NCBI GenBank assembly: GCA_017442825.1
Contig: JAFRYZ010000047.1
Location: 1-45,188 of the forward strand
DNA: 45,188 nt
Origin: Prevotella sp.
GTDB taxonomy: Bacteria > Bacteroidota > Bacteroidia > Bacteroidales > Bacteroidaceae
Reading direction: 5' to 3'
Of the stretch, positions 1-45,188 are shown in pieces (the first letter of the stretch is position 1; each line of letters opens with the position of its first letter). The notes beneath the pieces are model-generated. The model saw only the letters and a list, made by a program, of their open reading frames with translations. It was not told the origin of the DNA and searched no databases. Both the position numbers and the translations under genes were made by a program.

Positions 1-504
1 CTTCTTGACAGTTTCAGAGCGCTTGCCCTTTGCCTTCACTACATAGACGCCTTGGTAGACGTGCTTCAGAGAGAGTTGGTAGAACTGACGGGATGTGTGG
101 TCTGCATCGATGAGCTGACCCTGAAGGTCATAGACGGCAATGCCGTCAAGCAGGGTACTGCTCTTCACGGTGACGACACCACTGGAAGGACTGTAGTTGA
201 TGCGGATCTGCTCCTCGTCGGCGTAAGTCGTTTCAATACTTGTGGGCTTGATGTAGTTCCTGTCCCTAAAAGTGATGAAGCTGACCTTGGAATAGGGATA
301 CTCCGTTGGCCAATTAGTATTCCATATACGCACGCCACTGTTACTGAAAGTAATCTTGTTCAGACCATCCAATTGATACAACTCGGCTTCATTATTGTTC
401 TTGGTATAAACATACAGTATGTCGTCGTCATCTGTGTTTTGAGAAAACACTGATGTGGTTACCATAGTAATAAGTAATGCGATTAAAAATGTATAAAGTT
501 TCAT
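1..504 (-). CDS. Secreted protein with C-terminal sorting-like tail (partial, runs off left edge)
   Basis: The reading frame is open from the ATG at 504 to base 1, giving 168 residues with no stop, so the 3' end lies outside the window. It starts with a Lys-Leu then hydrophobic stretch that looks like a signal peptide ending near 'TSVFSQ'. The last 60 residues contain 'IAVYDLQGQLID' and 'GVYVVKAKGKRSETVKK', the pattern of the short C-terminal tail on many Bacteroidota secreted proteins (type IX sorting-like). The start is supported by a good AGGAGAG ribosome site 7-8 bases upstream. It follows the 55-aa gene on the same strand with a hairpin between them. The central part is not recognised, and the role is unknown. 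Confidence 0.75.
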   Translation of the reverse strand, partial: MKLYTFLIALLITMVTTSVFSQNTDDDDILYVYTKNNNEAELYQLDGLNKITFSNSGVRIWNTNWPTEYPYSKVSFITFRDRNYIKPTSIETTYADEEQIRINYSPSSGVVTVKSSTLLDGIAVYDLQGQLIDADHTSRQFYQLSLKHVYQGVYVVKAKGKRSETVKK

Positions 505-532
505 TATTATCTCTCCTTTAAGTCCATAATGA

Positions 533-561
533 GTTTCGGGAGTCAATATAACCCCCGAAAC
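533..561 (-). other. Intercistronic hairpin
   Basis: GTTTCGGG (533-540) pairs with CCCGAAAC (554-561) around a 13-base loop, between the 55-aa gene and the left-edge secreted gene. No U-run follows on either strand, so it is more likely an mRNA processing or stability element than an intrinsic terminator. Confidence 0.45.
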
Positions 562-566
562 GTCAG

Positions 567-734
567 TTACTCACTAAACATTATTTCACCTACATCATAA
601 CCTTCTTTTTCAAACCAATTGCGAATGTTCTTCTTTGCAGTTTCAATTTGCTCGGGTACATTTGGATTGTAGAATGAAATGGTTTCTTCCTTTGACAGTT
701 CGCCAATCTTTCCTTTAATTGTTTTTGTCTGCAT
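567..734 (-). CDS. Small hypothetical protein (55 aa)
   Basis: A 55-codon frame reads MQTKTIKGKIGELSKEE and ends in EGYDVGEIMFSE. It has no signal peptide or membrane segment. The composition is charged and amphipathic, as in a small soluble protein. I do not recognise the family. It sits just upstream of, and on the same strand as, the left-edge secreted gene, about 60 bases away, so the two may share a transcript. The codon pattern and the well-formed amphipathic sequence favour a real gene over a chance frame. No strong ribosome site is adjacent to the ATG. Confidence 0.55.
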   Translation of the reverse strand: MQTKTIKGKIGELSKEETISFYNPNVPEQIETAKKNIRNWFEKEGYDVGEIMFSE

Positions 735-1373
735 AATGTATTCTTTTTTTCCTAAGCAACAACCCCAGACTCAGATGTTCAACTATAAATAGATTGTGTT
801 CTGTACATAATACAAAAAAGTGTGGGTCGCTGTACCAGTTGCTCGTCCCACTTCTCAAGGCGTCTCGCATTGCCCGTCTGTCAAGGATGAACAACGCAGA
901 AGCCCACACATGCATGTATATGAACATACCGCTTGCATCTTATATACAGATACAATACGGGCTGTTATAAACATACCCATGAGCATCTACCGTTGCTTTG
1001 CTTTTTGACAGACTTCTATGTTTGCGAGACATTTGAGAAGTCAAAGAACAAAGCGTCTGAATAGACACTTTCTCATATATGTAGTCCCACCCTCCCTGCT
1101 TCTGCCAGAGTGGAGCTTTCGCCCTTACTTTAGCATCGCTTTCAGATGAAGACACTGCAAAGATAAGGAATATTCTTTCTTCTGCCAAGAAAAAGGAAGG
1201 AAAATTGTGCCATCTATTTGACCGCCACACTGCGTTTACGAACACAAAGAAACACAGGATTGTAGGAATAGCCATAGAATCCTATAAATCCTTTGTTAGA
1301 AAATGGTTTCTTCTCTGCTGTCGCAGCAAAAGAACGACGACAGGGCTATAGCTAAAATACCCATTTTTAAGTA
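735..1373. other. Gene-poor stretch
   Basis: I find no convincing protein here. Several short frames occur on both strands but lack family signatures and mutually overlap. The only structure I can support is a minus-strand promoter match near 1158-1188, which would give the 55-aa gene a leader of about 415 bases. Confidence 0.4.
1158..1188 (-). promoter_or_regulatory. Candidate Bacteroidota promoter
   Basis: On the minus strand TATCTTTG (1165 to 1158) is preceded by TTG (1188-1186) with a 20-base spacer, matching the -7/-33 consensus. It points toward the 55-aa gene, but the leader would be unusually long. Confidence 0.4.
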
Positions 1374-1404
1374 TTGTGCAAGCAGCATAAAGGCGATAAC
1401 TTTG
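1374..1404 (+). promoter_or_regulatory. Promoter of the HMA-domain gene
   Basis: TTG (1374-1376), a 20-base spacer and TAACTTTG (1397-1404) match the Bacteroidota promoter consensus. The predicted start of transcription is about 80 bases before the chosen ATG. Confidence 0.6.
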
Positions 1405-1489
1405 CAACCTGCAAAGTGATGGCTGTGTCCTGTCCGATTACGGCAGGGAAGGCAGTACACCTTATTTAATGATTTACACATTCACAACC

Positions 1490-2266
1490 ATGTCATTCAA
1501 GAAGTATTTCATGATTCTCACGGCTGCCGTCTTGCTGTCGAGCACGATGAACGCAGCAGAACAGACAGACTCTATCACACTGAGCATCCAAGCTATGCAC
1601 TGTGGCAAGTGTGTTCACAAAGTCAGTAACATCCTGCGTGCCAACACCGGCATAGAGACCTACACATTCGACGAGGAACGCCGCACGGTATCAGTTGCCT
1701 TCAATCCGCAGCAGACCTGCAAAGACTCTATCATGGCTCAGTTGGCTGCCACCAAGCGCTACATCCCCAAGGTGTATAGTGCCGACGAGGTGATGCCGCG
1801 CACCATCCGCCAGCGTGTTGCCGACATGCATTGCGACAAGTGTGCGCACCGTATTGTCGCCCACTTCACCGCCATGAACGGCATCGACTCCGTAGCTACC
1901 GACACCGAACAACACAACGTGCTGATACGCTACGATGCCAACAAAACGCGCAAGGACTCCATCCGTCAGGCATTCACGGCATTAGGCTTCACGCCGGTCA
2001 ATGTATTGATGCACCACGAAGACCTTGTTCCTGGCATCAGCTATGCCTATCTGAACATTCCTGAAAGTGCTGCCAACGACAACACCGTAGAGGAGTTGAT
2101 GGCTATCGACGGTATTGCCGACGTCTGCGTAAACGCCAAGAAAAAGACGCTTGCCATCACCTATGCCGACAAATATTTCGCCACACCTGATGTCTTGCTC
2201 AAGCAGTTGCGCGAAACAGGTGTGGAAGCAACACTGCCTCCCACGCACCAATGCAAGGAGAATTGA
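1490..2266 (+). CDS. Secreted protein with tandem heavy-metal-associated (HMA) domains
   Basis: A 258-aa protein with a signal peptide (MSFKKYFMILTAAVLL, cleavage near 'MNAAEQ'). Three HMA-like ferredoxin folds follow. The first has MHCGKC (Cys38 and Cys41) and the second MHCDKC (Cys115 and Cys118), the CxxC used to bind Cu(I) or similar soft metals. The third (roughly residues 180-250) keeps the fold pattern but has lost the CxxC. The likely role is periplasmic or envelope metal binding or transfer. I chose the ATG at 1490 over 1469 because it starts directly at a normal signal peptide. A possible upstream start adds seven residues. No copper ATPase or CusB-type partner is adjacent. Confidence 0.72.
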   Translation: MSFKKYFMILTAAVLLSSTMNAAEQTDSITLSIQAMHCGKCVHKVSNILRANTGIETYTFDEERRTVSVAFNPQQTCKDSIMAQLAATKRYIPKVYSADEVMPRTIRQRVADMHCDKCAHRIVAHFTAMNGIDSVATDTEQHNVLIRYDANKTRKDSIRQAFTALGFTPVNVLMHHEDLVPGISYAYLNIPESAANDNTVEELMAIDGIADVCVNAKKKTLAITYADKYFATPDVLLKQLRETGVEATLPPTHQCKEN

Positions 2267-2330
2267 CAATTCATAATTCACAATTGACAATTGACAATTG
2301 ATAATTGATAATTGATAATTGACAATGAAT
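2267..2330. repeat. Degenerate octamer tandem repeat (AATTGACA-type)
   Basis: About eight units of the octamer AATTGACA/AATTGATA fill the gap between the HMA gene and the next secreted protein. The same octamers recur at 4563-4572, 4603-4620 and 20669-20707. They are degenerate rather than perfect. Confidence 0.7.
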
Positions 2331-2363
2331 AATTCTTGCTCTGGCAAGCGCTACGCGATTACA
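2331..2363. repeat. Dispersed repeat, intergenic copy (GCAAGCGCTACGCGATTA core)
   Basis: This 33-base block is identical to 4571-4603, which lies inside the coding sequence of the next gene, and is related to copies at 8161-8196, 38619-38640 and 43131-43164. It is flanked on both sides by octamer repeats. Confidence 0.75.
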
Positions 2364-2392
2364 TAATTAACAATTCATAATTAACACTTAAC

Positions 2393-4723
2393 ATGAAGAA
2401 AATCTCTACTTTATTATGGGTGCTCATGGTACTCTTGGCGCTGCCCAAGGCGGCAGGTGCCGCTGAAGTCAGCAACACGTTCGACTTCGAGAACAATCCT
2501 CAGAACTGGCCTGTGGGTGAAGGTATCAACTTTGCCGACGGCAACCTCACTGCTCCGCTGACTGTCGGCGAAGTAACGATGACAGGCATCGACGGCAACC
2601 AGCCCTGCCGTCTGATGAAGGACAACAACGGCATCACATCGCTCTATGTCTATGCCAACGCCAGTGCTGCCGGCGGTTTGAAGTTTAATGCCGCCGAAGG
2701 GCGAGCTATCACTAAGATCGAGGTGACCATGAAAACGGGTAATTTCGACTTCGAAGCTTCCACAGGAACACTCTCCGGCACCAGCTGGACGGGTAATGCC
2801 ACTGAAGTCACCTTTAACCGTACGGGAACAGGCAATCGTACCATGCTGAAGATTGTCGTCACCACCGATGCCAAAAACGAGCAGACCGTCGAGCCTGCTG
2901 CCGAAACCTTCGATGTCGAGGCTGAAAACATCGCTGCCTTCAATGCCGCAGAAGACGGGAAGGTGGTGAAACTGACACTCAGCAACGCCCGCGTAAACGG
3001 CACCTTTAACGGCTACTATGTTGAAGATGCTTCTGGTGCTACCGTCATCAAAGGCATCACCTTAGAAGTAGGAACAGCCCTGAACGGCTACATCATCGGC
3101 AAAAAGAGTACAGACAACAACATCGACTACATGTCGTACGAACCAACTTCTTATGAGCCGCAGCTGACAGCTACCGACGCTTCTACCTTCGAGGCAACGG
3201 AGACGGCACTGGTGGGCACCACCATGTCTATCACGGAAGCCTGCGCACAAGCCACTTACGGCAAACTCGTCACGCTTGAGAATGTCACCATCAGCGGTGG
3301 TGGACAGAACAAGACCCTGACCGACGGCGATGGTAAGACCATGAAGGCCCGCGACTACATGGGCAAGCTCTCCACTGGTTTCACTTGGCCTGAGAAAGCA
3401 GCCAAGATTACGGGTATCGTGATCTACTACATGACAGGATGGTTCCTGATGCCTCTTGGCGATGATGCCATCGTAGAAGAATCCACCTCTGCCCTCTTCG
3501 ACTTCCACAACAACAACCTGGAGATGACTCCTGGAGTGAACGGAACAACTGAAAGTGTCAACGCAGGCAACCTGGAAACGGTGGCTCTCACCAAGGGTGA
3601 TGTCACGCTGACCTTCGTCAGCTCACCCACGATGCCTACCCGCTTCTATGACAATGGTACGCGCGGCTTGCAGCTCCAGCTCATCAAGGACGGACAGATG
3701 CGCGTCACCGCAGCAGAAGGAAAAGCCATCACCGCCATCCGCTTCACCTATAACCTGAGCAAGAACCCCAGTACAGGTGCCGATGTCTATAACACCTCCT
3801 GGGGCGTTGACAAAGGCGAAGGAACCTTCAGCACCGACAAACTGACATGGACGGGTAATGCATCGAGTGTACGCTTCACGGCAACGGGTTCAACCTACGT
3901 TGATGCCATCGAAGTAGAGACGGCTCCTGCTAACGCAGAGACCGTTACTCCTGCCGTTAATGAATATACAACCGAGGTTTCTTCTCTTGCCGACTTCAAT
4001 GCCCTTTCCGACGGCACACTCGTCAAGCTGAACCTCACCGATGCTGTCATCACCAGCGGCATGGTGAACGACTGGGGCTGCTACGTGCAGGATGCCACCG
4101 CTGGTGCTCACTTCTACTGCACTGGTCTCAACTTCAAGGTCGGCGACAAGCTCAACGGCTTCGTCTATGTGAAGAAGAACAAGCAGACGATGGGCAGCCG
4201 CATCGCCATGACTGAAGAAACCAACAGCAACGACCTCACCGTCAGCGAAGGCGGCACCTACACACCAGCTACGGGTTCTATAGCAGAACTCACCATCGAC
4301 GGCAACCTGATGAAGGTCGTCAAACTGACCGATGTCGCCGTCAAGGGAACCAGCGAAACAGCTGCCACCATCACCGATGCCGACAGCAAGACCATCAACA
4401 TCAACAACGGCAAGATCAACTACTTCCCGTATGTCATCCAAGAGAGTCTCGCCGACATTGACTATGCCAAGGCTACTGTCATCGGCATCCTGACCAAAAC
4501 CGGCAGCGGATTCCAGATTATGCCGCTTTCTATCAGCGAAGATATTGAGACGGGCATCGATTCAATTGACAATTCTTGCTCTGGCAAGCGCTACGCGATT
4601 ACACAATTGACAATTGACAATGCAGCCGGCAAATGGTACTCCCTCGACGGTCGTAGGCTGAGCGGCAAGCCGACGCAGAAGGGTATCTATATCGTCAATG
4701 GACATAAAGTGATTGTAAAGTAA
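2393..4723 (+). CDS. Large secreted modular protein with internal duplication and C-terminal sorting-like tail
   Basis: 776 aa with a clear signal peptide (residues 1-23, ending 'AAGAAE'). The mature part is an internal duplication. Residues ~28-160 and ~365-500 both start '(T/L)FDF.NN' and contain 'TWTGNA' or 'SWTGNA', suggesting a beta-sandwich. Each is followed by a segment with 'ADFNALSDGTLVKLNL' or its equivalent, 'YYVEDASG' or 'CYVQDATA', and 'G..LNGY/F', reminiscent of OB-fold extracellular modules. It ends in a Prevotella-type tail 'WYSLDGRRLSGK...GIYIVNGHKVIVK'. Residues ~727-742 are encoded by a dispersed repeat plus octamer repeats. No catalytic residues are evident. A surface binding or adhesion role is an inference only. 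Confidence 0.72.
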   Translation: MKKISTLLWVLMVLLALPKAAGAAEVSNTFDFENNPQNWPVGEGINFADGNLTAPLTVGEVTMTGIDGNQPCRLMKDNNGITSLYVYANASAAGGLKFNAAEGRAITKIEVTMKTGNFDFEASTGTLSGTSWTGNATEVTFNRTGTGNRTMLKIVVTTDAKNEQTVEPAAETFDVEAENIAAFNAAEDGKVVKLTLSNARVNGTFNGYYVEDASGATVIKGITLEVGTALNGYIIGKKSTDNNIDYMSYEPTSYEPQLTATDASTFEATETALVGTTMSITEACAQATYGKLVTLENVTISGGGQNKTLTDGDGKTMKARDYMGKLSTGFTWPEKAAKITGIVIYYMTGWFLMPLGDDAIVEESTSALFDFHNNNLEMTPGVNGTTESVNAGNLETVALTKGDVTLTFVSSPTMPTRFYDNGTRGLQLQLIKDGQMRVTAAEGKAITAIRFTYNLSKNPSTGADVYNTSWGVDKGEGTFSTDKLTWTGNASSVRFTATGSTYVDAIEVETAPANAETVTPAVNEYTTEVSSLADFNALSDGTLVKLNLTDAVITSGMVNDWGCYVQDATAGAHFYCTGLNFKVGDKLNGFVYVKKNKQTMGSRIAMTEETNSNDLTVSEGGTYTPATGSIAELTIDGNLMKVVKLTDVAVKGTSETAATITDADSKTININNGKINYFPYVIQESLADIDYAKATVIGILTKTGSGFQIMPLSISEDIETGIDSIDNSCSGKRYAITQLTIDNAAGKWYSLDGRRLSGKPTQKGIYIVNGHKVIVK
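4563..4620. repeat. Dispersed repeat plus flanking octamers, translated inside a CDS
   Basis: Bases 4571-4603 are identical to the intergenic 2331-2363, and AATTGACA octamers flank it on both sides as in the intergenic copy. Here it is read as residues N-S-C-S-G-K-R-Y-A-I-T of the secreted protein, between the last OB-like module and the C-terminal tail. Confidence 0.75.
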
Positions 4724-4775
4724 AACAAAATTCATCTGTTCTCGCTGCATAACGGGAACGGTTTCCAACAAAGCC

Positions 4776-4818
4776 AAACATCGCCAAGGGTGCTTTTTCC
4801 TTGGCGATGTTTGTTCTT
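4776..4818 (+). terminator. Intrinsic terminator
   Basis: AAACATCGCCAAGG (4776-4789) pairs perfectly with CCTTGGCGATGTTT (4799-4812), followed by a T-rich tract. It ends transcription of the secreted protein gene. Confidence 0.8.
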
Positions 4819-4877
4819 TCTACAACCGCACCATGACAGACAACCATCTGCCCGGACGAGTTTTTAGAGAAAAACCT

Positions 4878-4907
4878 TTGTCTATTCCTAAGAAAGTCAT
4901 ACATTTG
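4878..4907 (+). promoter_or_regulatory. Promoter of the GT6 gene
   Basis: TTG (4878-4880), a 19-base spacer and TACATTTG (4900-4907). Transcription would begin near 4914, downstream of the farthest in-frame ATG (4833). This decides in favour of the ATG at 4935. Confidence 0.7.
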
Positions 4908-4934
4908 CAAAATAATCATGCGTTCAGTGCATAT

Positions 4935-5702
4935 ATGAGAATAGGAATATTGTATATAGGAATAGGACGTTATTCGTGTTTTTGGCAAGACTTCTACAGC
5001 AGTTGCGAAAAGTATTGCATACCCGAAGCCGAGAAGCACTACTACGTCTTCACCGACCAGGAAGAAATGATTAGTGGCGAACGTGTTGAAGCATTCCATC
5101 AAGACAACATGGAATGGCCCTTCAACACCCTGTATCGCTTTAAGATGTTTCGTCGCATCACCGACAAACTCGCTGCCAACGACTACTTGTTCTTCTTCAA
5201 TGCCAACGCTTTGTTCACGCGTTTGGTCACAGCCGACGACCTCCTGCCGCAAGCCGAAGACTATTCTGCGCTATGCATTGAAACCGATCCGCAGAAGATG
5301 ACCTACGAACGGCGTCCTGAATCGGTAGCCTGTATTCCGGAAGGACAAGAGCGCTATTATTTCTCCGGAGCGCTCAACGGCGGAAAGACTGCCTCCTACA
5401 TCCAACTGATTGAGGAGTGCGACGCCCTCACCGACAAGGACTACCAAAACAACATCATACCGATATGGCATGACGAGTCTATCCTCAACAAATTCTTATG
5501 GGATAAGAACGTGAAAGTCATGACCAGACAAATGGGAAAACCCGAAAACTGGCGACGCCCCTTCCATGCCAAAATCATCCTGCGCAAGAAAGAAAGCGTA
5601 CTGGGAAGAGAATGGCTGCGCAACTTTAAAGGTCGCAAGCACACCAACACCCTGCTAAGACGTCTCCTGCGCTCGTTAGGACTCGTCAAGGATGCGAAAT
5701 AA
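4935..5702 (+). CDS. Glycosyltransferase family 6 (NAN-type, bacterial blood-group-like)
   Basis: 255 aa. The family is recognised from the N-terminal 'MRIGILYIGIGRY..FW', the 'WPFNTLYRFKMF' segment, 'YYFSGALNGG' and the C-terminal 'IPIWHDESILNKF', all hallmarks of GT6 (mammalian ABO and alpha-1,3-galactosyltransferases). The usual metal-binding DxD is Asn89-Ala90-Asn91 here, the substitution known from characterised bacterial GT6 enzymes, which act without metal. It probably adds alpha-1,3-linked GalNAc or Gal to a surface glycan, but acceptor and donor cannot be read from sequence. No signal peptide, so it is cytoplasmic. It stands alone with its own promoter, not in a capsule locus. Its 3' end overlaps the convergent gene by 17 bases. 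Confidence 0.85.
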   Translation: MRIGILYIGIGRYSCFWQDFYSSCEKYCIPEAEKHYYVFTDQEEMISGERVEAFHQDNMEWPFNTLYRFKMFRRITDKLAANDYLFFFNANALFTRLVTADDLLPQAEDYSALCIETDPQKMTYERRPESVACIPEGQERYYFSGALNGGKTASYIQLIEECDALTDKDYQNNIIPIWHDESILNKFLWDKNVKVMTRQMGKPENWRRPFHAKIILRKKESVLGREWLRNFKGRKHTNTLLRRLLRSLGLVKDAK

Positions 5703-6480
5703 CGACTTTTTTCCCGTTACGGATATACACCCCCTTGGGTAACCTGCCATTTGTGATTTTCCGTCCACGAAGGTCATACCATGCATCGTCGGTGGACATC
5801 TCATCGGCTGCGATGGTGCTGATGGCTGTGTGGTCGGCGACTTTCTTCACTTTCGGACTGCTCCATATCTCTATCCATCCCACGCTGTTGCCATAGGGGA
5901 TGTTCTCGGCAACGACAGCATAGATCTTGCGCGAGTTGTTTTCTTCGTTGGAGAGGGAGTATTCCGTAGTACTCCCATCGCTCCACGGACTCCAGAAGGT
6001 CATGCCGACGATGGCTGAAGCATCGGCATTCTCTGCCAACAGATAGACGTAACGGTGGGCGCCTTCCGTGCCTCCCCAGTAGAAGAAACCCTTTTCCAAG
6101 TAGTTCTCTTGCGGTTCGTTGAACTCAGTGGCAAAGGCAGGCTGTTGGTTGTCGAGCACCCAACCAAGTCTGTGTTTCCCTGCCCCATCTTCTTCCACAA
6201 GGATGCGCCAGTCGGCTGCGTATGCCGTTCCCGTCTTGTCGTACATATTGTCGGCATGACATTGCAGAGATGTGCCGTCGGCAGATGCGGTGGCAGTGAA
6301 GTTTACGACATCAGTGCCGGCAGAATAGACGCCGGGAGCTACTTCCACGCCGTTGTTGGCAGCAACAAACTGCCAAGTGCCTGCCAGAGAGGCGGCGAGA
6401 GAGGACTGGGCATAAAGGGGGGCAAGGTTGGCATGATATGCCAACATACAGAACAAGATGGTAATGATTTTTACTTTCAT
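5686..6480 (-). CDS. Secreted protein with C-terminal sorting-like tail, last gene of the DUF6850/TonB operon
   Basis: 264 aa. A signal peptide (residues ~1-24, ending 'LAPLYAQ') is followed by a 'SLAGTWQF' opening typical of lipocalin-like or META-type beta domains, aromatic-rich strands (YWGGTEGAHRYVYLL, MTFWSPWS) and a tail 'AWYDLRGRKITNG.LPKGVYIRNGKKVVI'. The family of the central domain is not recognised. It is the fourth collinear gene after the TonB-dependent receptor, DUF4876 and DUF6850 genes, separated by an 84-base gap holding heptamer repeats, so it may be a secreted partner of that outer-membrane module. The stop overlaps the end of the GT6 gene on the other strand. Confidence 0.68.
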   Translation of the reverse strand: MKVKIITILFCMLAYHANLAPLYAQSSLAASLAGTWQFVAANNGVEVAPGVYSAGTDVVNFTATASADGTSLQCHADNMYDKTGTAYAADWRILVEEDGAGKHRLGWVLDNQQPAFATEFNEPQENYLEKGFFYWGGTEGAHRYVYLLAENADASAIVGMTFWSPWSDGSTTEYSLSNEENNSRKIYAVVAENIPYGNSVGWIEIWSSPKVKKVADHTAISTIAADEMSTDDAWYDLRGRKITNGRLPKGVYIRNGKKVVISHP

Positions 6481-6502
6481 GGTTGGGATAAATGTTAAGG
6501 GT

Positions 6503-6551
6503 TGAGAGACTAGAGTTGAAAGACTAAAGTTGAGAGACTATAGATGAGAGT
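6503..6551. repeat. Degenerate heptamer tandem repeat
   Basis: Seven consecutive 7-base units (TGAGAGA, CTAGAGT, TGAAAGA, CTAAAGT, TGAGAGA, CTATAGA, TGAGAGT) lie between two genes of the minus-strand envelope operon. The same heptamer family occurs inside the DUF6850 coding sequence at 7797-7866. Confidence 0.75.
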
Positions 6552-6564
6552 TGTTTTTGAATTA

Positions 6565-8259
6565 TTAAAAAGTGCAGCCTACGGCGATAGTTCCTTGCGT
6601 TCGGTCGCAACCGCGAGAATAGAGGAGAGTGCCGTTTGCCTTGCGATGGGAGAGATCGAAGCGCACATGTGTCTTCAGTCGTGTGCCAGGAAATACGAAG
6701 GCGTATTTCACACTACCTCCGACAGCATACTGCGGAGCTGTCAGGTATTGGCATTCGCGATAGAGGAAAACGTCAGCAGTAGCTGGTTGCTCCTGCTTCT
6801 TGCTGGGTGCAACGAAGGTGCCATCGTCATATGGAGCGCCCGTACCTTTACCGAGGGCACCCTTGAGCGAACACGAGAGGATGCCGCAACGAAAAAAGAT
6901 ATTTCGTGTAACACCCAAAACACATTCATAGGCAGAGAGTTTCTGATGACGATAGAACGGGAACAGGTAGTTCAACTGTTCGCGCTGGAACCATTGCCAT
7001 GCTATTTGCAGATTCCAAGTCGGTGTTTCTCCCCTGACGCCGAGGCTGGCAGTATAGACCACCGAAATGTTCTGCAACTGCTTGTCGGCAGTCTCCACAG
7101 GGTCGTAGTACACATAATAAGAAGCGCCCGATGTATTTTTCATCTCACGGAAGGTCTCGGCACGGTTGGCGAGTTTCTCGTTGCGATAGGCGAAGTCGAG
7201 GCGGTGAGAGGGTGTATAGACAAGAGAGAGAGTCACCTCTTTCGTGCGACGTTCGTGTTGCGTGTAGGTGATGGTATAAGGAGACTGACGGCCATAATAG
7301 CCTTTCTCCTTGCCGAAGCCAAAGGTAGCAAGCACCGACAACTGGCGCGAAGCGCGCAGTTCAAGTTGGACGTTGCCATGATGTCCATCCTCAAAAAGTG
7401 GCATCTCACGACTCTTGTCGGTATAGCCTTCGTTGCCGAACTGCTCCCAGGTACCGAAGAAGGCACCGTAGTTGATGAGCGACTTATAAACCTTTTCACT
7501 CTTACCATAAGTGCTGAAGCTGACACTCTCCGTATTGCGGTGGTAGATATAGTTGGCACCGAGATTCAACCACGACAACACCGGTGCATAGCCACCGACT
7601 GAGAACGCCAAGTCCATCAGTTTGTTCTTATGACGCAAGTCCTTGTATTTTGCATAGTTGGCAGCCGTATAGTCGAGACGGGCACCAAGAGCATAGCCAT
7701 GCCACACGTCAACACCTACCCCACCCGACAAACAGTAAGTGTTGCTGTGCTTTCTTCCCTCATTTTCCGTATTCTCCTCTACGATGTCGAAAGGGCGGAG
7801 AGTGGAGAGTCTAGAGTTGAGAGATGAGAGTGGAGAGATGAGAGTGGAGAGTGGAGAGTGGAGAGTTGAAGGCATAAAGACAGAACCCGACATATCGTTG
7901 CCTGAGAAGTTGTCGTAAGCTATGCTACCAAAGACCACTGTGCGACGACTCAGTCGGTAGAAGGCTTCGGCAGTGGCATCAAACTGAAATACACTTGGTG
8001 AACCGTCGTAGTTGACGAGTCCCCCACCCTGTCTGCTCAGCGACAGCTCAGCCTCAGCAATATTCGGTGCCGAGAAGCGTGTTAGTGCTGCCGCATTGCC
8101 TTGTGTCAGCCACGGGTCGCTGCTTTTGACGAACTCATAGTTGCGCACCATCAGCGAGTCTTGCGCCGCTTCGCTCTGCAAGCGCTTCGCGGTTACTTGC
8201 GCCGAGGAAACGTAGAATGGCAAAAGCGTGAAAACGAAAAAAAGGATATGCTTCTTCAT
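6565..8259 (-). CDS. DUF6850-type outer-membrane beta-barrel protein
   Basis: 564 aa from the ATG at 8259, which opens a signal peptide (MKKHILFFVFTLLPFYVSSAQ). An in-frame upstream ATG at 8289 lies within the preceding gene. The body has alternating aromatic/polar strands ('GYALGARLDYTAANYAKYKDL', 'SVGGYAPVLSWLNLGANYIYH') and ends in a strand finishing in Phe ('GTIAVGCTF'), as in outer-membrane barrels. Assignment to DUF6850 rests on these features and on its neighbours (DUF4876, TonB-dependent receptor). Two oddities: residues just after the signal peptide (VTAKRLQSEAAQD) are encoded by the dispersed repeat, and a Ser/Leu/Pro-rich stretch is encoded by ten heptamers. Confidence 0.72.
   Translation of the reverse strand: MKKHILFFVFTLLPFYVSSAQVTAKRLQSEAAQDSLMVRNYEFVKSSDPWLTQGNAAALTRFSAPNIAEAELSLSRQGGGLVNYDGSPSVFQFDATAEAFYRLSRRTVVFGSIAYDNFSGNDMSGSVFMPSTLHSPLSTLISPLSSLNSRLSTLRPFDIVEENTENEGRKHSNTYCLSGGVGVDVWHGYALGARLDYTAANYAKYKDLRHKNKLMDLAFSVGGYAPVLSWLNLGANYIYHRNTESVSFSTYGKSEKVYKSLINYGAFFGTWEQFGNEGYTDKSREMPLFEDGHHGNVQLELRASRQLSVLATFGFGKEKGYYGRQSPYTITYTQHERRTKEVTLSLVYTPSHRLDFAYRNEKLANRAETFREMKNTSGASYYVYYDPVETADKQLQNISVVYTASLGVRGETPTWNLQIAWQWFQREQLNYLFPFYRHQKLSAYECVLGVTRNIFFRCGILSCSLKGALGKGTGAPYDDGTFVAPSKKQEQPATADVFLYRECQYLTAPQYAVGGSVKYAFVFPGTRLKTHVRFDLSHRKANGTLLYSRGCDRTQGTIAVGCTF
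7797..7866. repeat. Heptanucleotide tandem array inside an outer-membrane protein gene
   Basis: Ten contiguous 7-base units based on GGAGAGT/TGAGAGT (three identical in a row at 7846-7866). On the coding strand they give a run such as 'STLHSPLSTLISPLSSL'. Because 7 is not a multiple of 3, gain or loss of a single unit shifts the frame. Confidence 0.85.
8161..8196. repeat. Dispersed repeat copy in the DUF6850 gene
   Basis: Bases 8161-8194 match 43131-43164 at all but three positions (TTGCGCCGCTT, then CTCTGCAAGCGCTTCGCG, then RTTA), and share the GCAAGCGCTWCGCGRTTA core with 2341, 4581 and 38640. Here the reverse strand codes for V-T-A-K-R-L-Q-S-E-A-A-Q. Confidence 0.75.
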
Positions 8260-8273
8260 TGTTCTATGTTCTA

Positions 8274-9593
8274 TTAACGGAGCGAGCATTTTGCACGTTC
8301 ATGGAAATCATTGGAAGAGTTGTTGGTATCTTGAAAGATGATGTGCGCCCCCTGTTTCATAGATGCTTCAGCATCAATGCCGCTGGGATCGGTAGAACCA
8401 TCCACGCCCAAGGTGTAGTTATAGACCAGCTTACCCTCGTTCTCTGGCAGCGCTTCTGTTGCCGCCTTATCGACATTGCGATAGAGCGTATGTCCCTGAT
8501 AGTTGGTCAACCAGACGTAGCCGGCATCGACATCTGCCGTGAGCCGTTTCACGCTGCTGTCCTTATAACCTGCAGAGAACACCTCTACGGCATCGACAAT
8601 CCAATCGACAGGTGCCTTGACGCACAACCACGTCTGTAGGTATCGTCCACCATCATACCAGTAGTTATCTGTATTTGAGATATAGTCAGCCGGTGCAACG
8701 TCCTTCGTTTGGAACAAGACCAATGCTGGTGATGTGACACTCAGTGCCCAGCCGTTGCCCAAACCATAGCGTACGGCTTTCAAGTAATGGCTGGTGGGGA
8801 TGGCTCTGGCTGGTGTGGGATAATAACTGGTATGGGTGTACCCGCTCTCTGGGTCGTACATACAGTAATAATCCGCATTGGCATAGTTCACCGAGTTGCT
8901 GACGGTCTTCGTATTGTCGATGGCACCATGAACATTGATGACCACCTGCGTATAAGGTTCCAGCTCCAAGGTGGAAGGGAAATACCAGATGCCGTTCCAA
9001 AGCGGAATGAAACCTTCCTTTTCGTAGGTCAGTTTGCCGTCTTCACCATAGTTGTAGTTTTGCGATTGGGCATTAGAGGGCGTAGCCTCACCGATGCAGA
9101 GGTTGCTCAGACTTGCCTTTTGGTCGCTGTTGTTATAGAGGATGATGCATTTGTCGTACTGGAATTGCGTGACGCCGTCGTCAGCACGACAGCCTCCGTT
9201 ATACAGTTCTTTGATGATGATTTGACTGACACGGGCTGTCTTCATGGTGATAGCCACGGGAAGCGATGCGTTACCTGTCACCACCAACTGTCCAGAAGCA
9301 CCATTGTAGCTGTAGGCAACACCCTCCTTCGCACGTTTTCCTGTAGCCGTAGCCTCGTAAATGCCAGGAGAGACGGTAAAGGTAGCTACGCCCTGAGCAT
9401 CAGACTGTTGTACATAGACACTATTGGTTGACGTATTGCGCAACTGCACTTCTATGCCTGCCAGGTTGTCGTCGCCCGTCAAGGTTACGAAGACCTCGCC
9501 CAGCGAGACGTTACCCTGCGGGTGGTCGAAGATGTTGTCGTTGCAAGAGGTCAGTAACAGTACAATGGCAATAATGGGGAAATATCTTTTCAT
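8274..9593 (-). CDS. DUF4876 family lipoprotein
   Basis: 439 aa with a lipoprotein signal: MKRYFPIIAIVLLLTSC puts the lipobox Cys at 17, so the protein should be anchored at the outer membrane. An N-terminal carboxypeptidase-regulatory-like Ig fold (residues ~25-115, 'GDDNLAGIEVQLRNTST', 'GVATFTVSPGIYEATATG') is followed by the DUF4876 region beginning 'QIIIKELYNGGCR', with 'DKCIILYNNSD' and 'ANADYYCMY', which resembles the lamin-tail style beta fold. It starts 4 bases after the TonB receptor stop, so the two are translationally close. It is probably the lipoprotein partner of that receptor, in place of a SusD, which is absent. The ligand is unknown. Confidence 0.78.
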   Translation of the reverse strand: MKRYFPIIAIVLLLTSCNDNIFDHPQGNVSLGEVFVTLTGDDNLAGIEVQLRNTSTNSVYVQQSDAQGVATFTVSPGIYEATATGKRAKEGVAYSYNGASGQLVVTGNASLPVAITMKTARVSQIIIKELYNGGCRADDGVTQFQYDKCIILYNNSDQKASLSNLCIGEATPSNAQSQNYNYGEDGKLTYEKEGFIPLWNGIWYFPSTLELEPYTQVVINVHGAIDNTKTVSNSVNYANADYYCMYDPESGYTHTSYYPTPARAIPTSHYLKAVRYGLGNGWALSVTSPALVLFQTKDVAPADYISNTDNYWYDGGRYLQTWLCVKAPVDWIVDAVEVFSAGYKDSSVKRLTADVDAGYVWLTNYQGHTLYRNVDKAATEALPENEGKLVYNYTLGVDGSTDPSGIDAEASMKQGAHIIFQDTNNSSNDFHERAKCSLR

Positions 9594-9597
9594 ATTC

Positions 9598-12588
9598 TTA
9601 TAACTTTAATCTTAATGAAAGCCCGTAATAGAAACTGGGAATATAGCTGCTTCCGAAGAGCGAAGTGTCCAAGTCTGTCTGCGACGAATGGACGGTCTTC
9701 ATGTTGTTGAAGAAGTTGTTGGCATAGAACGAGATGCTGACATGGTCGCCGATTTCCTTTGTCACGCTCAGGTTGGCAGCATAATAGCTGCTGATGCGGT
9801 TGGGATTCATAACATAGGGATAGTTGCTGCGCACCACCAGCTTCGTCAGGTCGCTATAGAGCGACGGGTCGTTGTCTCGTGCCCATGCAAATTTCTCGGC
9901 GAAAGGAATCATCTCCGTAGGATTCTCCCAAGTGGAATAGTATTCGGGATAGACAGCCACCAGTTTGTCGCGGCTGGTACCATCGTATGGTTCTCCGAAG
10001 TAGTCGGCAGCGGTCTCCATAACATAGCCTCGTGTGCCGTTAGCCAATTCCGACAACGAGCGGCGGTAATTATAAAGCGATGTTTCTAAGCGAAGAGCTA
10101 CAATGAGTCTGATTTGCGGAATGTGTGTGGTAATGGTCGCATTCAGATTGACTTGCCGCGACAGAGAGCCATTGCTGACGGCAGCTGCGGCAGTACTGCC
10201 TGTACCCGTAACACTCGTTCCGCGATACCATCCCACATACTGGTAGGGTTGCTGGCTGCCCGTCATCGTCGTGTTGACCCCTTGCGGCACATCGGCAAAG
10301 AACGTCTCGTCCACACCTTTATAATAATAGAAGTTTCCGTCTAACCGTAAAGAGGTGCGCAATGCCTTGATTTGTGCAAAGTCTATCATCCATTCCACAC
10401 CGTAGCGGCTCACGGGAGAAGCATTGACGTATTGGTGGTTAACGGCATAGGTGTTGCGCTGGTTGTATGCCAGCTGCTGACTGGGCAGTGTTCCTGTAAC
10501 ATCGTTTACCGTAACGACACCCGTCTGACGGTCAATCGCAAACTGACGGTTGGCAACGTCGATTTCAACACCATCGAGCGACGAAGGCGGTGTATAGAGA
10601 TAGGACATCGGTGTATATATGGAAGAAGACATATACGTGCGGAATGTGCGATGATAGAAGCCCGATACGTTGATACGTGTTCCCTTAATGGTTGCTTCCA
10701 CACCGACATCTACCTGATTGGTGTATTGCCAACACAGGTTGGGGTTATAGACAGCCTGTGTGGGATAGGTGTGATAGGCATAATACGACTTGTTATCGGC
10801 AGTAGAGGTAGAGGCGAAAGCCAGACGATCGGCATAGGAAGGCGATGGATAGAGCACCTGGAACGACGGCAACTTGACCGACTTACCCCATCCGGCATGG
10901 ATGCTCAGGTCACTCACCCATTGTCGGCGCTGGTTGCGCCAGAAGATGTAACGGCTGTTGACACGCGGAGAAAGACTGCTCACCGAACCGTAGTCGGAAC
11001 CGCTGATCATGGTGATGTCGTCACGCAGACCGGCTGTGAGTTCAAAAGTAGAACGTTTGCCAGTAGCTACACTCAACTTATCTTCAACATACAATGCCAA
11101 GTTGTGCATCGTAGGGAGGTCGCAGTATCGGTATTCGCGCCATGTCGGTGCATAACGCCTATCACCATAGTACGTACCTTTTCCGTTGTTCCTCGTACCT
11201 GTATATTCAGCACCCACCATCAGGTGGTTTCTGAACTGAGCATTACGAATTGTAAATGGTATATTGTTCTCTCCTTTCAACTTCAACGACCAGTTAGCCG
11301 GTTTGCTGTCTTGGTAGCTATGCACATACCAATAGCCTGTGGGACCAAGGATGATGTCTGCCTGTGGTTGCTGATCGTAGTCTTGCGCCATGTGGTATCC
11401 TTCTTCCGTTGCGTGGATATAGGGTTGTGTCGATGCACTATTGGCATGGTAGTAGTTTTCTGACCGGCGATCGGCAAACGAGAAAGCGCCCTTTAGCGAC
11501 AGGTTGGTCAACCAAGGCTTGTTCACCAACCAACTCAGTTCGATATTACCACGCAATAGATTGTCACGGGCTTTACTGTAATCATCGAGTTCTTCGTCGG
11601 GGTCTGCCTCTGAATTGTAACCACCGATGTTACCCGTCAGTCCGGCATTCAGCGTCAGCGGCATACTGTTCTGCATGAACACCTTCATATAGTGTAGCGA
11701 GAGCACATTGCGTTGATAGGCGGTATGGGGCGAGGCTGCATCACTGAAAGAACGTGCATGCTCGATAGAGGCATTGAGCACGCCCCACCGATGTCCCAAG
11801 TCGAAGCCCTTGTTCAAAGCTATCTGACGGGTGTGCTGGTTGATTTTTCCTTCGATGATGAACGGTGACTTTCCCCGTCGGGTGTTGACTTTGACGATAC
11901 CGTTTGAAAGATCACCATATTCTACAGACGGAATACCCGTCACAATCTCGACACTCTCCACATTCGACGTGCTGAGACTTCGTGTCGAGGCTGCCATCGT
12001 CTCACCTGCCTCGGCATTGTTGTCGAGGCGGACACCATCAACCTCCACAGCTGTTCCGAACGAAGCAAGACCTTTTTCCTGACTGCCGCTGCGCAATGCC
12101 AAACGAGAATCGTCCATCAGTGTGGCGTTTACCGTCTTGCCTCCAGGCAACAGCGTAGCAATGTCACCGATATTCAACAGTTGTTGCTGGTCAAGGGCAG
12201 CCTTGTCTATGGTGTAGCTGGTTGTTGCTTCCTCACGCTTACGCTTAGCTGTGACCGTCACCTCGTCCAGTCGCAGGTTTTCTGCTTTCATCCGGATCTT
12301 CAGACTGGTCATGTCGCCCTTGATGTCGAGCGGGAAAGTTCGTGTGCTGTAGCCCAGACACTGGACGGTGACAATCGTCTTCCCCACAGGAACATTCTTC
12401 ACTGTGAAACGCCCGTCGCTATCGGTATAAGCCCACAGTCCACTCTCCTTCACTAGAACAGCAGCAAACTCTATGGGTTGGCGACTCGCGTCGTCAACCA
12501 CCTTACCGGCAAGGGTAACATGCTGCGCGACTGTTGTCAGCACATACACCCACAAACATATCCATATCCAAGCTAATCGTAACCGCAT
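9598..12588 (-). CDS. TonB-dependent outer-membrane receptor
   Basis: 996 aa. A signal peptide (residues ~1-21) is followed by a carboxypeptidase-regulatory-like domain (~25-100, 'LAGKVVDDASRQPIEFAAVLV'), a DEVTVTAKR linker, a plug domain (~115-235, 'VEVDGVRLDN', 'VESVEIVTGIPSVEYGDLSNGIVKV') and a barrel ending 'FYYGLSLRLKL'. It takes up a ligand across the outer membrane using TonB energy. It heads an operon with the DUF4876, DUF6850 and secreted 264-aa genes. It lacks a SusD partner, so glycan uptake of the Sus type is not indicated. A promoter lies 30 bases upstream. The large plus-strand frames opposite it are shadows. Confidence 0.92.
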   Translation of the reverse strand: MRLRLAWIWICLWVYVLTTVAQHVTLAGKVVDDASRQPIEFAAVLVKESGLWAYTDSDGRFTVKNVPVGKTIVTVQCLGYSTRTFPLDIKGDMTSLKIRMKAENLRLDEVTVTAKRKREEATTSYTIDKAALDQQQLLNIGDIATLLPGGKTVNATLMDDSRLALRSGSQEKGLASFGTAVEVDGVRLDNNAEAGETMAASTRSLSTSNVESVEIVTGIPSVEYGDLSNGIVKVNTRRGKSPFIIEGKINQHTRQIALNKGFDLGHRWGVLNASIEHARSFSDAASPHTAYQRNVLSLHYMKVFMQNSMPLTLNAGLTGNIGGYNSEADPDEELDDYSKARDNLLRGNIELSWLVNKPWLTNLSLKGAFSFADRRSENYYHANSASTQPYIHATEEGYHMAQDYDQQPQADIILGPTGYWYVHSYQDSKPANWSLKLKGENNIPFTIRNAQFRNHLMVGAEYTGTRNNGKGTYYGDRRYAPTWREYRYCDLPTMHNLALYVEDKLSVATGKRSTFELTAGLRDDITMISGSDYGSVSSLSPRVNSRYIFWRNQRRQWVSDLSIHAGWGKSVKLPSFQVLYPSPSYADRLAFASTSTADNKSYYAYHTYPTQAVYNPNLCWQYTNQVDVGVEATIKGTRINVSGFYHRTFRTYMSSSIYTPMSYLYTPPSSLDGVEIDVANRQFAIDRQTGVVTVNDVTGTLPSQQLAYNQRNTYAVNHQYVNASPVSRYGVEWMIDFAQIKALRTSLRLDGNFYYYKGVDETFFADVPQGVNTTMTGSQQPYQYVGWYRGTSVTGTGSTAAAAVSNGSLSRQVNLNATITTHIPQIRLIVALRLETSLYNYRRSLSELANGTRGYVMETAADYFGEPYDGTSRDKLVAVYPEYYSTWENPTEMIPFAEKFAWARDNDPSLYSDLTKLVVRSNYPYVMNPNRISSYYAANLSVTKEIGDHVSISFYANNFFNNMKTVHSSQTDLDTSLFGSSYIPSFYYGLSLRLKL

Positions 12589-12617
12589 GTAAATGATTAT
12601 TTTTAATTAGGTGGGTG

Positions 12618-12648
12618 CAAAGGTACGGCAAACACATAGCGAGGGCAA
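12618..12648 (-). promoter_or_regulatory. Promoter of the TonB receptor operon
   Basis: On the minus strand TTG (12648-12646), a 20-base spacer and TACCTTTG (12625-12618). Transcription would start near 12611, about 22 bases before the ATG. Confidence 0.7.
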
Positions 12649-12679
12649 TACCTACAAATAGTGATTTTTCGATAGGAAT

Positions 12680-12710
12680 TTGGTTGTTTTATTTCAGCAT
12701 CGTATCTTTG
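12680..12710 (+). promoter_or_regulatory. Promoter of the M16 peptidase gene
   Basis: TTG (12680-12682), a 20-base spacer and TATCTTTG (12703-12710). It is divergent from the TonB receptor promoter. Confidence 0.65.
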
Positions 12711-12762
12711 CGCCGACAAAAAACGACACCGTTAATATTCACGAAACTATTGTACACCATTT

Positions 12763-15582
12763 ATGATGAACAACAACAAGAAACTATTTGTCAGTGCACT
12801 ACTGATGATGGTGGCAGTGATGGGCTTCGCACAACTGCCGCAAGACCCAGCCGTAAGGAAAGGAACGCTGAAAAACGGCATAACCTACTACATTCGCCAC
12901 AACGCTAAGGAAGCCCATCTGGCTGACTTCTATATCGCACAGCGTGTCGGTTCGATTCTCGAAGAACCGCGCCAGCGAGGACTGGCTCACTTCCTAGAGC
13001 ATATGGCATTCAACGGAACAAAGAACTTTCCCGGCAAGAACGGGAAGTTGGGCATCGTTCCTTGGTGCGAAACCATCGGCGTCAAATTCGGTGCGAACCT
13101 GAATGCCTATACCAGTGTTGACCAGACGGTCTATCATATAGGTTCGGCTCCCGTTACTCGTGAATCAGTAGTCGATTCATGTCTGCTGGTATTGCACGAC
13201 TGGAGCCACTTCCTGCTGTTGGAAGACAAGGAGATTGACAAGGAACGTGGTGTGATACGCGAGGAATGGCGCACACGACGTGCCGGTATGGCACTGCAAC
13301 GCATGATGGAGGACGTGACACCTATTATTTATAAGGGTAGCAAGTATGAGGATTGTCTGCCTATCGGTTCGATGGACATCGTCAATAACTTCCCTTATAA
13401 GGACCTGCGCGACTACTACGACAAGTGGTATCGGCCCGACCTGCAGGCTATTGTCGTTGTCGGCGACATTGACCCTGTACAGACAGAGAAGAAGATTCGG
13501 AAAATCTTCGGTGACATACCAACGAAGAAGAATGCCGCTGAACGTATCTACTATCCTGTTCCTGACAACGAGAAGATGATTGTCGCTGCCAAGAGGGACA
13601 AGGAACAGCCTGTAGTGCTGGCTCATCTGTATATGAAACACGACGTGACGCCTGATGCAGAAAAGAACAATGCTGCCTATCTGCGCAGGAAATATGCTAA
13701 CGACTTGGTGACCTCGATGCTGAATAGTCGACTGGCTGACATGAAACTGGTAGCCAATCCGCCCTTCATGAGTGCTACGGCACGCTTTGGTTCGTTCTTC
13801 GTCAGCCGTACCAAGGATGCTTTCTCACTGAGCATCAGCTGTAAGCAGGACAACATCTCCGGCGGCATTATCGCTGCCGTTGCTGCTGCTGAACAAGCCA
13901 GACAACATGGTTTCACTGCCAGCGAACTGGAACGTGCCAAGAAACTGCAAATGGCTGCTGCCGAAAGACAATACAAAGAGCGCAACGAACGCCGCAATTC
14001 ATGGTTCGTTAACCGCTGTGTCAACCACTTTCTCACCAACGAACCGCTGATTTCGAGCGAGAAAAGATATGAACTGACAAAGGCTTTCCATAATGAAGTG
14101 ACTCTCGATGAGGTGAACAAGGCTGCCCAAGACCTGATAACAGACAAAAACCAAGTCTTCATCATCTATGCACCTGACAAAGAGGAGGTGGTTCTTCCTG
14201 ACAACAGCCAGATAGAACAGCTTGTTACCGCCACGCAACAACTGTCGTACAGTGCTTACGAGGATACTGCCGTCAACGACCAACTCATCGACAAGAGTCA
14301 GTTGAAAGATGGTTCGATTGTCAGTGAGAAACCGTTAAAGCATGGCTTCACCGAACTGACGTTGAGCAACGGCATGAAGGTATATGTAAAACCGACAACC
14401 TTCCAAGCCGACGAGGTGACGATGTCGATACGTGCCGACGGTGGCACATCGCTCTATGGCGAGGCTGACATCCCCAACTTCTCACTCATCAGCAGTGCCG
14501 TCACAGAAGCTGGTGTAGGCAATTATGACGCTGCTACCCTGCGCAAGATTCTCACGGGAAAGGTGGTCAAGGTTCATCCCTCTGTGGGTATGAGACGACA
14601 GTCTGTCAGCGGCGGTTGTGCCAAGAAAGATATGGAAACGATGATGCAGCTGACGCACCTCTATTTTACCCAACCACGCCGCGACACCGTTGCCTTTGCC
14701 AGCCTCATCAACCGCACACGCTCGTTTCTCACCAACAGGAACGCTTCGCCGAAGGTGGATTACAATGATTCTATCAATGCCATCTGCTACGGACACCACC
14801 CGAGACTGGAGCCTGTAACTCAAGCCACATTGGACAAAGCCAACTATGACCGCATCTTGCAAATCTACCGTGAGCGCTTCGCTGACGCCAGCAACTTCAA
14901 GGCTGTCTTCATCGGTAACATTGACATGGACGAATTGCGCCCCATGCTCTGCAAGTACCTTGCCACGCTGCCAGCCACACACAAGGAGGAGAAGACCAAC
15001 GAGAAAGTGCTGCCACAACTGGTGAAGCAGGACCAGGCACACCTCTTCCGCAAGAAGATGGCCACACCCCTTGCCAATGTCACCATACTCCATGCTGCCG
15101 ACGTGGAATTTTCACCAAAGAACGACCTCACACTGGACTTTCTCAAGCGCGTGCTGCAGATAGCCTACACCGACTCCGTGCGCGAGGAGAAAGGTGGCAC
15201 CTACGGCGTGAGGGTTGACTTCAGCCTGGAACGTGACGACAACCCGACGGCTACACTGCGCATTGCCTACAATGCCGACCCGACACGCTACGAGGAACTG
15301 AACCCCATTGTCTATCAGCAGTTGGAATATATCGCCAAGCAGGGACCATCGGCTACTGCCATGCAGAAGATTCGCACCTATCTCACTAAGCAATACGACC
15401 AGTTTGCCATCACCAACGACTATTGGAGTTACATCATCTGGCATGAACTGGACGATGAAGCCGACTTCGACAAAGGCTATAAGGAACTCGTCGCTGAAGT
15501 GACAGAAGCAGACGTGCAGAATATGGCACGGAAATTGCTGGATAGCAAGTGTAGAATAGAGGTGACCATGCTGTCGGAATGA
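12763..15582 (+). CDS. M16 family zinc metallopeptidase (secreted, two-domain)
   Basis: 939 aa. A signal peptide (ending 'VMGFAQ') is followed by the M16 domain: the inverted zinc motif HxxEH is His76-Phe-Leu-Glu79-His80, with the distal acidic ligand in 'ERGVIREEW' (Glu161, and Glu168 in the usual E-x6-E spacing). A middle M16C region and a second M16-like half (from ~535, 'LSNGMKVYVKPTTFQADEVTMSIRADGG') without the zinc motif follow, as in pitrilysin and Bacteroidota 'insulinase' proteins. It probably degrades peptides in the periplasm or on the surface. The start could be this ATG or the next codon, which is also ATG. The FMN-binding gene follows after 69 bases on the same strand. Confidence 0.92.
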   Translation: MMNNNKKLFVSALLMMVAVMGFAQLPQDPAVRKGTLKNGITYYIRHNAKEAHLADFYIAQRVGSILEEPRQRGLAHFLEHMAFNGTKNFPGKNGKLGIVPWCETIGVKFGANLNAYTSVDQTVYHIGSAPVTRESVVDSCLLVLHDWSHFLLLEDKEIDKERGVIREEWRTRRAGMALQRMMEDVTPIIYKGSKYEDCLPIGSMDIVNNFPYKDLRDYYDKWYRPDLQAIVVVGDIDPVQTEKKIRKIFGDIPTKKNAAERIYYPVPDNEKMIVAAKRDKEQPVVLAHLYMKHDVTPDAEKNNAAYLRRKYANDLVTSMLNSRLADMKLVANPPFMSATARFGSFFVSRTKDAFSLSISCKQDNISGGIIAAVAAAEQARQHGFTASELERAKKLQMAAAERQYKERNERRNSWFVNRCVNHFLTNEPLISSEKRYELTKAFHNEVTLDEVNKAAQDLITDKNQVFIIYAPDKEEVVLPDNSQIEQLVTATQQLSYSAYEDTAVNDQLIDKSQLKDGSIVSEKPLKHGFTELTLSNGMKVYVKPTTFQADEVTMSIRADGGTSLYGEADIPNFSLISSAVTEAGVGNYDAATLRKILTGKVVKVHPSVGMRRQSVSGGCAKKDMETMMQLTHLYFTQPRRDTVAFASLINRTRSFLTNRNASPKVDYNDSINAICYGHHPRLEPVTQATLDKANYDRILQIYRERFADASNFKAVFIGNIDMDELRPMLCKYLATLPATHKEEKTNEKVLPQLVKQDQAHLFRKKMATPLANVTILHAADVEFSPKNDLTLDFLKRVLQIAYTDSVREEKGGTYGVRVDFSLERDDNPTATLRIAYNADPTRYEELNPIVYQQLEYIAKQGPSATAMQKIRTYLTKQYDQFAITNDYWSYIIWHELDDEADFDKGYKELVAEVTEADVQNMARKLLDSKCRIEVTMLSE

Positions 15583-15651
15583 CGGCAGCAGTATGACGAA
15601 ATAACGTCATGACGGAATAACGACATTAAAAAAAATAACCAAAATCACAAG

Positions 15652-16047
15652 ATGAAAACAAAAAAAACAACAGCCGCACTGCTTTTTGCAGCAATCACGA
15701 TGATGAGTGCTATGCCTGCCGACCAAGTCATCACAAAGGAAGACGGCATGGACGTTGTCAACACCACGACATTGGGACAGAAGGTGGCAGGCTACATAGG
15801 GGCTACGCCGCTGAAAATATACATCAAAGGAAACAAAGTGGTGAAAGTGGTAGCACTGAAAAACCAGGAAACGCCAAAGTACTTTGCCAAGGTGAAGAAA
15901 AAACTGTTGGACAGTTGGAACGGAAAGAAGGTGAAGGCTGCATCTAAGATGAAGGTTGATGCCATCACGGGTGCCACCTTCTCATCGAAGGCTGTTATCA
16001 AGAACGTTCAGTTAGGGCTCGACTACTATCAAAAGAATAAGCATTGA
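15652..16047 (+). CDS. Secreted FMN-binding domain protein
   Basis: 131 aa. A signal peptide (~1-22) precedes a single FMN-bind domain. The flavinylation-type motif is Asp103-Ala-Ile-Thr106-Gly-Ala-Thr-Phe-Ser111, matching the D-x-x-[ST]-G-A-T-x-[ST] pattern in which the last Thr/Ser receives FMN from ApbE. Residues 45-75 ('GYIGATPLKIYIKGNKVVKVVAL') form the usual strands. It is likely an extracytoplasmic electron carrier or acceptor. No ApbE or Rnf gene is in the window. It lies 69 bases after the M16 gene without a clear promoter, so it may be co-transcribed with it, and a strong terminator follows. Confidence 0.82.
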   Translation: MKTKKTTAALLFAAITMMSAMPADQVITKEDGMDVVNTTTLGQKVAGYIGATPLKIYIKGNKVVKVVALKNQETPKYFAKVKKKLLDSWNGKKVKAASKMKVDAITGATFSSKAVIKNVQLGLDYYQKNKH

Positions 16048-16094
16048 TGAAAATGATGGAGCAAAGACTCTGACATAAATGATTGATGAAAATG

Positions 16095-16132
16095 AAGCGG
16101 CAGCGAGGATTTCTCGCTGCCGCTTTTATTTA
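16095..16132 (+). terminator. Intrinsic terminator
   Basis: AAGCGGCAGCGAG (16095-16107) pairs with CTCGCTGCCGCTT (16113-16125), a 5-base loop and a T-rich tail. It ends the M16/FMN-binding transcript. Confidence 0.88.
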
Positions 16133-16139
16133 AATCATC

Positions 16140-16198
16140 CTAGGAATGTCTAGAAAATCTAGATATCCTAGAGAAACTAGCCGCTCTAGAAAAACTAG
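16140..16198. repeat. Nine-base periodic CTAG array
   Basis: CTAG occurs at 16140, 16150, 16159, 16168, 16177, 16186 and 16195: seven times, with spacing 10 then 9, 9, 9, 9, 9. The five bases between copies vary. It lies between the terminator and the end of the convergent zinc-ribbon gene. Confidence 0.8.
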
Positions 16199-16206
16199 AA
16201 AAAAAA

Positions 16207-17043
16207 CTATTCTTCTCCCGTTGGTTCTTCCTTCTTTACCGTTTTGCGGATAGCACGCTTACGCTTCGGCTTCTCTTCTCCGGTAGCTGCAAACTTCACG
16301 CCTGCCAATTCCGGATCAATCATGATACGTCCGCAGTATTCGCAAACGATAATCTTCTTGTGCATCTTGATGTCCAGCTGGCGCTGTGGCGGTATCTTGT
16401 TGAAGCATCCACCGCAGGCATCACGCTGTACATAGACGATACCCAGGCCGTTGCGGGCATTTTTACGGATACGCTTGAAACTGCCAAGCAGACGCGATTC
16501 AATCTTCGTCTCCAGTTCGGCAGCCTTCTCTTTCAGCTTTTCTTCTTCCTCGCGTGTCTCCTGCATGATTTCGCTCAACTCGCTCTTCTTCTCTTCAAGG
16601 TCTTTCTGGCGCTCTTCCATCTGAGCCTTAGCCTGCTCAAGGTCTTTCGAACGTTCCTCAATCCTGACAGAGGCTTCACGGATTTTCTTTTCGCAGAGTT
16701 CGATTTCCAAAGACTGGAACTCAATTTCCTTGCTCAGCGTGTCATACTCACGGTTGTTTTTCACCTCGTTCAGCTGCGACTGATAGCGTTCAACGCTTGC
16801 TTTGGCAGTCTCGATGTCACCCTTCTTCATGGTGACAGCCGTCTGAAACTCCTTAATCTCGTTTTCAATCTTCTCAATACGTGTGTTCAGACCAGCTATC
16901 TCGTCTTCCAAGTCCTGCACTTCGAGTGGCAGTTCACCGCGCAATGCACGTTTGTCGTCGATAGCAGACAATGTCTGCTGCAACTGGAACAAGTTTTTCA
17001 GTTTCTCCTCTACAGGTAAATCTTTCGGATCTTTCTTTGCCAT
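16207..17043 (-). CDS. C4-type zinc-ribbon coiled-coil protein (COG1579/DUF164-like)
   Basis: 278 aa from the ATG at 17043 (MAKKDPKDLP). Residues ~10-200 are a long, charged antiparallel coiled coil. A C-terminal zinc ribbon has Cys210-Gly-Gly-Cys213 and Cys234-Glu-Tyr-Cys237. The tail is Lys/Arg-rich ('KRKRAIRKTVKKEE'). The family is widespread in Bacteroidota next to Nif3-like genes. Nucleic-acid binding is often assumed but not shown. The start at 17091 would lie inside the upstream gene, and MAKK begins 2 bases after its stop, so translational coupling fits the shorter form. Confidence 0.87.
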   Translation of the reverse strand: MAKKDPKDLPVEEKLKNLFQLQQTLSAIDDKRALRGELPLEVQDLEDEIAGLNTRIEKIENEIKEFQTAVTMKKGDIETAKASVERYQSQLNEVKNNREYDTLSKEIEFQSLEIELCEKKIREASVRIEERSKDLEQAKAQMEERQKDLEEKKSELSEIMQETREEEEKLKEKAAELETKIESRLLGSFKRIRKNARNGLGIVYVQRDACGGCFNKIPPQRQLDIKMHKKIIVCEYCGRIMIDPELAGVKFAATGEEKPKRKRAIRKTVKKEEPTGEE

Positions 17044-17045
17044 AA

Positions 17046-17837
17046 TTACATATATTTTATTGGATTTGTATTTATTTCCGACAGGTAGCACCTCACCTCA
17101 GGATATTCAGCTTCGATAATACGCTTGAATAGCTCGTTGGTATATTGTTCACTCTGATAGTGCCCGATGACAGCTATCTGAATTTGTTGTTCGTGGTCGA
17201 AGAACTCGTGATAGTGCATCTCGCCCGTGACAAAGGCATCGGCACCAGCTTTCACGGCATCGCCAAGCATAAAGGAGCCTGCACCGCCACAAAGGGCAAC
17301 CTTGCGAATAGGACGCTGTAAGAATTCGTTGGTTTGCACACAAGCCACATGGAACGTTTCTTTCAGCATGGCAATGAAATCTGCTGCCGTCATTGGAGAT
17401 GGTAATGTGCCCACGACACCGGAGGCTCCTTCAACACCATCCACCGTCTTTGTTTCGCTGATGAAGCCCACATCCGTCAGTCCCATCTTCTCTGCCATTT
17501 TGAAGTTCACACCGCCATAGGCGTTGTCCATGTTCGTATGCATCGAGACGATGGCGATTTTCTTTTCAATAGCTTTGAACACGATTCGCTGTACCATATC
17601 CTCTCCAGCCACACGCGCCAGTTTGTGGAAGAGGAGTGGATGATGGCTCACGATAAGGTTGCAGCCAAGGCGCACAGCCTCGTCCAACACCTTTTCAGTC
17701 ACGTCTAGACACAATAATGCCCCTGATACTTCCCACGCTTCTGTCAATCCAACCTGCAAGCCGGCATTATCATAGTCTTCCTGCAAGGGCAGAGGCGCGA
17801 ACCGTTCAAGGGCTTCAACAACCGCTTTTATTTTCAC
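17046..17837 (-). CDS. Nif3-like dinuclear metal-centre protein (DUF34/YbgI family)
   Basis: 263 aa. The characteristic blocks are 'DYDNAGLQVG' (near residue 21), 'LIVSHHPLLFHKL' (the metal-binding HH), 'VSMHTNMDNAYGGVN' and, near the C-terminus, 'VTGEMHYHEFFDH' followed by 'IGHYQSE'. These His, Asp and Glu residues bind two metals in the toroidal hexamer. The biochemical role is unsettled, with GTP cyclohydrolase-like or NIF3-type metal protein both proposed for the family. The length is that of the short YbgI form. It forms a two-gene operon with the zinc-ribbon gene (2-base gap). Confidence 0.9.
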   Translation of the reverse strand: MKIKAVVEALERFAPLPLQEDYDNAGLQVGLTEAWEVSGALLCLDVTEKVLDEAVRLGCNLIVSHHPLLFHKLARVAGEDMVQRIVFKAIEKKIAIVSMHTNMDNAYGGVNFKMAEKMGLTDVGFISETKTVDGVEGASGVVGTLPSPMTAADFIAMLKETFHVACVQTNEFLQRPIRKVALCGGAGSFMLGDAVKAGADAFVTGEMHYHEFFDHEQQIQIAVIGHYQSEQYTNELFKRIIEAEYPEVRCYLSEINTNPIKYM

Positions 17838-17883
17838 GCTAAAATGTGATTACGAAAACGGGAACATTCCCATTTTTCGGCGA

Positions 17884-17913
17884 CAAAGGTACAAAAAAGT
17901 GAAGACAATACAA
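17884..17913 (-). promoter_or_regulatory. Promoter of the Nif3-like operon
   Basis: On the minus strand TTG (17913-17911), a 19-base spacer and TACCTTTG (17891-17884), about 46 bases before the ATG. Confidence 0.65.
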
Positions 17914-17931
17914 AGGAAATATGAGGAAAAT

Positions 17932-17962
17932 TTGCCCTTTTATTATAAAACAGGTATATTTG
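17932..17962 (+). promoter_or_regulatory. Promoter of the DUF2207-like pair
   Basis: TTG (17932-17934), a 20-base spacer and TATATTTG (17955-17962), about 35 bases before the ATG. Confidence 0.65.
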
Positions 17963-17997
17963 CAAACTAGAAAAACAATCATAAAGATTTTTATGAT

Positions 17998-18873
17998 ATG
18001 AAGAAACTATTCATGCTCTTCTTGTTGCTGACAGCTACCGCCCTTGCTGCACAAGCACAACCGACATTACACAGACTTATCGTAGATGCCACACTCTATG
18101 ATAACTACATCACTATAGTGGATGTGCGCGACATCTCTGCTGGCAAGACAGACGAGATGCATGTCAGCTACAATACCCAATATGCGCTGAGCAAGGTCGT
18201 CATGCAGGTTACTGAAAACAGCGATAAAACGCAATATTCACATTTGGAGAAGTGGGACACTACCCTACCATCTGCCGAGAAAGCCCGTCATTGTGGTTAT
18301 ACGGTGACGCGTGACGGCAGGATTGAACTACATTGGGGCATGGTACCGCAAAGCCGCAAGATGTACTTTTTAAGTTACGGCATCAAGAATGCCATGTATT
18401 CCACAGCCGATGCTGACGTGCTGGACTACCCATTCATCAATCTGCCCAACGACATGCCTGCCGAGAAAATGGAACTGCGCATACATCTGGGCGGCAGGAA
18501 GATGACATCAGGCATGCTGAACTTGGATGATTGTGTTGCCGATGGCAAGCTGACAATAGAAGACGGAACTCTATTCATCCGTCCGGAGAAAGGAGGAACA
18601 CGTTTAAACTATCAGCTGAGATTCAAGAAAGGACTCTTCCCGAACCTGCCTGCACAAGGTGACTTTACAACGGCTAAGATGCGGCAAGATGGGTTCACGA
18701 CGGCTGAGATGCAGTCCCCCATGATGTTGGAAAAGACACCAAAGACAGAACTCGGTTTCTACAACCTATGGAACCTGTGCTTGGAGTACCCCATCACCGC
18801 TATCCTCATCTTTTTTGCAGCCTTGTATCTGCTGTTCCTTTTGATTAAATACGCCTATATGTTCATTTCATGA
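17998..18873 (+). CDS. Membrane-anchored DUF2207-like ectodomain protein
   Basis: 291 aa. A signal peptide (~1-20, ending 'AAQAQ') is followed by an extracytoplasmic beta domain (~22-250) and one membrane helix near the C-terminus (~267-287, 'ITAILIFFAALYLLFLLIKYAY'). The ectodomain parallels the N-terminal half of the next protein: both open with 'I.DA.LYDN...I.DVRDI' or 'I.NVVINDLGNARVEEIHDV', and both have 'HCGYTVTRDGRIELHWG' or 'KCGINN.SKGKELCWGVG'. It therefore looks like a shortened paralogue lacking the cytoplasmic half. A small tandem repeat (FTTAKM, FTTAEM) lies near residues 222-237. It overlaps the next gene by 4 bases. Confidence 0.7.
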   Translation: MKKLFMLFLLLTATALAAQAQPTLHRLIVDATLYDNYITIVDVRDISAGKTDEMHVSYNTQYALSKVVMQVTENSDKTQYSHLEKWDTTLPSAEKARHCGYTVTRDGRIELHWGMVPQSRKMYFLSYGIKNAMYSTADADVLDYPFINLPNDMPAEKMELRIHLGGRKMTSGMLNLDDCVADGKLTIEDGTLFIRPEKGGTRLNYQLRFKKGLFPNLPAQGDFTTAKMRQDGFTTAEMQSPMMLEKTPKTELGFYNLWNLCLEYPITAILIFFAALYLLFLLIKYAYMFIS

Positions 18874-20663
18874 AACCTACCCTATACCAAACCAAACTAC
18901 TTGCAACAACAGCATGGTTGTTGTTCCTGGCACTTCCTATGTCGGCACAACTGTCGGATGTCATCATCAACGTAGTCATCAATGACCTTGGGAATGCCCG
19001 TGTAGAGGAAATACACGATGTCATTATCCCTGAACACGCTACTGAAGGCTTCCTCACGATGAACAACCTGCAAGGTAGCGATGTTGGCGAATTGGCGGTG
19101 AGCGACGAGAGCGGCAAGCCGTTCACAACCGTACAACCATGGAGAACCGACCTCAGCCGCGAAGAGAAAGCCTTTAAGTGTGGCATCAACAATACCAGCA
19201 AAGGCAAGGAACTATGCTGGGGCGTAGGCACACCAGGCCGACACTTGCACAACATCCACTATACCATCACCCGACTGGTGAAGTCGTACGAAGACTTCGA
19301 CGGTTTTCTTTTCACCTTCTACGAGGCTTCCCACCCGTATGCCAGACATCTGAAGATGGTAATCAGCAAGGAGAACGGCAACTTCTCTCCCGACGACACG
19401 CGCGTTTGGGCGTTCAACTATTACGGCACCATCTTCGTGAAAGACGGGAAGATAGTTATTGAGACCACGAGTCCCTTCTCCAAGCAAGGCGAGAAGATCA
19501 ACGTCATGGTGGAGTTCAACAAGGGATTGTTCCGTCCTGCCACACAGGTGCTGACGACATTCTACAAGTCGGTGAAGCGCGAAGCCTTCAAGGGCAGCGA
19601 CTACACTGACTTGGAGAAGGAGAAAGGTGCGCAACAGTCCTCGTTCTTTGGTTACGGCGTCGAAGATAGCAGTACCTTTGACACCATCCACGACTTGCTG
19701 CTTTTTGTCCTGTTGATTGCTCTTCCAGTAGCTGTCATCATCTTCTTCATCGCTATCTATGGCACCATTGGCTACACCAACGAAATGAAACGCTTGTTTG
19801 GTAACAGCAGAGGGAAGATGATGGACTGGTATCGTGACATTCCTTTCGACGGCGACATACAGAAGACGGCTAAAGTGCTCTGCACCATTGACTCTAAATT
19901 ATGTTCAAAAGACATCGTTCGTAATGCCTACATCCTGCGAATGCTTTACAACAAACAGTTGCACATCACCATTGAGCACAACGAAAAGGGCGAAATGGAA
20001 GAAGTGTTCCAGGTTGAAATACCACTGGGAAGAGAAATTGAAGATGATTATAACCATAACTATCCGTTGTTCTTGCAAACTTTCCTCTACGGTGCTGCGG
20101 GTTCTGACCATAAACTGCAACCCAAGGAACTGGATACATACGCCAAGAACAAGACGATAGAACTGCGACCGCTGGCTCGCAAGATGGTAAACAGCCTGCG
20201 CCCGATAGTTGGCAAGATAGAAAGCCTGACAAAGGAGGATGTAACCCAGGTTTTCGGCTTTCGCAAGTATCTTGATGAATTTACGCTTACCGCTGAACGC
20301 GACCTCAAGGAGACAGGACTGTGGAAGGAGTTCATGGTGTACGCATACCTCTACGGTATAGCCGACAAGGTGGGTAACGAGTTGGGCAAGGTCTTCCCCG
20401 ATGTTGCACAATTAGGTAGTATAGAGAGTACTCTGGCAGCCATAGAACACATATCAGGCTACGCCGGCATGTCCATCAACTACCTCGACACATACGAGAC
20501 ACCGGAAGAGCGACAAATATGGAAAGAACATATGCACAAATACTATTCGTCAAGCAGTTCGTCAAGTTCCAGCAACTCCTCGCGTAGCAGCGGAAGCGGA
20601 GGCAGTTCGTCGTATGGCGGCGGAGGTGGCTCACGTGGCGGTGGCGGTACGGGCTACCGATGA
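18870..20663 (+). CDS. DUF2207 family membrane protein
   Basis: 597 aa. A signal peptide (~1-26) precedes an extracytoplasmic DUF2207 beta domain (~27-265), one strong membrane helix (~272-295, 'LLLFVLLIALPVAVIIFFIAIYG'), a cytoplasmic helical region (~300-560) and a Ser-run then Gly-rich tail ('SSSSSSSSNSS', 'GGGGSRGGGGTGYR'). The Gly/Ser tail is common in DUF2207/YciQ-like proteins. It probably works with the 291-aa paralogue translated immediately before it (ATGA overlap). The biochemical role of the family is not known to me. An octamer-repeat block follows the stop. Confidence 0.8.
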   Translation: MKPTLYQTKLLATTAWLLFLALPMSAQLSDVIINVVINDLGNARVEEIHDVIIPEHATEGFLTMNNLQGSDVGELAVSDESGKPFTTVQPWRTDLSREEKAFKCGINNTSKGKELCWGVGTPGRHLHNIHYTITRLVKSYEDFDGFLFTFYEASHPYARHLKMVISKENGNFSPDDTRVWAFNYYGTIFVKDGKIVIETTSPFSKQGEKINVMVEFNKGLFRPATQVLTTFYKSVKREAFKGSDYTDLEKEKGAQQSSFFGYGVEDSSTFDTIHDLLLFVLLIALPVAVIIFFIAIYGTIGYTNEMKRLFGNSRGKMMDWYRDIPFDGDIQKTAKVLCTIDSKLCSKDIVRNAYILRMLYNKQLHITIEHNEKGEMEEVFQVEIPLGREIEDDYNHNYPLFLQTFLYGAAGSDHKLQPKELDTYAKNKTIELRPLARKMVNSLRPIVGKIESLTKEDVTQVFGFRKYLDEFTLTAERDLKETGLWKEFMVYAYLYGIADKVGNELGKVFPDVAQLGSIESTLAAIEHISGYAGMSINYLDTYETPEERQIWKEHMHKYYSSSSSSSSSNSSRSSGSGGSSSYGGGGGSRGGGGTGYR

Positions 20664-20668
20664 GACCA

Positions 20669-20707
20669 TTGACAATTGACAATTGATAATTGTGAATTGT
20701 GAATTGA
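20669..20707. repeat. Octamer repeat block between convergent genes
   Basis: About five units of AATTGACA, AATTGATA or AATTGTGA, the same family as 2267-2330 and 4563-4620, sit between the convergent DUF2207 and nuclease genes. No separate terminator is visible. Confidence 0.65.
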
Positions 20708-20713
20708 CAGCTT

Positions 20714-21598
20714 CTACCAGTCGCGCAGGTCGGCATTGGCTTCTATGCGCTGCTCTGTCTTGTCGCCGAGGGCTGAGAAGAAGTCAAGCCCCGTCATCTC
20801 TTCCACCTCGTCGACGGTCATCACATAGTCGGACAGCGGACGGTGACCGTCGTCATTGTCATAGTAGAAGCCGATGGCGGCAATAGCGTCTCCGCGCTGC
20901 CGTCCGCGGTCGCTCCTCTGATTCATCCTGAGCACGACCTTATAGAACCCGTCGGGCACCCATACGCGGTTCCTGCCGATAGTACGGCTGGGACGGCTGT
21001 TGCGGAACACGGGGCCGCAGACGATGTAGATGTTTCCGTAGCGCTTAGCCCACGTGCGGCACTTCATCTCCAAGTCGTTCCAGTCGCCTCCGTTCAGGTT
21101 GTGCGACTGCGGACACATGTTGGTAAAGAGGAAACAGTCTTCCTGTGCCTGCCGGCTCCACTTGTTGTCGCCCGACGGACACATGTGTCCGCGGTCGTAG
21201 CCGGAGCTGTAGTAGTCGCTGTTCATCGCCTTCGGGTACGGCACCTCATCGTCTTCCTGGAACTTCACGCCCTTCCGCTTGTACGGTCCTGTGGTGTGAC
21301 TGGCGGTCAGGTTCCATGCCGTCCACATCGGCAGACGCCACTCCTTGGCATAGCCAGTCACGAAGCCCGTCTTCCTGAGCACCTGCACATCGCCGCCCAC
21401 GACCATGAGCAAGTCGTCCTTCACTCCTTTGCCAACCTTGACACGTCGGGCAGCCTCACTGCCATCGAGCCTCGCATCGCCGCTTTCCGTTATCGACTCG
21501 CCGTGCTCGACCGACTTGCACTGCACCTTACTAAAGAATGCCAGCGTCATAACTACAGCCAGCACAATGATAAAAAGATATGTCGTCCTGTTTCTCAT
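20714..21598 (-). CDS. Secreted DNA/RNA non-specific endonuclease (NUC/DRGH family)
   Basis: 294 aa. An N-terminal hydrophobic segment (~6-24) acts as signal peptide or anchor. The ββα-metal nuclease signature is Asp135-Arg136-Gly137-His138 with the supporting 'FLFTNMCPQSHNLNGGDWNDLE' block (Asn160 region, metal-binding Asn) and a later 'YVVCGPVF'-type strand. It cleaves single- and double-stranded nucleic acid in the family, probably extracytoplasmically, for nutrient scavenging or degradation of extracellular DNA. It follows the HD-domain gene with only 3 bases between them, so the two form one operon. Confidence 0.88.
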   Translation of the reverse strand: MRNRTTYLFIIVLAVVMTLAFFSKVQCKSVEHGESITESGDARLDGSEAARRVKVGKGVKDDLLMVVGGDVQVLRKTGFVTGYAKEWRLPMWTAWNLTASHTTGPYKRKGVKFQEDDEVPYPKAMNSDYYSSGYDRGHMCPSGDNKWSRQAQEDCFLFTNMCPQSHNLNGGDWNDLEMKCRTWAKRYGNIYIVCGPVFRNSRPSRTIGRNRVWVPDGFYKVVLRMNQRSDRGRQRGDAIAAIGFYYDNDDGHRPLSDYVMTVDEVEEMTGLDFFSALGDKTEQRIEANADLRDW

Positions 21599-21601
21599 CT
21601 C

Positions 21602-22042
21602 TCAACTCTCGTTCGAACTTGCCTGCACCAACGGTTCTATCACAGCAAGCGCACGCTCATGCTTGGCAACGATATGCCAATGCCCCCCTGCACGTCCACG
21701 TTTCAGGTTGTGCCGCAGGTCATTGTATTTCACGCGTATGGCAAGTTGGTTGTCCGATGCTGCTATGCGTTTCACATAATCCTCGTAGTTCATCCCCTCA
21801 TCGCGCGTCAACAGCCGCAACGCATCGACAATAGAGGCATCGACTCCCCGTTGCAGCAGGTCGTCGAATGTCCAGTCGCTGTCCTCCACCACATCGTGCA
21901 ACAGACCAGCCACCTGCTCCTCGCGGTTGTGTCCTAGCAATGCCACCGCCATCGGATGCAGAATCACCGGCTTCCCGTCCAAATCCTTCTGCCCCTCATG
22001 CGCCTCCAGTGCAATCCGCAAAGCCTCTTCTACTGTTATCAT
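21602..22042 (-). CDS. HD-domain phosphohydrolase, alarmone-hydrolase-like (MESH1/SpoT-HD type)
   Basis: 146 aa. It matches the hydrolase half of RelA/SpoT: 'AHEGQKDLDGKPVILHPMAVA' (metal-ligand His), 'AGLLHDVVEDSDWT' (HD and ED pairs) and 'VKYNDLRHNLKRGR' (equivalent to KLADRLHN). No synthetase, TGS or ACT domain is present, so it is a small stand-alone enzyme, possibly hydrolysing (p)ppGpp or related nucleotides. It heads an operon with the secreted nuclease, an odd pairing. An 8-bp hairpin lies in its short leader. Confidence 0.83.
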   Translation of the reverse strand: MITVEEALRIALEAHEGQKDLDGKPVILHPMAVALLGHNREEQVAGLLHDVVEDSDWTFDDLLQRGVDASIVDALRLLTRDEGMNYEDYVKRIAASDNQLAIRVKYNDLRHNLKRGRAGGHWHIVAKHERALAVIEPLVQASSNES

Positions 22043-22071
22043 ATTGCTTCTCTTCTAAGTGTAAAGTGTAG

Positions 22072-22092
22072 GGTCTTAGCTGGTCTAAGACC
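22072..22092 (-). other. Leader hairpin of the HD/nuclease operon
   Basis: GGTCTTAG (22072-22079) and CTAAGACC (22085-22092) form a perfect 8-bp stem with a 5-base loop, inside the predicted 5' leader (transcription starting near 22107). Confidence 0.55.
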
Positions 22093-22112
22093 GAAGAACA
22101 AAGTGCATAGTG

Positions 22113-22142
22113 CAAAGGTAGTTTTTTCCTTTCAATTGGCAA
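22113..22142 (-). promoter_or_regulatory. Promoter of the HD/nuclease operon
   Basis: On the minus strand TTG (22142-22140), a 19-base spacer and TACCTTTG (22120-22113). Confidence 0.65.
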
Positions 22143-22600
22143 TACATTCATCCGCTAAATTTTCATTTCCTCTACATGAAGCGTAGAAACGTAGAAGCCT
22201 TTCGCTTCGATTTTTTTGCAGCGTAAAGTCCACTTTTTCCTTCGTAAAACGAACTTTTTCACCTCTATATAATAATGTAAGGACTCTCGCAGGACTTGAT
22301 TTTATAGTCAAAGGCTTAAGGTCAAAGGACTTTCGTTCAATTTGTGTAATTCGTAGTATAAAGTCAAAGGTCAAAGGATTCGTGTCTATTCGAGAGATTA
22401 GTGTTCGCTAAAAAAATCCGTGTTCATCTGTGTCATCTGTGGTTAAAGAAGAATTTGTTCCATTTGTGAAATCCGTAGTTCCTGTTTTTCGTTAGTATGG
22501 AATTCGTAGTTTATTCTTCGTTAGTGTGGAATTCGTAGTTTCTTCGTGTGTTCGCAAACACAGTCGTTGCATAATTTGTCGTATAAAAATTCCTTCCCTT
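22143..22600. repeat. Gene-free stretch of degenerate phrase-like short repeats
   Basis: No gene is visible. The stretch is filled with short repeated phrases: AAGTCAAAGGTCAAAGG-type heptamers (22308-22378), TCCGTGTTCATCTGTGTCAT (from about 22417) and GGAATTCGTAGTTT twice (22498-22543). GCGTAGAAACGTAGAA at 22180 recurs at 24354. The repeats are degenerate and cover most of the interval. Confidence 0.6.
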
Positions 22601-22603
22601 TTC

Positions 22604-22634
22604 TTGTCAGTTTAAGAAAGAATCTTTATCTTTG
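22604..22634 (+). promoter_or_regulatory. Promoter of the candidate structured RNA
   Basis: TTG (22604-22606), a 20-base spacer and TATCTTTG (22627-22634). The start would be near 22640, exactly at the first hairpin and 560 bases before the next large gene. Confidence 0.65.
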
Positions 22635-22639
22635 CAACC

Positions 22640-22977
22640 GACCCAGTTAGTCTCGTCAGGGCTGGTGGGTCGTTACATTGATAGACGGAGACCACCAAGC
22701 CGTTTGTAGGGCTGGTCTCGAAAGGCGTTTACGGACGTTACTGTTCTGTGATCTCAAATCTCGCAAATTTGAACTTCCCACAAAGGTAATGCAACGAAAC
22801 GTCTGCGTGGGTGATTTTATATCCCAGCAGGTACTATATAGAATTAGGTATAGTACCATGTTGAATATATAATATCACTTGGCGTGGGCTAACTGCGTTG
22901 CTTATCCTTGGGAAGGGGCAATGCGAGAGCCTGAGATCAGGGATGGGCGAGAAGTAGAAACTCCCATGCCTTTTTTG
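22640..22977 (+). ncRNA. Candidate structured non-coding RNA (~335 nt)
   Basis: A consensus promoter and a terminator bracket a series of hairpins. H1 is CGACCCA/TGGGTCG (22639-22672). H2 is GAGACCA/TGGTCTC (22688-22719). H3 is CTGCGTGGG/CCCAGCAG with a bulge (22803-22829). H4 is GGTACTATA/TATAGTACC (22830-22858). H5 is a nested stem GGCT/AGCC enclosing CGTTGC/GCAATG and CCTT/AAGG (22887-22931). H1 and H2 both carry AGGGCTGG before the closing arm. It does not show the signature sequences of tmRNA, RNase P RNA or SRP RNA that I know. It may be a free RNA or a long leader for the BspA gene. The identity is unknown. Confidence 0.45.
22941..22977 (+). terminator. Candidate intrinsic terminator of the structured RNA
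   Basis: A GGGATGGGCGAG arm pairs (with bulges) with CTCCCATGCC (22960-22970 region) and is followed by TTTTTTG. Confidence 0.5.
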
Positions 22978-23042
22978 TTGCCATTACCTAAACCTATTAT
23001 TAACGCTGAATTCGGGAGTAAGGAGGCAAAGGGCGAATTACT

Positions 23043-23162
23043 ATGGCCAGTAAAAACGATTATGTTATTCTCGACTCCAAACAAATTGGGAAACATTTGG
23101 TTTGCGGAGCCATCAGCAGAATTGTAACATACCAATTCGGCAATCCCGTCTTTACGATATAA
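23043..23162 (+). CDS. Possible 39-aa ORF upstream of the BspA gene
   Basis: An ATG-initiated frame reads MASKNDYVILDSKQIGKHLV and ends in NPVFTI, then TAA, 39 bases before the BspA start. The composition looks protein-like, and a GGAGG sits about 17 bases upstream, farther than usual. A longer frame in another phase (22879-23127) overlaps it, so neither is certain. It could be a leader peptide, a remnant or chance. Confidence 0.25.
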   Translation: MASKNDYVILDSKQIGKHLVCGAISRIVTYQFGNPVFTI

Positions 23163-23201
23163 TCAAATAATAAATAATTAACAACTTAAAACAATTACAC
23201 T

Positions 23202-24266
23202 ATGAAACAATTTAAACTTACATTTGTCCTGACCGTGATCATGAGTATGGTGGGACTGGAGGCTTTCGCCGATTGGGATACTTTGGTTGGCATTGATGGC
23301 TTGTACTATTACCTGGATGACACCAATAATCAGGCTCAGGTGACATTTACGCCTGCGTTCTATGGGAAGAAATACACCGGTGATATTGTGATAACCCCTA
23401 ATATCGAAAATGAAGGAAAAACTTACAGTGTGACGCGCATCGGCGAGAGTGCTTTCTCTGGTTGCACCGACCTCACCTCCGTCACCATCCCTAACAGCGT
23501 GACGAGCATCAGCAGTTATGCTTTCCTGAATTGCTCTGGCCTTACCTCCGTCACCATCGGCAACAGTGTGACGAGCATAGGCAATTATGCTTTCTATGGT
23601 TGCTCTGGCCTTACCTCCGTCACCATCCCCAACAGCGTGACGAGCATCGGCACTTGGGCTTTCTATAATTGCTCTGCCCTTACCTCCGTCGAAATCCCCA
23701 ACAGCGTGACGAGCATTGGCAGGTATGCTTTCTCTGGTACAGCATGGTACAATAATCAGCCAGACGGATTAGTATATGCAGGTAAAGTGGCATATAAATA
23801 TAAAGGAACGATGCCGGCAAATACAAGTATTACGATTAAGGAAGGAACATTAGGAATTGCAGGTAGTGCTTTCTCTGATTGCTCTGGCCTTACCTCCGTT
23901 ACCATCCCCAGCAGCGTGACGAGCATCGGCGCAAGTGCTTTCCGCGATTGCTCTGGCCTTACCTCCGTCGCAGCCTTCAATCCGACTCCAGTTACTATTG
24001 ATGAAAACACATTTACCAATCGTGCAAATGCTACACTGTATGTTGCTAAGGGAAGCAAGGATGCATATAAGGCAGCCGACTATTGGAAGGAGTTCAAGCA
24101 GATTATCGAGGTTGCGGTGACTGCCATCAAGGCAGTAGAAGCAGATGGGCAAGCTGCGGAAGCAGTACGCTATACCCTTGATGGTAAAAGAATCAGCACG
24201 CCGGAGCGTGGCATCAACATCATCCGTATGAGCGACGGAACAATCCGTAAGGTATTGGTGAAGTAA
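23202..24266 (+). CDS. BspA-type leucine-rich-repeat surface protein
   Basis: 354 aa. A signal peptide (~1-23) is followed by a short beta region and about six TpLRR (LRR_5) units of the form 'LTSVTIPNSVTSIG.YAF..CSG' between residues ~78 and 265, interrupted at ~180-220 by a non-repeat insert ('WYNNQPDGLVYAGKVAYKYKG'). A capping 'ATLYVAKGSKDAYKAADYWKEF' and a Prevotella tail 'VRYTLDGKRIS...GINIIRMSDGTIRKVLVK' complete it. Such proteins are surface-exposed or secreted adhesins in Prevotella and relatives. The near-identical DNA repeats (CTTACCTCCGTCACCATC) allow recombination to change repeat number. A terminator follows. Confidence 0.88.
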   Translation: MKQFKLTFVLTVIMSMVGLEAFADWDTLVGIDGLYYYLDDTNNQAQVTFTPAFYGKKYTGDIVITPNIENEGKTYSVTRIGESAFSGCTDLTSVTIPNSVTSISSYAFLNCSGLTSVTIGNSVTSIGNYAFYGCSGLTSVTIPNSVTSIGTWAFYNCSALTSVEIPNSVTSIGRYAFSGTAWYNNQPDGLVYAGKVAYKYKGTMPANTSITIKEGTLGIAGSAFSDCSGLTSVTIPSSVTSIGASAFRDCSGLTSVAAFNPTPVTIDENTFTNRANATLYVAKGSKDAYKAADYWKEFKQIIEVAVTAIKAVEADGQAAEAVRYTLDGKRISTPERGINIIRMSDGTIRKVLVK

Positions 24267-24286
24267 CCCAAACATAAATCAATAGC

Positions 24287-24319
24287 AATGGGGAGCCCAA
24301 TCGGTTCCCCATTTTTTTA
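24287..24319 (+). terminator. Intrinsic terminator
   Basis: AATGGGGA (24287-24294) pairs with TTCCCCATT (24305-24313) and is followed by a T-run. It ends the BspA transcript. Confidence 0.85.
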
Positions 24320-24416
24320 TCATCACATATACAACTTATCTAAGCGTAGTCTATGCGTAGAAACGTAGAACGTAGAATTTCGTGGATTTCTATTCGCTAA
24401 ATCGGATTTTTTACAC

Positions 24417-24424
24417 TACTTTTG
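24417..24424 (+). promoter_or_regulatory. -7 element of the GltD-like gene
   Basis: TACTTTTG at 24417-24424. The -33 TTG is not clear. An ATG at 24422 lies within this element, so the ATG at 24443 is the better start. Confidence 0.5.
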
Positions 24425-24442
24425 CATTCAAAACGTAGCATT

Positions 24443-25822
24443 ATGAGATTTAAGGAAGAAATCAACGAGAGTTATACGATGGCGGAAGCCATTAAGGAAG
24501 CACAACGCTGTCTGCACTGCAAGGTGCCGCAATGCAAGAAGGGCTGTCCTATCAGCAACGATATTCCCGACTGGATTCACGAACTGAAGAAAGGCAACCT
24601 GGGCAATGCCATCAGCATTATCCGTGCCAAAAGCAACTTGCCTGCCGTATGCGGACGTGTATGCGCTCATGAGAAACAATGTGAGGGTGCCTGCGTTTTA
24701 GGAAAGAAAGGTCAACCTGTGAATATCGGCAAGTTGGAACGCTTCGTGGCTGACTTTGATACAGACAACGAACTGACACACGAGGACATTGCGGAGAAGA
24801 CACGTGGCAAGGTTGCTGTTATCGGGGCAGGTCCGTCGGGTATTACCGTCGCAGGTGATTTGGCTCGCAACGGCTTTGCAGTAGAGATGTTTGAGATGGA
24901 GTCACAATGTGGCGGCGTGCTGCGCTATGGTATTCCTGAATACCGTCTGCCGAAGGAGGTGGTGGCACGTGAGATACGACACATCGAGAAGATTGGGGTC
25001 GTTATCCACCGCAATACGCATGTGGGCTACGACATCACGGTTGACAGTCTTTTTGCACAGGGATTCGATGCCATTTTCATCGGTACAGGACTGGGTAAGC
25101 CGAAGTCGCTGGAGATTCCTATCTGGCAGAACGGCAAGTGCATCTCTGAGGGTGAGAATGGCGTTCATGTTGCCGATTTGAAGCGCATCCGCTATGCTAC
25201 CCACTTCCTCCGCCGCGTGGAACTGATCTCTGAAGGATTCATGAAACGGGAGGAAACGTATGTAAACGAGGGTGCACGGGTGTTTATCATCGGCTGCGGC
25301 AACACGGCAATGGATGCTTCGCGCACGGCGTTGCGCATCGGAGCCTCAGCGGTGGACGTCATCTACAACCAAGGTATCGACACGATGTCGGCGCTGCGTG
25401 CCGAATATGACGATGCTGTAAAGGAGGGAGTCCACTTCAACTGGTGGAGTGCTATCAGTGAGATTCATGTCGATGACAAATTGGACATTACGGAGATTGT
25501 GTTGGAAACGACAGAACCCGGCAAGGAACCCGTACGGCAGACGTTACCTGCCAACAATATCATCATGGCGATAGGCGCCACACCCAATACCAAGATTGTA
25601 CGCACTACGTCAGGATTGGAGAACGATGAACGCAAGTTCCTCATCACGCGCGACCTGCCCTACGGTATGACTACGCGCAAGGGAGTCTTCGCCGGTGGTG
25701 ACGTTGCCAACCGGCAAGCTACCGTCGTCCATGCGATGCAGGATGCCAAGAAGGTGGCTGAAGGCATTACACAGTATGTCGATGCCATCAGACTGATGAG
25801 AGCCATCAATATGGAAGAGTGA
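24443..25822 (+). CDS. GltD-like NAD(P)H-dependent FAD/Fe-S oxidoreductase (glutamate synthase small-subunit family)
   Basis: 459 aa. The N-terminal [4Fe-4S] cysteines are Cys23, Cys26, Cys31 and Cys35 ('CLHCKVPQCKKGC'), with a second set in 'CGRVCAHEKQCEGAC'. The FAD-binding loop is 'VIGAGPSGITVAGDLA' and the NAD(P)H loop 'VFIIGCGNTAMDASRTALR'. The C-terminal 'FAGGDVANRQATVVHAMQDAKKVAEGI' is the family's closing FAD motif. In glutamate synthase this subunit passes electrons from NADPH to the large subunit. No GltB gene lies adjacent, so it may be a stand-alone GltA-type enzyme or an NfnB/SudA-like oxidoreductase. The aguA gene follows after 19 bases. Confidence 0.85.
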   Translation: MRFKEEINESYTMAEAIKEAQRCLHCKVPQCKKGCPISNDIPDWIHELKKGNLGNAISIIRAKSNLPAVCGRVCAHEKQCEGACVLGKKGQPVNIGKLERFVADFDTDNELTHEDIAEKTRGKVAVIGAGPSGITVAGDLARNGFAVEMFEMESQCGGVLRYGIPEYRLPKEVVAREIRHIEKIGVVIHRNTHVGYDITVDSLFAQGFDAIFIGTGLGKPKSLEIPIWQNGKCISEGENGVHVADLKRIRYATHFLRRVELISEGFMKREETYVNEGARVFIIGCGNTAMDASRTALRIGASAVDVIYNQGIDTMSALRAEYDDAVKEGVHFNWWSAISEIHVDDKLDITEIVLETTEPGKEPVRQTLPANNIIMAIGATPNTKIVRTTSGLENDERKFLITRDLPYGMTTRKGVFAGGDVANRQATVVHAMQDAKKVAEGITQYVDAIRLMRAINMEE

Positions 25823-25851
25823 AAAGTGCAGAAAGGGTAAAGTGCAGAAAG
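25823..25851. repeat. Short direct repeat at the aguA start
   Basis: AAAGTGCAGAAAG occurs twice with a 3-base spacer (25824-25836 and 25840-25852). The second copy supplies the GTG start. It may be a tandem duplication that moved the start signal. Confidence 0.6.
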
Positions 25852-26861
25852 TGAAAAAATACCGCATGCCCGCTGAATGGGAACGACAGAGCATGGTGCA
25901 GTTGACATGGCCGCACAAGGATACTGACTGGGCACCGATGCTGGAGGAGATTACGGAGACGTATGTGCAGATGGCAAGGGAAATTGCCAAGCGCGAACCG
26001 TTGCTCATCGTTGTCCCCTCACGTAAAGACGTGCCGCAGGAGGTAAGGGAAATGGCGAATGTCACCATCTTCGAATGTCCTACCAACGACACGTGGGCAC
26101 GAGACCATGGGTTTATAACGCTAAAAGGGAGCGAGGGAACGGGAGAAGAAGAGAGCGAGGATAGTTCTTCTGCACAAAACATCGTTCTGCTCGACTTCCA
26201 ATTCAACGGCTGGGGCAAGAAGTTCGAGGCTGCGAAGGACAATGCCATCAACCGACGGCTGTGGGAGAGACTATTCAGCACCCCTTCCGAATTCCCGACC
26301 TTTGGTCGCCTACCCGTAGCCTTTCGGGAGAGGTTGGGGGCGGGTTCCTACCAAGCCCACCTCGACTTCGTACTGGAAGGCGGCTCCATCGAGAGCGACG
26401 GCAAAGGTACGATATACACCACGCACTGCTGCCTTATGGCTCCAAACCGTAACTACAAGGATGGCAGACCCATGACCGAGCAGGAGATAGAGGAGGAACT
26501 GAAACGGCGCCTTTGTGCCGACCGCATCGTATGGCTCGACGACGAACCTCTGCCCGGCGACGACACCGACGGACACATCGACACCATTGCCCGCATCACC
26601 CCAGACGGAACGCTGCTCCGCCTGCCCCTGCCCGACCCCATCTTCGACGAAGACGGCAGCCCGCTGCCTGCCACCTATGCCAACTACCTCATCATCAACG
26701 GTGCCGTACTCGTGCCCACCTACGGACAGCCCCTTAACGACGCGGCAGCCCTGCAACGCATCGCCACCGTCTTTCCCGACCGCGAGATGGTGCCCATCGA
26801 CAGCCGCAGCATCATCAAGCAACATGGCAGCATACATTGCTGCACCATGCAGTATTATTAA
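25842..26861 (+). CDS. aguA: Agmatine deiminase (peptidyl-arginine-deiminase superfamily)
   Basis: 339 aa from a GTG at 25842. An ATG at 25866 (MPAEWERQ) is the alternative. It converts agmatine to N-carbamoylputrescine plus ammonia, in the cytoplasm. Family marks are 'PAEWERQSMVQLTWPH', 'TNDTWARDHG', 'LDFQFNGWGKKF', 'LDFVLEGGSIESDGKGT', 'DDTDGHIDTIARI' and the C-terminal catalytic Cys333 in 'GSIHCCTMQ'. Two stretches look inserted relative to the family: residues ~95-113 (Gly/Glu/Ser-rich) and ~151-169, where the DNA (AGCCTTTCGGGAGAGGTTGG) resembles a dispersed intergenic element. It may be co-transcribed with the GltD-like gene. Its pathway partner aguB lies 470 bases downstream. Confidence 0.9.
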   Translation: MQKVKKYRMPAEWERQSMVQLTWPHKDTDWAPMLEEITETYVQMAREIAKREPLLIVVPSRKDVPQEVREMANVTIFECPTNDTWARDHGFITLKGSEGTGEEESEDSSSAQNIVLLDFQFNGWGKKFEAAKDNAINRRLWERLFSTPSEFPTFGRLPVAFRERLGAGSYQAHLDFVLEGGSIESDGKGTIYTTHCCLMAPNRNYKDGRPMTEQEIEEELKRRLCADRIVWLDDEPLPGDDTDGHIDTIARITPDGTLLRLPLPDPIFDEDGSPLPATYANYLIINGAVLVPTYGQPLNDAAALQRIATVFPDREMVPIDSRSIIKQHGSIHCCTMQYY

Positions 26862-26879
26862 AACTATTGAGGCTGAAGT

Positions 26880-26908
26880 GCGATGCAAAACCTATGCTTT
26901 TGCATCGC
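26880..26908. other. Perfect 11-bp hairpin downstream of aguA
   Basis: GCGATGCAAAA (26880-26890) and TTTTGCATCGC (26898-26908) pair perfectly around a 7-base loop. A-rich rather than T-rich sequence follows on the plus strand, so it may be a factor-independent stop only weakly, or a palindromic repeat. Confidence 0.55.
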
Positions 26909-27006
26909 AAAAGGACTGAGTTTGGACGGCAAAGGGATAGGTTTTGAAAAAGTGCATTTTTTTCATCAAAAAGTGCACCTTTCGTACGAGAAGAGAGTTT
27001 TTAGCT

Positions 27007-27251
27007 ACAACACCTAACACCTACCTCAAAATGCGCATAACACCGATAGGCAAAGGACTTGAAGAGAGGTAGGTGTTGGGGAAACACCTACCTCAACACC
27101 TACCCTAACACTTACCTGTTGGCGTCTACCTCTGTGGGGAAAGGTAGGTGATGAGGTAGGTCTTAGGTAGGAGTCTGGAAAACACCCACCTGCGGCTCCG
27201 CCCTTTATTCATCGGCATTTCAAGAGGTTTGAGGTAGGTGTTAGGTGTTGT
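27007..27251. mobile_element. MITE-like element with perfect 24-bp terminal inverted repeats
   Basis: Bases 27007-27030 (containing CACCTAACACCTACCTC) are the exact reverse complement of 27228-27251. The 245-bp interval carries no credible gene. It holds further direct and inverted copies of GAGGTAGGTGTT, including a 12-bp hairpin with 5-base loop at 27066-27094. I could not identify a convincing target-site duplication. It lies between aguA and aguB and ends 30 bases before the -33 element of the aguB promoter. Confidence 0.65.
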
Positions 27252-27280
27252 TGCATCTCGGAAATAAACGTATGAATTCT

Positions 27281-27310
27281 TTGTATTTCTCTCGATTTGC
27301 ACTACCTTTG
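27281..27310 (+). promoter_or_regulatory. Promoter of aguB
   Basis: TTG (27281-27283), a 19-base spacer and TACCTTTG (27303-27310), about 15 bases before a leader start and 22 bases before the ATG at 27332. It excludes the upstream in-frame starts. Confidence 0.75.
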
Positions 27311-27331
27311 TCAGCAAGAAACAAGAGAAGG

Positions 27332-28213
27332 ATGAAAATAGGAATCATACAACAGCACAATACGGCTGACATCAAGGACAACAAGCAGAGACTTGCTGAA
27401 AAGATAAGGAAGGTAGCACAGGACGGTGCGGAACTCATCGTCTTACAAGAGCTGCACAACGGATTGTATTTCTGCCAGACGGAGGACGTGGATGCGTTTG
27501 ACCAGGCTGAGCCGATACCTGGACCATCAACAGAGTTCTACGGAAAGCTGGCAAAGGAGCTGCAGGTGGTCATCGTTACATCGCTCTTCGAGCGCCGCAC
27601 GGCAGGACTGTATCACAATACGGCTGTGGTGATAGAAAAAGACGGAAGCATTGCTGGAAAATACCGCAAGATGCACATCCCCGACGATCCCGCCTACTAC
27701 GAGAAGTTCTATTTCACACCCGGAGATCTGGGTTTCCACCCCATCGACACGAGCGTAGGACGACTCGGTGTGATGGTGTGCTGGGACCAGTGGTACCCTG
27801 AGGCAGCCCGACTGATGGCTCTGCAGGGAGCAGAACTGCTGATATACCCTACAGCCATAGGCTATACTGACAACGACGACGAGGCGGAGCAACAACGCCA
27901 ACGTGAGGCATGGACCACGGTGATGCGCGGACATGCCGTTGCCAACGGCCTACCTGTGGTAGCCGTCAACAGGGTTGGAGAAGAAGCACCCCTCCATCTC
28001 CCCACCATAGAGGGAGGGATTCGTTTCTGGGGCTCTTCGTTCGTTGCTGGTCCACAAGGTGAGATGCTATATCGTGCTGCGGAAACGGAAGAAGAAGTCG
28101 CTGTGATTGAGGTGGACCTCGCTCACAGCGAACAGGTGCGCCGCTGGTGGCCGTTCCTGCGCGACCGCCGCATTGACGCATACGACAATATTTTGCAAAG
28201 GTTTGTTGACTGA
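27332..28213 (+). CDS. aguB: N-carbamoylputrescine amidase (nitrilase superfamily)
   Basis: 293 aa. It hydrolyses N-carbamoylputrescine to putrescine, CO2 and ammonia, the step after agmatine deiminase. The nitrilase triad is Glu40 ('VLQELHNG'), Lys113 ('KYRKMHIPDDP') and Cys150 ('GVMVCWDQWYPEAARLMA'). The 'DDPAYYEKFYFTPGD' and 'RGHAVANGLPVVAVNRVG' blocks are those of AguB. I chose the ATG at 27332 because the consensus promoter lies just upstream of it. With aguA it completes arginine-derived putrescine synthesis. The two genes are separated by the MITE-like element and have independent promoters. The arginine decarboxylase is not in the window. Confidence 0.92.
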   Translation: MKIGIIQQHNTADIKDNKQRLAEKIRKVAQDGAELIVLQELHNGLYFCQTEDVDAFDQAEPIPGPSTEFYGKLAKELQVVIVTSLFERRTAGLYHNTAVVIEKDGSIAGKYRKMHIPDDPAYYEKFYFTPGDLGFHPIDTSVGRLGVMVCWDQWYPEAARLMALQGAELLIYPTAIGYTDNDDEAEQQRQREAWTTVMRGHAVANGLPVVAVNRVGEEAPLHLPTIEGGIRFWGSSFVAGPQGEMLYRAAETEEEVAVIEVDLAHSEQVRRWWPFLRDRRIDAYDNILQRFVD

Positions 28214-28259
28214 CGTAGACCTGACAGGGACAACGTGCAGGAAACCAGACAACAAAGGA

Positions 28260-29366
28260 TTAAGCGTTCTGGGCGCGATCCTGCATGAACGGCAGACTTG
28301 CAGCCTGCTCTATCACGGTATCGGCAAGCATCAGATGACTGTCCTCCACGCCGTTGAGCGTATCGTATATCCTCTTGATTTCATCTCTTCCACCACCATG
28401 CTTCAACACATAGACGAAGCAGAGATTCTGCAAGCCGATACTCTTGGAGATGATGTCGATGTCGGTCAGTGCCAAACCTGACACTGCCAGCTGATAGGCA
28501 TCGTCGGAGTTTTCTTTGATGAACTGCTGTACATCGCCCAAGGTCTGTAGTCCTAACGACTGCAGGACGGGGAGGAAGGGCATGAGCAAGGCAGGGAAGA
28601 TCTCTGCTTGATTGACGGAAGCAATACGCTCGTTGAGCCTGTCGAAGGGATTTGTGCGCAAGAACGTACGGAAGTTGTTAATGGAAAGGTGCACCTCATC
28701 CAACTTGCCCGTTGTCACCAGTGTCTGCATGCGTCGGCGATAGTCCGTAAGTGAGTTGCGCAAACGACTGAACTCGTCATCTATCAGTTCCAGCATACCT
28801 GCCAGGCGACTGAACTGTCTACGATATTCCGGCAGAATCTGCACATCACTCTTGTATCCCGTATCATGCTCTATCGTTGACCATACATGTTGCAACGCCG
28901 TACGCATCTGCACTTCGAAACGCGTCGTGTTCAGCGCTGGTTCCTCCGGATCGTCGATGAGCGTTTTCGGCAGGCTGCAGATATAGTGCAGCGAGTTGTA
29001 ACCGAAACTGTTCAGATGGTGCAGTTTACGTTTGTCCACCGACTCTTTCCAATCGACGGTGAAAAGGCGCTTCACTATAGCAGCCACCTTATCGACATCA
29101 TCTGTATAAAAGGTGATGATGCGAATACCGAAGACATCGGTAATATCGTCTAACTTATGGTACTTGGAACCTTTCAGCTCCAGCTTGCCCGACAGCGACT
29201 CTTCGGTCTTGATACGGTGTTCTATCGCCGTAACGTAGATGCCTTGCTGTTGCAACGCCTGTGTCACCTGTTCGACAGCCAACTGTTCCAAGCGTTGGAA
29301 CTGGGGCAGCCGCTCACGGAATTCAGCCAACAGCATTTCGCCGTGGGCATCAAGTTGATAATTCAT
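28260..29366 (-). CDS. RelA/SpoT-domain (p)ppGpp synthetase-like protein
   Basis: 368 aa. The synthetase domain (roughly 30-215) shows 'KGSKYHKLDDITDVFGIRIITFY' (GIRI block), 'NSFGYNSLHYI' (G-Y-x-S-L-H) and 'FEVQMRTALQHVWSTIEHD' (the catalytic E-x-Q-x-R-T and E-H-D). There is no HD, TGS or ACT domain, and a helical C-terminal region of about 150 residues is added ('IASVNQAEIFPALLMPFLPVLQSLGLQ'). It is longer than typical small alarmone synthetases. It likely makes (p)ppGpp from GTP/GDP and ATP, though some relatives act as toxins or modify RNA. It follows the STAS gene by 45 bases on the same strand. Confidence 0.83.
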   Translation of the reverse strand: MNYQLDAHGEMLLAEFRERLPQFQRLEQLAVEQVTQALQQQGIYVTAIEHRIKTEESLSGKLELKGSKYHKLDDITDVFGIRIITFYTDDVDKVAAIVKRLFTVDWKESVDKRKLHHLNSFGYNSLHYICSLPKTLIDDPEEPALNTTRFEVQMRTALQHVWSTIEHDTGYKSDVQILPEYRRQFSRLAGMLELIDDEFSRLRNSLTDYRRRMQTLVTTGKLDEVHLSINNFRTFLRTNPFDRLNERIASVNQAEIFPALLMPFLPVLQSLGLQTLGDVQQFIKENSDDAYQLAVSGLALTDIDIISKSIGLQNLCFVYVLKHGGGRDEIKRIYDTLNGVEDSHLMLADTVIEQAASLPFMQDRAQNA

Positions 29367-29411
29367 CTTCAGCAGTTTATGCCACCATAACGGCAGCGTT
29401 GATAATCTTGT

Positions 29412-29714
29412 CTATTTGAACTCAAACAGATTGATAAATCCTGTCATGGCAAACACGTTGCGAATGTCTTCGTTCATGCCTGTGATATAGACATGACTGC
29501 CTTTGGGTTTGGCATTCTTCAACACGTTGAGGAACAGACGAAGACCACTGGAAGAGATATACTGCAGACTGGTACAGTCCAGGATGATGTCATGTCCTAT
29601 ACAATCTATCAGCGGCTGCATGTCTTTCTCTGTCTGACTGGCGGCAGCGGTATCGAGACGTCCTTCGAAAATGGCAACTAAATTGCCTTCTTGCTCTTTA
29701 ATTGTTGTTTTCAT
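29412..29714 (-). CDS. STAS-domain anti-sigma-factor-antagonist-like protein
   Basis: 100 aa, a single STAS domain. 'GRLDTAAASQTEKDMQPLI' and 'DIILDCTSLQYISSSGLRLFL' match SpoIIAA. The phosphorylated Ser of the family lies in 'YISSSGLRL'. It would bind a partner-switching kinase such as an SpoIIAB/RsbW type, but none is in the window. It sits between the SLC13 permease and the RelA-like gene, so it could also relate to transporter or alarmone control, which is inference. Cytoplasmic. Confidence 0.85.
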   Translation of the reverse strand: MKTTIKEQEGNLVAIFEGRLDTAAASQTEKDMQPLIDCIGHDIILDCTSLQYISSSGLRLFLNVLKNAKPKGSHVYITGMNEDIRNVFAMTGFINLFEFK

Positions 29715-29783
29715 TGTTTGTTGTATTTAAATGATGAATATTGTTTCTTTTTTTATCTGCTTGCTGGGCAAGACGGTGCAGGG

Positions 29784-31589
29784 TCAATGTAACGGATAGA
29801 TGAGGTTGACAACGACCAGACAGACTACCAGCAACAGTAGATGCATCCAAATGCCTATTCGGGCAAAGTCGGTAAACTTAAAGCTACCTGGTCCATAGAC
29901 CAGCATGTGTGTATTGGAGCCGATGGGCGACGAGAAACTGAGTGTCACCGACAGCATGAGCGACATAATGAACGGCATGGGGTTGCATTCCATCAGCTGA
30001 CTCTGTTCAAAAACAATCGGGAAAAAGATGACACTGCTGCCCACATCGCTGACAAACTCACTGACAGCTGATGCCAACAGACACATCACGCCCATCACGA
30101 TATAAGGATTGTCGGCACACATCTGCAAGACCGTCTGGGCGATGATGTTGGCTATTCCCGTTTTGGTAATGGCAACGGAGAAGACAAGCGTTGAGCCCAG
30201 GACAAGCAATAACTGCCAGTCGATGTATTTGATGACATTGTCCATGCGGCAACACTTCATCAACAGCATGGCACCGGCCGTCAGCATGGTCACTGCCATC
30301 AACGGCATGACATGGAACAAAGACAGGACAAACATCATCACCAAAAGCGCTGTAGATAAGATGGTGCGTACTCCCATCTGCGGAACAAAATGCGAATCGA
30401 AGAAGGTCAAACTGTGACGATAGTTACGTTGGAGTTCGGAGGCATCGCGGGGAGGACACTCCAGCAAGAGCGTATCACCCGCCTGCAGTTTGATTTCACG
30501 CGGCTGTCCTTCCACACGCATACCCTGACGTGCCACAGCGACCAACACCATGCCACTCTCTTTCTCAAATTCACTTTCGTTCATACGCTGACCTATCAAG
30601 TCGCTGCCAAAGTTCACGTAGGCTGTCCGCATCTTGCGCTTGGTGTCAATATCGTTGATACTCCATACATGATGGTCGGCAGCAGCAAGTCCATGCGACT
30701 CTTTTAAGCTCAGGAGATCATTGATATGTCCGGCATAGACCAAACGGTCACCACCCAAAATATATGCATCTTTGGGCACAGGCATAATGATTTCCTTGTC
30801 GAAACGCACAATCTCTACCAGCGTTCCACCTCGAACATCATAGAGTCCTGCTTCGTCAACAGAATTTCCTACAGCAGGGTTATCTGTAGGAACGAGCAAC
30901 TCTACCGTATAATCGGAAGTGGTTTCAAACGAATGTTCTGACGACTGACGCGAAGGTATGAAACGCTGAAGCAGCAGGATCAGTATGATACCGCAAGCCG
31001 TCAGCACCAAACCAGGCAGTAAGGGTTCGAAAACGTTGAGAGCCTTACCCGTTTTCTGCATATACAAACCTGCGACGACCAGGTTGGAAGAGTTACCCAA
31101 CAACGTACACATGCCTCCCAAAGAAGCTGCAAAGCTCAACGGCATCAGCAATTTGGAGGGAGCAATATCCAACTTTTTCGCCCATATTATTACAGCATCG
31201 ATGAAAAGCGCTACCACGTTGACGGCATTTAGAAATGCCGACAATACACTGACAGGAGCAATCAGGCGGAATAATGCCGTCTTATAGCGCTGAGGTTCAC
31301 CCAGTACATTCTTCGTCAGCCAATAAAGCACACCCGTTTGTATCAATCCTGCAATGATGACAAAGAAAGCAGCATGAACAACAACAGGTTCGGAACCGAA
31401 ACCCGACATTCCCTCTTCTTCCGTCACCACGCCAGTGACCAGCAATATCGTCAAGGCACCCAAGAACGCTACCACTGCAGGAATACGCGTATAGGTCATG
31501 ACAAAAAAGATGCTGATAACGGTAACAACCGTTATCCAAGCCTGTATGCTGAGACCGAGAAATGTCAACGATTCTATGAATTCCATCAT
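29784..31589 (-). CDS. SLC13-family anion permease with RCK_C domains
   Basis: 601 aa. Membrane helices are grouped at ~8-205 and ~400-600, each half carrying the SLC13/DASS or arsenite-permease look ('AAFFVIIAGLIQTGVLYWL', 'MPLSFAASLGGMCTLLGNSSNLVVAG', and near the end 'VSEFVSDVGSSVIFFPI' with 'SFSSPIGSNTHMLVYGPG'). Between them (~225-385) are two TrkA-C/RCK_C domains ('VRGGTLVEIVRFDKEIIMPVPKDAYILGGDRLVYAGH'; 'QGMRVEGQPREIKLQAGDTLLLECP'). The family moves sulfate, dicarboxylates or similar anions with sodium. The substrate cannot be told. The second codon is also ATG. Confidence 0.85.
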   Translation of the reverse strand: MMEFIESLTFLGLSIQAWITVVTVISIFFVMTYTRIPAVVAFLGALTILLVTGVVTEEEGMSGFGSEPVVVHAAFFVIIAGLIQTGVLYWLTKNVLGEPQRYKTALFRLIAPVSVLSAFLNAVNVVALFIDAVIIWAKKLDIAPSKLLMPLSFAASLGGMCTLLGNSSNLVVAGLYMQKTGKALNVFEPLLPGLVLTACGIILILLLQRFIPSRQSSEHSFETTSDYTVELLVPTDNPAVGNSVDEAGLYDVRGGTLVEIVRFDKEIIMPVPKDAYILGGDRLVYAGHINDLLSLKESHGLAAADHHVWSINDIDTKRKMRTAYVNFGSDLIGQRMNESEFEKESGMVLVAVARQGMRVEGQPREIKLQAGDTLLLECPPRDASELQRNYRHSLTFFDSHFVPQMGVRTILSTALLVMMFVLSLFHVMPLMAVTMLTAGAMLLMKCCRMDNVIKYIDWQLLLVLGSTLVFSVAITKTGIANIIAQTVLQMCADNPYIVMGVMCLLASAVSEFVSDVGSSVIFFPIVFEQSQLMECNPMPFIMSLMLSVTLSFSSPIGSNTHMLVYGPGSFKFTDFARIGIWMHLLLLVVCLVVVNLIYPLH

Positions 31590-31612
31590 GGTATGCCTTG
31601 CTGACGTTTCAA

Positions 31613-32896
31613 CTATTCAGTTTTCTTAATACCGAACTTAGGATCAATCTTGATAAATGCCGTGACCAAGAAGGTAACAGCGCAACATGCCATCACGATG
31701 ATGAAGAACATACGGTAGCCGACCGCCTCCTGCAAAGCACCTGCAAAGAGACCGGGTATCATCATCGAAAGTGCCATAAATGCAGTACAAAGCGCATAAT
31801 GGGATGTTTTAAACGATCCTTGACTATAATATATAAGGTAAAGCATGTAAGCGGTAAAGCCGAAGCCATAGCCAAACTGCTCAATGAAGACACAGGAGTT
31901 GATAACTATCAAATTGTCGGGCATGGCATAGCTCATATAGATATAGACTGCATCGGGCAAGGTAATGGCGCAGACCATCGGCCACAGCCAGCGCTTCAGA
32001 CCGTGACGACCAGCACAGATGCCACCGAGAATACCTCCAATGGTCAGTCCGATGATACCCACGGTGCCCTGAACCAAACCATATTCTTGTGGAGACAGTC
32101 CTAATCCTCCGTTATGACCGGCATCGACGAGGAACAGAGCTGACACTTTTGCCAACAAACCTTCAGGCATGCGATAGAACAACATGAAAAGGATGCCGAT
32201 AATCACCTCTTTTACCGGGAACTTGGTAACGAACGTCTTCACCATCGTACCCAATCCGTTAAAGATATCACGGACATTGGCAACCGAGCGCTCATCGTCT
32301 TCTGCAGGACGCGGTAAGATGTAATGATGCCACAACCAGAAAGCGATGAACAAACCTGCAACGCCATAGAACATCAGACTCCAAGAAAAGGGAATACTAT
32401 TGCGCCAGATGACTTGCAGGTTGCCTGCTATCATCACCAACACACCTTGTCCGAATATGGTTGCCAAACGATAGAATGTTGAACGGATGCCGACAAAGTT
32501 GGCTTGATTGTGTTCGTCGAGACCTAACATATAAAAACCGTCGGCAGCAATATCGTGGGTAGCACTGGAAAAAGCCATTACCCAGAAGAAGAACAATGTT
32601 CCTTGCAACCAGAACGACGTAGGAATAGTAAATGCCACACCACCGAAAGCTGCACCGATGAGTAACTGCATGGATACTATCCACCAACGTTTTGTCTTTA
32701 CCAAATCAATAAAAGGACTCCACAAAGGTTTGATTACCCATGGCAAATAGAGCCACGAGGTATAGAATGTGATGTCGGCATTGGTCATGCCCAACTGTTT
32801 GTAGAGGATAAGCGAAATGGTCATCACTGCTACATAGGGCAGTCCTTCTGCAAAATAGAGCGTGGGCACCCATGCCCACGGGTTACGTGATTTCAT
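31613..32896 (-). CDS. MFS transporter, AmpG-like muropeptide permease
   Basis: 427 aa, twelve predicted membrane helices. The N-terminal '[29 protein letters not shown]', '[19 protein letters not shown]' and '[15 protein letters not shown]' are close to AmpG/PAT-family signatures. AmpG imports anhydromuropeptides from periplasm to cytoplasm in cell-wall recycling. The gene overlaps the end of the GT2-DUF4922-SpoIID gene by 4 bases (ATGA), and the SpoIID domain acts on peptidoglycan in other bacteria. Shared work in wall turnover is therefore a reasonable inference. Confidence 0.82.
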
Positions 32897-35800
32897 TGAT
32901 ATATCTTTTTTATAGTTGCATTCTTATAATAAAACAGGAGAATCTCATCATAAGGATAGCCTTTCTCACCCATCACGGCAGCACCAATTTGGCACAAGCC
33001 GACACCATGTCCCCAGCCTCTGCCGTGGAGAATGAAAGATGAGGATGCCACCTTTTCCACCTCGAAATTGCTACTCAACAAATGAGTCTCACTTAATGTG
33101 CGGCGTATTTCCAATTCCTTTCCAATGATGAAGGTACGCTTTGTTCCGACAATCTTCAACCGGCAGATTCTGCCACTCTTACCACGCTCTAATGGTATGA
33201 GGTCGGTAATGTCGCCGAGGTCGAGTTTCAGTTTCTCGTTGACCAACCTACTCAATTCTTCCTGGGTATATTCCACCGTCCACTCGTAGAAATCGGTCGT
33301 CTCTTGGTCGTAGTCGTTTAGCACCTGTGAGATGGTTTTCACATCTTTCGTATTGCAGAACGGGTCTTTAACAGAAACCAGATAGGGCTTCGGTGTGTCC
33401 TCCCAGCAATATTGGAACTCCTCCGTCTGCCCGCCGCAACACTTGGAAAAGCGGGCATCGCAAATTTCGCCCTCCGACATGAGCACTTGTCCTCGTGTCT
33501 GCTGAACAGCCTCCTCCACATGCTTGTTGCTGGCACGGGTGATACCTTGATAACGTTGGCAGTGGTCATCGGCACAGACATCGAAGATACCGTGGTCTTC
33601 GCGGTCATACCAACGTATGAGTTCGTCATCTTTCTTGATGAACGAGAAGAAACCGTTGCCGCCCTCCCCTTTCTTCTTTCGGTTATCCATCTGTGCCAAG
33701 ATCCATGACCGAGAGATGACAGCATGAGCCTTTAGCAATTCCAACGATGACGTTGCACTCATCTCGCTGGAGATAACGCTGGTGAGATAGCGTTCAACTG
33801 GCAACTCGTTGACGGCACAGATGCTGTCGGAATCGACAATCAGTCGCAACGCACCTTGGAAAGATTGTGTCTCCTTGCGTTCCCAATGGAAATTGACACC
33901 TATTGTCACGTCTGCCAGCGAGAACGAAGCATCATCGCTCTGCGGAATGAATTTCAGTTCACGGTATTGCGCCCCATTCCACAGGATGCCTCCTTCGGAA
34001 AACTCTACCAGCTGGTCGCCCTCGATTTGCTCGCCTTTGGCAAGATAGGGGTTATTCAGGCGGAATCGTATCTTCTGTGCACTGACTATGCCAACACATA
34101 CTTCTGGTTCTTTTCGCTCTTTTAAAGACTGCGTTTGTGCAACGACAGTGGTCTGCCCCTCCAACTTTGCCCGCATCTGTTGCACCTGCTCCGGTGTAAT
34201 ACAGATTTCCTGCAAGATTGTCTGAATACGTGCCGATGTCAGCCGTTCAAAATCTTCTTTGCGAGGGGTTATGACCAAACCCGCCATATCTATAGCACCA
34301 GGACTGACCATCAGTTTCTCAGCACCGTCCGCATAATAGCAATCGGGACGATGCTTGCGACGAGGAAATACAACCGACAAGTATTCCGTACCGTTGCGCC
34401 ATGCCACGATATTCATCATCGGTTCGTCGTCTTGTTTCTCCATCACTTGATAGAGTCTTCTGAACAACTGCTCATCACCATACGGACTGATAGAACGTAT
34501 TAGGAAAGCCGGACATGCATAGTCACGGATTTGCGCAATATATTCTTCTGTGTTCAAAGAGAACAACACGTCCAACTCACGACTCAGACGCGGCCATGCC
34601 TGTTGCAACGGCAACACACCACTGGTTCCTGCCTGAAAGTGCATGTGGTCTGGGGCACTGGCGCCACACCTCGGTCCGTTATAGAAGACCATCAGGTCGG
34701 GATATTGCTCCAGCAAGCGGTGCATTTCAACATAGTTCGACAAGATGCGTTGCGGTTGGTGTTGCAGGGCGGGTATTGTAAAATGAACAGGCAGAATGGG
34801 AAATGGGTTAATCAGCAATTCGTAACGTTGGTCAACCCGCTTCGTCATCTGCTCCTGAGGACGGTTTGCTGCACAAAGAAAGCAGGGACGTTCAGCAATG
34901 CTCTTGTTATCAATAGAGGCACCCGTGCTGACCATACGGGCTGGATTAAACTGCACTCGCCACTCATCGCCATCATCGAGCGAACGCACCTGAACATTCT
35001 GCAAATCGCGGAAGCGCTGGGCTGCCGCTTCCCATACCTCCAACTGACGGGTAAAGAAACGTTGCAGACTATTCTCTGAGGTCATGTCAAGCTGACCTTT
35101 CGCCAACTGCTGACGCGCCAATAGTTCTATAGTGCGCAACCGGTCTTTATAAAGATTATTGGCATTGATTTTCTCCGTGCTCAAAGCTGCATCGCTGTTA
35201 CCTCCCCAACGACGGCATAAATATAACTCGTCATAGATTCGTCCTATGCGATAACGACGGCTAAATGCCAGTCCCATGGCATAGTCTTCGCCATAACTGG
35301 TATTCGGGAACTTCAACTGACGAGCCAAAGGGGTAAAGAAAGCGCGTGGAGCACCGAGTCCGTTAATGCGCAGAGCATTATTGGGTCCGTTCTCTTCGGT
35401 CCACTCTTTATGATCGATAAGTCCTGGCGGCAGTGTATTCAGTTCGAAGTCGCACATACGGTACGAACCTACTATCATCGCAGCCTGTTGCTGGTAGAAG
35501 GCATCTACCACTGTCTGCAAGGTACGGGGAGAAGAATACAGGTCGTCACTATCCAACTGTACGGCAAACCTGCCACAACGGTCATCGTTAATGGCAAGGT
35601 TCCAACAGCCACCGATACCCAAATCTGTGCGTTCTGGTATGATATGGACGAGTTTGGGTTGCGTATTGTGAATGGCCTGAAGCACCTCTGTCGTCCCATC
35701 CGTTGAATGATTATCAACAACAATAACGTTGAAATGGAAATTAGTTTGTTGCAACAGTGCTGATTCCACAGCATCGCGGATAGTCTTTTCGCGGTTAAAG

Positions 35801-36594
35801 ACTGGTATAATGACTGAAGCCTCTACATCGAAAGCCTGTTCGTCGAAGTCGGGCTGCGTGTAAGCAGAAGTATCGACGAGTGCCCCGAGTGCTTGTAAGT
35901 GGCGTGTCGCCACCTGTTCCATTTCTATCTGTACCTCACGATTGCGCGGGTTCACATAATCAAACTGTTTTTCACCGCTCTTGCGCAGGTCAAGTTCCTC
36001 TTCGGTATATAAGAACTCATTCAGGTGAACAATCCGTCCTATTCTGCTTAAATACAGGCGTAAGTCATACCATCCGGCATACTTCCAGCCAACCTGTTCG
36101 ATCCCAGCCTCTGCAGAAAACTGAAGTGGGGCTTCCCTCAAAGCCTTACCATTGAGGAGCACGACAGAACCGAAGTCGAAATCATCTCGGATACTTCCTG
36201 GTTGATAGTCGATGACGGGATGTTTCACCGTTTCACCATTCTCTATAGAATAGCGGTCGCTATACAATAATTTTGCATCCGTATCGGTAGCCACACGCAA
36301 CATTCGTTCCAACGCTTGGTAACCAATGGTCAACGCTGTCGTCTTCAAACAGAGCAAAGCATATTCGGCTTGGACATGATTGGCTATGGAAAGCATGCTC
36401 TCTGAAGAGAACACATTCTCTGTAACAATAAACGTGCATCTTTCTGGAGCCTGGACTTCATTGGCGAAAGCCTCCGCTACTAACAAATAAATATGATGTA
36501 CGACCTTATTCTGACGCAACTGCACGAGAGTCCTCTCTGCCATCAACAAATCGTCACATGGCAGAAAGCAGTCTATCGTTCCATTTTTCTTCAT
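32893..36594 (-). CDS. GT2-like / GT2 / DUF4922 (HIT-like) / SpoIID fusion protein
   Basis: 1233 aa from the ATG at 36594 (the ATG at 36615 lies in the promoter). Domains: residues ~5-225 look like a degenerate GT2 fold; ~255-490 a canonical GT2 ('[14 protein letters not shown]', 'VVDNHSTDG', 'LDSDDLY' with D348/D350/D351); ~545-800 DUF4922, with '[12 protein letters not shown]' and the HIT/Ap4A-phosphorylase-like 'PDHMHFQAG' (His650, His652); ~830-1233 SpoIID/LytB ('[29 protein letters not shown]' with Glu944, '[16 protein letters not shown]'). There is no signal peptide or membrane helix, although SpoIID normally acts outside the cytoplasm. It may build and remodel wall or surface glycan. 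The function is inferred. It is translationally coupled to the AmpG-like gene. Confidence 0.85.
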
Positions 36595-36612
36595 AGTTCT
36601 TTTCTTTCCGTG

Positions 36613-36620
36613 CAAAAGTA
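36613..36620 (-). promoter_or_regulatory. -7 element of the GT2-DUF4922-SpoIID gene
   Basis: TACTTTTG on the minus strand (36620 to 36613), about 19 bases before the ATG at 36594. No clear -33 TTG. Confidence 0.5.
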
Positions 36621-36706
36621 TAAAGAATATATGAAAAAAAAGAATACCTATCTTTTTTTTTATTTGAACACATGTTTGTTCTACATAAACAGAAGAATTA
36701 TCTGGC

Positions 36707-36732
36707 TTTTCCCTCGCTTAATCGTAGCTTTG
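36707..36732 (+). promoter_or_regulatory. Upstream copy of the rlmN promoter
   Basis: TTTTCCCTCGCTTAATCGTAGCTTTG nearly repeats the downstream rlmN promoter (36791-36816). Its -7 is TAGCTTTG (36725-36732), but a TTG at -33 is lacking. Confidence 0.45.
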
Positions 36733-36786
36733 ACTTCGCCGAAGGCACTTCCGCTTGGGAATAAAAATAAAAAGCAAGCTTTCTTT

Positions 36787-36816
36787 TTGTATTTCCCTCG
36801 CTTAATCGTACCTTTG
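36787..36816 (+). promoter_or_regulatory. Promoter of rlmN
   Basis: TTG (36787-36789), a 19-base spacer and TACCTTTG (36809-36816). The start of transcription would be about 12 bases before the ATG at 36835, ruling out the much longer frame from 36493. Confidence 0.75.
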
Positions 36817-36834
36817 CAGCGTAAAAAAAAGAAT

Positions 36835-37923
36835 ATGGCGGAAAGAAAACAAAAGCTGTTAGGAATGACGATTACCGAACTGAAAGAGGTGGCGGCAATG
36901 TTAGGCATGCCTGCCTTTACGGGTGGTCAGATAGCACAATGGCTCTACAACCGTCATGTGACGAGTATCGACGAGATGACCAACATCTCCAAGGTGAACC
37001 GCGAACGGCTAAAGGAACATTATGAGATAGGAAGCTACAAGCCTCTAGATGCCCAACGCTCCATAGACGGCACTGTCAAATACCTGTTTCCTGTGTGCGG
37101 CGAGGATTCGGAACACACCGAAGAATTGGATTCTACCAGATATTCCGTGGGAGCAAACAAAAAGTTTGTTGAAACCGTTTATATCCCCGATGGCGACCGC
37201 GCCACGTTGTGTGTATCGTGCCAGGTAGGCTGCAAGATGAACTGCTTGTTTTGTCAGACGGGTAAACAAGGATTTGATGGCAATCTCAGCGTTGCTGATA
37301 TCCTGAATCAAATTTATGCGCTACCAGAATGGGATAAGTTGACAAACATCGTCTTCATGGGGCAAGGTGAGCCGATGGACAACCTTGACAACGTACTTAA
37401 AGCAACGCAGATTCTTACGGCTGACTATGGTTTTGCATGGAGTCCTCGGCGCATCACCGTCAGTTCTGTTGGCTTAAAAGGTAAATTGAAACGATTTATT
37501 GAGGAGAGTGACTGCCACGTGGCTATCAGCATGCATACTCCCCTGCCCGAACAACGTGCACAACTGATGCCGGCAGAACGGGGAATGAGCATTACCGAGA
37601 TTGTGGACATGTTGCATCAATATGACTTTGCCCACCAACGACGACTGACTTTCGAATACATCGTATTCGGGGGTGTCAACGACTCGATGGCACACGCACG
37701 CAGCATCGTCAATCTGCTACGCGGGCTGGACTGTCGCATTAACCTCATACGCTTTCACCAAATTCCTGACGTGCCGCTGAAGGGGGCTTCCCAGGAGAAA
37801 ATGGAGGCGCTGCGCGACTACCTGACACACAACGGCATCACGACAACTATTCGCGCCAGTCGTGGACAGGACATCTATGCCGCCTGCGGACTGTTAAGTA
37901 CAAAGAAAAAACAAAGGGATTGA
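36835..37923 (+). CDS. rlmN: Dual-specificity rRNA/tRNA adenine-C2 methyltransferase RlmN (radical SAM)
   Basis: 362 aa. It methylates C2 of A2503 in 23S rRNA and A37 of some tRNAs. The radical-SAM cluster is Cys133-x3-Cys137-x2-Cys140 ('CKMNCLFC'). The catalytic cysteines are Cys126 ('ATLCVSC') and Cys351 near the C-terminus ('RGQDIYAACGLL'). 'FMGQGEPMDN', 'VSSVGLKGKLKRF' and 'VAISMHTPLPEQRAQLMP' are conserved family blocks. An in-frame extension to 36493 exists upstream but is crossed by the promoter and antisense to the GT2 gene. The DUF4837 gene starts 2 bases after its stop. Confidence 0.95.
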   Translation: MAERKQKLLGMTITELKEVAAMLGMPAFTGGQIAQWLYNRHVTSIDEMTNISKVNRERLKEHYEIGSYKPLDAQRSIDGTVKYLFPVCGEDSEHTEELDSTRYSVGANKKFVETVYIPDGDRATLCVSCQVGCKMNCLFCQTGKQGFDGNLSVADILNQIYALPEWDKLTNIVFMGQGEPMDNLDNVLKATQILTADYGFAWSPRRITVSSVGLKGKLKRFIEESDCHVAISMHTPLPEQRAQLMPAERGMSITEIVDMLHQYDFAHQRRLTFEYIVFGGVNDSMAHARSIVNLLRGLDCRINLIRFHQIPDVPLKGASQEKMEALRDYLTHNGITTTIRASRGQDIYAACGLLSTKKKQRD

Positions 37924-37925
37924 CT

Positions 37926-38930
37926 ATGCGCAACCAATATATCCTTGCGTTTATTCTCTTGCTCGTAGCCTGCACGGAAAATAACAGGAGAGGACTGCCA
38001 GAAAGCACTGGAAAGCCATACGAGGTGTTGATTGTCGCCGAATCGGTAGCAGCAGGGAAAAGCGTGGCTACCCTATTGGCTACTCCCGTCGAGGCCCTGC
38101 CGCAAAGGGAACCACAATTCGACGAATCGTTCTGCCATCGTAAGAAATTCGATGCCATGCGGCAACTGGCACGTAACATCATCATCATAGACGAAAATAA
38201 AAAACTTTATACCCGCACGACCATACGCTTTGACCGCGATGTTTATGCAGCACCGCAAATAGTGATACACATACAAACGCCCCACTTACAAGCACTGGAA
38301 CAAGCGATGATGCGTGGAAAAGCTGGAAAGGAACTGCTCTCGCTACTGAACAGACACGAACTGACAATACAAAAGAAACGATTGGAAAGAGAACACAACC
38401 CGAAAGCGGAGGAACGAATACGCCAGATGTTCGGCATCGAGATGCTCATTCCTTCCAATATGCTGGCAAGCAAAGAGGGCAAAGACTTTCTCTGGTTGTC
38501 GAACAATGCCAATACGGGCATGCAGAACATCTGCCTCTTCCGTTCGGAAAAGATAGACAGCGTTCTGAAGGCGAACATCAAAGGAGAAAAGGACGAAATG
38601 TATATGAGAAGGACGAAGGTAACCGCGAAGCGCTTGCCAGAGACCTCCGCGAAGCGCCTGAGCACCCGCTCGAACTTGTTCGCTTGCCAAAGCAAGAACG
38701 GAGCGCAAGAAGAACTAGGTAACGAAACCGTAACCATCCAGCGCGGACTATGGGAAATGGTTGGCGATGCTATGGGAGGACCTTACGTGGCCCGCACGTT
38801 GTATCTTCCTACTCCGGGAAAAGAATTGCAAGCTGGCGTTTTCACCATCTTTACCTTCGTCTATGCTCCAGAAAGTACAAAACGGAACAAAATGCGGCAA
38901 TTGGAAGCCGTACTATATACCATTAAATAA
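37926..38930 (+). CDS. DUF4837 family lipoprotein
   Basis: 334 aa from the ATG at 37926 (a TTG at 37920 is the alternative and would overlap rlmN). It is a lipoprotein: 'MRNQYILAFILLLVAC' with the lipobox Cys at 16. Family look: 'LPESTGKPYEVLIVA', 'QREPQFDESFCHRKKFD', 'RNIIIID' and 'RGLWEMVGDAMGGPYVART'. Between the 'LFRSEKIDSVLKANIKGEKDEMYM' segment and 'ETVTIQRGLWEM' is an extra block (KVTAKRLPETSAKRLST...) encoded by tandem copies of the dispersed repeat. Its role is unknown. It is likely translated with rlmN (2-base gap) and followed closely by pdxA (11 bases). Confidence 0.82.
   Translation: MRNQYILAFILLLVACTENNRRGLPESTGKPYEVLIVAESVAAGKSVATLLATPVEALPQREPQFDESFCHRKKFDAMRQLARNIIIIDENKKLYTRTTIRFDRDVYAAPQIVIHIQTPHLQALEQAMMRGKAGKELLSLLNRHELTIQKKRLEREHNPKAEERIRQMFGIEMLIPSNMLASKEGKDFLWLSNNANTGMQNICLFRSEKIDSVLKANIKGEKDEMYMRRTKVTAKRLPETSAKRLSTRSNLFACQSKNGAQEELGNETVTIQRGLWEMVGDAMGGPYVARTLYLPTPGKELQAGVFTIFTFVYAPESTKRNKMRQLEAVLYTIK
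38619..38710. repeat. Tandem degenerate dispersed-repeat copies inside the DUF4837 gene
   Basis: GTAACCGCGAAGCGCTTGCC (38619-38638) is followed by a second copy TCCGCGAAGCGCCTGAG (38646-38662) and a partial one CGCTTGCCAAAGCAAGAAC (38681-38699). The first gives the peptide VTAKRL, as in the DUF6850 protein, and the second gives SAKRLS. All are in frame. Confidence 0.72.
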
Positions 38931-38941
38931 TTATTATCATT

Positions 38942-40027
38942 ATGGAAGAAAGAAAAATTCGTGTGGCACTGACCCACGGTGACACCAACGGTGTCGGATA
39001 CGAACTGATTTTTAAGACCTTCGAAAACCTGACGATGCTGGAACTCTGCACCCCCATCATCTACGGATCTCCTAAAGTAGCCACCTACCACCGTAATGCG
39101 CTGGGCATTCAGACAAACTTCACGATTATCAGCCAGGCAGAGGAAGCACGCGAAGGGCGCCTGAATCTGCTCACCGTCTTCGACGAGGAAATCAAAGTGG
39201 AAATGGGAACACCGACGGAGGAGTCGGGAAACACAGGACTGCGTGCTATCGACCGTGCACTGGAAGATTACGAGAAAGGGCTTGTTGACGTGTTGGTAAC
39301 AGCTCCCATTGACAATACGGAAAACTTCCACTTCAGTGGTCAAAGCCGCTATCTAGAAGACCACCTTAATGCCTTCAACAAAGGGATTTCCATACTCACC
39401 CACGACAAACTGCGCATCGCCCTCGCTACCCGTAACTTGCCGTTGAAGCAGGTTACCGAGTCGGTGACGCTGGAAACTATTAAGATGAAAGCGGAAGCAC
39501 TACACTTGAGCTTGCGACGCGATTTTATGATTACCAATCCACGCATAGCAGTATTGGCGTTGAACCCGAAAGCTGGCGACAAAGGACTGATTGGAACGGA
39601 AGAAAAGGAAATTATCGCTCCTGCCATCCAACAACTCGTAGAGAAAGGCATCCAAGCGTTCGGTCCATACGCTGCGGACGATTTCTTCGGTAAAGGATAC
39701 TATAGCGACTTCGACGGCATTCTGGCAATGTATTACGACCAAGGATTGACGCCATTCCGCTCGTTGGTGGGTGACGAAGGGGTTAACTTTACGGCAGGAC
39801 TGCCCATCGTCCGCACAGCACCGCTGCACAATGCCTTGTTCTCACAAGCTGGAAAGAACATGACCGACTGCACCTCGATGAGGCATGCCCTTTATACAGC
39901 TATAGACATCTTTAAACATCGCAAGGCTTATGATGAAGCTTATGCCAATCCGCTGAAAAAACTATACAAGGAGAAACGCGACGACAGCGAGAAAGCTCGT
40001 TTTGCAGTTCCTAAAAATCCTGCATAA
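38942..40027 (+). CDS. pdxA: PdxA-family protein (4-hydroxythreonine-4-phosphate dehydrogenase homologue) lacking metal ligands
   Basis: 361 aa. Overall it aligns with PdxA, which oxidises 4-phosphohydroxy-L-threonine with NAD in pyridoxal phosphate synthesis: 'RVALTHGDTNGVGYELI', 'TPIIYGSPKVATYHR', 'VDVLVTAPIDN', 'GPYAADDFFG', 'VNFTAGLPIVRT'. However, the three metal-ligand histidines of the family appear replaced: Asn165 (family ALATTHLPL, here ALATRNLPL), Lys210 (LNPHAG, here LNPKAG) and Tyr265 (AMYHDQG, here AMYYDQG). The substrate motif GHTE is Gly-Gln134-Ser-Arg. The fold looks intact, so it may have a changed or lost activity. It follows the DUF4837 gene closely. Confidence 0.85.
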   Translation: MEERKIRVALTHGDTNGVGYELIFKTFENLTMLELCTPIIYGSPKVATYHRNALGIQTNFTIISQAEEAREGRLNLLTVFDEEIKVEMGTPTEESGNTGLRAIDRALEDYEKGLVDVLVTAPIDNTENFHFSGQSRYLEDHLNAFNKGISILTHDKLRIALATRNLPLKQVTESVTLETIKMKAEALHLSLRRDFMITNPRIAVLALNPKAGDKGLIGTEEKEIIAPAIQQLVEKGIQAFGPYAADDFFGKGYYSDFDGILAMYYDQGLTPFRSLVGDEGVNFTAGLPIVRTAPLHNALFSQAGKNMTDCTSMRHALYTAIDIFKHRKAYDEAYANPLKKLYKEKRDDSEKARFAVPKNPA

Positions 40028-40083
40028 ATACAAGTTCACATTGTTTTTTCTGCCAAAATTGCAGAAGTTTCAAAAGAAATGTG

Positions 40084-40091
40084 TAATTTTG
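40084..40091 (+). promoter_or_regulatory. -7 element of the sigma-54-activator gene
   Basis: TAATTTTG at 40084-40091, with a TTG (40059-40061) 22 bases upstream, slightly wide. The start would be close to the ATG at 40102. Confidence 0.45.
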
Positions 40092-40101
40092 TCAGCTCAT
40101 T

Positions 40102-41841
40102 ATGAATACAACAGAGATTCAACGCATCAAACAACGGTATAATATCGTCGGAAACCACGATGGTTTGAACCGTGCGCTGGATGTCGCCCTGCAGGTGGCA
40201 CCCACTGACTTGAGCGTACTCATCGTCGGAGAAAGCGGCGTGGGAAAGGAAATCATTCCACGCATCATCCACGACAACTCTCCACGCAGACGAGAGAAGT
40301 ATTTTGCCATCAACTGCGGCTCCATACCCGAAGGAACCATCGACAGTGAATTGTTCGGACATGAGAAAGGATCTTTTACCGGAGCAATCGGCGAGAGCGA
40401 AGGCTATTTCGGCATTGCCAACAAAGGCACGATCTTTCTCGATGAAGTAGGCGAACTGCCGTTGGCAACACAAGCCCGACTATTGCGTGTTTTGGAAACG
40501 GGCGAATATATCCGTGTCGGAGGAACAGAAATACGAAAAACGGATGTACGCATCGTCGCCGCTACTAATGTCAACATGCGCAAAGCCATCAGTGAAGGCC
40601 GTTTTCGAGAAGACCTCTTCTATAGGTTGAATACCATCCCTATACAGATGCCGTCTTTGCGTGAACGCGGTCAAGATATCATTCTGTTATTCAGACTTTT
40701 TGCCATGCAAATGGCAGAGAAATATCATTTGCCCAAGATTACGCTCACAGAAGACGCAAAAGCATTGATGCTGCATTACAAATGGCCAGGAAACGTGCGC
40801 GAGCTGAAAAACCTGACCGAGCAGATGTCTGTCCTCAGCGAACAGCGCGAGATTGATGTTGACACCCTGCGCCGCTTCATTCCACAAGACCCCGAAAGCA
40901 CACAGCTCGCCGTCATAACGAAAGACGGCAACCATTCTTACGAGAATGAACGCGAAATGGTATTCAAGATCTTGTATGAGATGAAGGGTAGCGTCAGCGA
41001 ACTGAGACGGGAACTGAACACCGTTCGCCGACAGATTGAAGAGGTACGCGACCTCAATGGAGCTGCAGGATTCTCACCACAGATTACAACTGCGCCGACA
41101 GAGAGGATCCACCCGCCAACAACATCACCACTCCCTGTAGACCTTACCCATTTACGCCAGCAAGAGACATCTGCGGTTGAAGAAGCTATAGCAGAGGAAA
41201 TCAACGAGCCCGAAAGTCTCAACCTCAGCAACATTGGGAGACAGATGGTGGAGAAGGCACTTGAACGCAACAACGGCAACCGCAAGAAAGCAGCAAAGGA
41301 ACTTGGCATCTCCGACCGCACGCTCTACCGCCGACTGAAACAATACGGACTCGGCATGCTACTTACACTGCTGCTTCTCACCTCATGCTCCGTCAGCTAC
41401 AAGTTCAATGGCGCCAGCATCGACTACAACAAGACAAAGACTATCCAGATTGCAGACTTCCCCAACCGTTCTGCTTACGTGTGGGGCCCCATGGCTGCCA
41501 TGTTCAATAACCAACTGAAGGATGTCTTTGCCAGCCATACACGCCTACAACAGGTGAGACGTAACGGCGACCTCAAGATTGAAGGTGAGATTACGCAGTA
41601 CCAACAACGCAACAAGTCTGTTTCGTCAGAGGGATATTCGGCACAAGTAGAACTCTCCATGACTGTCAACGTGCGTTTCACCAATACCAAAAATCAGGCT
41701 GAAGACTTTGAACGGCAGTTCTCTGCGGCACAGACCTACGATTCCAACCTCAGCCTCAACAGTGTACAGGAGGAACTCGTAAGACAAATGATTGAAGACA
41801 TCACAGACCAAATCTTTAACGCTACGGTCGCTAATTGGTAA
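40102..41841 (+). CDS. Sigma-54-dependent activator fused in frame to an LptE-like lipoprotein
   Basis: 579 aa in one open frame. Residues 1-~245: AAA+ activator domain with Walker A GESGVGKE (43-50), the sigma-54 contact loop GSFTGA (90-95), Walker B 'IFLDE' (111-115), and 'FREDLFYRLN' with 'WPGNVRELKNL' blocks. There is no N-terminal receiver domain. Residues ~385-417: a Fis-type helix-turn-helix ('NRKKAAKELGISDRTLYRRLKQYGLG'). From residue 419 the frame continues without a stop into a lipoprotein signal (MLLTLLLLTSC) and an LptE-like domain to the end. A cytoplasmic DNA-binding protein and an outer-membrane lipoprotein are not expected in one chain, so separate translation from an internal start is plausible. 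Confidence 0.85.
   Translation: MNTTEIQRIKQRYNIVGNHDGLNRALDVALQVAPTDLSVLIVGESGVGKEIIPRIIHDNSPRRREKYFAINCGSIPEGTIDSELFGHEKGSFTGAIGESEGYFGIANKGTIFLDEVGELPLATQARLLRVLETGEYIRVGGTEIRKTDVRIVAATNVNMRKAISEGRFREDLFYRLNTIPIQMPSLRERGQDIILLFRLFAMQMAEKYHLPKITLTEDAKALMLHYKWPGNVRELKNLTEQMSVLSEQREIDVDTLRRFIPQDPESTQLAVITKDGNHSYENEREMVFKILYEMKGSVSELRRELNTVRRQIEEVRDLNGAAGFSPQITTAPTERIHPPTTSPLPVDLTHLRQQETSAVEEAIAEEINEPESLNLSNIGRQMVEKALERNNGNRKKAAKELGISDRTLYRRLKQYGLGMLLTLLLLTSCSVSYKFNGASIDYNKTKTIQIADFPNRSAYVWGPMAAMFNNQLKDVFASHTRLQQVRRNGDLKIEGEITQYQQRNKSVSSEGYSAQVELSMTVNVRFTNTKNQAEDFERQFSAAQTYDSNLSLNSVQEELVRQMIEDITDQIFNATVANW
41356..41841 (+). CDS. lptE: LptE-like LPS-assembly lipoprotein (internal in-frame start of the fused ORF)
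   Basis: From the internal ATG at 41356 the product is 161 aa: a short hydrophobic segment and lipobox Cys ('LLLTSCS'), then 'YKFNGASIDYNKTKTIQIADFPNRSAYVWGPM', 'LKDVFASHTRLQQVRRNGDLKIEGEITQY' and 'ITDQIFNATVANW', the pattern of Bacteroidota LptE. LptE plugs LptD for LPS export in the outer membrane. The signal segment has no basic residue before it unless translation begins further upstream (Lys and Arg residues precede as '...RRLKQYGLG'). No strong ribosome site is visible. It is entirely in frame with the upstream regulator. Confidence 0.65.
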   Translation: MLLTLLLLTSCSVSYKFNGASIDYNKTKTIQIADFPNRSAYVWGPMAAMFNNQLKDVFASHTRLQQVRRNGDLKIEGEITQYQQRNKSVSSEGYSAQVELSMTVNVRFTNTKNQAEDFERQFSAAQTYDSNLSLNSVQEELVRQMIEDITDQIFNATVANW

Positions 41842-41850
41842 TACTGATTT

Positions 41851-42615
41851 ATGAATCTTGCGCAACTCATACAACATCCGGAACAACTGAACAAGGAGAC
41901 GCTATACGACCTGCGAAGTCTGATAGCTCTGCATCCTTATTATCAGCCTGCACGCATCCTGTTGCTACGAAACCTGTTCCTTTTACACGACAGTTCTTTC
42001 GACGAAGAACTGCGCCGCGCTGCCCTTTATATTACCGACCGCAACATCCTGTTCCAACTGGTAGAAGCCGTACATTATCAGCATGGCAAAACTAAAGATC
42101 TAGCAACACAAGAGAACGACAACCAGGAGAATGGCCAAGACCAAACGAAGACAAATGCCAACCGAACCGTATCGCTCATCGACAACTTTCTTGACACTAT
42201 CCCAAGCGACGATAACAAAAACACGCAAGGGAAAAGGAAACCAACTCCAACGGATGCCACCGTGGACTATGTCGCATACCTGCTCGAAACAGAGCAAGAA
42301 GAGCAACAAGACGGCAAGGATAGCCGCACTGTTTCGCTGATTGATAAATTCATCATCAACGACGGAGGCAACTTCGACCTGAAAGAAACACCCGAATACA
42401 CCCCCGATATCGCTCCGGCTTCAGAAACAAATGGAAGCGGAGGTACCAACGAAGAATATTTTACAGAAACGCTTGCCCGTATCTACATACAACAAGGCAG
42501 ATATTCCAAGGCTTTGGAAATTATTAAGCGTTTAAATTTGCTCTATCCGAAAAAAAGTCGTTACTTTGCAGACCAAATCCGGTTTTTGGAGAAACTGATT
42601 ATAAATAACAATTAA
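41851..42615 (+). CDS. Tetratricopeptide-like conserved protein
   Basis: 254 aa. The N-terminus (~1-72) is helical ('LIQHPEQLNKETLYDLRSLIALHPYYQPARILLLRNLF'). A low-complexity Asn/Gln/Lys-rich middle follows with two copies of a 'VSLID(N/K)F' motif (~99-105 and ~153-159). The C-terminus (~204-250) is a TPR-like pair ('YFTETLARIYIQQGRYSKALEIIKRLNLLYPKKSRYFADQIRFLEKLI'). There is no signal peptide. The gene lies between lptE and secG, 9 bases after lptE and 15 before secG. The conserved order suggests a link to envelope biogenesis or secretion, but its role is unknown to me. Confidence 0.72.
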   Translation: MNLAQLIQHPEQLNKETLYDLRSLIALHPYYQPARILLLRNLFLLHDSSFDEELRRAALYITDRNILFQLVEAVHYQHGKTKDLATQENDNQENGQDQTKTNANRTVSLIDNFLDTIPSDDNKNTQGKRKPTPTDATVDYVAYLLETEQEEQQDGKDSRTVSLIDKFIINDGGNFDLKETPEYTPDIAPASETNGSGGTNEEYFTETLARIYIQQGRYSKALEIIKRLNLLYPKKSRYFADQIRFLEKLIINNN

Positions 42616-42630
42616 AAATAGAAGATTAAA

Positions 42631-43062
42631 ATGTACACATTATTTGTAATTCTGATTGTATTTGCAGCCATCCTCATGATTGGCATCGTACTCATTCAGG
42701 AGTCTAAGGGAGGCGGATTGGCATCCAACTTCTCTTCTTCCAACCAAATCATGGGTGTCCGCAAGACCACAGACTTTATCGAGAAAGCAACATGGTTCCT
42801 GGCAGCCACAATGGTGGTATGCAGCATTATCTGTGCACATGTAGCGCCAACCTCAGCAACCGACGAAAGTGTTATTGAGAAAGCTGCTACAGAAAACAGC
42901 AACACCAACCCCAACAACCTGCCTAACTTTGGTGCAAGCCAGCAGAAACAAGCTGCAGGCGATGCTAAAGAAGCACCTGCAGCAGACCAGAAAGCACCGG
43001 CTGCTGATGCACAGCAGGCTCCTGCTGCAAAGGATGCACCCGCACCCGCAACTCAAAATTAA
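42631..43062 (+). CDS. secG: Preprotein translocase subunit SecG
   Basis: 143 aa. Two membrane helices (~4-22 and ~55-73) flank the SecG signature 'LIQESKGGGLASNFSSSNQIMGVRKTTDFIEKATW'. SecG joins SecYE in the inner membrane and stimulates protein export. The C-terminal ~60 residues are an Ala/Pro/Gln-rich extension ('AAGDAKEAPAADQKAPAADA') longer than in E. coli SecG. Such tails are common in Bacteroidota. It is the last gene of the activator-lptE-TPR-secG run, and a hairpin follows. Confidence 0.93.
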   Translation: MYTLFVILIVFAAILMIGIVLIQESKGGGLASNFSSSNQIMGVRKTTDFIEKATWFLAATMVVCSIICAHVAPTSATDESVIEKAATENSNTNPNNLPNFGASQQKQAAGDAKEAPAADQKAPAADAQQAPAAKDAPAPATQN

Positions 43063-43069
43063 AAAACAT

Positions 43070-43113
43070 AGTACGCGACTACCTGGAGACAACTCTCCTT
43101 TCTGTTGCGTACT
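43070..43113 (+). terminator. Candidate terminator/hairpin after secG
   Basis: AGTACGCGAC (43070-43079) pairs with GTTGCGTACT (43104-43113), enclosing a small GGAG/CTCC stem. Only a short T-run follows, so termination may be weak. Confidence 0.5.
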
Positions 43114-43130
43114 TTCAAATCAGGTACTTC

Positions 43131-43164
43131 TTGCGCCGCTTTACTCTGCAAGCGCTTCGCGATT
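43131..43164. repeat. Dispersed repeat, intergenic copy
   Basis: Nearly identical to 8161-8194 in the DUF6850 gene and sharing the GCAAGCGCTTCGCGATTA core. It lies between secG and the tRNA-His promoter. Confidence 0.72.
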
Positions 43165-43198
43165 ATCGCCCGGCAAATAAAAAAAATCCGATTTTTCT

Positions 43199-43228
43199 TT
43201 GTATTGTCCGCGTTTATTCGTACCTTTG
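43199..43228 (+). promoter_or_regulatory. Promoter of tRNA-His
   Basis: TTG (43199-43201), a 19-base spacer and TACCTTTG (43221-43228), about 42 bases before the tRNA. Confidence 0.7.
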
Positions 43229-43270
43229 CACCCGCTTTTGCAGCTTAAAGCCGCATAGCACTTATAGATG

Positions 43271-43344
43271 GTGCCCGTAGTTCAGTTGGTTAGAGCGTCA
43301 GATTGTGGTTCTGAATGTCGTGGGTTCGAGTCCCACCGGGCACC
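43271..43344 (+). tRNA. tRNA-His (GTG anticodon)
   Basis: The cloverleaf is complete: acceptor GTGCCCG/CGGGCAC; D stem GTTC/GAGC; anticodon stem TCAGA/TCTGA with loop TTGTGGT giving anticodon GTG; T arm GTGGG-TTCGAGT-CCCAC. The base before it (G, 43270) can serve as G-1, opposite C73, the identity element of His tRNA. The CCA end is not fully encoded (CCAA follows C72, so the terminal CCA is presumably added by enzyme). Confidence 0.95.
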
Positions 43345-43351
43345 CAACAGA

Positions 43352-43490
43352 AGACATCGCCGAAAGGCAATGTTTTTTTTTTGTGAGAAGTCCCTTCGAA
43401 CGAAAAGACATCGCCGAAAGGCAATGTCTTTTTTTGTGAGAAGTCCCTTCGAACGAGAAGACATCGCCGAAAGGCAATGTCTTTTTTTTA
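43352..43490. repeat. Three tandem ~53-bp units, each with a terminator-like hairpin
   Basis: The hairpin GACATCGCC-GAAA-GGCAATGTC followed by seven or more T occurs at 43353-43380, 43406-43435 and 43459-43489. The units are 53-54 bases apart and share AGTCCCTTCGAACG between them. They terminate tRNA-His transcription, and the last unit reaches the end of the convergent GH28 gene. Confidence 0.85.
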
Positions 43491-44888
43491 TTTTCTTTCC
43501 CCGAAGAGATTGTCTTTTGCCGTCACCTGCGTCGGTACACCGACTTTACCGCCGAGGAAGCAGTCTTGGAGTTGTACGTCTTCGGTATTCTCGAAGCTGA
43601 CGGCATTCTTGCATTCACCTACCTCGATATTGCGGAAGGATACATGGCGGACAGGTTTGGCTGTGGTGCCCTGCAACACGAGGGCAGCCTGGCGCACCTT
43701 TCGACAACGAAGGCCATCTACACAGAGGTTGCTGACATCGGTAAAGTGGTTGTTGTCGAGTCCCTCTCCGGCATACATACTGGTGACATAGAATAAGTCT
43801 TCCACCTCGTCGAACACGCAGTTGTTTACATAAATATTACGCACAAAACCTCCACGGTCAGGGTTGGTCTTGATGAAGATGCCACGCTTGCAATAACCCG
43901 CATAATCGCAGTTTTCCACAAACACGTTCTGTACGCCTGCACTCATCTCTGAGCCGATGACGACAGCATGCAAGCCCTTGAAGTGACAGTTACGGATAAT
44001 GATATTCTCGGATGTTCGCCCGTGATTCCATCCGTCGTTGTCGCGTCCGCTCTTAATGGCTACGTTATCGTCACCATTGTTAAAGTGGACATCCTCAATG
44101 AGGATATTTCGCGAGCATTCGGGATCTATGCCGTCATTGTTGACCAGCTTGGCATCGTAGCGTATGCCTCGGCATACGATATTCTCGCTGTCAAGGAGGT
44201 GGAGACACCAGAATGGAGAGTTGGTGATGAAGACATCCTGAATGGTAACACCTTCACACCGATAGAGTTGTATGAGGTGCGGACGCAGGAAGTCACCATC
44301 CCCGAAGATGCGGTCTTCGATGGGCACCTCGTCATGGTTCATCTTGCGCGAACATTGCTGGCATGTCTTCTGCCGCGCCTTCCACGTTGCAAAGGTCTCC
44401 GCACAATTACCATCGATAGTCCCTTTGCCAATGATGGCAACATTGCGCAGTCCGTATCCATAGATCATCGGCGAATAGTTGTAGAGGTAGGTGCCTTCCC
44501 AGCTGGTCTTCACGGCAGGCAGATAGTAGTGCGCTTCGGGTGAGAAACGAAGGACAGCCCCCTCCTGCAAGTCAAGACACACATTGCTGACAAGATGTAT
44601 GGGTCCCCTCACCAAGTATGTTCCTGAAGGAACTACGATATGCGCCCCACCCTTCTTCCGCGCAGCCTTCATGGCTTTGTCGAAAGCCGGTTTGCAGTCT
44701 TTCTTTCCGTCACCACGTGCCCCAAAGTTCGTAATCAGCAAAGAGCTAGTTGTCGGTTGTTTCGCACCTGTTATCACCTTCAATAGCGAATCTCTCAGCT
44801 CTTGAGCCGGAGTCGCTCCTGCGGCAGCCGTACCCCAAAGGGCAAGCAGCACTACTGCCACCATCGTCTTCAGTTTGTTCTTGTTCAT
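43488..44888 (-). CDS. Glycoside hydrolase family 28 (polygalacturonase-like), secreted
   Basis: 466 aa. A signal peptide (~1-25) precedes a right-handed beta-helix. The opening 'NFGARGDGKKDCKPAFDKAM' is the usual pectin-lyase-fold start. The GH28 catalytic set is present: Asn-Asn-Asp252-Gly-Ile-Asp255, Gly-Asp273-Asp274, His307 in 'GLHAVVIGSEM' and Arg335-Gly-Ile-Phe-Ile-Lys340. It likely hydrolyses galacturonide or rhamnogalacturonan linkages of pectin in the periplasm. It stands alone here, with no SusCD pair, CE or other pectinase nearby. Its own promoter is present, and the tandem terminators lie directly at its 3' end. Confidence 0.9.
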   Translation of the reverse strand: MNKNKLKTMVAVVLLALWGTAAAGATPAQELRDSLLKVITGAKQPTTSSLLITNFGARGDGKKDCKPAFDKAMKAARKKGGAHIVVPSGTYLVRGPIHLVSNVCLDLQEGAVLRFSPEAHYYLPAVKTSWEGTYLYNYSPMIYGYGLRNVAIIGKGTIDGNCAETFATWKARQKTCQQCSRKMNHDEVPIEDRIFGDGDFLRPHLIQLYRCEGVTIQDVFITNSPFWCLHLLDSENIVCRGIRYDAKLVNNDGIDPECSRNILIEDVHFNNGDDNVAIKSGRDNDGWNHGRTSENIIIRNCHFKGLHAVVIGSEMSAGVQNVFVENCDYAGYCKRGIFIKTNPDRGGFVRNIYVNNCVFDEVEDLFYVTSMYAGEGLDNNHFTDVSNLCVDGLRCRKVRQAALVLQGTTAKPVRHVSFRNIEVGECKNAVSFENTEDVQLQDCFLGGKVGVPTQVTAKDNLFGERK

Positions 44889-44911
44889 ACATTAATAAAT
44901 TGTTGGTACTG

Positions 44912-44942
44912 CAAAGATACTCAAAAAAGGACAAATCTGCAA
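44912..44942 (-). promoter_or_regulatory. Promoter of the GH28 gene
   Basis: On the minus strand TTG (44942-44940), a 20-base spacer and TATCTTTG (44919-44912), about 24 bases before the ATG. Confidence 0.7.
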
Positions 44943-44969
44943 ATTTCCGTCAAATTACCGTCTGTTTTA

Positions 44970-45000
44970 TTGTCCATCTCTATAAGAATCCCTATCTTTG
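44970..45000 (+). promoter_or_regulatory. Plus-strand promoter reading out of the window
   Basis: TTG (44970-44972), a 20-base spacer and TATCTTTG (44993-45000). No coding start is visible before the window ends. Confidence 0.6.
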
Positions 45001-45188
45001 TGCGAAAGAAGTTTTTTCATGGAGTTTGTAACATTGTTGCATTGCAACATTGTTGCATTAAGGAATTTCTGTATATGTGGGGTTGAAAATTGTAAGAAAA
45101 GTAATATGGAAATGTGATAGAATGTAATAATAGTAATTTTATTATAATATATAAATATAATTATATATTATAATAACCTATTAGCATA

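Follow-up and report, generated by a model that had tools for sequence, protein, structure and literature searches.

A probably mobile family of very short double-hairpin repeats in a Prevotella genome, with copies in frame within conserved genes

Short repeats built as two adjoining hairpins are dispersed through the Prevotella genome studied here (2.31 Mb in 69 contigs, 79% complete), and we consider them, at a probability of roughly 0.8, to be one family of structured mobile repeats, non-coding and very small. As no mobilising enzyme was found, mobility is inferred from distribution and from empty sites in relatives only. The family came to notice in the window, a stretch of 45,188 nt, for which a preliminary description listed five copies. 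All five match the core GCAAGCGCTWCGCGRTTA with 0 mismatches (2344, 4584, 8178 and 43148 on the forward strand, 38620 on the reverse), while shuffled windows held on average 0.07 exact cores and reached five in 0 of 100 trials. The placement of the copies at 2344 and 43148 between genes, and of the copy at 4584 inside a third gene, is also correct. The repeat is real, but the 18-22-base core lies within a longer unit, of 27 nt at two of these places and 36 nt at two others (Table 1). Nor is the motif confined to the loci first listed: at up to 2 mismatches it has 86 matches genome-wide (41 forward, 45 reverse; 55 exact cores), and the reversed pattern has 0.

Table 1. Repeat units and related features in the window
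Feature	Position	Strand	Context
27-nt unit CTTGC-TCTG-GCAAG / CGC-TAC-GCG / ATTA	2335..2361	+	Intergenic, within heptad arrays; also in UBA2746
Heptad array ATTGACA / ATTGATA / ATTCATA	2262..2334	+	Left of the 2335-2361 unit; similar heptads rightward to about 2390
27-nt unit, in frame	4575..4601	+	Near C terminus of 776-aa ORF 2393-4723; peptide CSGKRYAIT
Heptads CAATTGA / CACAATT	4562..4620	+	Both sides of the 4575-4601 unit, translated in frame too
36-nt unit CTTGC-GCCGCTTCGCTCT-GCAAG / CGC-TTC-GCG / GTTA	8160..8195	+	Antisense to DUF6850 gene 6565-8289 (-)
Site without the two adjoining elements (about 113 nt) that UBA2746 has	21605..21622		
Composite (nested) element	38614..38711	-	In frame, DUF4837 gene 37920-38930; outer unit 77 nt, 38620-38696
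36-nt unit	43130..43165	+	Intergenic, upstream of tRNA gene 43271-43344

The unit starts with CTT, ends with RTTA, and reads CTTxx-loop-xxAAG, then CGC-TNC-GCG, then RTTA. Among the 86 copies it is 27 nt long in 32, 36 nt in 15, 39 nt in 10 and 42 nt in 6; most fall between 27 and 42 nt, and the longest is 84 nt. A length divisible by three was considered as an adaptation and rejected, since 27, 36, 39, 42, 69 and 84 fit and 26, 28, 37, 76, 77 and 83 do not. Immediately left of the unit stands TT in 74 of 86 copies, and immediately right of it C or G in 81; nested and head-to-tail copies also occur. Five loci (L002, L030, L037, L039 and L069) have a common left context upstream of the unit, '...gagcgtgagtacctt' or a near variant, a recurrent intergenic sequence that is perhaps another repeat.

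For structural work we used 103 distinct copies, defined by the 16-base tail AAGCGCT[TA]CGCG[AG]TTA at up to 2 mismatches in stretches fetched around the genome matches. Several different heads precede this common tail, and most begin with CTTxx and end with xxAAG, forming a first stem of 5 bp. This stem is detected in 87 of the 103 copies and undetectable in 16; 200 trials with shuffled upstream sequence gave a mean of 12.3 and a maximum of 24. Its pairing was also tested on classes gathered by their long loop rather than by the stem, which avoids circular pair finding. Among the 12 copies of the 39-nt class so gathered, 6 have C-G and 6 have T-A at pair 5, with no mismatch; among the 14 of the 36-nt class, 12 have G-C and 2 have T-A at pair 4, and pair 5 is mismatched once. 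Two more long-loop classes (n=9 and n=6) are fully paired and invariant. Classes with 4- or 5-nt loops show pairing, by position, in only 22/34, 15-21/25 and 4/7, because so short a loop anchor also catches unrelated places. The sequence of stem 1 differs between classes while its pairing is kept, and the changes within the 39-nt and 36-nt classes are compensatory.

The second hairpin is more uniform. Its triplet, in 77 copies of the genome's own, is TTC in 45, TGC in 13, TAC in 10, TTT in 7 and something else in 2, and 68 of the 77 thus fit TNC, which may be read as a GNA triloop. The oligonucleotide d(GCGAAGC) is a specially stable DNA hairpin; the seven copies with TTT keep the triloop reading at the level of a hint. 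The CGC/GCG stem is itself nearly invariant, so that its support comes from a few variant stems, CGAC/GTCG in seven copies (RTTA following in six) and CGGC/GCCG in one (with RTTA). A scan for a CTTxx hairpin with a directly adjoining second hairpin gave 122 matches against 10 in the reversed sequence; in about 25 of the 122 the second stem is of an AATT type, which we read as neighbouring heptads. Predicted DNA folding energies are unremarkable (z from -1.95 to +0.33), and the double hairpin as drawn is the best fold in just 5 of 10 folded strands.

Many copies are embedded in tandem arrays of seven-base repeats. Over 87 copies, identity at lag 7 is 0.418 in the left flank and 0.388 in the right, against 0.255 in random pieces of the window; lags 14 and 21 are raised too, every other lag from 2 to 20 is at background, and the right flank carries on the left heptad in phase (0.514). 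A heptad flank exceeds a strict 99% control in 33 of 86 copies (1.4 expected), and neither flank does in the other 53. The heptads differ in sequence (GACAATT, GAGAGTT, CCGTGTT, CTTTGAC and others). Of 149 other genomes sampled in the genus, 52 have GACAATT arrays at up to 1 mismatch and 4 have the exact repeat core (one or two each, five in total, which is close to the reversed control of 1), so the heptads are the wider phenomenon. The in-phase flanks suggested a 7-bp target duplication, which we dropped as a general rule because both heptads are already present in the empty relative at the one base-exact site (below). Among the non-heptad sites, however, 9 of 53 have at least 5 of 7 flanking bases alike, against about 1.8 expected.

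Two relatives, UBA2746 and UBA4339, were compared with the genome place by place; their identity to the window is regional, 95-96% in places and roughly 65-91% elsewhere. UBA2746 was compared over 0.76 Mb (overlaps counted), where synteny extends to both sides of 17 of the 103 copies: 15 are absent, one is present and one is unreadable (N). Synteny is scant in the L195 region of C63 and in most of UBA4339. The bulk of the comparisons draw on a single relative, in many cases at a nucleotide identity of 70-85%, and only the 4575-4601 site is base-exact. At that site the joined flanks are intact in UBA2746; the difference is therefore exactly the 27-mer, in a coding frame and without target duplication, and a separate difference of 30 nt follows just downstream. 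The lack of a target duplication and the intact joined site, both at this one place, also set the repeat apart from a MITE. Fmt differs between the two genomes by 48 nt, which we read as the 27-nt unit plus three heptads, and the Fmt of UBA2746 already has heptads; HemW in UBA2746 has heptads at the place of the unit, and in MutY a block that includes the copy is missing. The DUF4837 and 43148 copies are absent as well, in alignments that are not clean. For 9 of the 15 absent copies (7 places) the empty interval holds a heptad array above 99% of 200-nt control pieces, three of the intervals being longer than such a piece. In the reverse direction, UBA2746 has the two adjoining elements near 21605 that are absent from the window. 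The direction of change is judged from copy numbers, and single losses may have occurred in UBA2746. Apart from this family, a separate dispersed repeat of about 120 nt lies at about 36700-36822 of the window; over 30 places match it, almost all of them belonging to UBA2746, with identities of about 69-94%.

The arrays invite a different account, in which the repeat is passive cargo of the heptads, copied by slippage, strand annealing or gene conversion between arrays with no dedicated enzyme. Arrays do flank many copies in phase, they exist in those 52 other genomes and at the seven empty places in UBA2746, the Fmt element came with a gain that fits three extra heptads, and neither a Y1 transposase nor a reverse transcriptase was found in the genome under study. 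Yet the heptads around one and the same unit can be unrelated (GACAATT, GAGAGTT, CCGTGTT, CTTTGAC) and offer scant homology for annealing; the unit also occurs in non-heptad DNA and head-to-tail behind its own RTTA, and at 4575-4601 an exact 27-mer makes the difference with the heptads unchanged on both sides. We regard passive copying as possible though somewhat unlikely, and favor a mobile repeat.

The preliminary description held that a mobile repeat should be missing from some orthologues of its host genes. For DUF4837 this is so: the peptide (AKRL) is in 0 of 26 readable orthologues (29 loci were read, three of them, L091, L097 and L099, in the wrong frame). The DUF6850 copy is common to UBA4339 (96% identical) but absent from UBA2746 at a syntenic place of about 74% identity. 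Neither of the two refutations proposed in that description, a confined motif or a peptide in all orthologues, is borne out. With the 2344 copy shared by UBA2746 and the DUF6850 copy by UBA4339, not all copies are young.

Outside the genus sample, an exact double-stem scan of a genome collection of 84,980 species, from which records of the source genome or very near ones may be absent, returned 47 stretches in 23 assemblies, against a chance expectation of about 0.4 by our own arithmetic. All are titled as Bacteroidota groups and none of the 47 stretches has a cyanobacterial title; the match in Flammeovirgaceae (L146), inside a gene, looks like chance. A viral collection gave no exact match of the repeat. 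Copies at up to 1 mismatch number 37 in RGIG9197, 15 in RUG12681, 6 in UBA2746 and 2 in UBA4339; because reversed-pattern controls gave 5 across the 23 genomes, those with one or two copies may owe them to chance. Exact cores number 4 in UBA2746 and 1 in UBA4339, compared with the 55 here, and we infer that the copies arose mainly through insertion in the lineage of the genome under study. RGIG9197 has units in tandem with period 26. Of its copies at L118, L120, L144, L145 and L147, several stand within an inverted repeat that flanks them on the outside (GACGCT...AGCGTC, or nearly so), while others follow a hairpin, for example AACCCC-AGC-GGGGTT. These surroundings suggest a larger compound element.

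A metagenome bin in 69 contigs at 79% completeness might be suspected of producing such repeats by misassembly. The DUF6850 copy is, however, base-identical in the independently titled assembly UBA4339, the repeat is present in Xylanibacter ruminicola Ga6B6, whose title is not marked MAG, and in 22 other assemblies, and the ORFs remain open across all 14 genic copies. The repeat can hardly be an artefact of assembly.

That a dispersed palindromic repeat lies in frame within unrelated proteins is borne out. Forty of the 103 copies are in open frames of at least 120 codons, and 14 were accepted as genic, 13 by the Pfam family of the gene and one (the 776-aa ORF) by a relative. The hosts are an Omp85 protein, this ORF, DUF6850, DUF4837, HemW, TrmO, a class A beta-lactamase-like protein, topoisomerase I, Fmt, cardiolipin synthase, MutY, AroB, AsnB, and the Pfam SBD_N/NBD_C gene, which we take to be a DUF1537-type kinase. 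The other 26 copies, in ORFs with no domain or relative in support, are not counted; a Pfam scan of six of these ORFs found no family in L012, L038, L042:3276-4076, L043 and L064, and in L070 a family downstream of the copy. Supported in-gene copies are thus a minority (14/103), and most copies appear to be intergenic.

The peptides first described are also as stated: VTAKRLPETSAKRLS starts at 38619 in the DUF4837 frame, and VTAKRL is in the DUF6850 gene, near the N terminus, after an apparent signal peptide and before the Pfam match. The repeat block in DUF4837 stands, but what had been seen as three tandem copies is one composite, at about 38614-38711. Beside a perfect core it contains CGAAC-AA-GTTCG, a hairpin of another kind, and at 38648 a core with 2 mismatches, which taken alone is indistinguishable from chance (9 matches against 7.1 expected for a 14-base core at up to 3 mismatches). 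The composite recurs, whole or in part, at five other fetched places in the genome, L035, L064, L290, L047 (68 nt) and L031 (48 nt). Through the nested element, in frame in both, DUF4837 and a GH106 rhamnosidase have 25 identical residues in common, TSAKRLSTRSNLFACQSKNGAQEEL. The rhamnosidase (L290:3704-4573) bears an in-frame mosaic of about 70 residues, made of the nested element, a second unit and heptads.

When aligned to solved structures, AsnB, topoisomerase I and TrmO show the repeat block as inserted sequence; in Fmt it splits the two domains, and in AroB it falls where the alignment is gapped. The structures solved for MutY and DUF1537 do not reach the copy. The AsnB insert peptide is in 0 of 18 aligned orthologues (drawn from 29 relatives' loci, partial or distant ones omitted). 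Five of the 18 (G027, G019, G029, G011, G002) have other extra residues at that point, so the loop is permissive, and it seems to accept foreign peptide repeatedly, with different short insertions in other genomes. A second block of about 10 residues in AsnB (L063), near SPDKGTTAEEHQ, is absent in 18 of 18 aligned orthologues; the repeat was not seen in it.

How readily the unit can be translated depends on its class. Four to five of six frames are open in both 27-nt classes and in the 36-nt class with a TTC loop, three to four with a TAC loop, three to four in the 39-nt unit and two in the 42-nt unit. The reverse-strand frame beginning with TAA is closed in all classes; the Fmt and cardiolipin synthase copies are read in this frame and have TGA for TTA in the tail, which removes the stop. 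Three further copies with a TGA tail are in ORFs with no accepted support. An excess of GTTA over ATTA in genes (8/14 genic against 36/103 overall) is not claimed.

Could the copies instead be a regulatory or terminator-like RNA element, kept by selection at many genes and not selfish? Their mostly intergenic position would suit this, as would their orientation, which relative to the gene is alike in 12 of the 14 genic copies (two-sided p = 0.013, for a set assembled after the fact). But the repeat is absent at those 15 of 17 syntenic places in UBA2746, occurs nested and in tandem and stands within core enzymes, Rfam 15 at gathering score yielded only a tRNA in four sources (the window, L053, L066 and L119), and by eye no T-run follows the second hairpin in the copies listed. 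We hold this explanation to be very improbable. Behind the tRNA gene of the window, at 43345-43490, are about three tandem terminator-like units (gacatcgccgaaaggcaatgtct with a T-run, then gtgagaagtcccttcgaac), an observation of its own.

Among known systems, one candidate is the REP-like element, which a Y1 tyrosine transposase mobilises (RAYT or IS200/IS605 TnpA). PMC3116915 and PMC3733652 depict REP and REPIN as small, palindromic, interspersed and high in copy number, with some inside ORFs, as here; REPs inside ORFs (PMC3733652) and the RPE of Rickettsia (PMC2229807) are precedents for in-frame repeats. The size, the hairpins, the lack of target duplication, the short fixed neighbour sequence and the occasional in-gene copies all agree with a REP-like element, and RGIG9197, with its 37 copies, has 5 Y1_Tnp matches. 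Against it, Y1_Tnp has 0 matches at E up to 0.1 in the genome under study (which at 79% completeness is not final), none in UBA2746 and UBA4339, and one below cut-off in RUG12681 with its 15 copies, while 33 of 60 genus genomes have Y1_Tnp above cut-off without a burst of the repeat. The GTAG or CGTC tag, sought within 4-6 nt of an end, is in 0 of 86 copies, and the embedding in heptads is a further difference from REP and REPIN as those papers portray them. Movement by a Y1 enzyme is therefore unlikely in our judgment. The reverse transcriptase family RVT_1 has no match in the genome under study (79% complete) and one each in UBA2746 and UBA4339.

The preliminary description had drawn an analogy with the RPE of Rickettsia. 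As PMC2229807 and PMC3733652 describe them, RPE are 105-146 bp long with 12-bp terminal inverted repeats, occupy 19 reading frames, and include two types, RPE-4 and RPE-6, that are CGTC-tagged REPs. The analogy holds for a dispersed palindromic repeat, in frame in conserved proteins and also intergenic, but the identity does not: the Prevotella unit is mostly 27-42 nt (84 at most) against 105-146 bp (PMC2229807), and has two separate hairpins and no tag. Heptamer direct repeats such as TAACTGA are recorded in Beggiatoaceae, cyanobacteria and five Bacteroidetes (PMC4679880); the arrays are of the same kind in their seven-base period, their mostly intergenic position and their occurrence in Bacteroidetes, and differ in their heptad sequences, and no structured insert is named in the passages compared. 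In the open-licence literature we found no description of this repeat family in Prevotella or other Bacteroidota.

The closest likeness is to another phylum. Nostoc punctiforme reportedly carries small dispersed repeats of 21-27 nt, in families that differ in sequence but are predicted to fold into a common secondary structure, with compensatory changes; the repeats are reported to be embedded in tandem heptamers, with nested copies, mobile without a known enzyme and confined to some lineages of one phylum. By this description we read the Prevotella repeat as probably working like the Nostoc repeats, and not like RPE or RAYT-linked REP. Here too 27 nt is the commonest length (32/86) in a family with 86 genome matches; pairing is compensatory, though the folding z-scores are weak; the copies stand in tandem heptads (lags 7, 14 and 21 only; 33/86 by the strict threshold) and may be nested, no mover was found, and the family is limited to some lineages of one phylum. 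The differences are the host, which is in Bacteroidota rather than cyanobacteria, a modular first hairpin with loops that vary up to units of 84 nt, and the in-frame copies in core genes. The Nostoc repeats are cited (Elhai et al. 2008, Genome Res 18:1484) in PMC3116915.

As to mechanism, a single-stranded copy, either DNA exposed at replication or RNA, would fold into the double hairpin and be recognised through its shape and tail, not its loop. Joining would take place at TT^S, and heptad arrays rich in A and T would supply such targets in abundance. Genic copies would persist where the frame and a surface loop permit, which several unit lengths that are multiples of three, and the classes with 4 to 5 of 6 frames open, may ease. 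The moving enzyme may be lost, lie outside the assembled 79%, or be of another kind than Y1 or RVT. The clean 27-nt difference next to TT, a recognition that seems to go by shape and tail, and the head-to-tail copies would fit a single-stranded intermediate. Joined into one speculative picture, which we think rather unlikely to hold as a whole, the 27-nt double hairpin would move in trans through a single-stranded copy, of DNA or of RNA, and leave no target duplication, the mover being a class of enzyme that has so far no known link to repeats. The heptad arrays would be a further part of this system, left behind or lengthened as insertion, loss and slippage recur at TT^S, and hairpin and arrays together would seed short new peptide loops in the core proteins of Bacteroidota.

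To our knowledge the Prevotella repeat would rank among the smallest mobile elements. It makes an old question testable in gut bacteria, namely how some 27 nt can spread with no transposase in sight. For annotation it calls for caution, as peptides common to unrelated Prevotella proteins can derive from the repeat. And its copies in topoisomerase I, Fmt, AroB, AsnB, TrmO, HemW, MutY, the lipoprotein and the rhamnosidase form a natural series of in-frame peptide insertions, a chance to watch new protein segments arise.
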